A stretch of DNA of 64,000 bases from Luteibaculum oceani (GCF_007995015.1 NZ_VORB01000009.1:62001-126000), one strand, 5' to 3'; shown: positions 1 through 64,000, counted from the stretch's first letter. Program-made: numbers and translations. Notes: generated by a model not told the origin, from the sequence alone.

Positions 1-985
1 GGCATTTTCTAACGTTAATTTTCCTATTAACGCCAGAACTGCAGCGCTTGGAGGTAAAATTGTTGCCGCAGATTTTTCCGATCCTCAAATGGCAAGTGCT
101 GCTCCCCAGCTCATAAGTGGTATGGAAAAGGGGAGCGTTAATTTCCAAACCCTATTCTTGCCAAATGGGCTTAAGTCTACCGATGCGAGTTATCTTTTTA
201 AAGTAAAAGACCTTCCCTTTACCTTTTTAGCAGGAGCTAGGTTGTTCAGCTTTGGTCCCATGGATCAAACCGATGAGTTTGGTAATGTAAATGGCAATTT
301 TACGCCGAGGGACCAGGTATTGTACGTTTCGGCTGGTTATAATAGACCGGGCCCTTGGCAATATGGGGCAAGTTTAAAATTTTTAAACTCCACCTACGAA
401 GTATACACCGCCAACGCACTAGCAATGGATTTAGGAGTGGCCTATGTGGATACTGTAAAACAGTTTTCTGCCGGAGCTCAGCTGAGTAATGCGGGAATTA
501 TGCTTTCAAATTATCTCGATGCTAGACAAAAGTTGCCAGTAAACTTTGCCATGGGAATCAGTAAGAAGTTGGATAAGGCTCCTTTCCGCTTCTTATTTAC
601 CATGGATAACCTGCAGCAGTGGGAAATAGAATTGCCAGAGGATACAGAGGTAAAAAGGGATCCGCTTACCGGCGAAGATCTACCTCCCGAGGAAAAATCT
701 AGCATGGGTAGATTTTTTAGAAATTTTACGCGCCATATCTACGCGGGATCGGAAATTGTTTTCTCCCAGAATTTTCAGATAAGGGTTGGATATAATTACT
801 TAAGAAGAAAGGAGTTAAGCATTGCCGAAAAGCCTGGAACAGTTGGGCTTTCTTGGGGCTTAGGATTTAAGATTAATCGATTTCACATACACTACGCCAA
901 TAGCAGGTTTCACCTTGCTGGTGGAGCACATTTTTTCTCTGTAACAACTAACATCAACAATTTTTGGACGAGAAAGCAGCTGTAA
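1..985 (+). CDS. porQ: Type IX secretion system protein PorQ (5' partial)
   Basis: The reading frame is open from base 2 of the window, so the true start and signal peptide lie outside. About 327 residues are present, close to the usual length of PorQ (~340). The opening residues NFPINARTAALGGK and the later alternating hydrophobic/aromatic strands (for example SAGYNRPGPWQYGASLKF) fit an outer-membrane beta-barrel of the PorV/PorQ class, which in Bacteroidota shares the T9SS that exports and attaches proteins carrying C-terminal sorting domains. The tail overlaps cmk by 22 bases, and porQ next to cmk is a familiar Bacteroidota gene order. Seen: barrel-like protein plus cmk; known: porQ-cmk neighbourhood; inferred: exact identity. 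The alternative is another PorV-family barrel. Confidence 0.8.
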   Translation, partial: AFSNVNFPINARTAALGGKIVAADFSDPQMASAAPQLISGMEKGSVNFQTLFLPNGLKSTDASYLFKVKDLPFTFLAGARLFSFGPMDQTDEFGNVNGNFTPRDQVLYVSAGYNRPGPWQYGASLKFLNSTYEVYTANALAMDLGVAYVDTVKQFSAGAQLSNAGIMLSNYLDARQKLPVNFAMGISKKLDKAPFRFLFTMDNLQQWEIELPEDTEVKRDPLTGEDLPPEEKSSMGRFFRNFTRHIYAGSEIVFSQNFQIRVGYNYLRRKELSIAEKPGTVGLSWGLGFKINRFHIHYANSRFHLAGGAHFFSVTTNINNFWTRKQL

Positions 986-1677
986 CTCGAAAAATCAATA
1001 TCGCCATAGATGGTTATTCGGCTTGTGGAAAAAGTACCTTGGCAAAAGATTTAGCCAAAGTACTTTCCTACACTTTCATAGATAGTGGGGCAATGTACCG
1101 GGCGGTTACCCTTTTTGCTATGCGTAATGGGTGGATAAAAGAAAACGGTGTTATAGACCAAAAGGCATTAATAGCATCTTTAAATACCGTGCAAATTGGG
1201 TTTAAGCCTAGCCAGGAAAAGGGAAAAAGCGATACCCATTTAAATGGAGAGAATGTAGAAGAAGAAATTCGAAAACCGCATATTGCTCAATACGTATCAC
1301 AAATAAGTGCAATTCCCGAAGTACGAAAAAGGTTAGTTGCCTTGCAGCAAGATTTCGGAAAAGAGAAGGGGGTGGTTATGGATGGTCGTGATATTGGCAC
1401 AGTAGTTTTCCCAAATGCCGAGTTAAAGCTTTTTGTAACGGCAGATGTAGAGGAAAGAGCAAGAAGACGCTTCGAAGAATTAAAATCAAAAGGGGTGGAG
1501 TCTACACTGGAAGAGGTAAAGAAAAACCTAGCACACCGCGATCACCTCGATACAACCAGAGCTACAGATCCGCTGAAAAAAGCAGATGACGCACGTCTGG
1601 TCGATAATACTTGTATGACCAAAGACGAACAACTAACTTTGGTTCTTGGCTGGGTACGTTCCCTGATATCTAATTAA
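964..1677 (+). CDS. cmk: (d)CMP kinase
   Basis: Cytidylate kinase phosphorylates CMP and dCMP with ATP in pyrimidine salvage and nucleotide supply. The P-loop GYSACGKST lies at about residues 17-25. The signature VVMDGRDIGTVVFPNAELK is near residue 138, and the LID-like stretch with ARRRFEELKSKG and the DS/RATDPL segments follow. The 237-residue length is normal (about 220-235). No ATG exists before the P-loop. The only plausible start is TTG at 964, inside the end of porQ, which implies translational coupling. Confident in the family; the start is less sure. Confidence 0.95.
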   Translation: MDEKAAVTRKINIAIDGYSACGKSTLAKDLAKVLSYTFIDSGAMYRAVTLFAMRNGWIKENGVIDQKALIASLNTVQIGFKPSQEKGKSDTHLNGENVEEEIRKPHIAQYVSQISAIPEVRKRLVALQQDFGKEKGVVMDGRDIGTVVFPNAELKLFVTADVEERARRRFEELKSKGVESTLEEVKKNLAHRDHLDTTRATDPLKKADDARLVDNTCMTKDEQLTLVLGWVRSLISN

Positions 1678-1683
1678 CTAAGT

Positions 1684-2157
1684 ATGAAATTATTTCCCCT
1701 TATTCTCATTTCCCTGTTTCTAACTTCTGCTGTGATGGCGCAAGACAAAGAAGCGCTTAAAGAAGTTGAAAAGGAAATTATTGCCGAAAAGGAAGGAAAA
1801 AGCAAAAAAGGTGTTTTTTCTAAACTCAATGTTTTTGGTAAAGACAAAAAAGAGGCCGTTGCAGATAGTAGCGATGGTGGTATTGTAGTAGATGGTAAAA
1901 AGGCAGGGAAGTATAAGCCTGCAAAGGACGATAAAGTAGATCCAGATAAGAAAGAACTACAGGATTACAAAAAGGCTATGGACGCCGAAAAAGCGCCCGT
2001 TTTCAAGGATAAATACGGAAGACCTATTAATTCGGGCCCGCGTTTCGAAAGCGATAGACAGATTAAAAAGGTCAATCGCCGAAACGAGGCAAAACTCAAG
2101 AATAAAGAGAAGAAGAAATCTAAAAAGCCAAGTAGAAGAACCTACCGCTACGACTAA
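1684..2157 (+). CDS. Small lysine-rich secreted protein of unknown function
   Basis: A 157-residue protein with a clear N-terminal signal peptide (hydrophobic stretch LFPLILISLFLTSAVMAQ, cut after AQ). The mature part is almost entirely charged: Lys-rich with Glu and Asp, and no recognised domain. The C-terminus is strongly basic (KKKSKKPSRRTYRYD). It starts 6 bases after cmk and is probably co-transcribed with porQ-cmk. Its TAA stop overlaps the TAG stop of convergent ispH (4-base overlap). A periplasmic or envelope location is inferred from the signal peptide. A T9SS accessory role is possible only by neighbourhood and is not claimed. Confidence 0.75.
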   Translation: MKLFPLILISLFLTSAVMAQDKEALKEVEKEIIAEKEGKSKKGVFSKLNVFGKDKKEAVADSSDGGIVVDGKKAGKYKPAKDDKVDPDKKELQDYKKAMDAEKAPVFKDKYGRPINSGPRFESDRQIKKVNRRNEAKLKNKEKKKSKKPSRRTYRYD

Positions 2158-3335
2158 CTAATTTCTATTAATCTGTTTAAAACTGCTTCTAGTAAGCTGT
2201 CTGGACAACTGGCCCCGCTCGTGATTATGATGCGGGGTTTTTTATTCCCTTTTGGGTACCACTCTTTACTTATTTCGTTCTTTTTAGCCGGGTAATTCCA
2301 ATGCGAAATAATATCTATACTTTCCAAACATTCTGGTCCCTTAATAAAGTAGGTAGGAAACTTTTGTTCGCACAACTCAACAATGTGCGAGGTGTTAGAG
2401 CTGTTGTAACCTCCAACCACCAAAGCTAAATCTGCAGGCTCTTTAAGTAATTCTAAAGTTGCGTTTTGATTGTCGTTAGTGGCATAACAAAGGGTGTCTC
2501 GGGTATCTGCAAAATGCTCCTTGATGTTTTCTGTACCAAACTTCTCTTCCATCACGGTTTTAAAGTAATCGGCAATGGCTTGGGTGTCTGAAGCAAGCAT
2601 GGTAGTTTGATTAACCACGCCAACCTTGTTAAGGTCTTGCTCGAAAGAAAATCCGGGATTTACACGCTCGCCAAAATGTTTAGCATATTCTTCGGCTTCA
2701 GCATTTTTAAGCATCAAGCCACCCAAAAGCTGGGCTTCACCCATATCTTTTACTACCAGAGCCGGACCGCTTGCAGCGGCATGACTAAAAGTAGCGCGGG
2801 TTTCTTCGTGCTTAGGTTTTCCGTGTATGATAACCGTGTACTGGTCTTTTCCAAGTTTGGCAGATCTATTCCATACCTTTTCTACAAAAGGACAGGTGGT
2901 ATCGTAGGTTTTGGCATCTATACCCTTTTTTGCCAGGATGCCTTCAATTTCTAGAGTAGTTCCAAAAGCGGGAATTAGAACAATATCCTCTTTAGAAATT
3001 TCCTCCCAAGGAATGAACTGTTTCCCTTCGGTGTCCATAATAAATCGGATGCCGTTTTCCTCGAGGTCTTTGTTAACCGCTGGGTTATGAATCATTTGCG
3101 AAAGCAGGAATATGCGTTTGCCTGGGTTTTCGGCTAGCGCTTTATAGGCGCGTTCTATGGCGTTTTCAACACCGAAGCAAAATCCAAAATGCCGGGCAAG
3201 AATCAGTTCGAATTTTTCGAAATCCACGTAAGAAGGAGTAAAGTCTTTCTTTTTGGGGTCGTCGGCTTTACGCTTGGCTTTAATTGCCGCAATTTTCTCG
3301 GATTTATATTTCTCTGGGATATCGAAACTTCTCAT
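2154..3335 (-). CDS. ispH: 4-hydroxy-3-methylbut-2-enyl diphosphate reductase
   Basis: Last step of the methylerythritol phosphate isoprenoid pathway: [4Fe-4S]-dependent reduction of HMBPP to IPP and DMAPP. The three cluster cysteines are visible: C53 in HFGFCFGV, one in DTTCPFVEKVW (about residue 148) and one in TSGASCPDSLL (about 376). The conserved HGKPKHEETRATFSHA segment and GGYNSSNTSHIVELC are also present. At 393 residues it is the long Bacteroidota form, with about 45 extra N-terminal residues compared with the ~315-residue E. coli enzyme. Start ATG at 3335. It is convergent with the upstream operon and shares stop-codon bases with it. Confidence 0.96.
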   Translation of the reverse strand: MRSFDIPEKYKSEKIAAIKAKRKADDPKKKDFTPSYVDFEKFELILARHFGFCFGVENAIERAYKALAENPGKRIFLLSQMIHNPAVNKDLEENGIRFIMDTEGKQFIPWEEISKEDIVLIPAFGTTLEIEGILAKKGIDAKTYDTTCPFVEKVWNRSAKLGKDQYTVIIHGKPKHEETRATFSHAAASGPALVVKDMGEAQLLGGLMLKNAEAEEYAKHFGERVNPGFSFEQDLNKVGVVNQTTMLASDTQAIADYFKTVMEEKFGTENIKEHFADTRDTLCYATNDNQNATLELLKEPADLALVVGGYNSSNTSHIVELCEQKFPTYFIKGPECLESIDIISHWNYPAKKNEISKEWYPKGNKKPRIIITSGASCPDSLLEAVLNRLIEIS

Positions 3336-3400
3336 AACAGGGCAAAGATGCGAAAGAAGCTTTTTTAAAGCTGTTACAGAAGGATAAATTTTTAGTAATT

Positions 3401-3552
3401 AATTAATGTACCAATCTATCAATTAAACAGGGTAGCAATGGTGGTTTGAGGGGTCAGTAGTTGAGTGGTTAGTGGTTAAGTAGTTTTTAGCTCAATAAAA
3501 CTATGTTTGTATAGCTCTGTAGCAGGAGCCCAATTGGAGTCCCTATTGTTAC
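3401..3552. repeat. Long direct repeat, copy 1 (contains seven-base array)
   Basis: About 150 bases beginning AATTAATGTACCAATCTA and ending CCCTATTGTTACATTTTCAC. It recurs at 3651-3812 with few differences: a short insertion after CCAATCTA, plus T/A and G/A changes near the end. The middle (3451-3482) is a GGTCAGT/GGTTAGT-type array. No reading frame of substance. Between the two copies lies a third repeat element (3571-3650). Confidence 0.85.
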
Positions 3553-3570
3553 ATTTTCACATTTTACTGC

Positions 3571-3650
3571 CGAATTCTATTTTTTACTTACGAATACCTA
3601 TGCCAGAACTACTCAAGTCTAAGCTACATCGGACGCCCCGTTTAGTAAAT
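3571..3650. repeat. Degenerate copy of the CCAGAACTACT dispersed element
   Basis: The stretch CGAATTCTAT...GCCAGAACTACTCAAG...CGGACGCCCCGTTTAGTAAA matches the element family seen more completely at 43337-43441, 50894-50998 and 56119-56179. It shares both the CGAATTCTAT lead-in of the 56-kb copy and the GCCAGAACTACT and GGACGCCCC blocks, but lacks the TTGGATTTGCAATCCAA hairpin. It looks like a decayed copy caught between the two long direct repeats. Confidence 0.6.
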
Positions 3651-3812
3651 TATTAATGTACCAATCTAACAACCTACCAATTAAACAGGGTAGCAATGGT
3701 GGTTTGAGGGGTCAGTAGTTGAGTGGTTAGTGGTTAAGTAGTTTTTAGCTCAATAAAACTATGTTTGTATAGCTCAGTAGCAGGAGCCCAATTGAAGTCC
3801 CTATTGTTACAT
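3651..3812. repeat. Long direct repeat, copy 2
   Basis: Second copy of the unit at 3401-3552, with an insertion of about nine bases (ACCTACCAA region) and then near identity through the seven-base array and the TGTTTGTATAGCTC block. The rest of the spacer up to 3938 carries CATTTCTTAATTGTTACATT-type short repetition and the leader of the downstream dehydrogenase. No gene is seen. Confidence 0.85.
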
Positions 3813-3938
3813 TTCTTAATTGTTACATTTTCACATTGGTTAGCGGTAATTTGTGTTAATCCGGAGGAATCTAGGGTGAAGTAGCCATGGCAAGCCGGTA
3901 AAAAGCCTTTAATTTTGGGTGAATTCAAAATCGCAGTA

Positions 3939-4646
3939 ATGATAGATTTAGTCAATAAGAATTTTTTAATTACCGGAGGCTCATCGGGCCTGGGGAAAGC
4001 CACAGCAAATTATCTAATTAAAGAAGGGGCTAATGTGGCAATAACTGGAAGAGATGTGGATAAACTGCATTCGGTAGCTAAAGGTATAGGTGCTTTTGCT
4101 ATTCATGCAGATGTAAGCAAAACCGAGGAAGTGGTGAAAACATATGCAAGTTTCCTGGAGAAATTCGGTCGTTTGGATGGATTGATTAACAATGCAGGAA
4201 TAGGAGGGCATAGAGCCGAACTTACGGATCTTGACATGGAGCAGATGCGTAAAATTTTCGACGTGAATGTTTTCGGAGCCACAATGATGGCTCAACATGC
4301 TGCCGAAATTTTTAAGAAGCAACAACACGGGGAAATTATAAATATTGCCTCTACCGCAGCGAGTAAAGGCTACCCAACCGGAACGGCTTATGTTGCGTCT
4401 AAATTTGCGTTGCGCGGTATGACCCAATGCTGGCAGCAAGAACTTCGCAGGTATAATGTACGAGTGGTACTTATTAATCCAAGTGAGGTGCCTACAGCAT
4501 TTGGACAAGCCGACAGAAAGCCAAGAGAAGATGAACCCAACAAGTTGCATAGTGAAGATATCGCCCATGCAATTGTATCAACTTTAAAAATGGATAGAAG
4601 GGGTTATGTGCCTGAACTTACGGTACATGCTACCAACCCTTTTTAG
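3939..4646 (+). CDS. SDR family NAD(P)-dependent oxidoreductase
   Basis: A classical short-chain dehydrogenase of 235 residues, related to FabG/sepiapterin-reductase-like enzymes. Seen: nucleotide-binding TGGSSGLG (residues 12-19), NNAG near residue 82, catalytic Ser about 138 in ASTAAS, and the YVASK pair Tyr151/Lys155. An in-frame TTG 24 bases upstream (3915) would add eight residues. The ATG at 3939 fits the family N-terminus (NKNFLITGG) better. The C-terminus ends soon after the VPTAF substrate-loop region, as in YueD-like members. Substrate cannot be told from sequence. It stands alone between two repeat-rich spacers. Confidence 0.9.
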   Translation: MIDLVNKNFLITGGSSGLGKATANYLIKEGANVAITGRDVDKLHSVAKGIGAFAIHADVSKTEEVVKTYASFLEKFGRLDGLINNAGIGGHRAELTDLDMEQMRKIFDVNVFGATMMAQHAAEIFKKQQHGEIINIASTAASKGYPTGTAYVASKFALRGMTQCWQQELRRYNVRVVLINPSEVPTAFGQADRKPREDEPNKLHSEDIAHAIVSTLKMDRRGYVPELTVHATNPF

Positions 4647-5087
4647 AATGGTAATCTTTAATTGAAATTCCCCAGCCGAGAAATATAAAATCTGGGTGTT
4701 TTGGTAATGTCCAGGTAAGCAATTTAGCAATGTAACAATGAAACAATGTAACAATGGAGCTCATGCAACACAGCAAAAGTCCCATTGGAGCCCCCAATTG
4801 GTACATTTCTTAATTGGTAAATTTCTTAATTGGTAAATTTCCACATTATTAAAACTAGCAATTGATGTATAGGGGGTCAGTAGTTGAGTGGTTAGTGGTT
4901 AAGTAGTTTGTAGCTTAATAAAAGATGGGTGGTATGGCAACACAGCAAAAGCCCCATGGGAGCCCCAATTGGTAAATTTCTTAATTGCTACATTTCTAAA
5001 TTAATAAGGAACGATTAATCGAAAATTCAACCAAGCATCCAGTCAAAAGCTTCATTTTTGCAATCCATAAAATTGATAACCAGTGTT
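4647..5087. repeat. Repeat-rich spacer upstream of rpsA
   Basis: No credible gene. Two related blocks, AACACAGCAAAAGTCCCATT (from about 4766) and AACACAGCAAAAGCCCCATG (from about 4938), are each followed by CCAATTGGTAMATTTCTTAAT-like repetition. Between them, 4875-4909 is a third partial copy of the GGTCAGT/GGTTAGT array seen at 3451-3482. The start of the block has alternating AACAATGTAACAATG units. The reverse-strand frame at 4996-5223 overlaps the rpsA promoter and start and is not a gene. Confidence 0.65.
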
Positions 5088-5120
5088 TTGGAGGGAATAA
5101 AACAAAAATCACTACCTTTG
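5088..5120 (+). promoter_or_regulatory. Bacteroidota-type promoter of rpsA
   Basis: TTG at 5088-5090 and TACCTTTG at 5113-5120, 22 bases apart, match the TTTG / TAnnTTTG (-33/-7) pattern of the primary sigma factor in Bacteroidota, with a slightly long spacer. Transcription would begin near 5126, leaving a leader of about 84 bases before the ATG at 5210. That is long enough for the autogenous control known for S1 in other bacteria, though no specific structure is claimed. Confidence 0.65.
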
Positions 5121-5209
5121 CACTCCAATTTTTGGATGGTCGGTCGTCCTTTATTAAACCAAACCACTTCTGTTTACCGGCAAACAGGATACAAAGAATA
5201 TCACGCCAC

Positions 5210-6997
5210 ATGGCTGAAAACAAAGTAGTAGAAACTGCGAACGGAGATTTTAACTGGGACCAGTTTGAGCAGGATCAAAACCGTTATTCGGGAGATCAAA
5301 GAAAAGAGTACGCTGACAAGTACGAAGAAACCCTTACTTCTATCGAGGAGCACGAGGTAATCGAAGGTACTGTTGTTGCCGTTACTAAGAAAGAAGTAGT
5401 TGTAAACATCGGCTACAAATCAGAAGGAATTATTCCTTACAACGAATTCAGATATAACCCAGACTTAAAGCCTGGTGATAAAGTACCTGTATACGTTGAA
5501 AATCAAGAAGACGGATCAGGTCAACTTATTATTTCTCACAGAACTGCAAGAGTACACTCTGCATGGGAGAAAGTAAATGGAGCTCTTGAGAACGAAGAAA
5601 TCATCAAGGGATACATTAAGTGTCGTACTAAAGGTGGTCTTATCGTTGATGTATTTGGAATTGAGGCGTTCTTGCCAGGTTCTCAAATCGACGTTAAGCC
5701 AATTAGAGATTACGATCAGTACGTTGGAAAAACAATGGAATTCAAAGTGGTTAAAATCAACCACGAATTCAAAAACGTTGTTGTTTCTCACAAAGCGCTT
5801 ATCGAAGCGGAACTTGAAGAGCAGAAGAAGCAAATTATTGCTGGTCTTGAAAAAGGTCAGATTCTTGAAGGTACTGTTAAGAACATTACTTCTTACGGTG
5901 TATTTATCGATCTTGGTGGTGTTGATGGTCTTATCCACATTACCGATCTTTCTTGGGGGCGTATCAACCACCCAGAAGAAGTGGTTACACTTGACGAGAA
6001 AATCAAGGTGGTTATTCTTGACTTCGACGACGAGAAGAAGAAAATTGCTCTTGGTCTTAAGCAACTTGAGCCACATCCATGGGATAACCTTCCAGGAGAT
6101 CTTAACGTTGGAGACAAGGTTAAAGGAAAAGTGGTTGTTCTTGCAGACTACGGTGCGTTCGTTGAAATTCAGCCTGGTGTTGAAGGTCTTATCCACGTTT
6201 CAGAAATGTCTTGGTCTCAGCACTTACGCTCAGCTCAAGATTTCTTGAAAGTAGGAGACGAGGTAGAAGCAGTAGTTCTTACTCTTGATAGAGAAGAGCG
6301 CAAGATGTCTCTTGGTATCAAGCAACTTATGCCAGATCCATGGGAAGAAATCGAAACGAAATACCCAGCTCAATCTAAGCATAAAGCAAAAGTTAGAAAC
6401 TTCACCAACTTCGGTGTATTCTGCGAATTAGAAGAAGGAATTGACGGATTGATTCACATCTCTGACCTTTCTTGGTCTAAGAAAGTGAAGCACCCATCTG
6501 AGTTCTGTTCTGTAGGAGACGAACTAGAAGTTGTTGTTTTAGAAGTTGACAAGGAAAACAGAAAGCTTTCTCTAGGACACAAGCAACTTGAAGAAAACCC
6601 ATGGGATGTATTCGAAACCATCTTCGGAATTGGATCGGTACACCAAGGAACTGTTGTTTCTTCTGATAACAATGGTGCTACAGTTGCTCTTCCTTACGGA
6701 GTTGAAGCATTCTGCCCAGCTAAGCAATTGAGAAAAGAAGACGGAAGCAAAGTTGCTGCTGATGAGGCATTAGATTTTGTTGTAACCGACTTCAATAAAG
6801 AAGCTAGAAAGATTGTTGTTTCTCACACCAGAACTTTCGATAAGAAAGCGGTTGACGATACACCAAAAGCTTCTAAGTCTGCAGGAGGATCTAAAGCAGT
6901 TAAAGCATCTAACGACAAGAATGAGAAATCTACTCTTGGAGATCTAGATGTTCTTGCTAACCTTAAGCAGGAAATGGAAAAAAAGGATAAGAAGTAA
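5210..6997 (+). CDS. rpsA: 30S ribosomal protein S1
   Basis: RNA-binding ribosomal protein that helps mRNA bind the small subunit. 595 residues with six S1 (OB-fold) repeats, recognisable by recurring cores such as GTVKNITSYGVFIDLGGVDG, GKVVVLADYGAFVEIQPG and KVRNFTNFGVFCELEEGIDG, each followed by LIHISDLSW or LIHVSEMSW. The C-terminus is Lys-rich (EMEKKDKK). An upstream in-frame start at 5132 would add 26 residues, but the leader and promoter placement favour ATG 5210 (MAENKVVETANGDFNWDQF). Codon use is strongly biased (CTT, GTT, GGT), as expected for a highly expressed gene; this is why long shadow frames exist on both strands. Confidence 0.97.
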   Translation: MAENKVVETANGDFNWDQFEQDQNRYSGDQRKEYADKYEETLTSIEEHEVIEGTVVAVTKKEVVVNIGYKSEGIIPYNEFRYNPDLKPGDKVPVYVENQEDGSGQLIISHRTARVHSAWEKVNGALENEEIIKGYIKCRTKGGLIVDVFGIEAFLPGSQIDVKPIRDYDQYVGKTMEFKVVKINHEFKNVVVSHKALIEAELEEQKKQIIAGLEKGQILEGTVKNITSYGVFIDLGGVDGLIHITDLSWGRINHPEEVVTLDEKIKVVILDFDDEKKKIALGLKQLEPHPWDNLPGDLNVGDKVKGKVVVLADYGAFVEIQPGVEGLIHVSEMSWSQHLRSAQDFLKVGDEVEAVVLTLDREERKMSLGIKQLMPDPWEEIETKYPAQSKHKAKVRNFTNFGVFCELEEGIDGLIHISDLSWSKKVKHPSEFCSVGDELEVVVLEVDKENRKLSLGHKQLEENPWDVFETIFGIGSVHQGTVVSSDNNGATVALPYGVEAFCPAKQLRKEDGSKVAADEALDFVVTDFNKEARKIVVSHTRTFDKKAVDDTPKASKSAGGSKAVKASNDKNEKSTLGDLDVLANLKQEMEKKDKK

Positions 6998-7018
6998 TTC
7001 TAATCCACTCTATATTAA

Positions 7019-7050
7019 AAACCCCGGCAAGTAATTGTCGGGGTTTTTTT
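7019..7050 (+). terminator. Intrinsic terminator of rpsA
   Basis: CCCCGGCAA - GTAA - TTGTCGGGG hairpin with one G-T pair, immediately followed by seven or more T residues, 22 bases after the rpsA stop. Confidence 0.9.
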
Positions 7051-7051
7051 G

Positions 7052-7413
7052 TTGCTTCGGTTTCGCTCAGCCACCAAGCTACATTGGGCCACGCTTAGCA
7101 AACAAGTTGCCTCTCTTCGTGTTTGTTCAGGCAGCGAACAACCAAGCTAAAAGAGTTCTCTTTGCTGGCATTATACAGTTGCATTTTTTGGTGCTCATCT
7201 ATTAAGGGCGAGGCCGCAGCACGGGAAATAGCGTTTTATCGCTTAATTCCTGGTTTCAATAAGTTTTAGATGGCTAGTCGGTTTAATGCTGGTATCGCGG
7301 ACGGATACTTAAGTAAAAAAATATTAAAGTTCGAAATATGACAATCCGCATATTAACTCGGATTAAATGTCAGGTAATTTCGATTAAAGAATTATAGGGA
7401 TTAGAATAGCTAG
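7052..7413. other. Gene-free spacer with possible element remnants
   Basis: About 360 bases without a supported gene. The part from 7080 (AAGCTACATTGGGCCACGCT) resembles the decayed repeat at 3618-3645 (AAGCTACATCGGACGCCCCG). The rest has no recognisable structure. The last part (7310-7410) is AT-rich and may have been coding in an ancestor of the T9SS fragment that follows, but stop codons (for example TAG at 7411) close the frame. Confidence 0.4.
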
Positions 7414-7956
7414 GTGTTACAAACCCAAATAATCCCGTTCAATCTAACAGCACATACAGTAGGTGCTGAATTAGCAACAAGTTTTCAATGGGTGAAGAAC
7501 GGGGAGGATATAGTTGGTGCGGTGTTACCTAATTTTAGACCAGATTTATCCCACCCTGGTAATTATAGTGTAAAGGTAAGGTACGATAACGGTTGCATTG
7601 CAGAGTCCGATGATATGGAGTTGAATTACAGCTCTAATCCATCACCAAGTTTATTAAATAGAGGAGGTGGAGCTGATGGGAAGGTGTTACATATATCAGA
7701 TAAAAATTCTATAGGAGTATCTGCCTTCCCAAATCCGATGAAAGCTTCATTAGAAATTATTTTTAAGAATTCAGCTTCTGGTATTTCCAAGTTGATGCTT
7801 TTTGATATGACAGGGAAACTGGTTGTGAAAAGAGATTTAAGTGAATCAAATTTGTACAAGCATAAAATTGACGTGAGTTCGCTTGAATCCGGCTTTTACA
7901 CCCTAGTAATAGAGGGAGGCTCCGAGAAATTCAGTAAAATTTTAATAAAAGATTAA
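7414..7956 (+). pseudogene. Remnant of a T9SS-exported protein (type A sorting domain)
   Basis: 180 codons that begin directly after an in-frame TAG, with only a GTG as start and no signal peptide. Residues 20-70 look like the end of an Ig-like or PKD-like domain (FQWVKNGEDIVGA, GNYSVKVRYDNGC). Residues about 105-180 are a type A sorting domain: VSAFPNPMKASLEI, LMLFDMTGKLVVKRDL, and a C-terminal SGFYTLVIEGG...KILIKD. A protein with a sorting domain must first cross the inner membrane, so lack of a signal peptide indicates 5' loss. It is followed after 3 bases by the intact 508-residue protein. A rare unannotated start further upstream cannot be excluded. Confidence 0.6.
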
Positions 7957-7959
7957 ATC

Positions 7960-9486
7960 ATGCGATCATATAAGTATATAATCTTAATAGGTATCTTATT
8001 GTCAGTTGGCGACTTGTTTTCTCAATTACCAATACATAAGCAATGGGAGAATATTTATGGGACTCATGAAAATGAAAAACCAGTTTTGATTAATGATTTT
8101 ATGGATGGAGATTTTGCCATTCTTGGCTTAATTGAGGGTGGTCAAACATCAGATGCATACAAAAATTGGTTTATGTTAAATTCAAACCAAGGAGCTATTA
8201 AGACCAGTGGCCTGGGAAATGATAGACTAAGAGATATTTATAAAAATGACCTAGGCGGATTGGTATTTATCGATAATGGAGTTTGTATGAGGAATGATGG
8301 GAATAACTTCGGAGACATAAGAATAACATATACCGACTCTAGTGGTGAATCAGCTAGTTCCTTTTGTCTTGGAAGTACAAAGGACGAAATAATGTTTTTC
8401 ACGAAGAAGAAAAATGATAAAATTTTAATTCCTGCAAATAATTTTGGAGGAGATCCAGACGCCCCCTTTAACAATTATGGAGATGCAGATGCTTGGTTGA
8501 TTATGTTAAATTCTACTGGTCAACAGCTCTGGCAAAATAACTTTGGAGGAAGTAAATTAGATTTTGTTGAGTATGCTGAGATTTTGGATGATAAGATAAT
8601 TGCGATTATTAGGTCCTTTTCGGATGACTATGACCTCTCAGGTTTTTCTTCTGGAAGTAAGAAATGGTTGCTTAGTATTGATGAGGAGGGAATTATCCTT
8701 AAAAGTGCAATACCTAATGACCCATGGGTAAATGAGATAAATGCAGGAGCAAAACAGTATTTTATCGACGATAAGTTTATGTATATTGTGGGTGGTAGAA
8801 ATGGTACTAATACATCAATTCCTGGGCACCATAATGATACCCTTGGAAAGGATGGGTTTCTCACGAAAGTGGATCATTCAACGGGGGAAGTTATTTATGT
8901 AAAATACTTTGGAGGTACTGGTGAGGATAGGTTCTTTAGAATTTTAGAAAATAACAAAGGCAACTTAGTAATTTGTGGAAAAACAAACTCCTCTGATGGA
9001 GACCTAATCAATGAATCTACTGAACAAGGAACTTGGCTTTTAGAAGTTGATCCAAGTGGAGAGATAATAGATCAAAATTTCGTTAACTATGGGCTGTCGG
9101 GAGGTTCTTTTGTTGATTTTATGTGTACCCAGGATGATGAACTGATATTTTTAAGTACCAATAAAAACAAAGATGCTTTCCCAGAATATTATGGCCCATT
9201 GCAAGATAGAAAGCCGGATGATTATTACGTATTTAAATTGGGTTACAGTCCAGTAAGTTCCATTTCGAATAAGGAGGGAGTTCAGAGTTTTTCGGCCTAC
9301 CCCAACCCCAACAATACAGGTGTTTTAAATACCAATCTTAAAGCCAATTATTCTTTACTGGATATCCAAGGACGTACACTTAAATCTTTTGTTCAAAGTG
9401 ATGCTTTAGATGTCTCGGATGTGCAAAGTGGTACCTATTTGGTTAAACACCAAAGTGGAGCAACGGTTAGGGTTGTTGTTAAGTAG
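7960..9486 (+). CDS. T9SS type A sorting domain-containing secreted protein
   Basis: 508 residues. The signal peptide is YIILIGILLSVGDLFSQ, cut near residue 22. The body has repeated blade-like units with WLL.ID or FLTKVDHSTGEVIYVKYFGG patterns and FGGTGEDRF/FGGSKLDFVEYAEI motifs, as in beta-propeller proteins built from 'distance from expectation' style repeats in Bacteroidota. The C-terminus (about residues 430-508) is a type A sorting domain: FSAYPNPNNTGVLNTNLK, YSLLDIQGRTLKSF, and VQSGTYLVKHQSGATVRVVV. It is expected to pass the Sec system and then the T9SS to the cell surface. Function of the propeller is unknown. Confidence 0.8.
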   Translation: MRSYKYIILIGILLSVGDLFSQLPIHKQWENIYGTHENEKPVLINDFMDGDFAILGLIEGGQTSDAYKNWFMLNSNQGAIKTSGLGNDRLRDIYKNDLGGLVFIDNGVCMRNDGNNFGDIRITYTDSSGESASSFCLGSTKDEIMFFTKKKNDKILIPANNFGGDPDAPFNNYGDADAWLIMLNSTGQQLWQNNFGGSKLDFVEYAEILDDKIIAIIRSFSDDYDLSGFSSGSKKWLLSIDEEGIILKSAIPNDPWVNEINAGAKQYFIDDKFMYIVGGRNGTNTSIPGHHNDTLGKDGFLTKVDHSTGEVIYVKYFGGTGEDRFFRILENNKGNLVICGKTNSSDGDLINESTEQGTWLLEVDPSGEIIDQNFVNYGLSGGSFVDFMCTQDDELIFLSTNKNKDAFPEYYGPLQDRKPDDYYVFKLGYSPVSSISNKEGVQSFSAYPNPNNTGVLNTNLKANYSLLDIQGRTLKSFVQSDALDVSDVQSGTYLVKHQSGATVRVVVK

Positions 9487-9752
9487 TCAAACCTAAGAAA
9501 TTTTTGTTCCTTACGATATAAAAAAACATGCACGTAATTGTCGGGATGTCTTGTCCTGATTTTTGCGCCATGGGGCAACCGGCCAATAAGCCAATTCGCC
9601 AACTCGCCAATTGGCATTCTCATTCTTGCTCTGCTTTTCACGCGGTTTCGATCTAATTTAAGCTCTTTGTTTTTTTACATTTGGGGGTCTTACTATAAAG
9701 AATCCTCTTTGCTTTAAACTGTATTGGGATTCAAGACCAATAACAGTTTTTC
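9487..9752. other. Spacer with GCCAATTCGCC-type repetition
   Basis: 266 bases with no gene. Around 9578-9614 there is short repetition of GCCAAT (GCCAATTCGCCAACTCGCCA) that ends in a reverse-complementary AATTGGC. A related string recurs at 55936-55960 (CCAATCAGCCAATTCGCTAA). No convincing terminator or promoter was recognised. Confidence 0.4.
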
Positions 9753-12700
9753 ATGAGGCTACAACGTACCAACCATTTACTCTTCCTTTTAGCTTTTCTA
9801 GTAGGCTTTTCTATCATTACAAGCGGGCAGCACACCCTTATTGGGGTTTCCGATTTTGGTGGAGAGCATGGTCTTGGCGAAATTTATACCTACGACATAG
9901 AAACAGGTCAAGCGGAGCATGTTTATTCTGCAGACCTAAACATAGATGGCCGAGTGGTTAGTCGATTTGTATCTAGCACTAGTACCGATAGTATTATTTA
10001 TGGCCTAATCCCAGGTGGTGGCACCGGAGGCGCTGGATTAGTAGTTTCCTACAACCTTTTATCGGGGGAAACAAAGGCGGTTTTTCAAATTGAAGTCATT
10101 CCTGGCATGAACGAACAAACGAACGAGGTGTTGGCTTTTGTTGATAGTGCTATTTACGGGGTAATGGCGAGTACCCTTCCAAGTCAAAAAGGGTATTTAT
10201 TTAAATACCATCTTGGAAATCAACAATTTGAAATAATCCATAATTTCGAAGTTAAAGCACACAGGGCTTATAATGGCCTTAATGTTTTTAGAGATAGTTT
10301 GTTAGTAGGAACCCTATATTCTGCCGATGGAAAAAAACCTGTTCTCTATGAGTATAATACCAAAAATAGCACATTCAGAACCCTACATGAATTTAATAAT
10401 GATAGTTTATTAGAAGGCAGTTGGCCTTCGTCAGAATTGTCATTTGTTGGAGATAGCCTAATTATTGGAGTTTCCATATATGGGGGAGCGAACGAGGCAG
10501 GCACTTTATATCAGTATAATTACCTACAAGACGAATTCACCAAGCTTCACGATTTTGAAATGGACTCTGGTGCATATCCAGAAGTAGCTCCGGTGTACAT
10601 GGATCAGGGTGTATTGGTAGGTTGCATGGGATATAATGGTCCCAATGGATTTGGTGCTTTGTATAAATTCCATTTACCCACCAAAACATTCCAAACGGTT
10701 AAAGCATACACCGATCTTTACGATGAGGGGTACTACATTGCATCTCGTCTAACTCGATTCCGAAATAATACCATTCTTGGCCTGGTTAAATATGGCGGCC
10801 CATTTAATACAGGCGGGGTATTTCAATATAACCTAGATGATAATTCTTGTGCGGTTATTCATCACTATACCCAAAACGTTGATGGTTACCGTCCAACCGG
10901 CATATTCGATTTTAAAAGTTATAAAGACAGTGTGCTGGGATTTGCATCAAATAGGAGCACGGCAAGTACCGATGGAACTTTATTTAGAATGTGGCCTGGC
11001 AAGGATACGGTGGTGATTGATCTTTTTTTGGATCACGTGGAAAAGGCTGCCTACACAAGAGGAAATCTTGTGGAGTATAAAGACCATTGGTATGGTACCA
11101 CGGGAGGTGAAGCTAAATACTTTAAAGGGGGGCTCTATGCCATCAATAAATTCACTAAGGAACTAGAGATGGTGAAGAATTACACCGATGCTACGGGCAC
11201 CGAAAATGCTTTTCCCCAGTTATTTCTTACGGATAATAATTTAATAGGCGGGGAGGTAAGAGATTTTTACGATCCCGTTTCTGGAGATTTGGTTGGAGCG
11301 CTCCGTTGGTATAGTCCCGAAACAGATTCGCTTCACATCATTCCATTTACTGGAGATATTGCTGAAAATGTTGGATATCGAGTAGAGGGTTTTGGCATGG
11401 CAGAAGGTGAAGACGGAATGTATTATGGTATTGTTACCAAAACCACAGAAAACTGGTTCCTACATGTTAGGCTATATCGTTTTAATCCTTTTGATTTAAC
11501 CGTTACCCTCGAATCCGAGGAAATCGATTCCCATTTGGGGGGAATAATGGGGAATATAATCTACCATGATGGCAAAATTTATGGTTATGCGTTTAGGGTT
11601 ATTGTAGATGCAGTTACGCGGCAAGTGCTTTTTTCCTACGATTTAAAATCTAAGGAAACGGAAATTATTTACGAATACGATGGTTCGGGACCTAGATTAA
11701 CCAATGCCAGGCTAATTTTTGCAAACAACAAAAACCTCTATTGGATAAGTACGGTTTCTTCAGGAGAAGGATATGTTTCTAAGCTCGATTTGCAAAGCAA
11801 AGAGGCTGCCGTGGTATATGAGCATTTCGCTGGAAATAATAATGGGGAAGATATAATTGGTACGGCCTTTTTATCTCTAGATAGCACGCAACTGTATTTT
11901 CCAACTAAACCGGGTAGCCCGGATGACAATTTACACAGGCTGTACCGTTTGGATTTATCCACCGAAGAAGTGGTTTTAATCGATTCCATTGGTAGTCACC
12001 CCGCATCGGGACTCCTACATCATCTTGAATTTTCCTATTTATTTCCCAATCAGCATACATTAATTGCTAGCGACACAATACCGTTAATTGCTTGCGATTC
12101 CGTTTCGCTCCCCATTTCGAATTTAATGGTTAAGCAATCTGGAATATATGGGGTGCGAAATAAGAGGCCGAACCTGCCAGATAGTCTCCAACTTTATGAG
12201 GTAATTATCCAGGAAAAACCAATTCGAGAAGATACCCTCCTTATTTCTGGATGTGATTCTGTAGTGATTCCATGGAATGGATTGGTATTTAAAGAGTCTG
12301 GATATTTTAATGTGCTAAAAGGAGGAGGTGGCGTATGCGATAGTATAATACCTATTCAGATTCTGGTTGATTCGCTACCAAATTATTCGGATACCACCAT
12401 TGTTACCGGTTGCGATTCCGTTCAAATCCCCAATGGAAATGTGATTTTTGAATCTGGATTATACTCGGTAGCCAAACCCTTTCCAAATTCTTGTGATAGC
12501 GTTCATCAATATCAGGCAGAAGTGTACAGCAGTTTCTACGGGGAATATATCTCTGATTCGTTAACTACCTGTGAGAAGTCGGGTACTTATCGAGGGGTGA
12601 ATTATAACGGTTCTGGTGAGTATAATGTACCCCTAAAAACTGTTCATGGTTGCGATTCCATAGAGCGTTTTAAGGTTAGATATTTTGATCCGCAACCTGA

Positions 12701-13199
12701 GTTATCCATAAAAGATGATACCATTTTCTTAAACATGGAAAACATGGAGTCTTATAGCATAGAGTCTACCTGGTTTACCTGCGACGAATTTGGGAATTAT
12801 GATAGTGTATTTAATGTACAAGCAGAGACGTACATTACCATAGATACAACTGTAAGGGCCAGTTATGGAGTCATGTTTTCTATAAATAATTGGCCATTCT
12901 CCTGTTCGGATACGGTGGCATGTGTGGAGTATAATCCCGGTACAGTGGGCTTTGAGCAAGAAGAGGTAGACAGAGTTTTTTTGACACCAAATCCCGTGGA
13001 AACCATACTAAACGTAGAAGGAATTCCAGAGGGAGCAAAACTTGTTTTATACAATGCACTTGGACAAAAGTTGGTCGTAGAAGAGCAACGATCCGAGAAA
13101 AATGCAAAGCTGGACCTAAGTAAATACCCATCGGGTGTGTACCACTTATGGGTGGAAAAAAATGGCGCTCGTCGCAGCTTCCCCGTGGTGAAAAGGTGA
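9753..13199 (+). CDS. Large T9SS-exported protein with propeller and CDSV repeats
   Basis: 1148 residues. The signal peptide ends near residue 26 (FSIITSGQ). Residues about 30-770 consist of repeats with a GG...G.L.QYN...F..LHDF pattern (for example YGGANEAGTLYQYN, YGGPFNTGGVFQYN), close to the 'GloVer' tandem repeat of choice-of-anchor proteins, likely forming beta-propellers. Residues about 775-1000 hold four or more ~50-residue units centred on CDSV/CDSI (IACDSVSLP, SGCDSVVIP, TGCDSVQIP, HGCDSIERF). The C-terminus (about 1075-1148) is a type A sorting domain with FLTPNPVETILNVEGI and YNALGQKLVVEE. Predicted surface or secreted; ligand or enzyme activity is not evident. Confidence 0.82.
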   Translation: MRLQRTNHLLFLLAFLVGFSIITSGQHTLIGVSDFGGEHGLGEIYTYDIETGQAEHVYSADLNIDGRVVSRFVSSTSTDSIIYGLIPGGGTGGAGLVVSYNLLSGETKAVFQIEVIPGMNEQTNEVLAFVDSAIYGVMASTLPSQKGYLFKYHLGNQQFEIIHNFEVKAHRAYNGLNVFRDSLLVGTLYSADGKKPVLYEYNTKNSTFRTLHEFNNDSLLEGSWPSSELSFVGDSLIIGVSIYGGANEAGTLYQYNYLQDEFTKLHDFEMDSGAYPEVAPVYMDQGVLVGCMGYNGPNGFGALYKFHLPTKTFQTVKAYTDLYDEGYYIASRLTRFRNNTILGLVKYGGPFNTGGVFQYNLDDNSCAVIHHYTQNVDGYRPTGIFDFKSYKDSVLGFASNRSTASTDGTLFRMWPGKDTVVIDLFLDHVEKAAYTRGNLVEYKDHWYGTTGGEAKYFKGGLYAINKFTKELEMVKNYTDATGTENAFPQLFLTDNNLIGGEVRDFYDPVSGDLVGALRWYSPETDSLHIIPFTGDIAENVGYRVEGFGMAEGEDGMYYGIVTKTTENWFLHVRLYRFNPFDLTVTLESEEIDSHLGGIMGNIIYHDGKIYGYAFRVIVDAVTRQVLFSYDLKSKETEIIYEYDGSGPRLTNARLIFANNKNLYWISTVSSGEGYVSKLDLQSKEAAVVYEHFAGNNNGEDIIGTAFLSLDSTQLYFPTKPGSPDDNLHRLYRLDLSTEEVVLIDSIGSHPASGLLHHLEFSYLFPNQHTLIASDTIPLIACDSVSLPISNLMVKQSGIYGVRNKRPNLPDSLQLYEVIIQEKPIREDTLLISGCDSVVIPWNGLVFKESGYFNVLKGGGGVCDSIIPIQILVDSLPNYSDTTIVTGCDSVQIPNGNVIFESGLYSVAKPFPNSCDSVHQYQAEVYSSFYGEYISDSLTTCEKSGTYRGVNYNGSGEYNVPLKTVHGCDSIERFKVRYFDPQPELSIKDDTIFLNMENMESYSIESTWFTCDEFGNYDSVFNVQAETYITIDTTVRASYGVMFSINNWPFSCSDTVACVEYNPGTVGFEQEEVDRVFLTPNPVETILNVEGIPEGAKLVLYNALGQKLVVEEQRSEKNAKLDLSKYPSGVYHLWVEKNGARRSFPVVKR

Positions 13200-13230
13200 G
13201 TTGGGAGTGATGAGTGAAGAGTTAGGGGTT

Positions 13231-13324
13231 AGGAGTCAGTAGTCAGTAGTTGAGTGGTTAGTGGTCAGTGGTTGGTGGAAGATGGATGAAGGGATGAAGG
13301 GATGAGGGGATGAGGGGATGAAAA
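13231..13324. repeat. Short-period arrays: AGTCAGT/GGTTAGT then GGGATGAR
   Basis: From 13231 seven-base units (AGTCAGT, AGTCAGT, AGTTGAG+T, GGTTAGT, GGTCAGT, GGTTGGT) run to about 13275. From 13285 to 13324 an eight-base unit GGGATGAA/GGGATGAG is repeated about four times. Both are purely intergenic. Reverse-complement counterparts occur at 13822-13859 and 13894-13926 in the same spacer. Confidence 0.85.
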
Positions 13325-13457
13325 AGGCCTAGCGATTGATTTTTCTCGTGTACTAGTGTACTGGATAACTGGTATACTGGGTGGACCCCTAGGTGATGGT
13401 TGCGTTCACTAAAGTGTGTCATTGGGTTTATTTCAGACCTAATCTCGCTCTGCTCCC

Positions 13458-13500
13458 GTTCTCTCGATACACCCACGCCAAAGCGTGTGCACTCGAGAAC
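13458..13500. repeat. GTTCTC...GAGAAC hairpin element, copy 1
   Basis: A 43-base element with terminal inverted bases (GTTCTCTCGA / TCGAGAAC) and an inner perfect hairpin CACGC-CAAA-GCGTG. Identity with copy 2 at 13713-13755 extends upstream through TCGCTCTGCTCCC (56 identical bases, 13445-13500 against 13700-13755). A diverged inverted copy lies at 24529-24579. Confidence 0.85.
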
Positions 13501-13604
13501 TCAGAATTGATATCCCAGACTGCATTTATTTGGTGCTTTCAGCTTTTAACTTCCAGCTTTGAGCTTTCAGCTACGATCTAACCACTGACAACCAAACCAA
13601 CGCG

Positions 13605-13652
13605 GTCATTTCGAATATGGCGTAGCGAAGAGAGAATCTCCGTTTACCGGAG
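13605..13652. repeat. GTCATTTCGA...GAGAATCTCC dispersed-type element
   Basis: GTCATTTCGAATATGGCGTAG through AGAGAATCTCCG resembles the widespread Bacteroidota intergenic motif that begins GTCATTTCGA/GTCATTCCGA and ends GAAATCTC. It ends in a hairpin CTCCG-TTTAC-CGGAG at 13638-13652. Single copy in this window. The family assignment is from memory of many Bacteroidota genomes, not from a search. Confidence 0.5.
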
Positions 13653-13712
13653 CGAGAAACAGTGCGAGAATAAGGCCCATCAACAACTCATTCTCATCAT
13701 CGCTCTGCTCCC

Positions 13713-13755
13713 GTTCTCTCGATACACCCACGCCAAAGCGTGTGCACTCGAGAAC
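13713..13755. repeat. GTTCTC...GAGAAC hairpin element, copy 2
   Basis: Identical to the element at 13458-13500, including 13 bases of upstream flank. Same hairpin (CACGC-CAAA-GCGTG) and inverted ends. The flanking CAGCTTTCAGCTTTCAGCT repetition (13780-13806) has its own counterpart at 13538-13571. Confidence 0.85.
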
Positions 13756-13821
13756 CGAGAACTCCAAAGCAATTCGCATCCTGCTTTCAGCTTTCAGCTT
13801 TCAGCTACGAGCTATCAACCA

Positions 13822-13926
13822 AACCACTAACCACTAACCACTAACCACTAACCACTGACTTCCCCAAAAACACCTAAACCCATCCACTCCTTATCCTTTA
13901 TCCCTTCATCCCCTCATCCCTCATCC
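13822..13926. repeat. Reverse-strand counterpart arrays (ACTAACC and CATCCC)
   Basis: From 13822 to 13859 there are four exact ACTAACC units and then ACTGACT, the complement of GGTTAGT/AGTCAGT. From 13894 to 13926, CCTTTATCCCTTCATCCC-type units mirror the GGGATGAR array at 13285-13324. The remainder of 13200-14000 contains no gene. Several short frames there are read across repeats and are not supported. Confidence 0.85.
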
Positions 13927-13985
13927 AAAAAACAATTCGGAATAATCCGAGTAATCCGTGGTGAATAAATACCTACTTCAATCAA

Positions 13986-14014
13986 TTGAATAACCACTCA
14001 GTAATTTATATTTG
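13986..14014 (+). promoter_or_regulatory. Promoter of the pyrRB operon
   Basis: TTG at 13986-13988 and TATATTTG at 14007-14014 with an 18-base spacer match the Bacteroidota -33/-7 pattern. The ATG of pyrR is at 14026, so the transcript would have only about five or six untranslated bases. Confidence 0.7.
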
Positions 14015-14025
14015 CCAATACAGAT

Positions 14026-14574
14026 ATGACTCCAATTACAATTCTTAATAGCACGCAGATAGATCTTACGCTTAAGCGATTGGCCCGTCAGCTCATAGAA
14101 AATCACAATGATTTTTCTAATACTGCGATTCTAGGCTTGCAGCCGAGAGGGATATATTTTGCGAAACGCATAGTAGATATTTGCTCCGAAATAACCGGTC
14201 GTAAAATAGAATTGGGATCTCTTGATATCACTTTCCATCGCGACGATTTCCGTCGAAGAGATTCTCCTTTACAACCCAATAAAACGGAAATAGACTTTTT
14301 AATAGAAGGCAAAGATGTTGTCTTGGTAGACGATGTGCTGTACACCGGAAGATCGGTCAGGGCAGGCTTGGATGCCATGCTAGGCTTCGGACGCCCAAAA
14401 TCTGTGGAGTTGATGTGCCTTATTGATAGACGTTTTCATAGGGATTTACCCATTCAACCAAATTACGTTGGCAGGCAGATAGATTCTATTGTTGAGGAGC
14501 GCGTATCGGTGGAGTGGAAAGGTACCGAGCAAGAAGATCAAGTAGTTTTATACATACCAAATAAATCGGCATGA
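14026..14574 (+). CDS. pyrR: PyrR: uracil phosphoribosyltransferase / pyr regulator
   Basis: 182 residues, the normal PyrR length. The PRPP-binding loop [20 protein letters not shown] is near residues 96-115, and the N-terminal [14 protein letters not shown] segment and the [13 protein letters not shown] strand are characteristic. In Firmicutes PyrR binds UMP and a leader RNA to control pyrimidine genes; it also has uracil phosphoribosyltransferase activity. Here the promoter leaves almost no leader, so RNA attenuation upstream of pyrR itself looks impossible and the enzyme role may dominate. It overlaps pyrB by four bases (ATGA). Confidence 0.93.
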
Positions 14575-15512
14575 GTAAGGAGTTATCCGTAAATCACCTT
14601 CTGGGAATAGAACCACTTAGTGCAGAGGATATTCATTTAATTCTGGATACGGCTAAGAACTTTAAAGAGGTGATCAATCGCCCCATTAAAAAAGTGCCGA
14701 GTTTAAGAGATATAACGGTTGCCAACCTATTTTTTGAGAACTCTACCCGAACCAAGTTGTCTTTTGAATTGGCCGAGAAGCGATTATCAGCAGACGTAAT
14801 TAATTTTTCGGCGTCGGGATCTTCCGTAAAAAAGGGCGAAACCCTTATTGATACGGTAAATAATGTGCTGGCCATGAAGGTAGACATGGTGGTAATGCGC
14901 CATCCCAACCCCGGGGCGCCAGTATTCCTAAGCAAAAACGTTGATACTTGCGTTATTAATGCTGGAGATGGTACGCACGAGCATCCTACTCAAGCGCTAT
15001 TAGATTCATTTTCCATTCAGCAAAAGTTGGGAACCGTAGCCGGAAAAAAGGTGGTTATCGTTGGAGATATTCTTCACTCTAGAGTGGCACTCTCTAACAT
15101 TTACTGTCTTAAAAAATTAGGAGCAGAGGTAATGGTTTGCGGGCCAAAAACTCTTATTCCTAAGCATATCCACGAGCTGGGCGTAGAAGTTAGCACCAAT
15201 TTGGATGACGCAATAGCTTGGTGCGACGTCGCAAATATGCTACGCATCCAATTAGAACGTCAAAAAGACAAATATTTTCCTTCACTTAGGGAGTATAGCA
15301 ATATGTTTGGACTCACCAAGGAGCGACTAGATCGCATTGGAAAACCCATTACAGTGATGCATCCAGGACCTATAAATAGAGGAGTGGAAATCACCTCCGA
15401 TGTGGCAGATTCCGATTCATCTATCATTCTAGAACAGGTAGAAAACGGGGTTGCGGTCCGCATGGCTGTATTGTATTTGCTTGCATCCAAAATAAAATTG
15501 AAAAGCGAATGA
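14571..15512 (+). CDS. pyrB: Aspartate carbamoyltransferase, catalytic chain
   Basis: Joins carbamoyl phosphate and aspartate, the first committed step of UMP synthesis. 313 residues. Seen: carbamoyl-phosphate site [12 protein letters not shown] (about 52-63), MRHPNPGAP (about 107), [16 protein letters not shown] (about 127-142), the MLRIQ-ER stretch and [12 protein letters not shown] near 263-275. No pyrI regulatory subunit follows. The start overlaps pyrR and the end overlaps the next gene, each by an ATGA, so the unit is translationally coupled. Confidence 0.96.
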
Positions 15513-15859
15513 TTAGGAAGGAAAAAACCGACAATTATATCCTACTGGAGGTAGGAGCGTATCCGTTAAATGATTCCCTTCTAAATCTTTTGGAAAAGGA
15601 AATTAAAGCGGCTGCACCCGATATTTTGGTAGACTTAAGTAAGGCTACTGTTACCCTATCCGATGACCTTGTAAATGAACTTAATCGACTTGGTAAATTA
15701 GGAAACCTAGTTTGGATAGCTGGTGAGGAGCATTATGAGTTATACAATGAACAAGAATCTCTTACGATAAATGTTGTTCCAACTGTGCCAGAAGCTGCTG
15801 ATATGCTCTTTATGGTAAAAATGGAAAACGAACTGGGAGGGGAGGATTTTGAAATTTAA
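15509..15859 (+). CDS. Small STAS-like protein upstream of ribonuclease Z
   Basis: 116 residues, soluble, acidic. The pattern [20 protein letters not shown] followed by an [18 protein letters not shown] strand resembles the STAS/anti-sigma-antagonist fold (conserved strand, then a turn with a Ser that is phosphorylated in true antagonists), but similarity is weak. ATG at 15509 overlaps pyrB's stop. The end overlaps the TTG start of rnz by 11 bases. The tight coupling suggests co-expression with pyrB and rnz. Function unknown; the STAS call is an inference. Confidence 0.6.
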
Positions 15860-16760
15860 GGTTACTATTTTAGGCAGTGGATCTGCTGTTCCGACAAGAG
15901 ACAGGAATCCTACTGCCCAATTAATCAACCTTCACAATACTTATATTCTAGCCGACTGTGCGGAGGGAACTCAACTTTGCCTCCGAGAGAATTCCATTCG
16001 TCTACAAAAGGTAGATTACATTCTTATTAGTCATTTACACGGCGATCATTTTTACGGTTTACCGGGGTTAATCTCTACCCTTCATTTATTGGGAAGATCT
16101 AAACCCATTACCATTTTTGGACCTCCCGGCCTCGAAAAAGCGGTTATGGGCATGGTGGAAATTAGTCGTTCTAATCTTCGGTATCCGTTAAGGTTTGTAG
16201 AGACCCAAACAGAACACAAGGAGCTGATTATCGAGCACAGTACTTTCGAAATTTATTCGTTTCCATTGTTACACAAGGTGCCCACAACAGGATTTTTGTT
16301 TGAAGAAAAGCCGAAAAAACGTCTTTATAGACCCGAAATAGGGGAGGATTTTGGAATACCGCATTACTGGATAGATCGAATTAAACAAGGGCAGGACTAC
16401 ATTGATGAAGAGGGCAATAGAATACTTAACAGGCTTTTAACCAAAGATCCTGAGCCCCCAAAAAGCTACGCCTTCTGTACGGATACGGCATATTATCCCA
16501 AAATTGCCACCTTCATTCAAGATGTAGATGTTATTTACCACGAGGCTTCCTTTTTAGTTGAGGATAAAAAAAGAGCCTTGGAAACAAGACATAGTACTTC
16601 GCAGGATGCAGCCCAGATTGCTATGCTGTGTAACGCTAGAAAATTAGTAATTGGTCATTTTTCGGCGCGGTATAATAACCTGCAACCATTTTTAGAGGAG
16701 GCAAAACCTTTTTTCAATAATGTGGTTTTAGCTTATGATGGAATGGTAATAAATGTCTAA
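15849..16760 (+). CDS. rnz: Ribonuclease Z
   Basis: Metallo-beta-lactamase-fold endonuclease that trims tRNA 3' ends. 303 residues. Metal motif SHLHGDHFYGLPG (about residues 61-73). The N-terminal LGSGSAVPTRDRNPTAQLI and DCAEGTQ are typical of short-form RNase Z. Further metal ligands are in FCTDTAYYP, YHEASF and the C-terminal VIGHFSARY. The start is TTG at 15849, preceded by a GGGAGGGGAGGA purine stretch that can act as ribosome binding site. The next in-frame start would delete the conserved LGSGSAVP strand. Confidence 0.95.
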   Translation: MKFKVTILGSGSAVPTRDRNPTAQLINLHNTYILADCAEGTQLCLRENSIRLQKVDYILISHLHGDHFYGLPGLISTLHLLGRSKPITIFGPPGLEKAVMGMVEISRSNLRYPLRFVETQTEHKELIIEHSTFEIYSFPLLHKVPTTGFLFEEKPKKRLYRPEIGEDFGIPHYWIDRIKQGQDYIDEEGNRILNRLLTKDPEPPKSYAFCTDTAYYPKIATFIQDVDVIYHEASFLVEDKKRALETRHSTSQDAAQIAMLCNARKLVIGHFSARYNNLQPFLEEAKPFFNNVVLAYDGMVINV

Positions 16761-16765
16761 TTTTG
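16758..16765 (+). promoter_or_regulatory. -7 element upstream of the response regulator gene
   Basis: TAATTTTG fits TAnnTTTG and overlaps the end of rnz. The expected start of transcription is near 16771, about 25 bases before the ATG at 16796. No clear -33 TTTG was placed. Confidence 0.45.
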
Positions 16766-16795
16766 AATCGTTCTTAATAATTGCAACACAACAGA

Positions 16796-17485
16796 ATGCA
16801 GCCCATCAAAATCTTACTAGCCGATAGCAACCAGTTAATTAGAATTGGATTGAGAAACGTGTTTAGCGACACTGAGAAATACAGTGTGGTAGACGAGGCT
16901 GTAGATGGCGATGATTTGGTTGCCAAAGCAGCAAGCACCGCTGCCGAGGTGGTACTAATAGATTATACCAGCCCAGGTTTTACGATAGACGCCATACCTC
17001 AAAGCAGGGAAATCAATAACAAGCTGCAATTTGTGGCAATTACCTACGATCAATCTGGATTTACCATTACCAACGCGATTAAGAGTGGTGTTACTAGTTA
17101 CATCAAAAAGGATTGCGATATAGAGGAAATAAGAGATGCCGTTAAAGAAACTGCGGCAGGATCTAAATTTTTCTGTGGTAAAATTCTCGAAACCATCCAA
17201 AAGGAGGCAATTGAGGTTCAGAATATTGATGTAGCTCCCTTTTCCTGCGCTCCTATTGCACTTACACAACGAGAGCAAGAAATCATTCTCTTAATAGCAG
17301 AGGGTAACACAACCACTCAAATAGCCGAAAAACTATTCTTATCTAGCCACACCATAAATACGCACAGAAAAAACATCATGACCAAGTTGGGAGTAAACAA
17401 CACGGCAGCCATTGTGATGTATGCGGTTAAAAATAATTTGGTAAGCCCCAATAAGTTCCTCTTCTCAGGAGAGGCGAGGGTTTAG
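16796..17485 (+). CDS. LuxR/NarL-family response regulator
   Basis: 229 residues: receiver domain (about 1-120) and C-terminal LuxR-type helix-turn-helix (about 160-222) with ALTQREQEIILLIAEGNTTT, IAEKLFLSSHTINTHRKNI and MTKLGVNN. Phosphoacceptor Asp56 (VVLIDYTSPG) and the Lys at 104/105 (SYIKKD) are present. The N-terminal acidic pair is ADS instead of the usual DD, so metal binding may be weakened. ATG 16796 was chosen over TTG 16781 because the latter only adds MQHNR before the receiver strand. No histidine kinase is nearby. Its stop shares bases with the stop of the convergent receptor gene. Confidence 0.88.
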   Translation: MQPIKILLADSNQLIRIGLRNVFSDTEKYSVVDEAVDGDDLVAKAASTAAEVVLIDYTSPGFTIDAIPQSREINNKLQFVAITYDQSGFTITNAIKSGVTSYIKKDCDIEEIRDAVKETAAGSKFFCGKILETIQKEAIEVQNIDVAPFSCAPIALTQREQEIILLIAEGNTTTQIAEKLFLSSHTINTHRKNIMTKLGVNNTAAIVMYAVKNNLVSPNKFLFSGEARV

Positions 17486-19938
17486 AAGGTAAATCCTAAA
17501 GTAAAGTAGTAATTTCTTGGAGTAGAAGGAATGATTCCAGGTCCAGGATATCCAGTTGCTCTGCGGGTAAAGTAGCTTTCATTTGCAGCATTATTAACCC
17601 CGGTTTCTAAAGTCCATTTATTGTAGTTGTAACGCAATCCTATATCTAATACATTATAGGATGGAATTAAACCACTTATGCTGTTCGCCGTTTCAAAGGC
17701 ATTGGTAGCATCAGAGAAATGATCGTTAACATAGCTGTACTGGGCAGAAAGCTGAAACTCTTTATATCCCAGTTTAATTCCTGTTTTAAAAATAAAATCG
17801 GGAACCAACTCAATTTTATTTCCATCTATAGTGGGATCCGTGCTGTTGTACCTACCTTTTAAAACCGAAGCATTTACAAAGGCCGAAATATTTAAATCCC
17901 CTTGGTAATGCATCCATTCCAGAGGCTTTATTTCAATTAAACTTTCAAACCCAAAGGTGTTGCTTTTCCCTATGTTAGTTCTAAGGCGGTACACTTGAAA
18001 TGTTTCGGAGTCTGTTGCCAATAGAAGCCCAATACGGTTGGCGTATTTAAGATAGAAAGCGGTAAAATCGAGCCCTACTCCAGGTAATACCATGCCTTTT
18101 ATACCTAAGTCCAAATTGTAACCACGCTCATCTTCTATGTTAGGATCTACCCTAAACGCCGGGTTTCTTACAATTACATCATTAAAAGTAATGGAGCGGT
18201 AATTCTGTGAGAAGTTGGCGAAAAGCTCCAGGCTTGGATGAATTCTATAGGCAGCACCGAATCCAAGAATGGCAAAATCCCTTCTTTTCTCCATTCCATC
18301 CTCAATTTGCTCATCTATAAGAATGCTGTTGTTCGGAGCGCGAACTAAATTGCGGTAAACGCCATTCCCTTGTGTATCAATAAATTCGTAACGTACACCA
18401 TAGGTTAGCGCTAGTTTTTTGGTGGGATAAATTAAAGCCTCCGCAAAAGCAGCGTAATTGGTGTTATTAAAGTTGTAATCAGAAATACCAGGAAAGTCCT
18501 CGCTGATGTATTTAAATGAAGCGTCAGACCCCGAGCTGGCAAATCCTTGCTGTTTATGGTTCTTTCCTTTATAAGCTCTTACACCTGCGGTTAAAGCGGT
18601 TTCGTAATTTCCAATTTGAGTGCGCTGTAATAGTCTAGTTTCGGTTCCCCAGTTATTGAACTGGTCGGAAATCAAATTCCGTTGTTTTCTAAACTCTTCA
18701 TTAGATGCTTGCTCGGCTGGATCTGCTACGTTTGGCGTGGCCAAGAATCCTAGTGCATCTCTACTTGCAACAAGCGCATAGGTATTATGGGTAATGGAGG
18801 TTTTATCAGAAAGTTTCCAAGTGGCATTAAATGCGGGTAAATTCCAAGCTACAGCAAACCAATTTCTATTTCTATTTACCTGAGTAGGATCCTCCTCAAA
18901 TTGCGCATCAGTTAAACCCCCTGGCTGTTGGGCAAGATATCTGTTCCCGGTATACGAAAAAGACAATTTTAATTGCGGAGTGCTTTGCAGGGTGTACTTA
19001 AAGTAATAGGTGTTGTTCTCCGAGGCAGAGTTCGCTCTCCATCCTTCCGATTTCTTATGATTAAAATATCCGAAGACCTGGTGTTTTCCAGATTTAACCC
19101 CAAATGAATTATAGCTATTGAATAACCCGAAAGACCCAACACTTTGCTTGCTGTTGAGGTGTAGTTTTTTGTCTTTGGGGTGATCTTTAAGTATAAAGTT
19201 TATGGTTCCTCCAAACTGGCTCCCAAACTGAAGGGAAGAGGCACCACGCACTATATCAATTCGGTCTATTGCATCGGTAGGAGGGCTGTAATAGGTTTCT
19301 GGATATCCAAGCGGATCTGCACTAATGTCGTACCCGTTTTGCCTAGTATTAAAGTTGGATGTACGGCTAGGGCTTAATCCTCGTCCACCAATTTCTAATT
19401 GATTTCCACCGTAATCACTCTCCCAAATGTTTAGTCCAGAAACCTTGGCATACACCTGACGTGCATTATTGGTAGCCGTATTGGCAACGAGATCATCAGG
19501 CCTTACGATATCATTCTTTTTGGCAGCAAAAAGCATGGTACCTCTTATGGTACGGAGACGCTCTAGAATTTCGGGCCTATCGGCAGCTATTTCTAGTTCG
19601 GCCAGTTGTGCTGCAAGCGGTTTTAAATTGTATTCTACCTTTTGGTGCGAGGCGTGTGTGCAAATAAGCGTATCGGTAATGGGTTCATATCCCAAGCTGT
19701 ATACCAACAGTACTTGTTTACCCTGTGCAAGCCTATTAAAAGTAAACCTACCGTATAAATCGGTGGTTGTTATTGCTTCTGATGAATTAATAAGACTAAC
19801 TCTGGCGCCAGGAATGGGGTTTCCCATTTCATCGATTACCACACCCGATAGCTTGGTCGGCGGATCAGACATTTGAGCCCAACCCGTTGTTCCCGCAAGA
19901 AACCCTAATATGTATAGTGCAATTCTAAGTGCTTTCAT
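17482..19938 (-). CDS. TonB-dependent receptor (FecA-like)
   Basis: Outer-membrane gated porin of about 818 residues: signal peptide (ALRIALYILGFLAGTTGWAQ), carboxypeptidase-like regulatory domain (about 27-110; LSGVVIDEMGNPIPGARVSL), plug (about 125-240; IDIVRGASSLQFGSQFGGTI, with GLSPSRTSNFNTRQNGYDIS as in ferric dicitrate-type receptors), then a 22-strand barrel ending FTLGFTF with terminal Phe. ATG at 19938 overlaps the HTTM gene's TGA by four bases, so the 19956 extension is discarded. Last gene of a four-gene operon with imelysin and DUF4856 lipoproteins. A ferric chelate or other metal complex is the likely substrate, by context. Confidence 0.9.
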   Translation of the reverse strand: MKALRIALYILGFLAGTTGWAQMSDPPTKLSGVVIDEMGNPIPGARVSLINSSEAITTTDLYGRFTFNRLAQGKQVLLVYSLGYEPITDTLICTHASHQKVEYNLKPLAAQLAELEIAADRPEILERLRTIRGTMLFAAKKNDIVRPDDLVANTATNNARQVYAKVSGLNIWESDYGGNQLEIGGRGLSPSRTSNFNTRQNGYDISADPLGYPETYYSPPTDAIDRIDIVRGASSLQFGSQFGGTINFILKDHPKDKKLHLNSKQSVGSFGLFNSYNSFGVKSGKHQVFGYFNHKKSEGWRANSASENNTYYFKYTLQSTPQLKLSFSYTGNRYLAQQPGGLTDAQFEEDPTQVNRNRNWFAVAWNLPAFNATWKLSDKTSITHNTYALVASRDALGFLATPNVADPAEQASNEEFRKQRNLISDQFNNWGTETRLLQRTQIGNYETALTAGVRAYKGKNHKQQGFASSGSDASFKYISEDFPGISDYNFNNTNYAAFAEALIYPTKKLALTYGVRYEFIDTQGNGVYRNLVRAPNNSILIDEQIEDGMEKRRDFAILGFGAAYRIHPSLELFANFSQNYRSITFNDVIVRNPAFRVDPNIEDERGYNLDLGIKGMVLPGVGLDFTAFYLKYANRIGLLLATDSETFQVYRLRTNIGKSNTFGFESLIEIKPLEWMHYQGDLNISAFVNASVLKGRYNSTDPTIDGNKIELVPDFIFKTGIKLGYKEFQLSAQYSYVNDHFSDATNAFETANSISGLIPSYNVLDIGLRYNYNKWTLETGVNNAANESYFTRRATGYPGPGIIPSTPRNYYFTLGFTF

Positions 19939-21269
19939 TCTTGCGGAAGTATCCAAGTTTTATGACTCCATCCGTCTTTAAGGGAGTGCAAATTTACATC
20001 GCTTTTTATAAACCGTCTCAACGGCGATCCATTCATGGTGACAAAAACATCGGCTGTAACCACCGGATTCTTAATATCGTGCCGCCATTTATATTCCTCG
20101 GCCAAGAATTTAGCGTACTGAAGAATGAAGTCGGGTTGCACCGCCATCATCTTCTCCTGAACCGGTGTTAAGTATTCCTCGTTGAGTACTTCCCATTCTT
20201 TTCCTGTCTCCTTATCCTCTACGTAAAATGTAGCTATACCGGCTTTTTCCACCCGCATAACTCTCCACGAAAAATTAAATCCCTGTTCGTGCCAATACAC
20301 ATTGCCAGGATAAATCCACGATCTTAATGGGAACAAAATTTGCCATGAAATAAGTGGAATAATGATCCAAATTAACCTGGGCGAGAAAGTGTTTTTTACT
20401 GCTGAAATATTTAACCAAGATTTAACACGAGGCAAATATTTGTCTGCTGCTTTTAACCAGGTTTCAGCTGGAAAAAAGATTAGCGTTAAGCCTATCATTA
20501 CAAAGGGGAACACCCCTATGGGAAATAAGACCCAGGTTGCAAGGTGAAATACAATTACCGCAACATAGGCAAGGGGTCTGGTTTTTTTAAAGCTGAGCAA
20601 AAAGGGTAGGGAGAGATCGTAAATACAACCAAACCAAGAGGCGATAAATGCCACAATGGGGGCATGCATTACCAGACCTAAAAAACTGTTAGGATCAAAT
20701 TGTCTTAGCCAAATTTTCATGGGCATTGCATGAAAAAGCCAGTCTGGGGCAACCTTGGCCATGCCCGCAAAAAAGTATACGGCCGCAATTTGAAATTGCA
20801 GAAGGTAGATGTAAAGACGAGGTACGTCGGTGTTTGCAACACGCCCTGCTTTAGCATCCAATGAAAGCGTTTTATGGGTAGGAATAATCATTAACCAAAT
20901 GGAAAGCAGGCTAATGAGGTAGTAATGGTTGAGGTAATAGGTTTTATCGAGTAATTCGAAATAATTAAAGCTTAGGAAAAATAGCAGGGTTGCTATGCGA
21001 TATCGATATCCGAGTAAAATTCCGAGGCTAGAGAGGAGCATGAGGGTGAACACCAAGTACAATCCAATCTCGGGCAGGGGTTGTACCCATTCGAAACCGT
21101 AATATTTGAAAAAGAAGGTGGGTTCTACGTAAAATTCCTGTATCCAACCTTTAGACCAAAAACGTATACCACTAAAAAGCATCAAAGCCCCAAAGGCCAT
21201 GCGGAAAATTGCAAGACCTATGGGGTGAGTAGCTTCGTTTAAGCGATATGTTATTTGGCTTTTAGTCAC
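19935..21269 (-). CDS. HTTM domain-containing membrane protein
   Basis: 444 residues. At least six to eight hydrophobic segments in the first 330 residues (for example IGLAIFRMAFGALMLFSGI, IGLYLVFTLMLLSSLGILLG, and YLISLLSIWLMIIPT), followed by a soluble tail. The family (horizontally transferred transmembrane domain) is related to the membrane part of vitamin K-dependent gamma-carboxylase. The start is GTG at 21269, overlapping the imelysin stop by eight bases, and the end overlaps the receptor start (ATGA). Strict coupling shows the three products are made together. The biochemical role is not known. Confidence 0.85.
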   Translation of the reverse strand: MTKSQITYRLNEATHPIGLAIFRMAFGALMLFSGIRFWSKGWIQEFYVEPTFFFKYYGFEWVQPLPEIGLYLVFTLMLLSSLGILLGYRYRIATLLFFLSFNYFELLDKTYYLNHYYLISLLSIWLMIIPTHKTLSLDAKAGRVANTDVPRLYIYLLQFQIAAVYFFAGMAKVAPDWLFHAMPMKIWLRQFDPNSFLGLVMHAPIVAFIASWFGCIYDLSLPFLLSFKKTRPLAYVAVIVFHLATWVLFPIGVFPFVMIGLTLIFFPAETWLKAADKYLPRVKSWLNISAVKNTFSPRLIWIIIPLISWQILFPLRSWIYPGNVYWHEQGFNFSWRVMRVEKAGIATFYVEDKETGKEWEVLNEEYLTPVQEKMMAVQPDFILQYAKFLAEEYKWRHDIKNPVVTADVFVTMNGSPLRRFIKSDVNLHSLKDGWSHKTWILPQE

Positions 21270-22380
21270 CGTCGTTATCCTGATAGGTAATTCTAACGTT
21301 TAGCACCGAAGTCATTTGCGCTTTAAGTGCTGGAGTTAGTTTTTGCAATTCGTTTATTAGAATGTTTAGCTTTTCTAATTTCTGGCTATCATTTACGATT
21401 TCCGAAAAGGGGTCTTGTAATTCCATCCATAGCCCATCGATAAAGTTAAACTGGTCGGTTATGGCAGCAGAAACGGTAGGATCTATACACTCTACATAGG
21501 CTAGTATTCCGTTTGAAATGCTTTCGCCATTGCTGTTGGTGCCGTATAAAAGGGTTTTGTTGTATTGGTAGTTAGCTTTGGCAAGCGATATGGTTTTATC
21601 CATAAACTTCCCTTCCGCCTGTTCCGGTTGTGGGTTTCCTCCGTTGTATCTCCCTGCCGGACTTTTTAGTTTGAAGTTTTTATTGAACTCAAAATCTTTT
21701 ACTAGGCTATTAACCATTAAAGCAAGAGGTGAACCATCGCCAGAACCTGAGCTAAGGTTAAAAAACTCACTTTCGTCACCCGTCCAAAACTCGTTTATAT
21801 CTCTAAAAAGCTGCTCTAAGTAAAACGCTTGACGAATGCCCATCATAACAGCATTGCCATCATTTTGGTACCTATTAATGATTTCTGCGTCGGTGGGTTC
21901 TATACCGTATAGCATGTACTCTAAGGCTGGAAAACCAAGTAGTAAGCGTGAGGCATTGGTTAGGTTTAACTTCCCCTGACTAATTCTGGTTTCAATGCTG
22001 TCGGTATTGGTAGGGAAGGTGTTGGCCCACTCATTAAAAAAGGTGCCCTCGCGATAATCAAATCCCTGGCCAATATCAAATCCTGCAAACCCTTGGTAAA
22101 GAAGATAGGCGTTGACGAAATCTTCTCGCATTCGATCTAAGCTAGCTTGGTTTGGGGTTTCGGCAAATTTGGTTACCAATTCGGTATGGATTCTGCCAAC
22201 TGCCGCTTGAATAGCCTCACTCCTTGATGCAGCTTCCAAACGATATGAAGCTTGCATTCCCTGCAAATCGAAAACACAATCTGAAATTACCGGTGGTGTG
22301 TTTTTCTCGTCGCAAGAGGATAAAAGCAATGCCCCCGTAAGGAGCACTGCTAATCCAGATATGATTTTGTTTATACGCAT
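21262..22380 (-). CDS. Imelysin-family lipoprotein
   Basis: 372 residues with a lipoprotein signal (LAVLLTGALLLSSC, Cys23 predicted as the lipid-bearing residue). The imelysin family comprises periplasmic or surface helical-bundle proteins, often iron-regulated. The GxHxxE signature of canonical imelysins appears here as GFPALEYMLYG, with Pro instead of His, which is common in the Bacteroidota subgroup and argues against a peptidase activity. Fifteen bases separate it from the DUF4856 gene upstream. Likely a metal- or chelate-binding partner of the receptor encoded downstream (inference from operon). Confidence 0.87.
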   Translation of the reverse strand: MRINKIISGLAVLLTGALLLSSCDEKNTPPVISDCVFDLQGMQASYRLEAASRSEAIQAAVGRIHTELVTKFAETPNQASLDRMREDFVNAYLLYQGFAGFDIGQGFDYREGTFFNEWANTFPTNTDSIETRISQGKLNLTNASRLLLGFPALEYMLYGIEPTDAEIINRYQNDGNAVMMGIRQAFYLEQLFRDINEFWTGDESEFFNLSSGSGDGSPLALMVNSLVKDFEFNKNFKLKSPAGRYNGGNPQPEQAEGKFMDKTISLAKANYQYNKTLLYGTNSNGESISNGILAYVECIDPTVSAAITDQFNFIDGLWMELQDPFSEIVNDSQKLEKLNILINELQKLTPALKAQMTSVLNVRITYQDNDGD

Positions 22381-22395
22381 AGGGTTAGTTTCTTT

Positions 22396-23544
22396 TTACT
22401 TTAATGGGTTGTTACCAAAAGCTTCAACCAGGTGGGTAATGGCCATGTCTATGTCGCTATTGCTCACTTCCCACAGATTACTGTTAAGTCCAACTATAGC
22501 AAGTGCGCTATCTACTTTGGCTTGGTTAGATTTTCTCGGGAATAAGGCTTCGCTTATTGCCCCATCTCTATGTCCTTCCATGGCAATCATAAATCCAACA
22601 GCTTCAGAAAGGTGGTGAAGGCGGGCTGCAACATCGGTATCGTCTTTTGCATCTTCTAGGTATGCTAAAGCATTGTTTGCACAAACTTGTTCTAGGATAA
22701 TAGAGATTTCAGCAATTGCAGCATCTCTGTTATCGTATTGTTTTAAAACAATAGCGTGTCTACCTTTAATAAGGGCATTAAGAAGTCTCTCATTAATACC
22801 AGGCATATTGTAAGAGTCGTTCGCAACATGGCGTTTAACAACATATTCTCCCCAAAAGTTTACACGAGTTTGGTCTTTTGGATCGGTGTCGGCATTGCTT
22901 AAGTCGGGAGCAATTCCAAGGTATCCAAACGCTTCGTCGTAGTGGTGTTCCATTTGGGTATAGTTTTTACCCTCTACGATATTATTGTTGTCGTCGGCTA
23001 GGATATTTACCGATAGGTAGTGCTCAACGGTTTGATAATAGAACACAGATCCCATAAGACCTTTAAGAATGATTTGTCTTGGCTCTAAACCATTTTCATC
23101 AAAAAGGTATCCAGAAGAAGATCCTTCTTTAAGAAGTAATCCAGCCTTACCGTTTGCGGCTGTTGCTTGTAACTTGGAGATAGAATCTGTTTTTTCGAAC
23201 CAAGCTTCGTAAAAGGCCGCATCTTCAACGCTGGCACATTTGTTTTTTAATTGCTTGCTGTATCCTTCCGTTGCAAAGGCACCGTTGGAATTGGCAAACA
23301 TATCTTTTAGTTGAGAAGCGTTTACTGTTCCTCCCGTGTTAACATTACCAAGGTAAGATCCAATGGCAGTTAACATGGCAATGCGTTCTTCTTGCCCGGT
23401 GTAGGATACGGTGCTTTCTCCGTTTCTGGTAAAGGAATAGGTGGAAGGAGCGGTAGGGGTACTCGTTTGTGGTTTTTCATCTGGCTGGCAAGCGGTAAAT
23501 GCTACAGCAGAAAATAAGGCGGTAAGTAAGGTTAGTTTTTTCAT
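22396..23544 (-). CDS. DUF4856 domain-containing lipoprotein
   Basis: 382 residues from ATG 23544: lipoprotein signal KLTLLTALFSAVAFTAC, then the family's characteristic opening STYSFTRNGESTVSYTGQEE. The longer frame back to 23601 would place a non-secretory leader before the signal peptide and run over the promoter, so it is rejected. DUF4856 proteins commonly precede imelysin, HTTM and TonB-receptor genes in Bacteroidota and are thought to take part in iron uptake. Helical, no known catalytic motif. First gene of the operon. Confidence 0.88.
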   Translation of the reverse strand: MKKLTLLTALFSAVAFTACQPDEKPQTSTPTAPSTYSFTRNGESTVSYTGQEERIAMLTAIGSYLGNVNTGGTVNASQLKDMFANSNGAFATEGYSKQLKNKCASVEDAAFYEAWFEKTDSISKLQATAANGKAGLLLKEGSSSGYLFDENGLEPRQIILKGLMGSVFYYQTVEHYLSVNILADDNNNIVEGKNYTQMEHHYDEAFGYLGIAPDLSNADTDPKDQTRVNFWGEYVVKRHVANDSYNMPGINERLLNALIKGRHAIVLKQYDNRDAAIAEISIILEQVCANNALAYLEDAKDDTDVAARLHHLSEAVGFMIAMEGHRDGAISEALFPRKSNQAKVDSALAIVGLNSNLWEVSNSDIDMAITHLVEAFGNNPLK

Positions 23545-23564
23545 TTGGGTTATTAATTTCGAGG

Positions 23565-23595
23565 CAAATCTACTTCGCAAGGGGAGGGTGGACAA
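23565..23595 (-). promoter_or_regulatory. Promoter of the DUF4856-imelysin-HTTM-receptor operon
   Basis: On the minus strand, TTG (plus-strand 23593-23595) and TAGATTTG (plus-strand 23565-23572) are separated by 20 bases and match the Bacteroidota -33/-7 pattern. Transcription would begin around 23559, about 15 bases before the ATG. No Fur-like palindrome was recognised by eye. Confidence 0.7.
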
Positions 23596-23638
23596 TACCA
23601 AGAATTAGGTATTTTATTTAGACTGAATTAAAATTAGC

Positions 23639-24484
23639 ATGAAAATACTTGTTGCCGATAGCGGCGGAACCAAGGCAGACTGGGCCTATTTAGAGGGTGA
23701 TGGGAATACGGTGGAATGGACGGGGAAAGGGTTAAATCCCAATACAAAATCTACAAATGCCATAATAGAGGAGTTGAATGGTGATCCTTTTAAGGATATC
23801 GAGCCCCAGCATATCTATTTTTATGGTGCAGGATGCTCAACCGGTAGCAATCAGCAGTTAATTCAAACTTTGTTGAAGGAACGATTTCCTTCGGCAACTA
23901 AAATAGAGGTCCGTAGCGACTTGTATGCAGCCGCCTATGCAACGGTGGGTAATGGCGATGGAGTTGTTGGTATTTTGGGAACCGGAGCCAATTCTGCTTT
24001 ATTTAAAAATGGAGCTTTTGTGCGCAGCAGGCCTTCCTATGGTTATTTAATGGGAGACGAAGGTTCTGGCGCCTATTTGGGAAAAATGTTTCTCAAGGCG
24101 TGGTTAGAAAAAGAATTCAGTCCCACCTTATTGGAAACCCTTGAAGCTCATAAACCCTCCGAGGAAGAGATAGTTACTAGATTATATGCAGGTGAGGAGT
24201 CGGTAACAAAGGTGTTTGGGTCTTTTGTTCCGCTACTTTCTAAGTACCAGAGCGAGTTTCCCGAGCTTGGAGAACTTGTAAAGCAATCGTTTAGAGATTA
24301 CGTTAAGTATTTCATTCACTGCTATCCCCAAAGTCCCAAACAATGCTTTTTTGTGGGCTCCATTGCTTTTTATTTTCAAGACCAGTTAAAGCAGGTTTTA
24401 GAAGAAGCAGGATTGGAGCTTAAAAAGGTTATTCAGCGTCCTATGCCAGGACTGATTGATTGGGTGTTAGGAGTTAAGAGTTAG
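23639..24484 (+). CDS. BadF/BadG-family ATPase, N-acetylglucosamine kinase-like
   Basis: 281 residues of the ASKHA superfamily. Phosphate-1 motif VADSGGTKADWAYL (about 5-18), phosphate-2 motif VGILGTGANSAL (about 108-119), and GYLMGDEGSGAYLGK near 135-149 are typical of Bacteroidota GlcNAc/glucosamine kinases of the BadF group. Phosphorylation of amino sugars from cell-wall recycling or chitin is the likely role. It is divergent from the iron operon and stands alone. The substrate is inferred from family only. Confidence 0.82.
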   Translation: MKILVADSGGTKADWAYLEGDGNTVEWTGKGLNPNTKSTNAIIEELNGDPFKDIEPQHIYFYGAGCSTGSNQQLIQTLLKERFPSATKIEVRSDLYAAAYATVGNGDGVVGILGTGANSALFKNGAFVRSRPSYGYLMGDEGSGAYLGKMFLKAWLEKEFSPTLLETLEAHKPSEEEIVTRLYAGEESVTKVFGSFVPLLSKYQSEFPELGELVKQSFRDYVKYFIHCYPQSPKQCFFVGSIAFYFQDQLKQVLEEAGLELKKVIQRPMPGLIDWVLGVKS

Positions 24485-24528
24485 GGGTTAAGAGTCAGGA
24501 GTTAAGAGGGGTTCGGTAGCGATTTACG

Positions 24529-24579
24529 GTTCTCGAGTGGCCACGACGAGGTAACGAGGCGTGGTTGTATCGAGAGAAC
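24529..24579. repeat. GTTCTC...GAGAAC hairpin element, copy 3 (inverted, diverged)
   Basis: 51 bases with GTTCTCGAG at one end and CGAGAGAAC at the other, and inner stem CCACG...CGTGG. It is the reverse-complement arrangement of the 13458-13500 and 13713-13755 copies with a longer loop. Confidence 0.7.
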
Positions 24580-24589
24580 AAGGGCGTAG

Positions 24590-24666
24590 GAGTTAAGCGT
24601 TAAGTGTAAGGAGTTAGGAGGGAGAGGTGAATAGTCAATGGTCAGTGGTTAATGGTCAGTAGTTGT
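24590..24666. repeat. Seven-base array (degenerate) in spacer
   Basis: Degenerate AGTTAAG/AGTTAGG units lead into a clearer run ATAGTCAATGGTCAGTGGTTA and ATGGTCAGTAGTTG (24630-24666). The entire spacer 24485-24737 has no gene. Confidence 0.7.
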
Positions 24667-24737
24667 TTAGCGCTGAATAGCGTTGACCGTATTCAGTCTA
24701 CCAGTCTACCAGTTCACAATTTACAATGAGTAAACTC

Positions 24738-26048
24738 CTAACGTAAAAGGCTAATTCTAACCTTTTTCTTTTTTAGTCGGCTGTTATTTAGCTTTTGGGC
24801 CATGCCTTTTGCCTTGCTAGCCTTTATTCCCACATAGGTACAATGGTCGTGAAGTTCTATTAAGCCCAAGTCTGTTGGGTTAAGGCCTCCTTCTTTTAAA
24901 AATAACCCAGCGACATCACCCTTGGATATTTTGTCTTTCCGACCGCCTGTGATGTACAGCGTTTCCATGGTGGGATGAGCATAGCCGGAAGCCTTAGATG
25001 GTTCTGTAGCCGGCAGCTTTGGTATAAATGGTGGGAGGGAAGTCCCTAATTCGTGCAGGATGTATGCCGTACCATGTGCATGCATTCTAGCCGTTCTCCC
25101 ATTTCGGTGTATGAATGCATCTTCTCGCTGAGGCAGTTCGTAGTGAATAATGTAATCTAATTCGGGTATATCTAATCCTCTGGCAGCTAAATCTGTTGCT
25201 AGCAGTATGTTGCAACTTCCATTTCGGAATTTAATTAAAGACTGTTCGCGATCTAACTGCTCTAATCCACCATAGAATTTGGCGTGGTTAATTCCTTCGG
25301 CATGCAGATAATCGCTAATGTCTGCAATGCTATCCTTGAAATTGCAGAAAACAATACCTCTTTTCTTTCCAAAACTTTTAAGTAAATCAGCCAAAGCAAC
25401 TGGCTTATTTCCTTTTTTGGCAGTAACTCTTATTTGGTTCAACCTTGGTTCTTGGTCCTTCTCGAATTTGAGTTTAAAAGGTTTCTTCAGGTTTATGAAA
25501 ACTGGGATCTCAGTGGATTCTGTTGCCGATGTTAGGATTTTGTGTGATACATTCTCCAAATGGTAACATATTTCCCGCATTTCATTTTCAAAACCTACTT
25601 CCAAAGACTTGTCAAACTCATCGAGCACCAAGGTGTGGGCGGAGGAAAAATCTAATATTTCGTTTCTTAAATGATCCGCAATTCTTCCGGGAGTTCCCAC
25701 CAAAATACTCGGAGTACTTTGCAATGCCGTTCTATCTCTATTGCTGCTCCTACCTCCAAAAACAGCTAAAGCTCTATATCCCGATCCTATGTTTCTTATA
25801 ATTTGTTCAATCTGAATAGCCAATTCTCTCGAGGGAACCATAATCAACACCTGAATACCCTCTTTTTCCTCAAGGTTTTCTATGATGGGTAGGAGAAAGG
25901 CTAAAGTTTTTCCAGATCCAGTGGGAGAAATTAAAACCAGTTCCGAATGATGAGGATAGGCTTCATCTACTGCCTTTTGCATTTCATTTAACGCTGAAAT
26001 GCCCAGCTTGTTAAGAATTTGTTCTCGGGTTTTTATTGGATCATTCAT
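24738..26048 (-). CDS. DEAD/DEAH-box RNA helicase with DbpA-type RNA-binding tail
   Basis: 436 residues. Motif I SPTGSGKTLAFLLP (about 40-53), Ia VPSRELAIQ, Ib TPGRIADHL, motif II reads LDEFDKSL instead of the usual DEAD, motif III SATES, and motif VI HRNGRTAR. Residues about 365-436 (KISKGDVAGLFLKEGGLNP, YVGIKASKAKGMAQKLN, KKKKVRISLL) form the DbpA C-terminal RNA-binding domain, which in E. coli targets 23S rRNA helix 92. A role in large-subunit assembly is likely. The Asp and Glu of motif II are kept, so ATPase activity is expected. Confidence 0.9.
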   Translation of the reverse strand: MNDPIKTREQILNKLGISALNEMQKAVDEAYPHHSELVLISPTGSGKTLAFLLPIIENLEEKEGIQVLIMVPSRELAIQIEQIIRNIGSGYRALAVFGGRSSNRDRTALQSTPSILVGTPGRIADHLRNEILDFSSAHTLVLDEFDKSLEVGFENEMREICYHLENVSHKILTSATESTEIPVFINLKKPFKLKFEKDQEPRLNQIRVTAKKGNKPVALADLLKSFGKKRGIVFCNFKDSIADISDYLHAEGINHAKFYGGLEQLDREQSLIKFRNGSCNILLATDLAARGLDIPELDYIIHYELPQREDAFIHRNGRTARMHAHGTAYILHELGTSLPPFIPKLPATEPSKASGYAHPTMETLYITGGRKDKISKGDVAGLFLKEGGLNPTDLGLIELHDHCTYVGIKASKAKGMAQKLNNSRLKKKKVRISLLR

Positions 26049-26109
26049 GTTGCAAAGCTAGGATACTTGGTGTAGGGTCTAGGGTTAGGAGTTAGGGGAA
26101 TGGTATAAT

Positions 26110-26179
26110 GGTCGGTGGTTAGTGGTTAGTGGTTAGTGGTCAGTAGTCAATGGTCAGTAGTCAATGGTTAATGGTCAAT
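26110..26179. repeat. Best-preserved seven-base array (RGTYRRT, ten units)
   Basis: Ten consecutive in-phase units: GGTCGGT, three of GGTTAGT, GGTCAGT, AGTCAAT, GGTCAGT, AGTCAAT, GGTTAAT, GGTCAAT. All differences between units are transitions (G/A or C/T). It lies between the helicase start and the CCA enzyme stop; the rest of the 165-base spacer continues the pattern in weaker form. Confidence 0.92.
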
Positions 26180-26213
26180 AGTGAGGCAATTTTTAACTGC
26201 CACCAGCCAATTC

Positions 26214-27614
26214 TTATTTCCCACTTTCCAATCCTAGCTCTTTACCTTTGGCGATCATAAATTGCCAGGCTTCTTCTCTTTCGTTGGTTATTTCTCCGTC
26301 TAGGATAGCGTCTTTGATGGCGTTTTTAATAATTCCTACTTCCCTCGATGGTCCAATTTTAAAATGTTCCATTATTTCCTCCCCGGAGATTGGAGGCTGC
26401 ATATTTCTTATACGGTCTTTTTCTTCAACCGTTTTTAGTTTGCGTTCTACCTTGGTGTAATTTTCTAGATATCGCTTAACTCTGCCTTCATTTTTAGAGG
26501 TAATATCCGCCCTGCATAGGGTAAGAAGATCTTCTAAATCCTCACCAGCATCGAACAAAAGTCGTCTAATGGCCGAGTCTGTGGCTTCCTCTTTTGTTAG
26601 GGCAATAGGCCTTAAGTGCAGTGCGACAAGCTTTTGAACGTATTTCATTTTACGATCCAGGGGCAGGCGCATTCTTTTAAAAATCTTGGGCACCATTTTG
26701 GCACCTAAATCCTCATGACCGTGAAAGGTCCATCCTTGTTTTGGGTGAAATCTTTTAGTTTTTGGTTTGGCAATATCATGGAGTAGGGCCGACCATCTTA
26801 ACCAAAGGTTATCGGTTTCCACACAGATATTGTCTATTACCTCTAAGGTGTGGTAAAAGTTGTCTTTGTGCTTTTTTCCATTAATAGATTCTACGCCGTG
26901 CAAGGCGGCCATTTCGGGGAAAATTTCCTGAAGTAAGCCCGTTTTGAAAAGCAATTTAAACCCCACCGAGGGTTTTGGGCTACCCAGAATTTTATTTAGT
27001 TCAGTGGTAATGCGTTCTTGAGAGATAATTCGAATGCGTTCCACATTGTGTTTTATGGCATCGAATACTTCGGCAGTAAGGTTAAAATTTAACTGCGATG
27101 CAAATCGAATGGCGCGCAGCATTCGCAATGGATCGTCCGAGAATGTAATGTTTGGATCGGTTGGCGTTTTTATAATTCCCTTTTGCAAATCGGAGATTCC
27201 ATCGAAGGGGTCTACAATTTTTCCCAGCTCATTTTCTCGTAAATCAATGGCCAGGGCATTGATGGTAAAGTCTCTCCTCAGTTGGTCTTCAGCAATAGTT
27301 GCAGCTTCAACCGAAGGGTTTCTGCTGTCTTCTCGGTATGACTCTTTTCTAGCACCTACAAATTCTAATTCGTAGTCTCGGTAGCGAAAAGCAGCCGTAC
27401 CAAAATTGGCAAAAGTATTTACGGATTTAACGGGAAGATGAAGCGACCTTGCACTCTCCTTTGCAAAATCTAAGCCGCTCCCTTCAATAACAAAATCTAT
27501 GTCCTTACAAGGACGCTGAAGTAGAAAATCTCTTACATATCCACCAACAATATAGGCGGGTTGATCTAATTTCTTAACCGCTTTTCGTATTCCGACAAAG
27601 GGTTCCGAGTTCAA
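26214..27614 (-). CDS. CCA tRNA nucleotidyltransferase / poly(A) polymerase with HD domain
   Basis: Adds or repairs the CCA end of tRNA. Nucleotidyltransferase head YIVGGYVRDFLL and DIDFV (metal-binding Asp pair), the RRDFTINALAID and DPFDGISDLQKGIIKTP motifs, and an HD phosphohydrolase segment (SALLHDIAKPKT, HGHEDLGAKM). The frame is open to an ATG at 27725, but that start would overlap tsaC by 89 bases. TTG at 27614 gives 466 residues, the family norm, and starts at the expected helix (NSEPFVGIRKAVKKL). The upstream ATG remains possible. Confidence 0.92.
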   Translation of the reverse strand: MNSEPFVGIRKAVKKLDQPAYIVGGYVRDFLLQRPCKDIDFVIEGSGLDFAKESARSLHLPVKSVNTFANFGTAAFRYRDYELEFVGARKESYREDSRNPSVEAATIAEDQLRRDFTINALAIDLRENELGKIVDPFDGISDLQKGIIKTPTDPNITFSDDPLRMLRAIRFASQLNFNLTAEVFDAIKHNVERIRIISQERITTELNKILGSPKPSVGFKLLFKTGLLQEIFPEMAALHGVESINGKKHKDNFYHTLEVIDNICVETDNLWLRWSALLHDIAKPKTKRFHPKQGWTFHGHEDLGAKMVPKIFKRMRLPLDRKMKYVQKLVALHLRPIALTKEEATDSAIRRLLFDAGEDLEDLLTLCRADITSKNEGRVKRYLENYTKVERKLKTVEEKDRIRNMQPPISGEEIMEHFKIGPSREVGIIKNAIKDAILDGEITNEREEAWQFMIAKGKELGLESGK

Positions 27615-27636
27615 TATTTTTTCTAGTTCGGAAAAT

Positions 27637-28200
27637 CTACTTTCTAATGATTTGTAATTCCCCACTTGCTCTAATTCTAATAATTGAGGATGGTATTCCT
27701 GTTCCAATTTCTCCTTCACGCTCATACAGCACGTAATCTACCTGCTCTTTAATATAGGCCGGCACCTTTTTAACCGTGAGGGCCGGTGGTTCTCCCGATA
27801 TATTTACCGAAGAGGAGGTCAAAGGTACATTTACCATTTCAATTAATTCGTGTACGAGGCCGCTTTTTACCCATCTAACAGCAGCAGTACCTTCTTCACT
27901 AACTGCACCTGGGGCTAGTCCAACAGGATTGTCTAAAATAACTGTGGTGGGGGTGGTGGCTAATTCCATGAGTTCCCAAGCCACATCGGGAATGTCTTTG
28001 AAGTGTCTAAGTAACATCTGTTCTGAGCTAAATAAGCTCAAAACACTTTTACTTTTTGGTCTGTTTTTAATTTCAAAAATGCGGTCAATAGCTTTTTGGT
28101 TTCTGGCATCGCAACCCAAACCGCAAATGGTTTCTGTGGGATATAAGATTACCCCACCGTCTTTTACAACCTTGGCAGCTTCTTTTAAATCCATGTTCAT
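27637..28200 (-). CDS. Threonylcarbamoyl-AMP synthase (Sua5/YciO/YrdC family)
   Basis: Makes threonylcarbamoyl-AMP for the t6A37 tRNA modification. 187 residues: GVILYPTETICGLGCDA (about 16-32), KNRPKSKSVLSL with the conserved KxR-type basic residues, TTPTTVILDN and SSSVNISGEPPA. Starts at 28227, 28200 and 28194 are possible; 28200 or 28194 fit the family and leave the terminator of the upstream gene intact. Two tRNA-maturation genes (this and the CCA enzyme) sit in tandem. Confidence 0.92.
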   Translation of the reverse strand: MNMDLKEAAKVVKDGGVILYPTETICGLGCDARNQKAIDRIFEIKNRPKSKSVLSLFSSEQMLLRHFKDIPDVAWELMELATTPTTVILDNPVGLAPGAVSEEGTAAVRWVKSGLVHELIEMVNVPLTSSSVNISGEPPALTVKKVPAYIKEQVDYVLYEREGEIGTGIPSSIIRIRASGELQIIRK

Positions 28201-28227
28201 AGGTAAGAGGGAATTTTTAAAATGCAA

Positions 28228-28253
28228 AAGGCAGAGCCTATCTGCTCTGCCTT
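28228..28253 (-). terminator. Intrinsic terminator after the SRPBCC gene
   Basis: Ten-base perfect stem AAGGCAGAGC / GCTCTGCCTT with a six-base loop. Read on the minus strand it is followed by TTTTGCATTTT. It separates the SRPBCC gene from tsaC. Confidence 0.85.
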
Positions 28254-28276
28254 AAATATGCAAAAATATAAATCGT

Positions 28277-29266
28277 TTACTTAATGAAGTAAATGATTTT
28301 TGTACGCAGTTCTTCTTCAGCAACTTCTTCTGGGTTGTCGAAGTAGATTTCTACCACCGGTCCAGCAAATTCATGTCCTTTTTTCTGGATGTATTCATCC
28401 ATTTTGTAGTGTGTTGCCTCACTAGATTCATGAGATCCTACATGCATATAGGTAACAGCTTTTCCTTCTGCAATGCTTCCTTTTTTTATGGTTTTGGTGG
28501 TTTTAACTTCATCCGCTACTGGGATAGCAACCTCTAGCTTGGTACTGTCACCCCAGCTGTAGAAAATACCCATTGGAGCACCAGCTGGTTCGATGTTGTT
28601 TTTTTCAAGATGAGCAAATAAAGCTGCAATGTTTTTTGGAAAAAATTCCGCCATTTGCTCTACAGGAATATGTCCAGCAATTGAAATGTATTCAAAAGGT
28701 CCTTCTGTTCCTTCTTCAAAACCTTTCCATTTTGTTGCTTCAATATGTGCTTCTAAATTGGTTAAGCTTTGCTCAAATAATGGCCCAATTCCAGATTCCA
28801 TAACAGTGCTAAAGAACGGACGCATTAAAAAAGGTGCTTCCATTTCTGCTTTCCAAGTAATGGCTGTTCCACCATTTTCTGTTTCCTCAAAGATCCAAAC
28901 GTCGCTAGATGTTCCGTCCATTCCCTTGAAAGTCATTTCGTTGATAATGCTCTTTCCAGGAACCGCTTCTTTGTGCGTCATTTGACCTTCACCAACATTT
29001 GGGTTATCACTTTTCCAAGACCAGGTGTCGCCAATAGATTTTCCATCTCCAGATACGGCATACTCTACGTTGGGGTCTAGTTTAAACCATGCGTTCCACT
29101 CCTGGTACTGATTAAAGTCGTTAACGGCGTTAAATACAGTCTCGGGTGAGTAAGGCATTTCTGTACTGCGCTCTACAACTACATCTTTAGAGCTAACAGC
29201 TGCTATAATTAGGTATAGTGCTACTATCGTTAGCACGGTGAAACCTAAAAACTTTAAAACTTTCAT
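28277..29266 (-). CDS. SRPBCC / GyrI-like two-domain membrane-anchored protein
   Basis: 329 residues. An N-terminal transmembrane anchor (FLGFTVLTIVALYLIIAAV). Residues about 30-175 are a START-like SRPBCC domain (RSTEMPYSPETVFNAVNDFN, YQEWNAWF, WKAEMEAPFLMRP). Residues about 190-329 are a GyrI/AraC-effector-binding-like domain (GPFEYISIAGHIPVEQM, GAPMGIFYSWGD). Both folds bind small hydrophobic ligands in other proteins. The anchor suggests the domains face the periplasm. Monocistronic between a terminator and the GT9 gene. Ligand unknown. Confidence 0.82.
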   Translation of the reverse strand: MKVLKFLGFTVLTIVALYLIIAAVSSKDVVVERSTEMPYSPETVFNAVNDFNQYQEWNAWFKLDPNVEYAVSGDGKSIGDTWSWKSDNPNVGEGQMTHKEAVPGKSIINEMTFKGMDGTSSDVWIFEETENGGTAITWKAEMEAPFLMRPFFSTVMESGIGPLFEQSLTNLEAHIEATKWKGFEEGTEGPFEYISIAGHIPVEQMAEFFPKNIAALFAHLEKNNIEPAGAPMGIFYSWGDSTKLEVAIPVADEVKTTKTIKKGSIAEGKAVTYMHVGSHESSEATHYKMDEYIQKKGHEFAGPVVEIYFDNPEEVAEEELRTKIIYFIK

Positions 29267-29328
29267 CGAATAGGGTTGTTGAATTGTTGGGTCGAATATA
29301 CGATAACCACCAATTTATTTTAAATTTT

Positions 29329-30309
29329 TTATGATTTAAGCGTAGGAACCTCTATTTCTCTACCACACTTAAAATGTCCCTCGGGGCAAGATTTTTTACC
29401 GTGCAATCCGCAGGGTCTGCATTTTAATTCAGTTTTCGTCTCTATAATCTTGGCGTCGGGTTGTGTTGGACCAAACCCAAACTGTGGAATGGTAGAGCAA
29501 AAAAAGGCAGTCACTTTACTTTGTGTAGCGCTGGCCAAGTGGAGTGGAGCAGAATCATTTACATAATTCATGCGCGCTTTGGTCATTAAGGCAGCCGATT
29601 CGAGCAAGTTTAATTTGCCACAAAGGTTTTCAATGTTCTTGTGTTGGGTCTGGGAAATTAAATTGTCGCCTAATAATTTATCCCCAGGCGCACCCATAAT
29701 GTATATTTTTTGATCGGGGTGCTTTGCAATTAATTCCAGCCATTTTTCAAAAGGAAGCTGCTTTGTGAACCATACGGAGGCTGGAAATAGGCAGATAAAT
29801 TCCTTTTCATCTGCATAGGTCCGTACTTTATTGAGCTCCTTTTCACCAATGACCAAATGCGGCGGTTCGGCGGTAGGTTGGGTCCCAAGCCAGGGAGTTA
29901 AAAGCATTGCATTTCTGGAAATTTCGTGCGTGCCGTCGCCTATTTGATGGTCTATTTTAAAATCGAAGAACAAAGCCCAGGGATTTTTCCGAAATCCAAC
30001 CTTCTTTTTGGCACCAGAAAGGGTGGTTAAAAGACCCATGGTTCCGAAGCGCTGCACACAAAATATCCAATCGAATTTTGCTTTTCTAATTGTTGGGATA
30101 AGGCCAAAAAGCGACTTGTACTTTTTCGCCTTATCCCATATCCAAACTTTCTTAATGTTGGGGTGATTTTTAAATAGTCCTTCATTTCCCTTGCGTACCA
30201 GCAGGTGAAGTTCCACATCCTTTCGGTTTCTTAAAACCGTTTGCACCAGTGAACTGGCTAGGATGGCATCCCCAATAAAGGCCGTTTGAACAATTAGAAT
30301 TTTATCCAT
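29329..30309 (-). CDS. Glycosyltransferase family 9 (heptosyltransferase-like)
   Basis: 326 residues, GT-B fold of the ADP-heptose:LPS type. ILIVQTAFIGDAILASSL at the N-terminus, the acceptor/donor segment FPASVWFTKQLPFEKW (about 178), the nucleotide-sugar site YVNDSAPLHLASA (about 237-249), and a Cys-rich tail CRPCGLHGKKSCPEGHFKCG (about 298-317) with four Cys that may bind metal. Likely adds a sugar to the LPS core at the cytoplasmic face. ATG at 30309 overlaps the dapD stop by one base (TAATG). Confidence 0.9.
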   Translation of the reverse strand: MDKILIVQTAFIGDAILASSLVQTVLRNRKDVELHLLVRKGNEGLFKNHPNIKKVWIWDKAKKYKSLFGLIPTIRKAKFDWIFCVQRFGTMGLLTTLSGAKKKVGFRKNPWALFFDFKIDHQIGDGTHEISRNAMLLTPWLGTQPTAEPPHLVIGEKELNKVRTYADEKEFICLFPASVWFTKQLPFEKWLELIAKHPDQKIYIMGAPGDKLLGDNLISQTQHKNIENLCGKLNLLESAALMTKARMNYVNDSAPLHLASATQSKVTAFFCSTIPQFGFGPTQPDAKIIETKTELKCRPCGLHGKKSCPEGHFKCGREIEVPTLKS

Positions 30310-31115
30310 TATACGGCAACGTCAAAATCTCTTAAGGCATTGTTTAAAGAGGTCTTTAAATCGGTAGACTCTTTTCTTTTTCCAATGATAAGGGCACATG
30401 GGACGTTGTAGGTACCAGCGGGAAACGACTTGCTAATAGACCCAGGAATAACCACAGATCGTGGTGGTACCTCTCCACGATAAATTACTTCTTTATCGCC
30501 AGAAACATCGATTATTTTAGTGCTTTTAGTTAGCACAACATTTGCGCCTAAAACGGCCTCTTTTCCAACTTTAACTCCCTCTACTACTATACAGCGAGAA
30601 CCGATAAAGGCGCCATCTTCGATAATTACGGGGGCAGCTTGTAGGGGTTCTAAAACTCCTCCAATACCAACGCCACCTGATAAATGCACATTTTTGCCAA
30701 TCTGAGCACAAGATCCTACCGTAGCCCAGGTATCCACCATGGTTCCTCCATCTACATAGGCTCCAATGTTTACGTATGATGGCATCATTACTACACCCTT
30801 TGCAACGTAGGATCCGTGTCTTGCAATGGCATGAGGCACAACGCGAACACCTTTTTCTTGGTATCCTCGCTTTAGAGGAATTTTATCGTGAAATTCGAAA
30901 CAACCTACTTCAATGGTCTCCATTTTCTTGATTGGGAAATAAAGAACTACAGCCTTTTTAACCCATTCGTTTACTTTCCATCCATTATCGGTAGGTTCTG
31001 CTACGCGAATTTTACCGTTATCTAAATCCGAAATTACTTGCTCAATTGCCTCTTGAGTCTCTTTTTTCTCCAATAAGCTACGATCTTCCCACGCCGCCTC
31101 AATGATGTTTTGCAT
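30309..31115 (-). CDS. dapD: 2,3,4,5-tetrahydropyridine-2,6-dicarboxylate N-succinyltransferase
   Basis: Succinyl-CoA-dependent step of the lysine/diaminopimelate pathway. 268 residues from ATG 31115 (MQNIIEAAWEDRSLL), the usual start. The frame is open to 31190 but would overlap ruvX. Left-handed beta-helix hexapeptide repeats run from about residue 115 (VMMPSYVNIGAYVDGGTMVD, VGSCAQIGKNVHLSGG). The C-terminus is SFPAGTYNVPCALIIGK. It supplies meso-DAP for peptidoglycan and precedes a GT9 envelope gene. Divergent from ruvX. Confidence 0.95.
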   Translation of the reverse strand: MQNIIEAAWEDRSLLEKKETQEAIEQVISDLDNGKIRVAEPTDNGWKVNEWVKKAVVLYFPIKKMETIEVGCFEFHDKIPLKRGYQEKGVRVVPHAIARHGSYVAKGVVMMPSYVNIGAYVDGGTMVDTWATVGSCAQIGKNVHLSGGVGIGGVLEPLQAAPVIIEDGAFIGSRCIVVEGVKVGKEAVLGANVVLTKSTKIIDVSGDKEVIYRGEVPPRSVVIPGSISKSFPAGTYNVPCALIIGKRKESTDLKTSLNNALRDFDVAV

Positions 31116-31156
31116 TTCTTTCGTCTTTTGGGGCACAATATTACAGGCATAATGGA

Positions 31157-31164
31157 TACTTTTG
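31157..31164 (+). promoter_or_regulatory. -7 element of ruvX
   Basis: TACTTTTG fits TAnnTTTG. Transcription would start close to 31171, the GTG taken as start of ruvX, giving a leaderless or nearly leaderless mRNA. Confidence 0.5.
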
Positions 31165-31170
31165 CAAGTT

Positions 31171-31584
31171 GTGTCGAGAATTCTAGCCATAGATTATGGA
31201 GCCAAGCGTTGTGGTTTGGCCGAAACAGACGATTTGCAAATTGTTGCAAGCCGTTTGGGAATGGTGCCTGCAGAAGAGTTAATGGACTTTTTAAAAGGCT
31301 ATATCCAAAAGCATAAATGCGAAACCATTGTTTTTGGAGAACCCTTTAGAGCCAGTGGGGAGCATTCGGATATTTGGACGGAAATTGAAGCTTTTGCTAA
31401 AAAAGTAAAAGAACGTTTTCCAGATATTAATATTGCTTTTGTAGACGAGCGTTTTAGCTCGAAAATGGCAATGGAAAGTCTTATACAGGCTGGAGTGAAG
31501 AAGAGCAAAAGAAGAGAAAAGGGAATGCTAGACGCACAAAGCGCTACCATTATTCTTCAAGATTATTTAAACCATAGATATTAA
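31171..31584 (+). CDS. ruvX: Putative pre-16S rRNA nuclease (RuvX/YqgF)
   Basis: RNase H-fold Holliday-junction-resolvase-like protein acting in 16S rRNA 5' maturation. 137 residues. RILAIDYGAKRCGLAETDD at the N-terminus with the catalytic Asp, ETIVFGEPF around residue 51, and FVDERFSSKMA and LDAQSATIILQDYL near the C-terminus. A TTG start at 31162 adds three residues but falls inside the promoter; GTG 31171 gives MSRILAIDYG, a typical start. Confidence 0.92.
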   Translation: MSRILAIDYGAKRCGLAETDDLQIVASRLGMVPAEELMDFLKGYIQKHKCETIVFGEPFRASGEHSDIWTEIEAFAKKVKERFPDINIAFVDERFSSKMAMESLIQAGVKKSKRREKGMLDAQSATIILQDYLNHRY

Positions 31585-31602
31585 ATAGGAGTCTATATTA
31601 AT

Positions 31603-32199
31603 ATGATACTACCAATTGTCGCCTACGGGCATCCCGTATTAAAAAAAGAGGCAGAAGAAATAGATCAAGATTACCCCAACCTTAAGGAGTTAATAGCCAA
31701 TATGTTCGAAACCATGTACGCCGCAAATGGTGTGGGATTGGCTGCTCCGCAAATTGGATTGGGTATTCGTTTGTTTATTGTAGATGCAAGTCCCTTTGCC
31801 GAAGACCCCGAGGAGGGTGATGACCCTGCCGAGATTGAATTGCTTAAGAACTTTAAAAAGGTTTTTATTAACCCCATAATTGAGGAGGAATCTGGAAAAG
31901 AATGGCCTTTTGCTGAAGGTTGTTTATCTATCCCGGACATTAGAGAAGAGGTAAAAAGAAAACCGGAAGTGGTAATCTCATACTACGACGAAAACTGGGA
32001 GCTTAAGGAAGAAACCTATTCTGGATTTGCTGCGCGTGTTATTCAACACGAATACGACCATGTAGAGGGAATATTATTTACAGATCGCATCCACCCTCTA
32101 AAAAGAAACATGCTTAGGGGGAAATTAGACGATATCGCAAAAGGTAAAATCGATGTTCACTATAAAATGAAGTTTTTCACAAAAAAGAAAGGAAGATGA
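31603..32199 (+). CDS. def: Peptide deformylase
   Basis: Removes the formyl group from nascent proteins. 198 residues. All three motifs are seen: GVGLAAPQIG (about 46-55), EGCLSIP with the metal Cys (about 105-111) and QHEYDHVEG with two metal His and the catalytic Glu (about 148-156). A 20-residue acidic insertion between motifs 1 and 2 (AEDPEEGDDPAEIE) is usual in Bacteroidota. Ends in an ATGA overlap with the following lipoprotein gene. Confidence 0.96.
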   Translation: MILPIVAYGHPVLKKEAEEIDQDYPNLKELIANMFETMYAANGVGLAAPQIGLGIRLFIVDASPFAEDPEEGDDPAEIELLKNFKKVFINPIIEEESGKEWPFAEGCLSIPDIREEVKRKPEVVISYYDENWELKEETYSGFAARVIQHEYDHVEGILFTDRIHPLKRNMLRGKLDDIAKGKIDVHYKMKFFTKKKGR

Positions 32200-32738
32200 G
32201 AATAGTTGGATTTTTATGTGTTCTTGTATTAGCGGTTTCTTGCACAAGTGTTGAGCCTAAGGCTTCGGATGCTTATTCTGAGGAGCAAATTGTGGATAGC
32301 TTAAAGGCTGGACATGCCAAGTTGGAACAAGATTTACCTCCGGCCCAAATTATTAGCCAGTCTAAAAGTCAGGTGAAGTTTGCTGAGCTTCTGCTAGAGA
32401 AAAATCCCAACACGGTTAAACTAGAAAAGTGGTTGTTCGAAGGGGGGAAAGCTGGAAGAACGGCTGGTGAGTTCGAAAAGGCTATTAAGTTGTTCGATGC
32501 TTATCTTGAAAGGTATCCCAAAGGCGAGAAGTCAGCAGAAATAATATTTCTTAAAGGGTTTATTTACGACGAGGATTTGAAGAATAAAGAAAAGGCTCGC
32601 GAAAATTATCAGCGTCTTTTAGACGAGTTTCCAAAGCACGATTTGGCAGATGATGCAGAAGCACTTATTACCCAGCTGTACATGACTCCTGAAGAGATTT
32701 TACAGATGTTGGAGGAAAAATCTCAACAACCAGAATAA
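32196..32738 (+). CDS. TPR-containing lipoprotein
   Basis: 180 residues. Lipoprotein signal FLCVLVLAVSC (Cys16), then a helical domain with TPR-like pairs: FEGGKAGRTAGEFEKAIKLF, DAYLERYPKGEKSAEIIFLK, KARENYQRLLDEFPKHDLAD. The YPxGxxSxEALF-like pattern resembles BamD/YbgF-type outer-membrane assembly adaptors, though the protein is shorter than BamD. Coupled to def (four-base overlap). Envelope scaffolding role inferred, partner unknown. Confidence 0.8.
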   Translation: MRIVGFLCVLVLAVSCTSVEPKASDAYSEEQIVDSLKAGHAKLEQDLPPAQIISQSKSQVKFAELLLEKNPNTVKLEKWLFEGGKAGRTAGEFEKAIKLFDAYLERYPKGEKSAEIIFLKGFIYDEDLKNKEKARENYQRLLDEFPKHDLADDAEALITQLYMTPEEILQMLEEKSQQPE

Positions 32739-32755
32739 GGAATTCTTTTCTAAGA

Positions 32756-33601
32756 TTAATGATACATGGCGGTGTGCAACTTTTTAAGTTCCACCGCCTC
32801 TTTTATGTCGTGAACTCTGAGGATACTGGCCCCGTTTTGTAGGGCAATTGTATTTCCGAACGTGGTGGCGTTTAAGGCCTCTTCGGGGTTGATTTCCAGT
32901 GTTTTATAGAACATGCTCTTTCTCGAAATTCCCGCCAGAATTGGGAGCTCAAACTCTTTAAACCAGACAAGGTTTTTTAGTAGTTCTAAGCTTTGGCTTG
33001 GCGTTTTAGAAAATCCAAATCCCGGATCTATTATTAAGTCTATAACCCCTTGCTTTTTTAAGAAATTCACCTTCGCAGATAATTCATAAATCGTTTCCTG
33101 TAGTACGTTTTTGTATTCCGATTTGGTGATCATGTTTTGGGGTGTTCCACGCATATGCATGGCAATATATGGAGCGAAATATTCTACAGCCAGGGGAGCA
33201 AGAAGTTCATCACTTCCATCAATACCTATGTTATTGATAAGGTCCGAACCCAAATCTAAACAAGCTTTTTGCGGAAGCTTTCGGTAACTGTCTACTGAAA
33301 TAATTAATTCGGGAAATCTATTTCTCAGCGCCGATACCGCAGCAGTTAGAATTTTCGTTTCAGTTTCCTCCGGCATTTCTGAGGCTCCAGGTCGACTACT
33401 TTGAGCGCCCAAATCCAGCATATCCATTCCTTCTAGCAACATAGTTTCCACACGAGAAAGTAATTCGCTTTCGTTTACTCTAGAGCCCGAGTAAAAGGAG
33501 TCTGCATTGATATTTAAAATACCCATTACTACAGGTTCAGAGAAATTGTGAATTTGTCCCTTGATATTTAGGCTGAAACTTGGGTTTGATGGCTGACTCA
33601 A
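32756..33601 (-). CDS. folP: Dihydropteroate synthase
   Basis: Condenses p-aminobenzoate with dihydropterin pyrophosphate in folate synthesis; the target of sulfonamides. About 281 residues. VVMGILNINADSFYSGSR (pterin-site Asn in the first strand), DLGAQSSRPGA, DLINNIG, DPGFGFSKTPSQSLELL and GISRKSMF are all present. In-frame TTGs at 33637 and 33601 are the only starts; 33601 avoids running into the DUF1599 gene and its promoter on the other strand and fits family length. Sulfonamide resistance residues cannot be judged by eye. Confidence 0.92.
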   Translation of the reverse strand: MSQPSNPSFSLNIKGQIHNFSEPVVMGILNINADSFYSGSRVNESELLSRVETMLLEGMDMLDLGAQSSRPGASEMPEETETKILTAAVSALRNRFPELIISVDSYRKLPQKACLDLGSDLINNIGIDGSDELLAPLAVEYFAPYIAMHMRGTPQNMITKSEYKNVLQETIYELSAKVNFLKKQGVIDLIIDPGFGFSKTPSQSLELLKNLVWFKEFELPILAGISRKSMFYKTLEINPEEALNATTFGNTIALQNGASILRVHDIKEAVELKKLHTAMYH

Positions 33602-33606
33602 AATGC

Positions 33607-33614
33607 TATTTTTG
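33607..33614 (+). promoter_or_regulatory. -7 element of the DUF1599 gene
   Basis: TATTTTTG fits TAnnTTTG, ten bases before ATG 33624, so the mRNA would be leaderless or nearly so. It lies immediately outside the folP start on the opposite strand, so the two genes share a very compact divergent promoter. Confidence 0.5.
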
Positions 33615-33623
33615 GGTGAATTT

Positions 33624-34172
33624 ATGAAAAGCGACAAGACTCTAAATCAATATAGAAGCGCCGCAGGTTTGTGCAGTGATCTTTTCCACAAAAAAATGAA
33701 AGATTACGGAACAGCATGGCGCATTTTAAGGCCCAGTTCTCTTACCGATCAGTTGTTTATTAAAGCGCAGCGAATTAGAACCATACAAGAAGCGAGTACG
33801 CAAAAAATTGCAGAAGGCGAGCAAGACGAGTTTATCGGCTTGGTAAACTATTCGGTTTTGGCATTAATACAGATGGAACTCGGTGAGGATGCCCCACTTG
33901 AAATGGATTTTGATACCGTTTCTGATTTGTACAAAGGGCAGTTGAAAAAAGCCGAGGATCTAATGATTCAAAAAAACCACGATTATGGCGAGGCGTGGAG
34001 GGATATGCGCGTAAGTTCCCTTACCGATTTAATTCTCCAAAAGTTATTACGTGTTAAACAAATAGAAGACAATAAAGGTAAAACCCTAGTTTCGGAGGGT
34101 ATTGATGCCAACTATTTAGATATTATCAATTACAGCTTATTCTCACTAATCCACCTAAACGAAGAAAATTAA
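33624..34172 (+). CDS. DUF1599 domain-containing protein (tandem duplicate)
   Basis: 182 residues made of two copies of one helical module: residues about 12-95 (CSDLFHKKMKDYGTAWRILR, SSLTDQLFIKAQRI) and about 100-180 (AEDLMIQKNHDYGEAWRDMR, SSLTDLILQKLLRV). Each copy carries the KxxDYGxAWR and SSLTDQ motifs, probably a ligand or metal site reminiscent of all-alpha NTP pyrophosphatases (MazG-like). ATG 33624 is preferred over the 33603 TTG. Found only in Bacteroidota as far as known. Placed head-to-head with folP and in line with the DoxX gene. Function unproven. Confidence 0.85.
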   Translation: MKSDKTLNQYRSAAGLCSDLFHKKMKDYGTAWRILRPSSLTDQLFIKAQRIRTIQEASTQKIAEGEQDEFIGLVNYSVLALIQMELGEDAPLEMDFDTVSDLYKGQLKKAEDLMIQKNHDYGEAWRDMRVSSLTDLILQKLLRVKQIEDNKGKTLVSEGIDANYLDIINYSLFSLIHLNEEN

Positions 34173-34174
34173 TT

Positions 34175-35458
34175 ATGAGACCACTTGTCTTAATTGCTAG
34201 AATTCTTGTTGGATCCCTGTTTATTGTGTCGGGATTAATTAAAGCGAACGATACCCTTGGGTTTTCCTACAAACTGGTAGAGTATTTCGAGCCAGGGGTG
34301 TTAAACCTAGAGTTTTTAATTCCTCTTGCACTGCCATTAGCCTTCCTAATTTGTTTAGTAGAAATAGTTCTAGGTGCATTAGTGCTGTTTGGATATAGGA
34401 TGAAATTAAGTGCCTGGCTTTTGTTGGGTATGATTGTGTTTTTCACCTTCCTAACCTTTTACTCAGCCTACTTTAACAAGGTAACTGATTGCGGTTGCTT
34501 TGGAGATGCCATTAAGTTAACACCGTGGGAGTCTTTCTACAAGGATGTAGTTCTATTGGTTTTCATTCTCATAATTTTCATCGCAAGAAATAAAGTAGAG
34601 GAAAATTCAGTTGTTCAGGATAAAATTATCCTCCCAATTTCACTAGTGCTTATCGTTCTGTTTAGTCTGGGAATGTTAGGATGGAGCTTCCCGTGGATAT
34701 TTACCATTATTCTGTTTGCGGGGTATGTAGCGGCTAAATACGGACTTAAACTGCAGTCGGACATTCCAGCAATTGCATGGGTGAAAATTGTTACCATAGC
34801 CTTTGCTGCCCATACACTTTATTATTTGCCAATAAAGGATTTTAGACCCTATGCGGTGGGTAAAAGTATTCCTGAGGGAATGAAAAGTGCAGAAGAGCTT
34901 GGCCTAGAAGCCCCGGAATATGCTACCGATTACAAACTGAAGAAAAAGGGTGGAAGCGAAGAGCAAACGGTAAGGTCTGATGTGTACATGCAAAACAAAA
35001 TGTGGGAATCATGGGATTTTGTAGAAGCTGTTGGGCAACCGTATAAGGTTAAGGATGGTTACGAGCCACCTATTCACGATTTTGGAATTATGAGTGTGGA
35101 TGGGGAGGACGTTACTCAAAAGTTACTCTCGGAATCAAATCCTAGCTTTTTCGTGATATTTTACGATATCAATAAAGCCGATGAAAGCGCATCGGAAGAC
35201 CTAAACGCATTGGTGGCAGAAGCAAAGACTAAGGGGGTTAAGGTATATGCACTATCAGCTTCTCCAATCGATGAAATTTCGGAGTATAAGTTTCGTAACA
35301 AAAGCTATTTGGAGTTTTACCAAGCCGATGCCATTGTTTTAAAAACCATTATTCGTTCTAATCCTGGGCTTATGCTCATGAAAAATGGCGTGATACAGGG
35401 TAAATGGCCTGCTACGGATTTACCGACCTTGACAGAAGCCCTTGCGGAATTAAAATAA
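34175..35458 (+). CDS. BT_3928-family DoxX-like membrane protein with thioredoxin-like tail
   Basis: 427 residues. The N-terminal third has four or more transmembrane segments of DoxX/MauE type (LVLIARILVGSLFIVSGLIK, and the KVTDCGCFGDAIKLTPWESF loop containing the conserved Cys-Gly-Cys). A further set of helices spans about 140-225. The C-terminal half (about 300-427) is soluble and thioredoxin-fold-like (NPSFFVIFYDINKADESASE, GLMLMKNGVIQGKWPATDL) without a CxxC pair. Likely membrane redox or thiol chemistry. Two bases after the DUF1599 gene. Confidence 0.82.
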   Translation: MRPLVLIARILVGSLFIVSGLIKANDTLGFSYKLVEYFEPGVLNLEFLIPLALPLAFLICLVEIVLGALVLFGYRMKLSAWLLLGMIVFFTFLTFYSAYFNKVTDCGCFGDAIKLTPWESFYKDVVLLVFILIIFIARNKVEENSVVQDKIILPISLVLIVLFSLGMLGWSFPWIFTIILFAGYVAAKYGLKLQSDIPAIAWVKIVTIAFAAHTLYYLPIKDFRPYAVGKSIPEGMKSAEELGLEAPEYATDYKLKKKGGSEEQTVRSDVYMQNKMWESWDFVEAVGQPYKVKDGYEPPIHDFGIMSVDGEDVTQKLLSESNPSFFVIFYDINKADESASEDLNALVAEAKTKGVKVYALSASPIDEISEYKFRNKSYLEFYQADAIVLKTIIRSNPGLMLMKNGVIQGKWPATDLPTLTEALAELK

Positions 35459-35465
35459 TGCGCTC

Positions 35466-36620
35466 TTGCTGGGATTTGTCCTAAAAAAGTTTCTTTATGG
35501 CAGCTCGCTCCTTTTTGGGGTGTTAAGCTTGGTATTTTTGCTTTTCGCAGTTAATCCAGTAGATCCTGCGCGCATGTTGGGTGGGCAATTTACCGATGAG
35601 GCTACCTTGACTAGTATTCGCGCTAAATATGGCTTGGATAAATCCCTTAGCGAACAGTATTTAAACTACCTAGAGCGCTTATCACCCATAGGATTTTCCG
35701 AAGGGTTGGAAATAAAGGCTCCAGATTTAGGATTGAGTTATAGAAGCGGGCGCCCGGTATGGGATATTTTAGCCGAAACGATTCCAAATTCTTTTATTCT
35801 CGCCCTTTTTTCAATTGGATTGGCCATGATTTTGGGTGTGCTTTTGGGGGCATTTGCCGCCTTTAAAAAAGGAGAGGGGTGGGATAAGTTTATCATTGCC
35901 ATATCGGCCTTGGGAATGGCCGGACCTTCATTTTTTGTGGGAATGCTAATATCCTGGTTATTCGGTTTTAAATGGTCAGAATCTTTTAGCTTACCTATTG
36001 TTCCCATTCTGCTTTTGGTGCTATATGTTTTTATATATCCCAAATTAAAAAGAGCACCCAGGGGAAAGTGGGTAAATGTTGTTTTCCTTGGCATACTAGC
36101 AGCCTCGTTTTGGCTTCCGGGCATTGAAATGGGCGGGACTGGTTTAGATATGACCGGGTCCTTGTACGAAATAGATCCATTTAAAGGCAGGGTGTTAAAT
36201 CTAAAGAGTTTGATTTTGCCAACCTTGACCTTGGGAATTAGACCTTTGTCGGTAATTGTCCAACTCACAAGGAATTCGCTCCTCGATGTGCTGAGTAGCG
36301 ATTATATTCGCACCGCAAAAGCGAAGGGGCTTTCGGATACCAAGATTTTTATTCATCATGCATTAGCTCCAGCTTTAAATCCTGTTATTACGGCCGCCTC
36401 GGGGTGGTTTGCAGGCATGCTGGCTGGTGCAGTTTTTGTAGAGTTTATATTTGGTTGGAGAGGTTTGGGGCTGGAGTTATTCGAAGCGCTCCAAAACGAA
36501 GACCAACCGGTAGTAATGGGTGCAGTATTATTTTTTGCAGCCGTTTTTGTAATTATTAATATTCTGGTAGACATCAGTTATGCCTACCTAGATCCAAGAA
36601 TTAGATTAAATAAATCATGA
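35466..36620 (+). CDS. ABC transporter permease, DppB/OppB type
   Basis: 384 residues with six or more membrane helices and the inner-membrane-component EAA-like loop (DYIRTAKAKGLSDTKIFIHH, followed by ALAPALNPVITAASGWFAGM). N-terminus MLGFVLKKFLYGSSLLFGVL and VNPVDPARMLGG match oligopeptide permease B. It has an extended cytoplasmic or periplasmic middle (about 170-260) with an extra pair of helices. The start is TTG at 35466; the only nearby ATG (35458) meets a stop at once. No DppC, ATPase or binding protein lies near. The end overlaps tpiA (ATGA). Confidence 0.85.
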   Translation: MLGFVLKKFLYGSSLLFGVLSLVFLLFAVNPVDPARMLGGQFTDEATLTSIRAKYGLDKSLSEQYLNYLERLSPIGFSEGLEIKAPDLGLSYRSGRPVWDILAETIPNSFILALFSIGLAMILGVLLGAFAAFKKGEGWDKFIIAISALGMAGPSFFVGMLISWLFGFKWSESFSLPIVPILLLVLYVFIYPKLKRAPRGKWVNVVFLGILAASFWLPGIEMGGTGLDMTGSLYEIDPFKGRVLNLKSLILPTLTLGIRPLSVIVQLTRNSLLDVLSSDYIRTAKAKGLSDTKIFIHHALAPALNPVITAASGWFAGMLAGAVFVEFIFGWRGLGLELFEALQNEDQPVVMGAVLFFAAVFVIINILVDISYAYLDPRIRLNKS

Positions 36621-37363
36621 GAAAGATTGTAGCAGGGAATTGGAAAATGAACATGAACTATCACGAGGCAGCCAAGCTTCTTGATGAGATTATTATTTCT
36701 AGATCTTCAAAACCCGATGATGTCCAGTTGATTATTGCTCCACCAGCAATTTACCTGTCAGAATTTTCTAGTGCCTTGCGCGATTTAGAGAACATCTCCC
36801 TTGCTGCACAAAATGTATATCACAGTGATAACGGTGCATACACCGGTGAGATTTCTACCAGTATGCTTTCCTCCCTCGGAATTAATTACTGCATCGTAGG
36901 TCACTCTGAGAGACGAACGCTTTTTAAGGAGACCGATACCGATGTAAACCTAAAGGTTAAGAGTCTCCTCAAAGACGGTATTCAGCCGATTATTTGCATA
37001 GGTGAATTATTACACGAACGAGAGAATGAAACGCATTTTCAGGTAATAGAAAAACAAATTCTCGCTGCTCTTGAGGGCCTCTCAGAAGCGGAAAGTGCTA
37101 AGGTGCTCTGGGCCTATGAGCCAGTTTGGGCAATTGGTACTGGAAAAACTGCCAGTGCAGAGCAGGCTCAAGAAATGCATGCTTTTATTAGAAAGATTCT
37201 TTCAGAGAATGGCTTTAATACACAAACACCAATTCTATATGGTGGATCCTGCAAACCCGGAAATGCCAAAGAAATTTTTGGTGGTAAGGATGTAAACGGT
37301 GGATTAATTGGGGGAGCATCCCTAAAAGCAAACGATTTTCTTCAAATAGCAAATTCCTTTTAA
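36617..37363 (+). CDS. tpiA: Triosephosphate isomerase
   Basis: Interconverts dihydroxyacetone phosphate and glyceraldehyde 3-phosphate. 248 residues: GNWKMNMNYHEAAKL, catalytic His in IVGHSERRTLF (about 93-103), catalytic Glu in AYEPVWAIGTGKTA (about 163-176), and phosphate loop YGGSCKPGNAKE / GGLIGGASL. Translationally coupled to the permease upstream; prmA follows directly after its stop. Confidence 0.97.
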   Translation: MRKIVAGNWKMNMNYHEAAKLLDEIIISRSSKPDDVQLIIAPPAIYLSEFSSALRDLENISLAAQNVYHSDNGAYTGEISTSMLSSLGINYCIVGHSERRTLFKETDTDVNLKVKSLLKDGIQPIICIGELLHERENETHFQVIEKQILAALEGLSEAESAKVLWAYEPVWAIGTGKTASAEQAQEMHAFIRKILSENGFNTQTPILYGGSCKPGNAKEIFGGKDVNGGLIGGASLKANDFLQIANSF

Positions 37364-38194
37364 ATGGAATATACCAGCTGGAACATTAGCATTTCTCCGC
37401 TAGAGCAAAAGGAGCTTCTTTATCCGATTTTGGCGGAATTAGGATTCGATTCTTTTGAAGAAACCTCTGAAGGTCTTAAGGCTTTTATTCCCACCGATGA
37501 TTACAAAAATGATTTGGTGGAAGAGGTTAAATCCCACGCTTGGCTTGCTAGTTCGAAAGTTGAAATAACAGTAGAACAACACGAGCATCAAAACTGGAAC
37601 GAAGTTTGGGAGTCTAACTTCCAGCCCATACAAATTGAGGATAGGCTATTGATACGCGCTCCTTTTCACCCAGAGAACACAAGGGTGAAGATGGATTTAC
37701 TTATCGCCCCTCAAATGTCTTTTGGAACGGGTCACCACGAAACTACCTATCTAATGTGTAACATGTTGCTCGATTACCCAGTGACGGATAAATCGGTGTT
37801 AGACATGGGGTCTGGTACAGGAATTTTAGCCATCCTGTGCGAAAAGCTAGGTGCCAAAAAAACGCTTGGTATAGAAATTGAAGAAATGGCGGTACAAAAT
37901 GCAATGGATAATGCTGCGTTAAATAACTGTAGTAAAACTGCTTTTTTACACGGCGATGCCAATGGGATACCGCAAGAGAAATACGAATTAATACTCGCGA
38001 ATATAAACCGTAACATTTTGCTTCAGGATATGGATAAATATGCTGCAGCCCTTAAGCAGGGAGGAGATCTGTTTCTCTCTGGTTTCTACAATTCGGATGT
38101 GGAAATATTGGTGACCAAAGCAAATGAACTCGGTTTAACGCGCATTAATAAAACCCTTAAGAATGACTGGTGCCTTTTACAGTTACAGAAGTAA
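37364..38194 (+). CDS. prmA: Ribosomal protein L11 methyltransferase
   Basis: SAM-dependent trimethylation of L11. 276 residues. Substrate-recognition N-terminal domain, then the Rossmann methyltransferase: MSFGTGHHETTYLM (about 125-138), SVLDMGSGTGILAILCEKLG (motif I), GIEIEEMAVQNAMDNA and LILANINRNILLQ (motif IV with NxxxN). ATG follows the tpiA stop with no gap. The C-terminus overlaps the next gene by 32 bases. Confidence 0.95.
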   Translation: MEYTSWNISISPLEQKELLYPILAELGFDSFEETSEGLKAFIPTDDYKNDLVEEVKSHAWLASSKVEITVEQHEHQNWNEVWESNFQPIQIEDRLLIRAPFHPENTRVKMDLLIAPQMSFGTGHHETTYLMCNMLLDYPVTDKSVLDMGSGTGILAILCEKLGAKKTLGIEIEEMAVQNAMDNAALNNCSKTAFLHGDANGIPQEKYELILANINRNILLQDMDKYAAALKQGGDLFLSGFYNSDVEILVTKANELGLTRINKTLKNDWCLLQLQK

Positions 38195-41100
38195 CATTAT
38201 TGCCTTATTACTTTTTACCTTTTTAGGTATACAAGGAATTGAGGCGCAATATTTAAGAGAAGTTCCGCGCTCCAAAAAGGAGTATTGGGCAGCCGTGGAA
38301 TCGGCAATAAAAGATGCAAACCCAGATTATTATAAAGAGGTAATAGAGGAGGAGTTTTTACCTTTTTGGGAGGCTCCTGGTTTAAGCGCGAGTGTCGAGG
38401 AGTTCATATACGATGCTTCGGAAAAAATGGTGAAAAAGCGTTTTCCAATCACCCCACATTTTACGCATCTTTTAATATCAACTATGCGCCTAAAGAATGG
38501 TGCTGGAGGTGGAGGTAATTTCGAAGCCTTTACCAATTCCGTTCTAGAATTGGCTGATGGAAGATCTAAAAACAAATTATCCGACTACCTAGAAACCACC
38601 TTTTTATTAACCGAACAAAGGGTAATCTACCAATCTAACGCAGTAAAATGGTCGGTAGGAAATGCAGATTATGAATTATTTGCCGATACCTTGCACGGTA
38701 TTAAGTTTAGCAACAATCGACTGGTTTGTACGCAAAAGGCCGACTCTATGCAGTTGGAAGAAGTGGAGGGGATTTTGTCACCAACACAGGGTGTGTTCTA
38801 CGGAGAAAAGGCCAAAGTTACTTGGGAACGCGTAGGGTTAGATCCTAGCACCAACTACGCCGACCTTAAAGGTTTTGAAATTAAATTGAGGTCTTCTTTT
38901 TACGATGCCGACAATGCTACCCTGGTAAGCGAGTATTTTCCCCAGAGCTTAACCGGAAAATTTACTGATAAGGTGGTGGCCATCAAAGATCCTTCTGATG
39001 CCAAATATCCAGCTTTTGTGAGTAACGAGAAATCGGTGGAAATAAAGGACATCCTCCCAGATGTTGACTACCGTGGAGGATTTGCACTGAAAGGAGCCAA
39101 TTTTAGCGGCTTGGGAGACCCATTAAATCGCTGTCAACTTAGATTTAAGCAAAACGGAAAGGTATTTGTTGAAGCTAATTCCATTGGGTTTTACATTTCT
39201 CCAGATCGTCTTAGTAGCTCATTAGCAGAAGTAAAAGTGATTTTGGGTAGCGATTCCATTTATCATTCTGGAGCTATTTTTAAGTACGATAGAGAGAAAG
39301 AATTGCTGGAGATTTTAAGGGGAGATGAAGGTATTTCCTACTCTCCATTTTTCTCCTCCTATCACCAACTTGATATCTATGTAGATCGTATTGCATGGAA
39401 TAGAGGTAACGACTATGTGGAGTTTGGTCAGTTGAAATCTTCTGCAGCTACCCGAGCTACTTTCGAATCTTCTAACTTTTTCGATCCCAAGCGTTTTCAG
39501 GCTTTGCAAATGCCTGGTCAGCCATCGCCATTAATACAGTTGCGGGGGTATAGCAATAAAATGCATAAGCTAACTTTTAGGCTCGATGATTTTGCGGCCT
39601 ATGTTCGATACCCAATTGTGGATGCTAAGGTGCTGATAATTAGCCTGGCAAATAAGGGTTTCCTGTATTACGATATCGATACAGAAATGATTACGCTGAA
39701 GGATAAAATGTTCGACTTTATCCTAGCCAATGGGGGAAAGGTAGATTACGATGTGCTTTTGATGGATTCCTATACTGGATCTACCGATATTCCAAATGGG
39801 AAGTTAGATTTAAACAACTACAACTTAGATCTTTTTGGGGTTAAAAAGGTGGCTTTATCCGATACGCAGTCCGTATCCATCTACCTAGATAAGAGGTCGG
39901 AGTACCTGCGTGTTAAGAAGAATAGAGACCTTGAATTTGACGGGGTTTTAAAAGCGGGGAACTTCGATTTATATGGAGATTCCTTCCAATTTAATTACGA
40001 AAAATTTCAGGTGGAAATTCCCAAAGCCGATTCTGCCCTCATGTATCTTCAAACATACAGTCAGGATGGTAGAATGCGCTTTACGCCTATCCGTACACCT
40101 ATCTACAACATTACAGGTACTTTATTCATAGATAACCCGCTAAACAAGTCTGGGTTAAATGCAGATAAGGCGCAGTATCCTGTTTTAGAGACTACCGAAG
40201 ATGCATTTACCTATTACGAAAAACCGTCGGTACAGGGTGGTGCATATAAAAAAGATGAATTCTACTTTAAGATAAATCCAATCACCCTAGATTCACTGGA
40301 TAACTTCTCTAAATCGGCCTTTAGAATGCCGGGAACCCTGGTTTCGGCTGGAATATTCCCAGATATAAACGACTCCCTTATTGTAATGGAGGATTATTCT
40401 TTAGGATTTAAGTACAAAGCTCCTGAGGGTGGGCTGCCCATGTATGGAAACGTGGCAAAGTTCGATAACAACATTACGCTTAGCGACGAAGGATTGCAAG
40501 GGGATGGAATGGTTGAATACGTAACCTCCAAGTCTTATAGTAAACGCTTTAATTTCCTTCCAGATTCAACCTATGCCTTGGCTCAAAAAATAGAGAACGT
40601 TAAGCAAAAAGCATCGCCAGATGTTCCAGATTTTAATGGACAAGATTTCGGTTTTACCCTTTTCGCTGGAGATAAAGAGAGCAAGTTAGTGGCTAAGACG
40701 ATAAAAACGCCATTGAACATGTTCGCCAATCAGGCGCAGCAAGTAGGAGACTTAACCTTGAGACCAGCTGGATTAGAGGGTTCGGGGTCGCTGTCTATGT
40801 TTAAAGGAAAGGTGATCTCTGATCGTTTTACCTATAACAACGCAAATGCCTTTGCGGATACCGCAGATTTTGAGTTGAAATCTATAGATGAGAAGGTGTT
40901 GGCTATAGAAACACAAAATGTGCAGGCCCATATAGACTTTACCTATAAAGTGGGGAATTTCACGGCCAATGATATCAATGAATCAAAGGTTACTTTCCCA
41001 AAGAACCAGTATGTGGCCTTTATGGATAATTACAAGTGGTTAATAGAGGATGAAAAAATTGAAATGTCATCAACCCGACAAAGCGCGGCAGAAGACTCAA

Positions 41101-42635
41101 CTTCGTTGGCATCTAAGTTGGTATCCATACATCCAGATAAAGACAGCTTACAATTTGTAGCACCATTGGCGGTTTATGATATAAAGGAAAATGTAATCCG
41201 TGCAGAAAAGGTAGAAAAGATTACCGTGGCGGATGCCTTTATAGAGCCAGATGGCGGTAAGGTAAATATCCTGGCAAATGCCGAAATGGAAACCTTGCAA
41301 AATGCAACCATTACGGCAGATTATATCAATCAATTCCACACCATTTTCGAAGCTTCGGTTGATGTAGTTTCAAGGAAGAAATATCTAGGTAGAGGAAAAT
41401 ACGATTACGAAGATGAGTTTGGTAAAAAACAAGTAATCGAATTTGAGGATATCAGCATAGATACAGGTGGACATACCTTTGCTGTGGGGACTATACCCGA
41501 AGAGCAAGATTTTAAGCTAAACAGCTATTTCGACTACAAGGGGAATGTAATGCTCATGGCACTGCAAAAAGGATTGAACTTTAGTGGTTCTACCAGGCTG
41601 CAAACCAATTGTGATCGTATTACCAGAAACTGGCTAGTTTTTAAAGGACAGGTAGATCCTAAGAACGCATTGATCCCGATAACGGGTGAAATGAAAAATG
41701 ATGCTGGTGAAAAACTGGCAGCAGGGATTGTTTTAAATAACGATCAAAACCAGATTTACCCCACCTTTATTTCCAGAAAAATAAATCCTACTGATGCCGA
41801 AATAACCAAAGGCGCGGGTTACTTATGGTACGATGACGCCTCTAGTTCTTATATGATAGGATCTAAATCGAGAAACGAAGGAGGTAAAGAGGGGAATGTA
41901 ATTGCCTTAAATACGAAGACTTGTAACATTTCTTCGCAAGGAGAATTCGATTTTGGAATACCATTGGGGCAAGTTAAGCTAGCTGGATTGGGTGAAACCA
42001 AATACACCTATTCTAGTGGGAAAACAGAACTAAAAGGCTTGGTAACGGTTGACTTTTTCTTCGATAAGAAAATGTTGGGCATTATCAACAACCAAATTAA
42101 GGAGTTTCCATTTTTACAGCCTATGAACATTGCTACCAGCAATTATGTTGAAGCAGCTAAGGCATGGGTAGGAGGAAAGGATGCAGAGCAACTTGAGAAA
42201 TCCTTAAATGAAAAGGGTATGCTGGATAAAATTCCAGAAAGCATGCAGAAGAGTTATGTTTTGGCCGACTTAAATTTTGTTTGGGATACGGCACAAGTTT
42301 CTTGGGTAACCAATTCTCCAATTGGTATAGCGAGTATAGATGATGTTCCTGTTTTTGCAAAGATGCGTGGGAAGATGCAAGTAATGAAGAGCAAAAGAGG
42401 GAATGAGCTCAATCTTTATTATGAGTTAGATCCGCAGCAGTGGTACTACTACAGGTACAAATTCGATGAAAAGCCACGCATGCAAACCTATTCTCCGAAC
42501 GAGGAGTATATGGGGCGTTTGAATGAGTTAAAGGATAAAGACAAGGAGCTGAGTGTTAAAAAGGGTGAGCCAGAGTATTTATTTGAGATGGCAACCAGAA
42601 CCAGTAAATCGGCGTTTTTAGAAAGATTTGAATAG
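38163..42635 (+). CDS. Very large secreted protein of unknown function (1490 residues)
   Basis: Signal peptide SNIIALLLFTFLGIQGIEAQ, then about 1460 residues with no domain recognised. The N-terminal ~150 residues are helical (SKKEYWAAVESAIKDANPDY). The remainder is beta-rich, with many strands in an alternating pattern and repeated phrases about planes of charge (for example FADTLHGIKFSNNRLVCTQK, FNYEKFQVEIPKADSALMYL, FKGQVDPKNALIPITG), compatible with a long beta-helix or OstA/LptD-like jelly-roll array. No sorting domain at the C-terminus (ends KSAFLERFE). The only start is ATG 38163, 32 bases inside prmA. It is followed by clpS. A Bacteroidota-specific envelope protein is the best reading; the role is open. 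Confidence 0.8.
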   Translation: MTGAFYSYRSNIIALLLFTFLGIQGIEAQYLREVPRSKKEYWAAVESAIKDANPDYYKEVIEEEFLPFWEAPGLSASVEEFIYDASEKMVKKRFPITPHFTHLLISTMRLKNGAGGGGNFEAFTNSVLELADGRSKNKLSDYLETTFLLTEQRVIYQSNAVKWSVGNADYELFADTLHGIKFSNNRLVCTQKADSMQLEEVEGILSPTQGVFYGEKAKVTWERVGLDPSTNYADLKGFEIKLRSSFYDADNATLVSEYFPQSLTGKFTDKVVAIKDPSDAKYPAFVSNEKSVEIKDILPDVDYRGGFALKGANFSGLGDPLNRCQLRFKQNGKVFVEANSIGFYISPDRLSSSLAEVKVILGSDSIYHSGAIFKYDREKELLEILRGDEGISYSPFFSSYHQLDIYVDRIAWNRGNDYVEFGQLKSSAATRATFESSNFFDPKRFQALQMPGQPSPLIQLRGYSNKMHKLTFRLDDFAAYVRYPIVDAKVLIISLANKGFLYYDIDTEMITLKDKMFDFILANGGKVDYDVLLMDSYTGSTDIPNGKLDLNNYNLDLFGVKKVALSDTQSVSIYLDKRSEYLRVKKNRDLEFDGVLKAGNFDLYGDSFQFNYEKFQVEIPKADSALMYLQTYSQDGRMRFTPIRTPIYNITGTLFIDNPLNKSGLNADKAQYPVLETTEDAFTYYEKPSVQGGAYKKDEFYFKINPITLDSLDNFSKSAFRMPGTLVSAGIFPDINDSLIVMEDYSLGFKYKAPEGGLPMYGNVAKFDNNITLSDEGLQGDGMVEYVTSKSYSKRFNFLPDSTYALAQKIENVKQKASPDVPDFNGQDFGFTLFAGDKESKLVAKTIKTPLNMFANQAQQVGDLTLRPAGLEGSGSLSMFKGKVISDRFTYNNANAFADTADFELKSIDEKVLAIETQNVQAHIDFTYKVGNFTANDINESKVTFPKNQYVAFMDNYKWLIEDEKIEMSSTRQSAAEDSTSLASKLVSIHPDKDSLQFVAPLAVYDIKENVIRAEKVEKITVADAFIEPDGGKVNILANAEMETLQNATITADYINQFHTIFEASVDVVSRKKYLGRGKYDYEDEFGKKQVIEFEDISIDTGGHTFAVGTIPEEQDFKLNSYFDYKGNVMLMALQKGLNFSGSTRLQTNCDRITRNWLVFKGQVDPKNALIPITGEMKNDAGEKLAAGIVLNNDQNQIYPTFISRKINPTDAEITKGAGYLWYDDASSSYMIGSKSRNEGGKEGNVIALNTKTCNISSQGEFDFGIPLGQVKLAGLGETKYTYSSGKTELKGLVTVDFFFDKKMLGIINNQIKEFPFLQPMNIATSNYVEAAKAWVGGKDAEQLEKSLNEKGMLDKIPESMQKSYVLADLNFVWDTAQVSWVTNSPIGIASIDDVPVFAKMRGKMQVMKSKRGNELNLYYELDPQQWYYYRYKFDEKPRMQTYSPNEEYMGRLNELKDKDKELSVKKGEPEYLFEMATRTSKSAFLERFE

Positions 42636-42657
42636 AAAAAGTAATAATCAATCGGCA

Positions 42658-42936
42658 ATGGCGGGAGTAAAGGAGCAAGAATACAGCGAAGTAGATGTGT
42701 TGCTCGAAGAACAAAAAGAGCACCAATTGATCTTATTTAATGATGATGTCAACACTTTTGATCATGTAATAGACTGTTTGGTGGATGTGTGTAAGCATGA
42801 TCCCATACAGGCTGAACAATGTGCGTATATAGTGCATTACCGAGGTAAATGTGTGGTGAAAGAAGGAGAATTGGAGGAGATGGTACAGATGTGTACCAGC
42901 CTATTAAATCGCGATTTGAGCGCCGAAGTAAATTAA
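42658..42936 (+). CDS. clpS: ClpS, ATP-dependent Clp protease adaptor
   Basis: 92 residues. Delivers N-degron substrates to ClpAP/ClpCP. The core is HQLILFNDDVNTFDHVIDCL (NDD and F of the substrate pocket), CKHDPIQAEQCAYIVHYRGK (His of the pocket) and CVVKEGELEEM. ATG 42658 is preferred; TTG 42628 would add ten residues inside the preceding gene. It follows the 1490-residue gene by 22 bases. Confidence 0.93.
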   Translation: MAGVKEQEYSEVDVLLEEQKEHQLILFNDDVNTFDHVIDCLVDVCKHDPIQAEQCAYIVHYRGKCVVKEGELEEMVQMCTSLLNRDLSAEVN

Positions 42937-42968
42937 GAGCAAAGTGTAGGAGGATTAAAGAAAAAGTC

Positions 42969-42976
42969 TATCTTTG
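42969..42976 (+). promoter_or_regulatory. -7 element of tRNA-Arg
   Basis: TATCTTTG fits TAnnTTTG, 11 bases before the mature tRNA 5' end. No clear -33 TTTG was found. Confidence 0.6.
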
Positions 42977-42987
42977 CACCCCGAAAA

Positions 42988-43061
42988 GGCTCTGTAGCAT
43001 AACTGGATAGTGCACCTGACTACGGATCAGGAGGTTCGGGGTTCGAATCCCTGCAGAGTCA
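42988..43061 (+). tRNA. tRNA-Arg (anticodon ACG)
   Basis: 74 bases folding into a cloverleaf. Acceptor GGCTCTG/CAGAGTC (one G-T pair), anticodon arm CCTGA-CTACGGA-TCAGG with anticodon ACG, T arm with GGTTCGAATCC, discriminator A at 43061. CCA is not encoded (CGA follows). ACG is normally deaminated to ICG to read CGU, CGC and CGA. Confidence 0.97.
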
Positions 43062-43186
43062 CGATAAAAGCCACAACGAAAGTTGTGGCTTTTTGTTTTT
43101 CAGAATTTACCATCAAAAGCTTGCTTTTGTAAGGGAAATTCTGAAAAACAAAAACAGCAGCAAAATCCCTTTTGCGGCTTTTATCG
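43062..43186. repeat. Nested palindromes after tRNA-Arg (cloverleaf-like)
   Basis: Outer arms CGATAAAAGCC (43062-43072) and GGCTTTTATCG (43176-43186) are perfect complements. Inside are (a) a hairpin around CCACAAC-GAAA-GTTGTGG; (b) a long hairpin with arms 43090-43111 and 43133-43154 (21 of 22 paired) and inner stem CAAAAGC-TT-GCTTTTG; (c) GCAAAA-TCCC-TTTTGC (43160-43175). The element begins exactly where the tRNA ends. Confidence 0.85.
43067..43094 (+). terminator. Intrinsic terminator of tRNA-Arg
   Basis: AAAAGCCACAAC-GAAA-GTTGTGGCTTTT, a 12-base perfect stem with a tetraloop, followed by TTTTG run. Overlaps the palindromic element above and competes with its outer stem. Confidence 0.9.
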
Positions 43187-43229
43187 AGTACGCCTCCCAT
43201 TAAGGATGATTTGCTATGCAAATCAATCC
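43117..43229. repeat. 113-base direct repeat, copy 1
   Basis: Begins AAGCTTGCTTTTGTAAGG and ends GCAAATCAATCC. It contains the right half of the long hairpin after tRNA-Arg, the GCAAAA-TCCC-TTTTGC hairpin and GATTTGC-TAT-GCAAATC. It differs from copy 2 by one substitution. Confidence 0.93.
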
Positions 43230-43255
43230 CCATTTTCCTCTGGAGCCGAAGGTTT

Positions 43256-43368
43256 AAGCTTGCTTTTGTAAGGGGAATTCTGAAAAACAAAAACAGCAGC
43301 AAAATCCCTTTTGCGGCTTTTATCGAGTACGCCTCCCATTAAGGATGATTTGCTATGCAAATCAATCC
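43256..43368. repeat. 113-base direct repeat, copy 2
   Basis: 112 of 113 bases match 43117-43229; the offset is 139 bases, with 26 unique bases between. Runs directly into the dispersed CCAGAACTACT element. Confidence 0.93.
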
Positions 43369-43441
43369 GATCTGCATGCCAGAACTACTCCAGCCAAACT
43401 CCAACGGACGCCCCATTGGATTTGCAATCCAACCTCAGATG
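43337..43441. repeat. Dispersed 105-base element with two hairpins, copy A
   Basis: From CATTAAGGATGATTTGC to AATCCAACCTCAGATG. Holds GATTTGC-TAT-GCAAATC and TTGGATT-TGC-AATCCAA hairpins around the conserved block GCCAGAACTACTCCAG...GGACGCCCCA. Copy B at 50894-50998 has the same length and about four differences. The rest of the spacer to 43689 (AT-rich, with CATTTCTACATTGCTTCAC-type repetition) is gene-free and holds the leader of the next gene. Confidence 0.88.
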
Positions 43442-43689
43442 TGACGGGCTATTCTTCTATTTTAATTAGCCAAATTGCATTGGTGACACCGTAGGTAAGC
43501 ACTTGGGCAGCGCTTCATTTCTACATTGCTTCACTTTGGCAGTTACATGTTATTTAACAATTACTTGGTCGTAGAATCCAATTTTAGTTGAATAATTTAA
43601 TATACTTTTGTTAAAATTTAACTATTATTAGTTTGCTTTTGAATTCTGCGTGGTCTATTGAATTCAGTGGTCTGAGTAATTTGAAATAA

Positions 43690-46600
43690 ATGAGATACAT
43701 ATATTTTTTACTCCTTTCTGTATTAACAATTAATGTAGCTGGGCAAGGGGTTGTAGAAATTATTGGGAAAAAGGAAGTCTGTGAAGGAGTACGGGCTATG
43801 TATAGGGCTGACCAAGATTTTGTTGAGGTTGAATGGGTGATTTTTGGAAGCAATTATTTCACGCAAGTTAATGATTCTATAGAAGTATTTTGGGGAAGAA
43901 GTGGGAATGGAGAAGTTGTGCTAAAGGGGACCTATGCCAATGGAGAGAGGGTTACCAGTAAAATCGAAATTACCATTAACCCTAATCCTAAAGCCGTAAT
44001 TATTGATGAACTAGGTGATATTTTCTACTCTGAAGATAATTTTGATGACATTTCGCAGATCGATACAATTCCTTTCCAGGATTCAACAACAATTTTTACC
44101 TGTAGTCCTGTTTGTGAAAATATACCAGCAAATTATAGGTCTCAGTTTCCATCTGGTAGTGGGCATCAATGGGTTTCGAATGGAGGACAATTGATAGGTG
44201 AAAATAGCCAGAACGCTGTTACCGTAGATTGGGAATCTGGTACAAACACAAATTTGCAATTATTTTTAACGAATGAATTCGGATGTAAAGATTCCACTGA
44301 AATTTGTATTTCAGTATTTGAAAAGCCAGCACCAAATTTCGAAGCGAATAATAGTTGTATAGGGGGGGATGTTTATTTCCAAAATACAACCCAAGAGGCA
44401 AAGAAGTTTTTGTGGGACTTCGGGGATGGAATTATCTCAACTGAGACTAACCCGGTTCACGCATATGGTAGCCCAGGGGAGTACTTGGTAAAATTATTAG
44501 CATACAATGAGTATAACTGTGCTGATTCGGTAATTAAACCGGTTACCATAAGTGATAAAATTGCTCCCACTATTAATTGTGTTGGACCTGCCTGTTTTGG
44601 TGCTGAAGTATTATATAATACCTCTGAGGCCTGCGCTTTTTTTTCTTGGAATGTAATAGGAGGGACCATCAAAAAAGGTCAAGGAACAAAAACGATAGAG
44701 GTTGGCTGGGACCAACAGGTAACAACTGGTATATTGGAGTTGGAAGTTGCTGACTGTGAAGGAAACTTATGTCCAGATAAGGCTATTGTCAAAGTGCCCA
44801 TAATTACGGATGCTATATCAATCAAAGGCGAGGTTGAACCATGTGCATATGGGAATTATACGTACCATATTGATCCCATTCCAGGGGTGCAGTATAATTG
44901 GTCTATAGAGGGCAGTGGTGAAATTATTTCGCAATCCAATTTATCGAACATAGTTGTTAATTGGTATGGGGTTGGTTCTAGAAAAGTAAAGTTATCTTAT
45001 TTCAATCCAACTTTAAATTGCTCAGGTAATTCTGAATTACAGGTTAATGTAAAACCACAACATTTTTTATCAGCTCCCACTAACCTCTGTGCAGGGGAGA
45101 CGGGTAAAGCTTATTCTGGTAACTCCAACAGTGGTAAATGGTCCGTTGTGGGTGCCAGTATAGAAAATATTGAATCTGACGAGTTAACTATAAAAGCAGG
45201 TTTTGGGAATAGAGCAATTGTTACCTACGAAAATACCGACCCCCAATTTTGTAAGTCGACTAAGCAACAAGTAATTTCAGTAACCAAGGCTGCGCCTCCC
45301 GTTGATTTTATAACTGGTGATAGCCTCATCTGCATAGGTAAACCATATAGGTACGAAACAAACTTCTTTGATTTAAATAGTTATAGAGTTAACTGGAGGA
45401 TTGAAGGAGGAAGCATTAAAGTGCGCTCAGGAAATTACGTTGATGTTGAATGGACCGATCCCAATGGTATTTTATCAGCAAGCTTAATTAATAGAAATTT
45501 TCTTATGTGTCCTGGGGATACCAGTGAGAAGGAGGTTTCAGTTTTTGGTGGACTGGATATAGACTTTTCTATGGAAAGTAGCTTCTGTACATATTCTGAT
45601 CTAGCACTGGAAGCTCTGATTGATGGTGAAAGTATAACTGAATTCGACGGTGATTTTAAATGGACAATAATTCCTGAGAAAGCAGGTGTAATAGTTTCTG
45701 GGCAGTATACTCAAAAGCCCAAAATTCAATTTAACGACTATGCTGGAAGTGCAACAGTAAAACTAGAAGTTGAAGCTTGTGGAAATACAATGCAAACAAT
45801 AAGTAAACCTATTAGCATTAAGGCAGCATCACCAGTTGAAATTAATATTTCTCAACCCTTTTGTGTTGGTAGCTCTTCAAGCGTTACCACAAATGCAAGT
45901 AATGTAATTTCCTGGGAGTTTAATGGCGACTTAGTGAGCACAAACAATAGCTTTAATATCAGTCAAAAAGGGGCAATTGTTCTTAACTATATTGATAATG
46001 TAGGGTGTAAGGGTAGTAAGTTGTTTGAAGCTGAACCAAACCCTATACCTAGGGTTATAGGTGGCCCTTCCTGGCGAAAAGTTTGTCAAGGTGATGCTGT
46101 TGATATAGATTTATTTACCCTAGATGCTGTACAGTACAATTATCAATGGAGCAAAAATGGTACAACTATTCCCGGTGCTAAAAATCACACTTTGAATGTG
46201 AATAGTACTGGGGAATATAATGTTTTGGTTTCAAATAATTATGGGTGCCAAAACTCCCGAGATTTTTCTGTATTCCAAAGTACTTGCAATCAAGTACCAC
46301 CTAACTGTTTTCAGTCCAGTGGTGAGGTGTCTTTTACCATGTCACAAAATTGTAATGAAATTACATTCACAAACACATCTTCTTCAAATGCTAGTAATTT
46401 AAGATTACAATTTGGAGACGGTGATAGCTATAACTTTACTTCACCAGGAGAGGTCGTTGTGCATGAATACAAAATGGATGCTGGTGAATATTTGGCAACT
46501 TTACTAGGTAACTTGCCCGGAGTGGATGAAAACGGTGACCCAACAAATTGTTCCTATAGCGAAACAAAAGCTTTTATTTTACCCTTAAACGCTGATTTTT

Positions 46601-49600
46601 TTGTCCCCAATAAATGTGACGGAAGGGAAATATATTTTGAGGAAACTTCCTCTTGGATTCCAGGTAATGATGTGACCAATTGGGAATGGAACTTTGGAGA
46701 CCCTTCCTCGGGCTCTAATAATTTTTCCAATTCTAAAACTCCAAGTCATAGATTCAGTTCCGCAGGATCATATACAGTAAGCCTTAGGGTTAGTAATTCT
46801 GAATGTAGCCAAACATCGTCTCAGGTAATAACAGTTACTGAACCGATTGTCGATTTTGATCTAGCAGGTCCTTTATGTATAAACACACCCATTAGTATTT
46901 TAGTTCCCACACCTACACTTAACACATCGATTTACCATGAATTTGATTTTGATGGTACTGTTGTGTCAAATTTCGATGAATTTATATTCACTTTTAAAAA
47001 TGTGGGTACTAATAACATTACCCTAAGTGCAATAGACGAAAAAGGTTGTAGTAATCAAAAAACATTAACTGTAAATGTGAATTCTCCACAAAATGTTTCA
47101 ATATCTGTATTAGATGCCGTACCAATTTGTGAAGGAGATTCAGCACACTTATCTGCACCCAATGGTGTGCAATTTGAATGGTCAAATCTTAAAACGACTA
47201 AATCGATTTACGCAAAAAACGAAGGTAAATATGGTGTAACCTTAATTGATGATTTTGGGTGTTTACAAATACCTGACCCCATAGAGGTGGGGGTAAATTT
47301 AAGACCGAAACCTGTTATTTTTTCCCCGTCCGCTCCAGGGTTTTGTAATAATGTAAATGGGGTCAGTGTAGACTTTGTTAGGGACCATTCATATGCATGG
47401 AAGGTAGACGGAGTTGGTCAAACTTCTTTAAGAAATACCATATATTCAGATAAAGAGGGTGATTTTGTAGTTGCCCAAACCGATGATATCACCGGTTGTG
47501 AGGGTACTTCAAAACCATTTAATGTAGAAAAACACCAAATTGGAAATGTTGAATTAGTAAGTGATGTTGGTTTTGACATTTGTGAGGGTAGAAAGGCAAA
47601 ATTAGAGGTGGATACCGATGAGGAGAATCTAAGTTATTATTGGAATACCAATGCTTCTAGAAGTAGTTTTTTAAATACAGCTGAAGGCGGAACTCATTTC
47701 GTAACGGTAACCAATGAATTTGGATGCAGTAAAACTACAAGTAAACACCTTCAGGTATACCCCATGCCTAACGCGGAACTAGTTATGAGTGGTTGTTTTG
47801 AAGCTTGCGATGAAAATTCGCTTCCCCTGCTTGGTTTACAGGGTTTTTCCAACACATGGTATAAAGAAGATAATAATAGCTGGAACTACAAAAGCTCCAG
47901 TTCTACTTTATCTGTTACCGAGACCGGAAGCTATAGAGCCATTGTAAAACACCAATTTTTTCCATCATGTAAAGATACAAGTCGAGTATCATACGTGAAA
48001 TTTGAAGATTGTGCAGAACATGAAGAGCCTCCAATATTGGTGATTGATAAGAATAAAATTTGCATTGGGGATGAGATAACAATTGAATGTCAGTCTTCCT
48101 TATCGCCAATATATCTAGAATATAAAATGGATGGAGGTTCCACCTTTGAAGAATTTTATGAAATCCCTTCTACTAATTTTACCATTCAGCCAACACAGTC
48201 GGGTACTTTCCGTTTGAGAGCATATTCTGGTCCCAATGCCCCAGTGAGTAATGAAATTTCTATAGATGTTTTAGAGTATCCTGACCCCGGCATTATTTCC
48301 TCAGATAAGGAAGCCTATTGTGAGGGTGATACAGTTTTCCTTCTTTTAAAAGAATTTACGGGTTCCCTAGTGGATTGGGAAGTGTTTAATCCATTGATTT
48401 CTGATTTTGAATCTCTAAATAACAAGGTAAATCCTGTAGAAATTGTCCTTCAGAATATATCTGTAGCAGCAAGAGCAAAATTGGTAAATGATATTTGCGT
48501 GTCCTATTCCAACTTTACTATCGACAAACCTGATAAACGAGCATCCATTCTTGATCTTGATGTCTCCCATAGCGCGCTTTGCTCCCCAGATACTATAGTG
48601 GTTTCAGCAAGTTATGAGGGAGAGTTTTTGTCATGGCAAAAATCGGTTGGTACAGAAAGTTTTGATGTTCTTGAGGAAACTCAAAATTCCTGGGTAGATG
48701 TCCCAATAGACACTTCTACTTATGTTCTTAGTATTGCCAATGGTGTATGCCCCATTGCAAGGGACACTGTTGGAGTTAATGTACTTGGAGAAACCTTTAA
48801 TTTTGAGCTTGATTCTCTTGCTTGTGTATCCTCAGATTCCATTCATTTCTTCTTTGAGGAGGATAGTTATGAATTCGAATTAACCTACCAATATGAAAGT
48901 GGGATGCAAGAAAAGATTGCCCTAAATAAGGCAAACAATTTCTCTTTGGAAAATCAAAAGCCACCTGGAACATTTTATTTCTCCTTATTAGAAGGAACTT
49001 GTTACCAAGAAATCAAAGACTCTACTGAAATACTTCCATTACCTCAAGTAATTTCGACGGACCTTGTTGATGTAACTTGTTTTGGTCTTTTTAACGGCAG
49101 CATTGAGGTAGAAACGTCACTAGGTCTTGATTTGGAGGCGGCTTTTAATTGGACTTTGACAGATAGTACGGAATTTACAGCAGTTGGAAGTGCGATTCAA
49201 GGATTAAGGGCCGGTATTTATAACCTTGATTTAAGTTATGCTGATCTGCCACGGTGTAAAGTAATAGAACCTATTGTTGTGGGGCAGCCCCAAAAATTAA
49301 ATCTGATTTTGGAGAATGTAGTCCATGAAACTTGTGAAGATTATAAAAATGGTCTAATAGAATTGAAGATTGAGGGTGGAACAGCGCCTTTTGAAGTGAA
49401 AGCACGTGTAAACAGCATTTTAATTCCAGAGTCTCAGGTTAATATTACTGGCAATGATGTTTCTGTCACTAGTATTTGGCCCGGGGTGGGAGAAATAGAA
49501 GTAGTAGATGCAAAGGGGTGTATTAGTATCCTAGACTTTGAAATTGAAAGCGCGCCTCTGTTTAGCTTATTTCTCGATGCTCAATTAAACCCACTTTGTG

Positions 49601-50805
49601 CCAATGAAAGCACAGGACAAATAAAAGTGGGTACTACAGGAACCATAGGGAATGCTCAGTTCGAATGGTCTGATGGGGAGAGTACTACTGATTCTAGTAG
49701 AATAGATTTACCTGCGGGTTTGGGATCCGTAAAAATAATTACGGAGTTAGGATGTGTAGATTCCATTGACTTTAATCTGGTAGCTCCACCAGAAATAGAA
49801 TTGGAAATAGACTCTATCGTAAATACTTGTATAGGTGAAAAGGGAGGATATTTATCAGCTACCGCAAAAGGTGGAACTGGAAATTTAACCTTTAACTGGT
49901 CTAATAATGTTAGTGGTAAAGTAAATGCAGGAATAGCTTCTGGCACATACAGGGTAACGGTTACTGACAAAAATGGCTGTAGTAGCGTATTGGATTCAGA
50001 TGTTAAGGGGAAATCTAAACCCATTGTTGATATTGTTTTTGAAAACCCTACCTGTGGCAAAAAAGAGGTTTCGGTAGAAGTAAAATCTACCAGTTCAGAG
50101 ATAAGAATTTCTTCAGGTACTTCTGACAGTTTGGATATTTCATTAGAAAACTCGACCAATAAATTTTTAGTTTCAGCTCCTGTATTTGGTGCATATAATT
50201 TTGAGTTGGAAGTCAATAATGACGGGTGCATTGGACTGTTTCAGGATTCTATTATTTACAGAATCCAACCAACCGCATTATTCGTTTACAAAGAGACCAA
50301 AGTAGACTTAGGGTATAATTTCACCTTTGAAAACTTAAGTATTAATGGAGATGCTTACTTGTGGGATTTTGGTGGATCAGCAGAAGCGTACTTTGGATTT
50401 AATCCCGATACAATAAGTCTTTCCATTGATGAATCATTTGCTGCAAGGGCTTGTTTGGAGGTCAGTACAACCCTTGGTTGTGTTGATGAGTACTGCATGG
50501 ATCTTTATTTGCAAGATGTTTTATCTGATGTCCTTATACCTAATAGCTTTACTCCCGATGGAGATGGCGTAAATGATGTGTTTGTACCGATTTTTTCTGG
50601 TATTGTCCCAATTCAATATACTCTTGAGATTTGGAGTAGAATGGGGGTTAAAATCTTTTCTTCAAACGACCCAGAAAAAGGGTGGGATGGTAAAATGAAT
50701 GGCCAGAAAGTCCCTAAAGGAACCTATGTTTATATCATTAAGTTTCTCAACGGAACGTCTAAAGAGGTCTTCTTCAGAAAAGGTGTAATCATAGTGTTTG
50801 GATAA
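43690..50805 (+). CDS. Giant surface protein with PKD and SprB-like repeats, T9SS type B sorting domain
   Basis: 2371 residues. Signal peptide FLLLSVLTINVAGQ. A string of Ig-like and PKD-like modules; clear PKD cores are FLWDFGDGIISTETNPVHAY (about 239) and WEWNFGDPSSGS (about 997). Many Cys-containing ~80-residue modules (CEGDSAHLSAPNG, CIGDEITIECQSS). Residues about 1790-2120 resemble SprB-type repeats (VTCFGLFNGSIEV, TCEDYKNGLIELKIEGGTAP, TCIGEKGGYLSATAKGGTGN, FNWSNNVSG). The C-terminus (about 2280-2371) is the gliding-associated type B sorting domain: IPNSFTPDGDGVNDVFVP, GVKIFSSNDPEKGWDGKMNG, VPKGTYVYIIKF. Expected as a cell-surface adhesin. Codon use is richer in A/T than in neighbouring housekeeping genes. 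Confidence 0.92.
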   Translation: MRYIYFLLLSVLTINVAGQGVVEIIGKKEVCEGVRAMYRADQDFVEVEWVIFGSNYFTQVNDSIEVFWGRSGNGEVVLKGTYANGERVTSKIEITINPNPKAVIIDELGDIFYSEDNFDDISQIDTIPFQDSTTIFTCSPVCENIPANYRSQFPSGSGHQWVSNGGQLIGENSQNAVTVDWESGTNTNLQLFLTNEFGCKDSTEICISVFEKPAPNFEANNSCIGGDVYFQNTTQEAKKFLWDFGDGIISTETNPVHAYGSPGEYLVKLLAYNEYNCADSVIKPVTISDKIAPTINCVGPACFGAEVLYNTSEACAFFSWNVIGGTIKKGQGTKTIEVGWDQQVTTGILELEVADCEGNLCPDKAIVKVPIITDAISIKGEVEPCAYGNYTYHIDPIPGVQYNWSIEGSGEIISQSNLSNIVVNWYGVGSRKVKLSYFNPTLNCSGNSELQVNVKPQHFLSAPTNLCAGETGKAYSGNSNSGKWSVVGASIENIESDELTIKAGFGNRAIVTYENTDPQFCKSTKQQVISVTKAAPPVDFITGDSLICIGKPYRYETNFFDLNSYRVNWRIEGGSIKVRSGNYVDVEWTDPNGILSASLINRNFLMCPGDTSEKEVSVFGGLDIDFSMESSFCTYSDLALEALIDGESITEFDGDFKWTIIPEKAGVIVSGQYTQKPKIQFNDYAGSATVKLEVEACGNTMQTISKPISIKAASPVEINISQPFCVGSSSSVTTNASNVISWEFNGDLVSTNNSFNISQKGAIVLNYIDNVGCKGSKLFEAEPNPIPRVIGGPSWRKVCQGDAVDIDLFTLDAVQYNYQWSKNGTTIPGAKNHTLNVNSTGEYNVLVSNNYGCQNSRDFSVFQSTCNQVPPNCFQSSGEVSFTMSQNCNEITFTNTSSSNASNLRLQFGDGDSYNFTSPGEVVVHEYKMDAGEYLATLLGNLPGVDENGDPTNCSYSETKAFILPLNADFFVPNKCDGREIYFEETSSWIPGNDVTNWEWNFGDPSSGSNNFSNSKTPSHRFSSAGSYTVSLRVSNSECSQTSSQVITVTEPIVDFDLAGPLCINTPISILVPTPTLNTSIYHEFDFDGTVVSNFDEFIFTFKNVGTNNITLSAIDEKGCSNQKTLTVNVNSPQNVSISVLDAVPICEGDSAHLSAPNGVQFEWSNLKTTKSIYAKNEGKYGVTLIDDFGCLQIPDPIEVGVNLRPKPVIFSPSAPGFCNNVNGVSVDFVRDHSYAWKVDGVGQTSLRNTIYSDKEGDFVVAQTDDITGCEGTSKPFNVEKHQIGNVELVSDVGFDICEGRKAKLEVDTDEENLSYYWNTNASRSSFLNTAEGGTHFVTVTNEFGCSKTTSKHLQVYPMPNAELVMSGCFEACDENSLPLLGLQGFSNTWYKEDNNSWNYKSSSSTLSVTETGSYRAIVKHQFFPSCKDTSRVSYVKFEDCAEHEEPPILVIDKNKICIGDEITIECQSSLSPIYLEYKMDGGSTFEEFYEIPSTNFTIQPTQSGTFRLRAYSGPNAPVSNEISIDVLEYPDPGIISSDKEAYCEGDTVFLLLKEFTGSLVDWEVFNPLISDFESLNNKVNPVEIVLQNISVAARAKLVNDICVSYSNFTIDKPDKRASILDLDVSHSALCSPDTIVVSASYEGEFLSWQKSVGTESFDVLEETQNSWVDVPIDTSTYVLSIANGVCPIARDTVGVNVLGETFNFELDSLACVSSDSIHFFFEEDSYEFELTYQYESGMQEKIALNKANNFSLENQKPPGTFYFSLLEGTCYQEIKDSTEILPLPQVISTDLVDVTCFGLFNGSIEVETSLGLDLEAAFNWTLTDSTEFTAVGSAIQGLRAGIYNLDLSYADLPRCKVIEPIVVGQPQKLNLILENVVHETCEDYKNGLIELKIEGGTAPFEVKARVNSILIPESQVNITGNDVSVTSIWPGVGEIEVVDAKGCISILDFEIESAPLFSLFLDAQLNPLCANESTGQIKVGTTGTIGNAQFEWSDGESTTDSSRIDLPAGLGSVKIITELGCVDSIDFNLVAPPEIELEIDSIVNTCIGEKGGYLSATAKGGTGNLTFNWSNNVSGKVNAGIASGTYRVTVTDKNGCSSVLDSDVKGKSKPIVDIVFENPTCGKKEVSVEVKSTSSEIRISSGTSDSLDISLENSTNKFLVSAPVFGAYNFELEVNNDGCIGLFQDSIIYRIQPTALFVYKETKVDLGYNFTFENLSINGDAYLWDFGGSAEAYFGFNPDTISLSIDESFAARACLEVSTTLGCVDEYCMDLYLQDVLSDVLIPNSFTPDGDGVNDVFVPIFSGIVPIQYTLEIWSRMGVKIFSSNDPEKGWDGKMNGQKVPKGTYVYIIKFLNGTSKEVFFRKGVIIVFG

Positions 50806-50893
50806 GAGGTTAAAATATAATTATTAGTTTCGAACCTGTTGTTTTCTTCGCATTTTACGCTTGTGGGATAGGTGTATTTAGGAGCGTCTCCCC
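50806..50893. other. Spacer after the giant surface-protein gene
   Basis: No gene or clear terminator. It leads into the dispersed element. The region 50999-51190 likewise contains only CATTTCCAAATTGTTCC-like short repetition and the leader of the lipoprotein gene; the plus-strand frames at about 50901-51168 read through repeat DNA. Confidence 0.4.
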
Positions 50894-50998
50894 ATTAAGG
50901 ATGATTTGCCATGCAAATCAATCCCATCTTCATGCCAGAACTACTCCAACCAAACTCCAACGGACGCCCCATTGGATTTGCAATCCAACCTCAGATGC
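50894..50998. repeat. Dispersed 105-base element, copy B
   Basis: Same length and order as copy A: CATTAAGGATGATTTGC, hairpin GATTTGC-CAT-GCAAATC, GCCAGAACTACTCCAACC, GGACGCCCC, hairpin TTGGATT-TGC-AATCCAA, CCTCAGATG. About four substitutions relative to A. Both copies follow a gene in the plus orientation. Confidence 0.88.
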
Positions 50999-51190
50999 AA
51001 TGCCCTACCAACTTAATTATTTGGAGCACATCGTCAACCTACCCGGGCAGCGCCTCAATTTCCACATTTCCAAATTGTTCCATTGCTCAATCCTTTCACA
51101 GTTTCATCGGTACATCATTAAAATTTTTCAATCAAGGTAGGGTAATGGCTTTTTCGTGCGGTATATAACCAAACGCTAAAACGAAAAGTC

Positions 51191-52054
51191 ATGAAAACTT
51201 CAAAATTATTATCCAGGTTTGCGATGTTAATTATCGCAGCAACGGTGTTCTTCGCTTGTAAGAAAGACCACAACTCAGTTTCCCAAATTAATTCAGATGA
51301 TGAACTTATAGCTGCCATTCAGAGTGCAGAAAAGAGCGCCATCACCGAAGCGGATCTTCCAGCCTTGTCTTTAAACATAATTGAAAACGATTACGACGGG
51401 GATGTGGTAACCGAAGCTTTGCAGGCTAATGGGATCGGGTATGAGGTAAGTTTAACTAGAGCAGAAGGAGCTTATATTGGCGACCAAGGAACTACGTACT
51501 TTTCCGAAGACGGTCGCGAATTAAGGGGGAAGAAAAAAAGAAAAGGAAGATTTATTCGCAAGCGTCTTAAAGAATGTTTCCGTTTTGTTTATCCTTTAGA
51601 AATAATTCTTCCAGATACCGGTGAAGTTACATTAGCGAGTCCAGCTGACTGGCGAAAAGTGAAGCATTACTATAAATCCAATCCAGACCTAACGGATCGT
51701 CCAGAGTTTGTATTTCCACTTGAGATTGTCTACAAGGATTCCGTTGTGACCATCACAGATCAGGATCAGTTGGAAGAAGCCAAAGACGCTTGTCGCGATG
51801 CCATCAAACCCCTGCTTTGTTTTAAAAAGGTGTATCCCTTTACCTTGCTAATGCCCGATGGAGAAACGCTGATAGAGTTAACCGAAAGAAAGGATTGGAG
51901 ATTGGTACACGAATGGCATAAAAACAATCCAGATATTGATGGAAGGGGGAAAGTGCAGTTTCCAGTTACTATTAAATTTAGAGACGGATCTACCCGCGTA
52001 ATAAATAATGTCGAAGAGTTCGAAGCTGCTATGGAAGCTTGTAAAAAAGACTGA
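51191..52054 (+). CDS. Lipoprotein with two ~75-residue repeats, beside a sigma/FecR system
   Basis: 287 residues. Lipoprotein signal FAMLIIAATVFFAC (Cys23). After an acidic N-terminal part and a very basic linker (GKKKRKGRFIRKRLK, about 115-130) come two copies of one module. Copy 1 is about 133-200 (CFRFVYPLEIILPDTGEVTL, then DWRKVKHYYKSNPD, ending EEAKDAC). Copy 2 is about 213-287 (CFKKVYPFTLLMPDGETLIE, then DWRLVHEWHKNNPD, ending AAMEACKKD). Each copy begins and ends with Cys, so a disulphide is possible. It is followed by a hairpin and then the sigma factor. Known in Bacteroidota only as a hypothetical; could be the ligand, target or sensor partner of the adjacent system. Confidence 0.8.
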   Translation: MKTSKLLSRFAMLIIAATVFFACKKDHNSVSQINSDDELIAAIQSAEKSAITEADLPALSLNIIENDYDGDVVTEALQANGIGYEVSLTRAEGAYIGDQGTTYFSEDGRELRGKKKRKGRFIRKRLKECFRFVYPLEIILPDTGEVTLASPADWRKVKHYYKSNPDLTDRPEFVFPLEIVYKDSVVTITDQDQLEEAKDACRDAIKPLLCFKKVYPFTLLMPDGETLIELTERKDWRLVHEWHKNNPDIDGRGKVQFPVTIKFRDGSTRVINNVEEFEAAMEACKKD

Positions 52055-52068
52055 TTTTAATTGGATAT

Positions 52069-52094
52069 GCGGTGCACTTTAGTGTACCGCTTTA
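52069..52094 (+). terminator. Hairpin between lipoprotein and sigma genes
   Basis: Arms GCGGTGCACT (52069-52078) and AGTGTACCGC (52081-52090), ten pairs with one G-T, followed by TTTATC. The short TT loop and mixed tail make it a moderate terminator or attenuator. The GTG at 52072 lies within the left arm and so is unlikely to be a start codon. Confidence 0.65.
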
Positions 52095-52107
52095 TCTTTC
52101 AAGCACA

Positions 52108-52605
52108 TTGACCCAACAAGAATTTAAATATTGTTTCGACCAGTGGTTCGAAGAAGTTAGAAACTACATCTGTTTCCGGTGCAAAGATCCCGATCTTGCC
52201 ACGGATATAGTGCAGTCGACTTTTGTTAAAATATGGGAGAAGCAATTGGAGTTTCAAGGAGACGCAACCCGAAGTTTGGTTTATAAAATTGCTAAAGAAA
52301 CCTGGATTTCGGAATACCGGAAGCAAAACAAACAACAGGAATATCAACTGCATTTAAAGTCCGAAAACCCCAATTCAACTGAAGAAGCCATGGACCTTAA
52401 AGAACTAAAAAAAGTCTATGAACTAGCCCTTGGGAAACTATCGGAAAAACGAAGGGCCGTTTATTTAATGAGTCGCCAGGAGGAAATGAGTTACAAGGAG
52501 ATAGCGGCTTGTTTAAACCTATCTGTGAAAGCCGTGGAAAAGCGAATGAACGGAGCCTTACAAGAATTAAGAAAAGCATTACATCATGTCGTCCAATCAT
52601 CCTGA
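52108..52605 (+). CDS. ECF-type RNA polymerase sigma factor (FecI-like)
   Basis: About 165 residues from TTG 52108 (GTG 52072 would add 12 residues across the hairpin). Region 2: DQWFEEVRNYICFRCKDPDL, ATDIVQSTFVKIWEKQ. Region 4: LSEKRRAVYLMSRQEEMSYK, EIAACLNLSVKAVEKRMNGA. Short linker, no anti-sigma sensor tail. It overlaps fecR-like gene by 20 bases, so the pair is translated together. Predicted to drive the downstream receptor genes when released by the FecR protein. Confidence 0.92.
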   Translation: MTQQEFKYCFDQWFEEVRNYICFRCKDPDLATDIVQSTFVKIWEKQLEFQGDATRSLVYKIAKETWISEYRKQNKQQEYQLHLKSENPNSTEEAMDLKELKKVYELALGKLSEKRRAVYLMSRQEEMSYKEIAACLNLSVKAVEKRMNGALQELRKALHHVVQSS

Positions 52606-53464
52606 TAACACACCTAGTCCAGAGGAAAAAAAGCTTTTTTCTAAGGTAGAAACTCGCTACAGTAGGAGTAAGGAAGCGGTATGGGCCGATTTGGAAAAGG
52701 ACCTTTTTTCCAATGGAATTGAAACAAAATCTAAATCTTTTATAGGCAAGGTAATTCCTCTTTACTTTAGGTACGTTGCTGCTGCTAGTGTAGCGGCACT
52801 AATAGGGGCGTTTTTATTTATGCGCTTATCCACGAAAGTGGTTACTACCCAGTTTGCTGAATCCAAAACAGTGGATTTGCCCGATGGATCCTCAGTAGTG
52901 CTTAATGCTAATTCTAAACTTACTTATTTTCCATACTGGTGGAATTTTTCCAGAGAATTAAAGCTGGAGGGCGAGGGCTTTTTTCAGGTGAAAAAGGGTA
53001 AGAATTTCGAGGTTAGTTCTAGTTTGGGATCAACAAGGGTGTTGGGAACTTCTTTCAACATTTTCTCTCGCAACAATGGCTATCAAGTTTATTGCTCTAC
53101 TGGAAAAGTGGCTGTGAAAAATACCCAGGGGACGGAAAAACAAATCACGCCTGGCGAATTGGTAGATATCCAACCAGGAAAGGAGATAAAGGTGAAAAAG
53201 GCAGATGAGGTAGCCGTTTTAAGCTGGAAACAAAATCGGTTTTCATACAATACCACTCCACTAGGAAAGGTGTTTAAGGATTTTGAAAATTATTACGGTG
53301 TGAAAATTTTGGTAGGATCTAAAGAAATTTACAACAACTATTACACCGGAGTTTTTTCTAGGTCGCTGAGTAAAGAAGATGCTTTAACGGTGGTATGTAA
53401 AAGCTTTAACTTAAAATTTAATACCAGCGATAACAACCGTTTTGTAATTTCTAGTGGGGATTAG
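52586..53464 (+). CDS. FecR-family anti-sigma factor
   Basis: 292 residues: cytoplasmic N-terminus, single transmembrane helix (YVAAASVAALIGAFLFM, about 64-80), FecR domain in the periplasm (about 95-195; VDLPDGSSVVLNANSKLTYF, LEGEGFFQVKKGKNFEV, VLGTSFNIFS), and a DUF4974-type C-terminal domain (about 215-292; FKDFENYYGVKILVGS, YTGVFSRSLSKEDAL). It relays a signal from the STN domain of the receptor to the sigma factor. Overlaps the sigma gene and is three bases from the receptor gene. Confidence 0.93.
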   Translation: MSSNHPDNTPSPEEKKLFSKVETRYSRSKEAVWADLEKDLFSNGIETKSKSFIGKVIPLYFRYVAAASVAALIGAFLFMRLSTKVVTTQFAESKTVDLPDGSSVVLNANSKLTYFPYWWNFSRELKLEGEGFFQVKKGKNFEVSSSLGSTRVLGTSFNIFSRNNGYQVYCSTGKVAVKNTQGTEKQITPGELVDIQPGKEIKVKKADEVAVLSWKQNRFSYNTTPLGKVFKDFENYYGVKILVGSKEIYNNYYTGVFSRSLSKEDALTVVCKSFNLKFNTSDNNRFVISSGD

Positions 53465-53467
53465 ATT

Positions 53468-55924
53468 ATGCGAACCGCGCTCCTGATTTTACTTCTCCAA
53501 TTAAGTGCCTTTTTAAGTGCGCAAAATACTGTTGCACTTAATTATGATAAGGAGGTATTAAACGAGGTGTTACTGGAGCTTAGTGATCGTTACAATTTTG
53601 AACTTTCTATTAATGCTGAACTATCTGATGCTTGTAGGGTATCGGTCAATCAAAATTTCTCAAATATTTCAGAGGCTGTAGCGCATTTAGCTAAGTTGTG
53701 TGGACTAAAGCTGGATAAGGTAGGAACCGTTTTTGTGATTACTCAAAATCCGCAAGCATCTGAGCCATTTGCGGGGATAGGAGAGAATCAAATTCAGCAG
53801 GAATTTCTATATCATGGAGTAATCCGTGAACCGAAAAATGGAGAAGTATTGCCTTATTCGGTTATTCAATGCGGAAATAAGCGGGTATTAAGCGACGAAA
53901 ATGGTCGTTTCTCTTTTGTTACCGGAAATAGAAAGGAGCAGTTAATGGTGCATTCCTTGGGATATAAATTAAGTGATACGCTAATTGCCAGTGGTGGATT
54001 TTTGTCCCTAGAACTTAAACCAGAAATTTTGCAACTACAGGAAGTTGAGGTTTTAAATGGCGTAAGCCCAACCGAGGGAAATGTTGCTTCAGAACCAGGT
54101 TCAATCCAGTTTTCGGATATAGGAAACACCTTCGTAGCCGGACAATCCAATAACTTAATTTTTAACAATTTACGGCTGTATCCTGGGGTAATGGCAAGTG
54201 GAGAAAGCATCGGTGATTATGTAATTCGAGGATCTTTTTCGGGAAATAATCAGGTGCTTTTTGATGGAATTACCCTGTTTAATGCAACGGGTATAAACAA
54301 CGATATAGGTACTGTAAACCCATATTTAGTGAAGCATTTAGAACTTAATAAAAGCAATTTCTCTTCTTTAACCGGAGATCGAGTTGAGAATTTAATTACT
54401 ATAACGGGTAGGGAGGGAAGTTTTAACCGTACCGAGGCAAAACTCAATGTTACCAATCACTTGGCGGGTGGATACCTAAACATTCCACTGGTAAAAGATC
54501 ACGTAAATTTCCAGTTAGCCGGACGAAAGACATACTTCGATTTTTGGGACTTATCATCCAGTCCAGGCGAAGAAAAAGACTTGCTCTTGCCAAGCTATGA
54601 TTTCGAAGAATGGAATGCCAAATTATCCGTGCGCCTGAATTCTGGTGATAGGATTAGCTTTAATAGTTTGCAGACTACCGATAAATACGAGGCAAAATTA
54701 TTGGGACCGAAACGCAGAAATCAGGTCTTCAGAAATTTGGAAGCTCTATCCACCCAAAAGGGATACTCTTTTAATTACACCAGCGGAGCTTGGCAGCAGG
54801 GGATTTCTTCTGTGAGCATAGCTTTTTCAAGTTTTCTCCCAGAGGTTTTAAATAGCTATACGGTAGATTTTAAAAATAATACGGAGCAGCTCAGTAGTTC
54901 CTCCTGGAAAAATGGCGTGGAAGAAACCGTAGCTAAATTTAGCCATCAATTTGTACAGCAAAACGCTCACGCTGTTAGTCTAGGTGTGAGTTATACCCAT
55001 TCTAGTACCAGTCTAAACAACATTTTAAACGAACGTGTTCAAAGCTTTGATAATAGCCTAGCGCGGGTTTCCTTTTTTGGTGAGGATAGAATCCAGATTG
55101 GTAAAAAGACCATTTTTACACCTGGACTACGGGTGGATGTTGTAGATCAATTAGCTAGCAATTACCTACAACCCCGACTGGCTATACAGCATTATCTAAA
55201 CCCAAGTTGGAAGATGTATGCATCCTGGGGCAGATATAATCAGTTTTTATTTAAAACAACCACCATAGATGGCCGTGGAAACCTCGGGTCTATCTGGAGT
55301 GTGGCAGATGATCAACGCAGATTACCTCTAAAATCTAATCAAAGCACCGCTGGATTTTTATGGACCCATAGTGCATGGGAACTCAATGTTGAAGGTTACT
55401 ACAAGTATTTAAGCAACCTTCAGCGCGTTTATTTAGCACAAAGTTTGGGGGATAAATTTCAATTGGGCAACGGCGAGGCATACGGCTTGGATGTAATGCT
55501 GAGGAAAAAATTAAAGCAACATAACTTTTTATGGTCTTATTCTGTAGGTCGCATACAGGAAAAGTTTAATACCGATGATTACGTGTTAGCTGCACAGCAT
55601 CAAGGTCATGAAGTTAAATTTTCCTATAGTGTTAATTTTCAGAAGTTTAAAGCTAACGTCGTACATGTTTACGGCTCTGGATTTCAGGGTAGTGGGTTAA
55701 GTGCAGATATAAACAGCACTACTCCATACCACCGAACAGATGTGGCGGCAGAGTATAATCTAATGGATGAAACCTGTCATTTAGACCTAGGATTTTCCAT
55801 TTTAAACCTTTTCAATAAGGAAAACATACGGCTTAACCAGTCGGTAAATTTTCCAGATGGCGATAGGGTAAATACTTTGGGAATTCCCTTCACTCCAACT
55901 CTGTATTTAAATCTTAGTTTTTAA
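53468..55924 (+). CDS. STN-domain TonB-dependent receptor
   Basis: 818 residues. Signal peptide LILLLQLSAFLSAQ. STN (secretin/TonB short N-terminal) domain at about 20-95 (VALNYDKEVLNEVLLELSDR, CRVSVNQNFSNISEAVAHLA), a carboxypeptidase-like domain (about 118-195), plug (GDYVIRGSFSGNNQVLFDGI, about 240) and a barrel to the end (TPTLYLNLSF). The STN domain contacts FecR-type proteins. Shorter than SusC (~1000). No SusD partner follows, which argues against polysaccharide uptake; a siderophore, peptide or signal ligand is possible. Confidence 0.92.
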   Translation: MRTALLILLLQLSAFLSAQNTVALNYDKEVLNEVLLELSDRYNFELSINAELSDACRVSVNQNFSNISEAVAHLAKLCGLKLDKVGTVFVITQNPQASEPFAGIGENQIQQEFLYHGVIREPKNGEVLPYSVIQCGNKRVLSDENGRFSFVTGNRKEQLMVHSLGYKLSDTLIASGGFLSLELKPEILQLQEVEVLNGVSPTEGNVASEPGSIQFSDIGNTFVAGQSNNLIFNNLRLYPGVMASGESIGDYVIRGSFSGNNQVLFDGITLFNATGINNDIGTVNPYLVKHLELNKSNFSSLTGDRVENLITITGREGSFNRTEAKLNVTNHLAGGYLNIPLVKDHVNFQLAGRKTYFDFWDLSSSPGEEKDLLLPSYDFEEWNAKLSVRLNSGDRISFNSLQTTDKYEAKLLGPKRRNQVFRNLEALSTQKGYSFNYTSGAWQQGISSVSIAFSSFLPEVLNSYTVDFKNNTEQLSSSSWKNGVEETVAKFSHQFVQQNAHAVSLGVSYTHSSTSLNNILNERVQSFDNSLARVSFFGEDRIQIGKKTIFTPGLRVDVVDQLASNYLQPRLAIQHYLNPSWKMYASWGRYNQFLFKTTTIDGRGNLGSIWSVADDQRRLPLKSNQSTAGFLWTHSAWELNVEGYYKYLSNLQRVYLAQSLGDKFQLGNGEAYGLDVMLRKKLKQHNFLWSYSVGRIQEKFNTDDYVLAAQHQGHEVKFSYSVNFQKFKANVVHVYGSGFQGSGLSADINSTTPYHRTDVAAEYNLMDETCHLDLGFSILNLFNKENIRLNQSVNFPDGDRVNTLGIPFTPTLYLNLSF

Positions 55925-56118
55925 AAGCCGGGTGGGCCAATCAGCCAATTCGCTAATTAGCTTTGTTTCATTTTTGGTTTACACATTGATGAATCCCTAC
56001 ATTACTCCATTTCCACATTGCTTAATTAACCCAACTCTCTCGGCGTGATTACAAATCCCGCAACGCCATGCGGTATTTTTAGTCTACGAATTCTATCCCT
56101 TACTTCCGTCCATTCATA
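55925..56118. other. Spacer with short repetition
   Basis: GCCAATTCGCTAATTAGC-like string at 55936-55963, then CATTACTCCATTTCCACATTG repetition and a GATTACAAATCCCGCAACGC / CATGCGGTATTTTTAG segment. No gene. Confidence 0.45.
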
Positions 56119-56179
56119 CCAGAACTACTTCACCCAAACCCCAACGGTCGTCCCGTTGGATTTGCAATCCAACCTCAGA
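56119..56179. repeat. Dispersed element, copy C (partial)
   Basis: CCAGAACTACTTCACCC, ACGGTCGTCCCGTTGGATTT and AATCCAACCTCAGAAG keep the right half of the 105-base element, including TTGGATT-TGC-AATCCAA. The left hairpin is missing; instead CGAATTCTAT (56087) precedes it as in the decayed 3571 copy. Downstream to 56297 only CATTTTCACATTGTTATCTT-like repetition is seen. Confidence 0.75.
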
Positions 56180-56297
56180 AGTGACAAATTATCCCACTTT
56201 ACCATTTCTACATTTTCACATTGTTATCTTGTTACACTATTTCACCCCGCTCATCGAAATGGAACCATTGCCGTAGAATAATGGATAACTTTAGCAG

Positions 56298-56954
56298 ATG
56301 GTTGTCTTGGTGAGGTTATTTAGTTTTCTTACTTGTTTTTATCTGGCATTTTCATTGCAGGCCCAAGTGCCCTTTGAACACATGATAGGTACAGAAAATG
56401 CAAGTTTCGATGTACTCTTTGCTAAGCCTTTGAAAATGAAATCTGGGGAGAATTCACAACTGGGCTTGTTTACCAGAAATAGGGTTGAATTTCCAAGTTT
56501 TAATAACGAGCAGAATTCTCCTTTTTTTCTAAGCCTTAACATTCTATCATACAATTTAAAATGGAGTGGAAATTTAAACCCCGTTCTACAAGCTCAGGTA
56601 GATAATTTTGGGTTTACTCTTAAAACGGGACTTCAATGGTTACATATTGCCGAAAAACACTTCTTTTTAATCATAGCCACTTATGATATCTACACCCAGC
56701 CACTTATCGATAATTTTCTGGTGTATCGATGGTTTCCGCAAGTCTCAAATCGGCTAGTTGGTTTTTTGCAATTCGAAATGGTAAACCTGGTTCCAATAAA
56801 TACTGGAGTGAATATTTTAAAACAACGTTTAAAGCTCGGTAGAAAAAAGGGCGACTGGCAATATGGATTTGGGTTAGATCATAATTGGATTGGCGTTACC
56901 AAGCTGCAATCATCATTCAATCCTGGCCTTTTTGTACGATACGAATTTCTCTAA
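56298..56954 (+). CDS. Secreted beta-rich protein, probable outer-membrane barrel
   Basis: 218 residues. Signal peptide VRLFSFLTCFYLAFSLQAQ. The mature protein consists of short amphipathic strands (FFLSLNILSYNLKWSG, FGFTLKTGLQWLHIA, LVGFLQFEMVNLVPINTG) and ends in an aromatic strand FNPGLFVRYEFL, as outer-membrane barrels do. It has no family name that I recognise. TAACTTTA ten bases upstream is one mismatch from a -7 element. The stop shares bases with the stop of the convergent peroxidase gene. Confidence 0.7.
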   Translation: MVVLVRLFSFLTCFYLAFSLQAQVPFEHMIGTENASFDVLFAKPLKMKSGENSQLGLFTRNRVEFPSFNNEQNSPFFLSLNILSYNLKWSGNLNPVLQAQVDNFGFTLKTGLQWLHIAEKHFFLIIATYDIYTQPLIDNFLVYRWFPQVSNRLVGFLQFEMVNLVPINTGVNILKQRLKLGRKKGDWQYGFGLDHNWIGVTKLQSSFNPGLFVRYEFL

Positions 56955-58084
56955 TTAGTTGTAATGAATGGATTAGAATAGGCTTCGTGAGATCTGATGT
57001 TTTCTGAACTTAGGGTTTTTAGAAAAGCAAGAAGGGCCTCCTTTTCCTCCTTGTTCATGTTCATTTTAAAGCCTTCTCCATTTTCATCCACAATATGTCG
57101 ATCTAGGTTGCCATCTCCGTTGGTAAGTCCAGAATTATAATGTTCTATAACCTCTTCTAAGGTGGCCATAGAACCATCGTGCATATAGGGGCCTCTACTG
57201 GCAATATCTACCAAGGTGGTGCTTTTAAATGCTCCAACATCTTGGGGGTTTCCACTGGTTTGGTAGGTGCCAAAATCCCCGTTTCTAACGCCGTTATTTC
57301 TTGGGTTGGCAGCAACAAAAGCGTTGGTAATATGGCAAGAGGAGCAGTTTACTTTCTTGGAACCAAAAAATATCTCTTTGCCCAAATTTTCTTGAAATGT
57401 AAAACCAGGAAAAGGACTTTTGGGGTCTCTATTTCCCTTTGCAGCGTGATATTTGGTATCGGAACTTACAATGGATCTAACAAATTGGGCTAGTGCTTTA
57501 GCAATTAGGGTAGCGTGGATGCTATCCGATCCAAAAGCCTTTTTAAATAACCACGGGTAGTAGCTGGTTTTAGCCAATTTTAATTCCAAACTGTCCAGAG
57601 GCATGCCCATCTCTACCTTGTCTTGTATGGGCATAAGGACTTGTTCTTCTAAAGTTGCCGCTCTCTCATCCCAAAAAAAGCGCCCCGACGCATAATACCG
57701 AGCGTTGATTAATGACATGCTATGGCGCGTAGTTTTTCCTCCTTCGAAACCCGTGCTAAATCTTGCTGTGTCACTAAATCCATGTGCTTGTATGTGGCAG
57801 CTGGCACAGGAAATTCTATTGTTTTTTGATAGTTTTTTATCGTAAAAAAGTACCCTTCCTAATGTAGCTCCCCAGTTACTAATTACATTTTCGGCACTTT
57901 CGTTGTCTTGAACCTGGGTGAAATTATCCTGGTATGCCTCGTGAAAGGCTAATTGCTGGTAATTGTAGGGCTCGGCTGGGATGCGCAATTCCTGGGGTAC
58001 TTCACTAGCTGGGACTGGTTCCGTACAAACCGTACAGGCAGCAAAGGTAAATCCAAGAAATAAATAAAGAAGAAGACCTTTCAT
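56951..58084 (-). CDS. Di-haem cytochrome c peroxidase (MauG/CcpA family)
   Basis: 377 residues. Lipoprotein-type signal YLFLGFTFAAC (Cys16). Two haem c sites: CASCHIQAHG (about 96-100) and CSSCHITNAF (about 248-252). Conserved flanks LGRVLFYDKKLSKNNRISCA, ALAQFVRSIVSSDTKYHAA, YMHDGSMATLEEVIEHYNSG. It reduces hydrogen peroxide in the periplasm or, in MauG-like members, performs long-range oxidations. Two tandem peroxidase domains as usual for the family. Divergent from the pseudouridine synthase gene. Confidence 0.93.
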   Translation of the reverse strand: MKGLLLYLFLGFTFAACTVCTEPVPASEVPQELRIPAEPYNYQQLAFHEAYQDNFTQVQDNESAENVISNWGATLGRVLFYDKKLSKNNRISCASCHIQAHGFSDTARFSTGFEGGKTTRHSMSLINARYYASGRFFWDERAATLEEQVLMPIQDKVEMGMPLDSLELKLAKTSYYPWLFKKAFGSDSIHATLIAKALAQFVRSIVSSDTKYHAAKGNRDPKSPFPGFTFQENLGKEIFFGSKKVNCSSCHITNAFVAANPRNNGVRNGDFGTYQTSGNPQDVGAFKSTTLVDIASRGPYMHDGSMATLEEVIEHYNSGLTNGDGNLDRHIVDENGEGFKMNMNKEEKEALLAFLKTLSSENIRSHEAYSNPFITTN

Positions 58085-58130
58085 TTTACCAATTGACGAC
58101 CTAAAATTATTACAAAGGAATTAAAGGAAC

Positions 58131-58138
58131 TATTTTTG
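58131..58138 (+). promoter_or_regulatory. -7 element of the pseudouridine synthase gene
   Basis: TATTTTTG fits TAnnTTTG, about 22 bases before ATG 58160. A TTG start at 58136 would overlap this element. Confidence 0.5.
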
Positions 58139-58159
58139 CGAAATATTAATGGGGCTATA

Positions 58160-59839
58160 ATGCTGGGGAAAAAGGGTGAGCTATTTCATAAATTAGAATT
58201 TAACGAAGAGGAAATCGAAATTCCACAAAAATTCACCTTCCCTTTTAATTACTCACCCCACCCGTTATCCGTGTTAGCGGTCGACCAGCTTAAGACATTT
58301 TTGGCATCTGAAAACGATATTCCCTACGATTTTGGTATTGGAGTAAACAGCATGGGATTTGGTAAAATGTTCGGCGTGCTTGTAGTTCGAAATCCGGATA
58401 ATGAAATTGGTTTTTTAGCGGCATTTTCAGGTCAGCTCGGTGCACAGAGCAGGCATCATAATTTTGTGCCTCCTATTTTCGATATGTACGAACAGGACAG
58501 CTACTTCCACAACGGAATGAAAGCTGTTTCGGCTATAACCACAGAAATTGAACATTTAGAAGGGGCTAGCGAAATCTCTATTGCAAAGCAAGAATTAGAA
58601 TCTGTTAAGCAGGAGGCAGAACTTGATCTTAAGCGTTTGAAAAAGGAAATTAAAGCGGCTAAAAAGGAAAGGGATCAAAAAAGGATTGAGCTTAAAAATC
58701 AGACTCCAGAAATAGCAAAAAGGATAGAGGAGGAGCTGGCAAAAGCCTCTAAGGAACAGCATTTTACCCTTAAGAAGGCCAAGAAATATTACGAGTATAA
58801 GATTAAGGAAGCGGAAGAGCATTTGATAAAAGCCAAAGCAGAATTGCAAGCCAAAAAGGAGGAACGCACCAATTTATCTATGCATCTTCAGGCTTGGTTA
58901 TTCAACCAGTTCGATTTTTTAAATGCTAAGGGGGAGCGTAGAAATGTTGGGGACATCTTCAGTGAAACGGCGTTTAAAATTCCACCCTCTGGAGCTGGAG
59001 ATTGTGCCGCACCTAAACTGCTTCAATTTGCATTCGAGAATGGCTATACCCCTTTGTGTATGGCCGAGTTTTGGTGGGGGAAGAGTCCAGCCTCTGAAAT
59101 AAGACAGCATGGCAATTATTATCCCTCATGTAAAGGAAAGTGTGAACCCATTTTAGGGCATATGTTAGCCGGGTTGAAAGTGGATGAAAATCCCATGAAA
59201 CAAACCGATGACACCGAGGTAGATTTACCCATTTTGTTTGAGGATGAAGATATTTTAGTGGTCGATAAACCGGCTGAATTTCTAGCCGTTCCTGGTAAAA
59301 TAGAAAGAGACTCTGTTTATAACCGAGTTAAAAGTTGGTACCCAGATTTAGATACCCCATGGATTATTCATAGGCTGGATATGTCTACATCTGGGCTCAT
59401 GGTTCTTGCAAAGAATAAAAAGGCCCATGAGTTTATCCAAAAACAATTTATCCAGCGCACCATGGATAAATCCTATCAAGCCTTAGTAGTAGGAAAAGTA
59501 GCGGAAGATGAGGGGGAAATTAATTTACCCCTAGTAGGAAACGTTACGGATAGGCCTAGGCAAAAAGTTTGTTTTGAAACCGGAAAATCAGCTCGAACGC
59601 TGTGGCAAGTGCTAGAAAGAAATAAAAATATAACGCGATTGGCCCTAAAACCAGTAACGGGGCGCACCCATCAACTTCGGGTACATTGTGCACATAACGA
59701 TGGGTTGGGGCATCCTATAAAAGGAGATGATTTATACGGAAAAAGGGGGGAGCGACTGTATCTGCATGCTCATACTATAAGTTTCGTTCACCCAACAAGT
59801 AGAGAATTAGTTAATTTTATGGCTCCGGTACCCTTTTAG
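58160..59839 (+). CDS. RluA-family pseudouridine synthase with long N-terminal extension
   Basis: 559 residues. The last ~200 residues are the catalytic domain: ILVVDKPAEFLAVPGK (about 368), IHRLDMSTSGLMVLAKN with the catalytic Asp (about 410), GRTHQLRVHCAH (about 506), and HPIKGDDLYGK. The first ~350 residues are an extension: a globular part (about 20-130), a Lys/Glu-rich coiled coil (about 140-245; ELDLKRLKKEIKAAKKERDQ), and a Cys-containing part (about 285-340; PPSGAGDCAAPKLLQFAFEN, YYPSCKGKCEPILG). ATG 58160 rather than TTG 58136. This long form occurs in marine bacteria; the extension's job is unknown. rRNA or tRNA uridine is the substrate. Confidence 0.9.
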   Translation: MLGKKGELFHKLEFNEEEIEIPQKFTFPFNYSPHPLSVLAVDQLKTFLASENDIPYDFGIGVNSMGFGKMFGVLVVRNPDNEIGFLAAFSGQLGAQSRHHNFVPPIFDMYEQDSYFHNGMKAVSAITTEIEHLEGASEISIAKQELESVKQEAELDLKRLKKEIKAAKKERDQKRIELKNQTPEIAKRIEEELAKASKEQHFTLKKAKKYYEYKIKEAEEHLIKAKAELQAKKEERTNLSMHLQAWLFNQFDFLNAKGERRNVGDIFSETAFKIPPSGAGDCAAPKLLQFAFENGYTPLCMAEFWWGKSPASEIRQHGNYYPSCKGKCEPILGHMLAGLKVDENPMKQTDDTEVDLPILFEDEDILVVDKPAEFLAVPGKIERDSVYNRVKSWYPDLDTPWIIHRLDMSTSGLMVLAKNKKAHEFIQKQFIQRTMDKSYQALVVGKVAEDEGEINLPLVGNVTDRPRQKVCFETGKSARTLWQVLERNKNITRLALKPVTGRTHQLRVHCAHNDGLGHPIKGDDLYGKRGERLYLHAHTISFVHPTSRELVNFMAPVPF

Positions 59840-59886
59840 AAGACGATGGAACAAAACGTGGAGAAAATGGTTTCAATTTCTTAAGC

Positions 59887-60777
59887 ATGAATAAGTTTTC
59901 AATTAAAGAAGTTGAGGCCTACACAGGTATAAAGGCGCACACCATTAGGATATGGGAGCAACGCTACAAAATTGTTGAGCCCAAAAGAACTGCAACCAAT
60001 ATTCGCTACTACGATTCTAGGGATTTAAAAACCTTACTCAACATCTCTTTCCTTAACCAGAATGGATATAAGATTAGTAAGCTGGCTAGTTTGTCTGAAG
60101 AGGAAATTGCAAAACTTGTTCGATCTAAGGATAAACACAACAGAGGAGATTGTTCTTTCTCTGATTCCCTTAAAATGGGAATGTTGTCATTCGATAAAAA
60201 AGTAGTTGAAAACGCAATCGATGATTATCAATCTCAGCACGGTTGGGAAAAAACGATGGAAGAACTGGTTTTTCCATTTGTTTGCCAAATTGGAACACTG
60301 TGGCAAACGGGAATGATAGATCCTTGTCACGAGCATTTTATGACTACAGTGGTAAAAAACCGGTTGATTTCGGCCATCAGCGATGTAGAGCATAGTGTAA
60401 AGCCCTACCGTAAAGAAAAATTCTTATTAATACTTCCAGATGGGGAATGGCATGAACTTTCGCTTCAGTATCTCAATTACAAATTGGTCTCAAAAGGATT
60501 TGAAGTAATCTTCCTAGGGCAATCCGTTCCTCTTTTAAATCTTGCAAATGCCATAAAACGCATTCAGCCAAACTATGTAGTAATGGCTATAACCTCCGCT
60601 GCAGTGGCCCAAGAGGTGGTGGATAAAATTGATTTGGTGAAGCAAGAGATTACAGAATTCAACACTCAGTTTCTTATTGCGAACTCAGCCGAAGATGAGT
60701 TTAGCCTAAGCGAAATAGGCGATAGTTTTAAGGAAATGGGCACGCTCTACAGTTTTGTTGAAGAAAAATTAAAATAA
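59887..60777 (+). CDS. CarH/LitR-like MerR regulator with cobalamin-binding domain
   Basis: 296 residues. MerR helix-turn-helix at 1-70 (FSIKEVEAYTGIKAHTIRIW, EQRYKIVEPKRT). Helical-bundle B12 cap at about 95-170 containing Trp139 and Glu149-His150, the Wx9EH arrangement that binds adenosylcobalamin in CarH photoreceptors (LWQTGMIDPCHEHF). Rossmann B12 domain at about 175-296 with ligand-type His189 in GEWHELSLQYLNYK (ExHxxS, where the consensus is ExHxxG or DxHxxG) and GFEVIFLGQSVPLLNL. Such proteins repress carotenoid and sigma genes in the dark and release DNA in light. An ECF sigma gene follows after 121 bases. Confidence 0.92.
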   Translation: MNKFSIKEVEAYTGIKAHTIRIWEQRYKIVEPKRTATNIRYYDSRDLKTLLNISFLNQNGYKISKLASLSEEEIAKLVRSKDKHNRGDCSFSDSLKMGMLSFDKKVVENAIDDYQSQHGWEKTMEELVFPFVCQIGTLWQTGMIDPCHEHFMTTVVKNRLISAISDVEHSVKPYRKEKFLLILPDGEWHELSLQYLNYKLVSKGFEVIFLGQSVPLLNLANAIKRIQPNYVVMAITSAAVAQEVVDKIDLVKQEITEFNTQFLIANSAEDEFSLSEIGDSFKEMGTLYSFVEEKLK

Positions 60778-60862
60778 TTTAAACAACAGGAAGGTTAGTA
60801 ATAGCAAGGGGTTTAGGCTTTTTAACACTCTTGCTGTCTCATTTTGACTTGGATTCAATGTT

Positions 60863-60900
60863 ATTTTGTTTAATATTTGTGTAAGAAAATTAAACAAAAT
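60863..60900. promoter_or_regulatory. Perfect 12-base inverted repeat at the sigma gene start (candidate operator)
   Basis: ATTTTGTTTAAT (60863-60874) and ATTAAACAAAAT (60889-60900) are exact complements separated by 14 bases. The right arm ends inside the ATG (60899-60901) of the ECF sigma gene. Near-consensus promoter strings (TATTTTG at 60862-60868, TAATATTTG at 60871-60879) lie inside it. Candidate binding site for the upstream MerR protein or a translation-blocking hairpin. Confidence 0.7.
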
Positions 60901-61402
60901 GTCAGAGCTTGAATTTACCCACCAGATTTTGGAGTTACAGCATTTCCTTAAGATACAGGCATTAAAAATCACTCGAGACGAAGTGAAGGCTGAGGATTTG
61001 GTACAGGATACCAACTTAAAAGCCATCAAGAATCGCAATTCTTACCGTGCGGGTACCAATATAAAAGCCTGGCTATACACAATACTCCGAAACACTTTCA
61101 TAAATAATTACCGAAAGGAGAAGAACCGAAAAACCTTTTCCGATGGTACAGACAATAGCTTTTACATAGACTCAAGTATTGGGTCTAGTCCGCTGGAGGC
61201 CGACCACGAGGTAAACATGGGCGAGATTAAAAATGCCATCAATCAGGTGGACGATTCGCTGCGGATACCCTTTGAAATGTTCTTTACTGGATACAAGTAC
61301 GAAGAGATTGCAGAGGAGTTAAATATCCCAATAGGAACGGTGAAAAGCAGGATATTTAAAGCCAGAAAGAAAATACAAGCACAACTAGTTGCGTATAGAT
61401 AA
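60899..61402 (+). CDS. ECF-type RNA polymerase sigma factor
   Basis: 167 residues. Region 2: LKIQALKITRDEVKAEDLVQ, DTNLKAIKNRNSYRAGTNIK, AWLYTILRNTFINNYRKEKN. Region 4: IPFEMFFTGYKYEEIAEELN, IPIGTVKSRIFKARKKIQAQ. No sensor domain and no anti-sigma gene adjacent. ATG 60899 is used; the frame opens at 60866 but that would consume the inverted repeat. Placement after a B12-type MerR regulator matches Bacteroidota light-response loci, where such sigma factors often precede carotenoid genes (none are in this window). Confidence 0.92.
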   Translation: MSELEFTHQILELQHFLKIQALKITRDEVKAEDLVQDTNLKAIKNRNSYRAGTNIKAWLYTILRNTFINNYRKEKNRKTFSDGTDNSFYIDSSIGSSPLEADHEVNMGEIKNAINQVDDSLRIPFEMFFTGYKYEEIAEELNIPIGTVKSRIFKARKKIQAQLVAYR

Positions 61403-61425
61403 ATTTCTTTTGTAATTTTATGCAC

Positions 61426-61454
61426 AAGGTAACCCAAATCGGTTACCTTTTTTT
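61426..61454 (+). terminator. Intrinsic terminator after the ECF sigma gene
   Basis: AAGGTAACC-CAAATC-GGTTACCTT, a nine-base perfect stem followed by a run of T, ending three bases before the ATG of the next gene. Confidence 0.9.
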
Positions 61455-61456
61455 GT

Positions 61457-62041
61457 ATGAGGAGAGCACTTATAATTTTCGCAAAAAACCCAGAACTGGG
61501 AAAAGTTAAAACGAGGTTAGCTCAAGATTTAGGACAGAGTGAAGCCTTAGAGTGGTATATAAAATTAATGAAGCGCACAGAGGCAGCAGTGCAAGGATTA
61601 TGTGCTGAGAAGACTGTCTTTTGGTCTAACGCCGCGCCAATGCATCCTCCGGCCTTTGGTAGGGAAGAATTTGAGTTCGCTGTGCAACAGGGTGATGGAC
61701 TTGGGGAGCGCATGAAAAATGCCTTTAACTCTTTCAATAGAAAGGGCTACAATTCCTTTATTATCATTGGTACCGATTGCTGGGATTTAAAACCAGGAAT
61801 TATCGAAAATGCGTATCAGGAGTTAAAAAACAACGACGTAGTTATAGGACCCGCTAAAGATGGAGGATACTATCTTTTAGGTACGAATGATTTTCATCCA
61901 GAACTATTCGAGAATGTAGAGTGGAGCACAGATGTAGTGCTCGAACAAACGGTTAAAAAGTGCGAGAAGCTATCCTTATCGGTTAAATTGCTTCAAAAGT
62001 TATCCGATGTGGATAACATCTATGATTTACCAATGGAGTAA
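61457..62041 (+). CDS. TIGR04282 / DUF2064 glycosyltransferase-like protein
   Basis: 194 residues, GT-A-like nucleotide-diphospho-sugar fold: ALIIFAKNPELGKVKTRLAQ (about 4-23), GDGLGERMKNAFNSF, IIIGTDCWDLKP (about 107), VVIGPAKDGGYYLLG (about 131-145), and DVDNIYDLP at the C-terminus. Family members act in arsenosugar or other small glycoside pathways; the name is from a proposed gene cluster and may not apply here. ATG follows the upstream terminator by three bases. PNP follows after ten bases. Confidence 0.88.
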   Translation: MRRALIIFAKNPELGKVKTRLAQDLGQSEALEWYIKLMKRTEAAVQGLCAEKTVFWSNAAPMHPPAFGREEFEFAVQQGDGLGERMKNAFNSFNRKGYNSFIIIGTDCWDLKPGIIENAYQELKNNDVVIGPAKDGGYYLLGTNDFHPELFENVEWSTDVVLEQTVKKCEKLSLSVKLLQKLSDVDNIYDLPME

Positions 62042-62051
62042 CTTATTTTAA

Positions 62052-62876
62052 ATGAACGTATTAGAAAAAATTAATGAGGCGGTTTCCTTTTTAGAAGGAA
62101 AGCAAGTCCCAAAAGTTGGTGTTGGAATAATTCTAGGCACGGGCTTGGGTAACCTATTGGAGCACGTGGAAATCATCAATGAAATTTCCTACTCCGATAT
62201 CCCCCATTTTCCAGTTTCCACTGTGGAATTTCACAAGGGGAAATTGATTCATGCCAAGCACAATGGTAAGGAGATGTTGATCATGAATGGTCGCTTCCAT
62301 TATTATGAAGGCTACAGCATGGAGGAGGTAGTATTTCCGGTACGTGTAATGCGCAAACTAGGGGTAACAAAACTATTAATTAGTAACGCTGCCGGTGCGG
62401 TTAATTTAGATTTCTCAAAGGGAAATCTTATGGTAATAGACGACCATATCAATCTTCAATCTGGAAATCCATTAAGAGGAGAAAACTTCGAAGAGATTGG
62501 ACCTCGTTTTCCAGATATGTCTCAACCTTACTCCAGAAATTTACAGGAGAAAATTCACCAAATAGCGGTGCGAGAGGGTGTTTCTGATTTGGTTAAAACT
62601 GGTGTTTATGTCGCTGTAGATGGTCCCAATTTAGAAACTCGGGCAGAATATAGATATTTGGGTAGGATAGGAGCTGATGCCGTTGGGATGAGCACCGTTC
62701 CTGAAGTTATTGCAGCCAATCATGCCGGAATGGAAGTCGCTGCGGTTTCGGTGTTAACCGATGAATGCGATCCCGATAATCTAGCGGCTGTGGATATTGC
62801 GGATATAATTGCGGTTGCAGGAAAAGCTGAGAAAGTACTGAGTAAACTTTTCTTGGGGCTTATCGAGGAGCTTTAA
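62052..62876 (+). CDS. Purine-nucleoside phosphorylase (trimeric type)
   Basis: Splits purine nucleosides with phosphate into base and (deoxy)ribose 1-phosphate. 274 residues: GVGIILGTGLGNLLEHVE (about 23-40), phosphate-site FHKGKLIHAK and MNGRFHYYEGYSMEEVVFPV (about 76-95), LISNAAGAVN, YVAVDGPNLETRAEYRYLGR (base-binding Glu, about 193-212), and GADAVGMSTVPEV. Matches the PunA/PNP-II family. Confidence 0.95.
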   Translation: MNVLEKINEAVSFLEGKQVPKVGVGIILGTGLGNLLEHVEIINEISYSDIPHFPVSTVEFHKGKLIHAKHNGKEMLIMNGRFHYYEGYSMEEVVFPVRVMRKLGVTKLLISNAAGAVNLDFSKGNLMVIDDHINLQSGNPLRGENFEEIGPRFPDMSQPYSRNLQEKIHQIAVREGVSDLVKTGVYVAVDGPNLETRAEYRYLGRIGADAVGMSTVPEVIAANHAGMEVAAVSVLTDECDPDNLAAVDIADIIAVAGKAEKVLSKLFLGLIEEL

Positions 62877-62900
62877 GAGGGTTAAAAAACCTTTCGACAA

Positions 62901-62933
62901 AAAAAAGAGGTGCAATTTGCACCTCTTTTTTTA
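62901..62933. terminator. Bidirectional intrinsic terminator
   Basis: AAAAAAGAGGTGC-AATTT-GCACCTCTTTTTTT lies between the convergent purine phosphorylase and OmpA-family genes and has A/T runs on both sides, so it can serve both. Confidence 0.93.
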
Positions 62934-62952
62934 TTCTGTGTATTGTAATTCC

Positions 62953-64000
62953 TTATGGCATAAGGAATAATTTCAACTCAACTCTACGGTTTAGGTATCT
63001 ACCTTCTGGAGTACTGTTTGTTTCAACAGGACGACTCTCACCGAAGAATTCAACTTTAATTCTATCTCTAGAGATACCATTTTTTACTAAGTATTCCATA
63101 GCGGCATTAGCACGTCTTTCAGACAAAGCCATGTTGTAGGCCTCAGACGCTCTAGCATCAGTATGACCAGATACAGTAACACCTACCATATCGTATTTAG
63201 TCATTAACGCTTTAACTGCATTAAGAATTTTAGCATCGTTTTCTCTAATCTGAGCCTTATCTGTTTCGAAGTAGATAAGCTTTAGATCCATTTTGCTTTT
63301 GAGCTCGATAATAGCAAGCTCTGCTTCTTTTCTTGGATCTACTGGTGGCTCAACCACAACAGTTTCGATTTTGCTGCTATAGATATCAGAGTAAGTACCT
63401 TTATCTCTGTTAGAAGAGAAAAGGATTTCTTTTTTCTCATTAATGGTTAAGTATCCATCAAAATGCTCAGTATTAACCGGAGCACCTAAATTTTTAGGCT
63501 TAGACCATCTTAGGTAAGTATCGTCTAATCTTTCAGAAACATAGATGTCAGATGAACCTAGACCATCGTGACCGAAAGAAGAGAAATAAAGATACTTCTT
63601 GTCATGAGATAAGAATGGAGCAAAATCCGGAGTAGCAGTGTTGATGTTGTAGCCCATGTGCTTAGGAGCAGACCAGTTACCATCTTCATCTTTTAAAGAC
63701 ACGTATAAATCCTCATGGCCCATACCTCTGTCTTTAATGTTGGCGGTAAAAATAATCACGCGCTCATCTCTGTGCATATATGCACCGTAGTGATCACCTT
63801 CGAATTTTACACCAGGAACATTAATGGTAAATGGAGTACCCCAAGTCTTTCCATCTTTGGATGCTTCTGAAATACCTTTTGCAGTTTTCTTTGGATTGCT
63901 TGGGTATTGGTTTAATAAGAACAGGTGATCTCCACTTTTGCTAATACCTACAACGGCGTTGTTAAACTCGTTGTTTAAATTAGGTAGGTCATCAGATCCT
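62953..64000 (-). CDS. PD40/OmpA-family outer-membrane protein (5' partial)
   Basis: The frame is open to the window end, so the N-terminus lies beyond it. About 348 residues are present. The first ~180 visible residues contain WD40/PD40-like blades (WGTPFTINVPGVKFEGDHYG, HDKKYLYFSSFGHDGLGSSD, WSKPKNLGAPVNTEHFDGYL, SSNRDKGTYSDIY). The C-terminal ~110 residues are an OmpA peptidoglycan-binding domain: LKLIYFETDKAQIREND, TVSGHTDARASEAYNMALSE, RRANAAMEYL and GRYLNRRVELKL. This combination is common in Bacteroidota and includes T9SS-associated PorE-like proteins, but a PorE assignment needs the missing N-terminus. Confidence 0.9.
   Translation of the reverse strand, partial: GSDDLPNLNNEFNNAVVGISKSGDHLFLLNQYPSNPKKTAKGISEASKDGKTWGTPFTINVPGVKFEGDHYGAYMHRDERVIIFTANIKDRGMGHEDLYVSLKDEDGNWSAPKHMGYNINTATPDFAPFLSHDKKYLYFSSFGHDGLGSSDIYVSERLDDTYLRWSKPKNLGAPVNTEHFDGYLTINEKKEILFSSNRDKGTYSDIYSSKIETVVVEPPVDPRKEAELAIIELKSKMDLKLIYFETDKAQIRENDAKILNAVKALMTKYDMVGVTVSGHTDARASEAYNMALSERRANAAMEYLVKNGISRDRIKVEFFGESRPVETNSTPEGRYLNRRVELKLFLMP

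Follow-up and report, generated by a model that had tools for sequence, protein, structure and literature searches.

In the 64,000-nt stretch of the 2.92-Mb Luteibaculum oceani genome that was analysed (G000:C9:62001-126000, hereafter the window), four genes follow one another on the + strand, in the order lipoprotein, ECF sigma factor, FecR and TonB receptor (Table 1). The open reading frames and their order are as claimed in the first-pass annotation, which had described a duplicated-domain lipoprotein directly upstream of a sigma/FecR/receptor trio. The sigma factor matched Sigma70_r2 and r4_2 above the Pfam cutoffs and TIGR02937 (ECF superfamily) above its cutoff, while the match to TIGR02985 (E 2.9e-34, 118.6 bits) was under the cutoff of 126.4. 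FecR (50.5 bits) and FecR_C (46.2 bits) both exceeded the Pfam cutoffs in the anti-sigma regulator, as did the barrel (55.5 bits) and the plug (27.5 bits) in the receptor. The STN-like stretch of the receptor was matched by FecR_C below the cutoff (E 0.009); in the receptor of a relative of the cassette (L042) FecR_C was above the cutoff and STN matched weakly. The trio had also been described as lacking SusD, and none was found: neither the lipoprotein nor the flanking ORF scanned against Pfam and NCBIfam gave a SusD match, and inspection revealed no other candidate ORF nearby. No SusC-type family model was among the receptor's matches, and no siderophore or iron genes were recognised beside the cassette.

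Table 1. Predicted features of the cassette, in window coordinates.
Feature	Position	Strand	Description
Predicted ECF-sigma promoter	51137-51164	+	-35 GTAGGGTA 51137-51144; -10 CGGTAT 51159-51164
Lipoprotein gene	51191-52054	+	287 aa; lipobox FFAC, Cys23; N-terminal domain and two modules
Module 1	51575-51793, residues 129-201 (C129-C201)	+	two beta-beta-alpha half-repeats between Cys
Module 2	51818-52042, residues 210-284 (C210-C284)	+	two beta-beta-alpha half-repeats between Cys
Hairpin GCGGTGCAC-TTTA-GTGTACCGC	52069-52090	+	9 bp, 6 G-C; T-rich tail TTTATCTTTC; predicted partial terminator/attenuator
ECF sigma factor	52108-52605	+	Pfam/NCBIfam matches; probable TTG start; ORF listed from GTG 52072
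FecR-type anti-sigma/sigma regulator	52586-53464	+	overlaps 3' end of sigma gene
SusD-less TonB-dependent receptor	53468-55924	+	STN-like N-terminal domain (residues 24-83), CarbopepD_reg_2-like domain

A dispersed intergenic repeat of 67-75 nt (50929-51003, 56113-56179 and also ~43375-43441, all copies on the + strand) brackets the lipoprotein-receptor block at both ends; it has nine matches genome-wide, five of them grouped on contig C3. An 85-aa ORF (50911-51168) appears to be a side effect of this repeat.

Both Cys-bounded modules reported in the first-pass annotation were recovered in the lipoprotein and are 41% identical to each other; an N-terminal alpha/beta domain (approximately residues 36-105) had not been described there. 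Module 1 was modelled by AlphaFold2 with a pLDDT of 93.9. Its fold gave no PDB match better than E 0.7 in Foldseek, and a search of the module sequence against the PDB returned nothing significant. Several of the best PDB fold matches of the N-terminal domain were DUF2874-type, with probabilities of up to 0.82 but E-values of 0.1-0.6. Against Pfam and NCBIfam the window lipoprotein gave sub-threshold matches only and is covered by none of the models; the Rib domain (PF08428), in a single short stretch, scored 15.6 bits against a cutoff of 27. DUF7767 (PF24962) matched neither the window protein nor 11 other members scanned. It did match L046, a repeat-rich distant relative, above the cutoff, and through this protein such half-repeats are partly on record as a domain of unknown function. 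A disulphide may join the two Cys of each module; L046 is without such Cys pairs. A description of the family was not found in the literature, in a search that was thin on subscription papers. At the N-terminus, 32 of 40 family lipoproteins have at least two acidic residues at positions +2 to +6 and 31 of 40 have Q or K at +2, a pattern that resembles the lipoprotein export signal of PMC5080379. The window protein reads KKDHN at these positions, with one acidic residue, which makes its surface export less clear than that of its relatives. Judged from these features, the lipoprotein is probably surface-exposed.

The distribution of the family was followed with module profiles. The first one (A2) was seeded with four modules only, two of the window and two of G185, whose copies stand without a trio. 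Linked lipoproteins made up most of the refined profile, but the trio-blind first profile already gave the same picture. The refined profile (E <= 1e-5) detected modules in 40 genomes out of 395 from the Bacteroidota. Fifty-three loci at which the module lipoprotein was confirmed, one of them that of the window, were examined: 51 have an ECF sigma gene at a distance of up to 6.5 kb (47 of them at up to 600 nt), 44 have FecR, 46 have a TonB receptor and 44 have the full trio. These counts are not independent, as a single family that includes one large genus contributes many of the loci. The lipoprotein and sigma genes are divergent in 42 cases and on the same strand in 9. By comparison, 26 control regions from the same genomes contained no sigma gene, no FecR and no trio, and a receptor in 2. 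Co-occurrence of the family with such trios, which the first-pass annotation had proposed to examine, is thus the rule at these loci, and the family was not found to be mostly independent of them. Four weak profile matches with no trio nearby (L073, L074, L075 and L077) disappeared with the refined profile.

Nine loci are without the FecR trio, and in seven of these the partner of the ECF sigma gene is of another kind. The lipoprotein family is tied to ECF sigma systems generally and not strictly to the STN receptor, the FecR/TonB-receptor form being the commonest. Downstream of the sigma gene at L050, L057, L071, L090 and L095 there is, where read, not fecR but a gene for a long membrane protein whose C-terminus looks like a barrel by inspection; rpoD-like and pnp-like genes are close by in several of them. 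These five loci, which have a different sigma class, share another motif before the lipoprotein, GCAACCTTTTT and then GACTATTA. The Polaribacter-type loci L078 and L080 have the order sigma, small membrane protein, lipoprotein, LTXXQ-like protein, barrel-like protein. A search of the surroundings gave no TonB receptor at L050, L078, L080, L090 and L095. At L039, L040 and L042, sigma and FecR are separated by the gene of a small lipoprotein whose HELGHC motif resembles that of zinc metallopeptidases (L039 6250-6747 and L042 5914-6393, both on the - strand), a possible candidate for a protease that acts on FecR.

A single-protein search of 59 genomes of the window's order and of viral contigs gave no relative, and a 2-row module profile found one real relative, that of G185, among 298 genomes of this order; a match in G201 was due to chance. 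The cassette is sporadic outside the main family of matches: it was found in 1 of 294 genomes of the class of G641 and, with the smaller profile and G185 apart, among 299 genomes of the window's order in the window genome only, which suggests horizontal movement. The G641 locus (L038), in a Melioribacteraceae metagenome assembly, is the sole other one with the same layout, and a wider search of G641's class revealed no further same-layout ortholog. Its lipoprotein is 32% identical to the window protein over nearly the full length. The contig shares this lipoprotein with Melioribacteraceae MAG10 and may be misassigned.

The association extends to the particular partners present. When the window FecR was used as a query, no second match was found in its own genome, and in 18 of 18 other genomes the best match was the lipoprotein-linked copy, which ranked first of 43 in G458, first of 7 in G454 and first of 6 in G360; in G399 three linked copies head the list of 7. 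Distances between lipoproteins correlate with those between FecR proteins (module-FecR r = 0.89), sigma factors (0.75) and receptors (0.75), and when paralogous cassettes of the same genome were re-paired, the true pairing ranked 3rd, 4th and 1st of 96 for FecR, sigma and receptor, respectively. The best match of the window receptor lies in the linked locus in some genomes, not in all, so that the receptor alone is a poor tracer. By these comparisons, the module lipoprotein and one particular subclass of FecR, sigma factor and receptor are inherited together.

The predicted promoter, which the first-pass annotation did not contain, ends 26 nt before the lipoprotein ATG. It has the form GTAGGGTA-N14-CGGTAT, and in the G641 ortholog GTAGGGT-N16-CGGTAT stands before the lipoprotein. 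The pattern GTAGGGN{15,18}CGGTAT has one match in the window genome, as does its reversed control, and the stricter GTAGGGTN{14,17}CGGTAT has one in G641, 5' of the ortholog lipoprotein; the window and L038 themselves served to define the CGGTAT composite, so that its single occurrence is a statement of specificity rather than an independent test. GTAGGG was found upstream of the lipoprotein in 31 of the 53 loci against 3.6% of random 300-nt stretches of the same loci. The -35 element of the window is common to 30 other lipoprotein upstream regions, and in nearly all a -10-like element follows at a fixed spacing. At the loci that we call Flavobacteriaceae-type, a label inferred for the main family of matches, this element is TGTTTTA, TGTCTTA or a near variant (TGTYTTA), unlike the CGGTAT of the window. 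The composite motif, sought at 43 loci, lies 5' of the lipoprotein in 27, of fecR in 29 and of sigma in none; in divergent loci it is likewise found 5' of fecR as well, never of the sigma gene. Across 20 whole genomes, GTAGGGTA-N14-TGTYTTA was matched 25 times and its reversed control twice. Most of the 25 are 5' of a module lipoprotein or fecR, others are 5' of a tRNA_anti-like gene beside the receptor, and a few precede genes of secreted proteins elsewhere. Three same-order matches to the window-type promoter are in genomes in which the lipoprotein was not found, and no sigma system could be recognised behind any of them within the 3 kb read. We predict that the GTAGGGT(A)-type motif is the promoter read by the sigma factor of the cassette.

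An orphan module lipoprotein (L094, 6857-8365, - strand), with no sigma, FecR or receptor nearby, carries GTAGGGTA-N14-TGTTTTA; the motif without a local cassette suggests control in trans by the cassette L056 of the same genome. The same small secreted His/Cys-rich protein is encoded in two different genera (L128 986-1450 and L134 1010-1453, both on the - strand), behind a predicted sigma promoter and away from the cassette.

The hairpin that had been annotated between the lipoprotein and sigma genes proved real: the 86-nt stretch containing it folds with z = -3.3, and its best 40 nt are equalled by 0.075% of random 40-nt pieces of the window. The listed GTG start of the sigma gene falls within the hairpin, and homology and the ortholog make the TTG at 52108 the probable start. 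In L038, a TTG is the only standard start upstream of the conserved region of the sigma gene, and the hairpin at the corresponding place has a stem of 19 bp and then AATTTTT (z = -4.7). Two loci, one of them from a metagenome assembly, are a small sample, but the hairpin sequences differ between them, with position and form kept. A stronger terminator-like hairpin at the same place in a same-layout ortholog strengthens the idea of attenuation, and the window hairpin is predicted to attenuate transcription. Together with the TTG start and the lone predicted promoter, it fits high expression of the lipoprotein and low expression of the sigma factor, in line with the suggestion of the first-pass annotation.

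From these results, we consider it probable that the locus encodes cell-surface signalling of the FecI/FecR/FecA kind to which a fourth, dedicated member has been added, the lipoprotein being a sigma-controlled surface partner of the receptor. Engagement of the outer-membrane receptor would lead its STN-like domain to act on FecR, and the ECF sigma factor released from FecR would read GTAGGGT(A)-type promoters; this receptor-FecR-sigma step is carried over from known cell-surface-signalling systems (PMC9249621, PMC11637429). The sole such promoter of the window being ahead of the lipoprotein, this protein would be made in quantity, while the terminator-like hairpin and the TTG start would pass little transcription and translation on to sigma-fecR-receptor. 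Limited read-through would keep the sigma factor low and damp its positive autoregulation. The lipoprotein would be exported to the cell surface and work with the receptor; we infer this from the lipobox, the acidic residues at +2 to +6 and the co-control with the receptor. SusD, HmuY and BtuG are lipoproteins that work with receptors in other systems, and no relation of the window lipoprotein to any of the three was found. The lipoprotein had initially been proposed to be a ligand-binding partner, a regulated output or a lid of the receptor. Regulated output is the best supported of these roles, by the shared promoter, and a role as ligand-binding partner or lid would be plausible. The most likely description is a sigma-controlled, probably surface-exposed output and receptor partner.

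The lipoprotein could instead be an output only, turned on by the sigma factor as an envelope or surface effector (a protective coat, or a scavenger of metal or ligand) that never touches the receptor. The position of the shared promoter, 5' of the lipoprotein and never of sigma, would suit such a role, as would the motif 5' of other secreted or lipoprotein genes outside the cassette and of the orphan L094, and the presence of the family in ECF/anti-sigma arrangements with no TonB receptor found nearby. However, the near-obligate linkage and the paralog-by-paralog co-evolution with receptor and FecR exceed what a regulon member needs, and several other predicted regulon members are unlinked; we regard this explanation as unlikely, if still a serious contender. 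A passive adjacency of an unrelated lipoprotein to a common trio is conceivable where FecR trios abound, as in G458 with its 43 FecR matches, but a sigma gene at 51 of 53 loci against none of 26 controls, and a best FecR match that is always the linked one, refute it, and we give it practically no weight. Co-evolution of lipoprotein and receptor would also be expected if the lipoprotein were itself a signalling component, a ligand or feedback regulator through which the system senses its own lipoprotein, for example in monitoring export. In its favour, the lipoprotein is accompanied across arrangements by an outer-membrane barrel nearby or one apparently fused to the anti-sigma factor, and by inspection the Polaribacter-type operon has an extra LTXXQ-like protein; the barrels other than the TonB receptor were recognised by inspection only, and we consider this reading improbable. 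Broader, and quite unlikely as well, is an envelope surveillance of Bacteroidota in which an ECF sigma factor senses, via an outer-membrane barrel, the surface lipoprotein that it produces, a family taken up by three or more ECF/anti-sigma arrangements, of which two or more have a promoter motif of their own.

A separate question, compatible with any of these explanations, is whether transcription ends completely at the hairpin and starts anew for sigma from an unseen promoter, giving two separate units. Most relatives do have divergent, separate units with a sigma gene devoid of the motif, and the 19-bp hairpin of G641 is strong. In the window, however, only 53 nt separate the lipoprotein stop from the sigma start, and no convincing Bacteroidota-type promoter was seen in this gap when the consensus was applied by eye, so that we think two units rather unlikely and retain the attenuated single unit behind the lipoprotein promoter.

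FecI/FecR/FecA-type signalling has been reviewed (PMC9249621) and its mechanism described (PMC11637429). The cassette shares with it an ECF sigma factor, a membrane FecR with a C-terminal domain and a TonB receptor, here with an N-terminal stretch that resembles a signalling domain, and in divergent loci a sigma-type promoter before the receptor unit and not before sigma; fecIR of E. coli is not autoregulated (PMC9249621). In contrast to that system, the cassette adds a dedicated lipoprotein family, with modules that have no PDB fold match, and the four genes of the window are all behind one predicted promoter ahead of the lipoprotein. As in the SusC/SusD systems of Bacteroidota that are under ECF sigma/FecR control, the genes of a lipoprotein, a TonB receptor and a sigma/FecR pair occur together, but SusD is lacking, and solved structures gave the lipoprotein modules no significant match in sequence or fold. 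Sigma/FecR/TonB-receptor sets are numerous in Bacteroidota, and the subclass described here brings its own conserved lipoprotein. For one subclass of Bacteroidota ECF sigma factors a target promoter sequence is offered, and the predicted promoter, which can be mutated, and the recurring hairpin make a system to which no function had been assigned directly testable.
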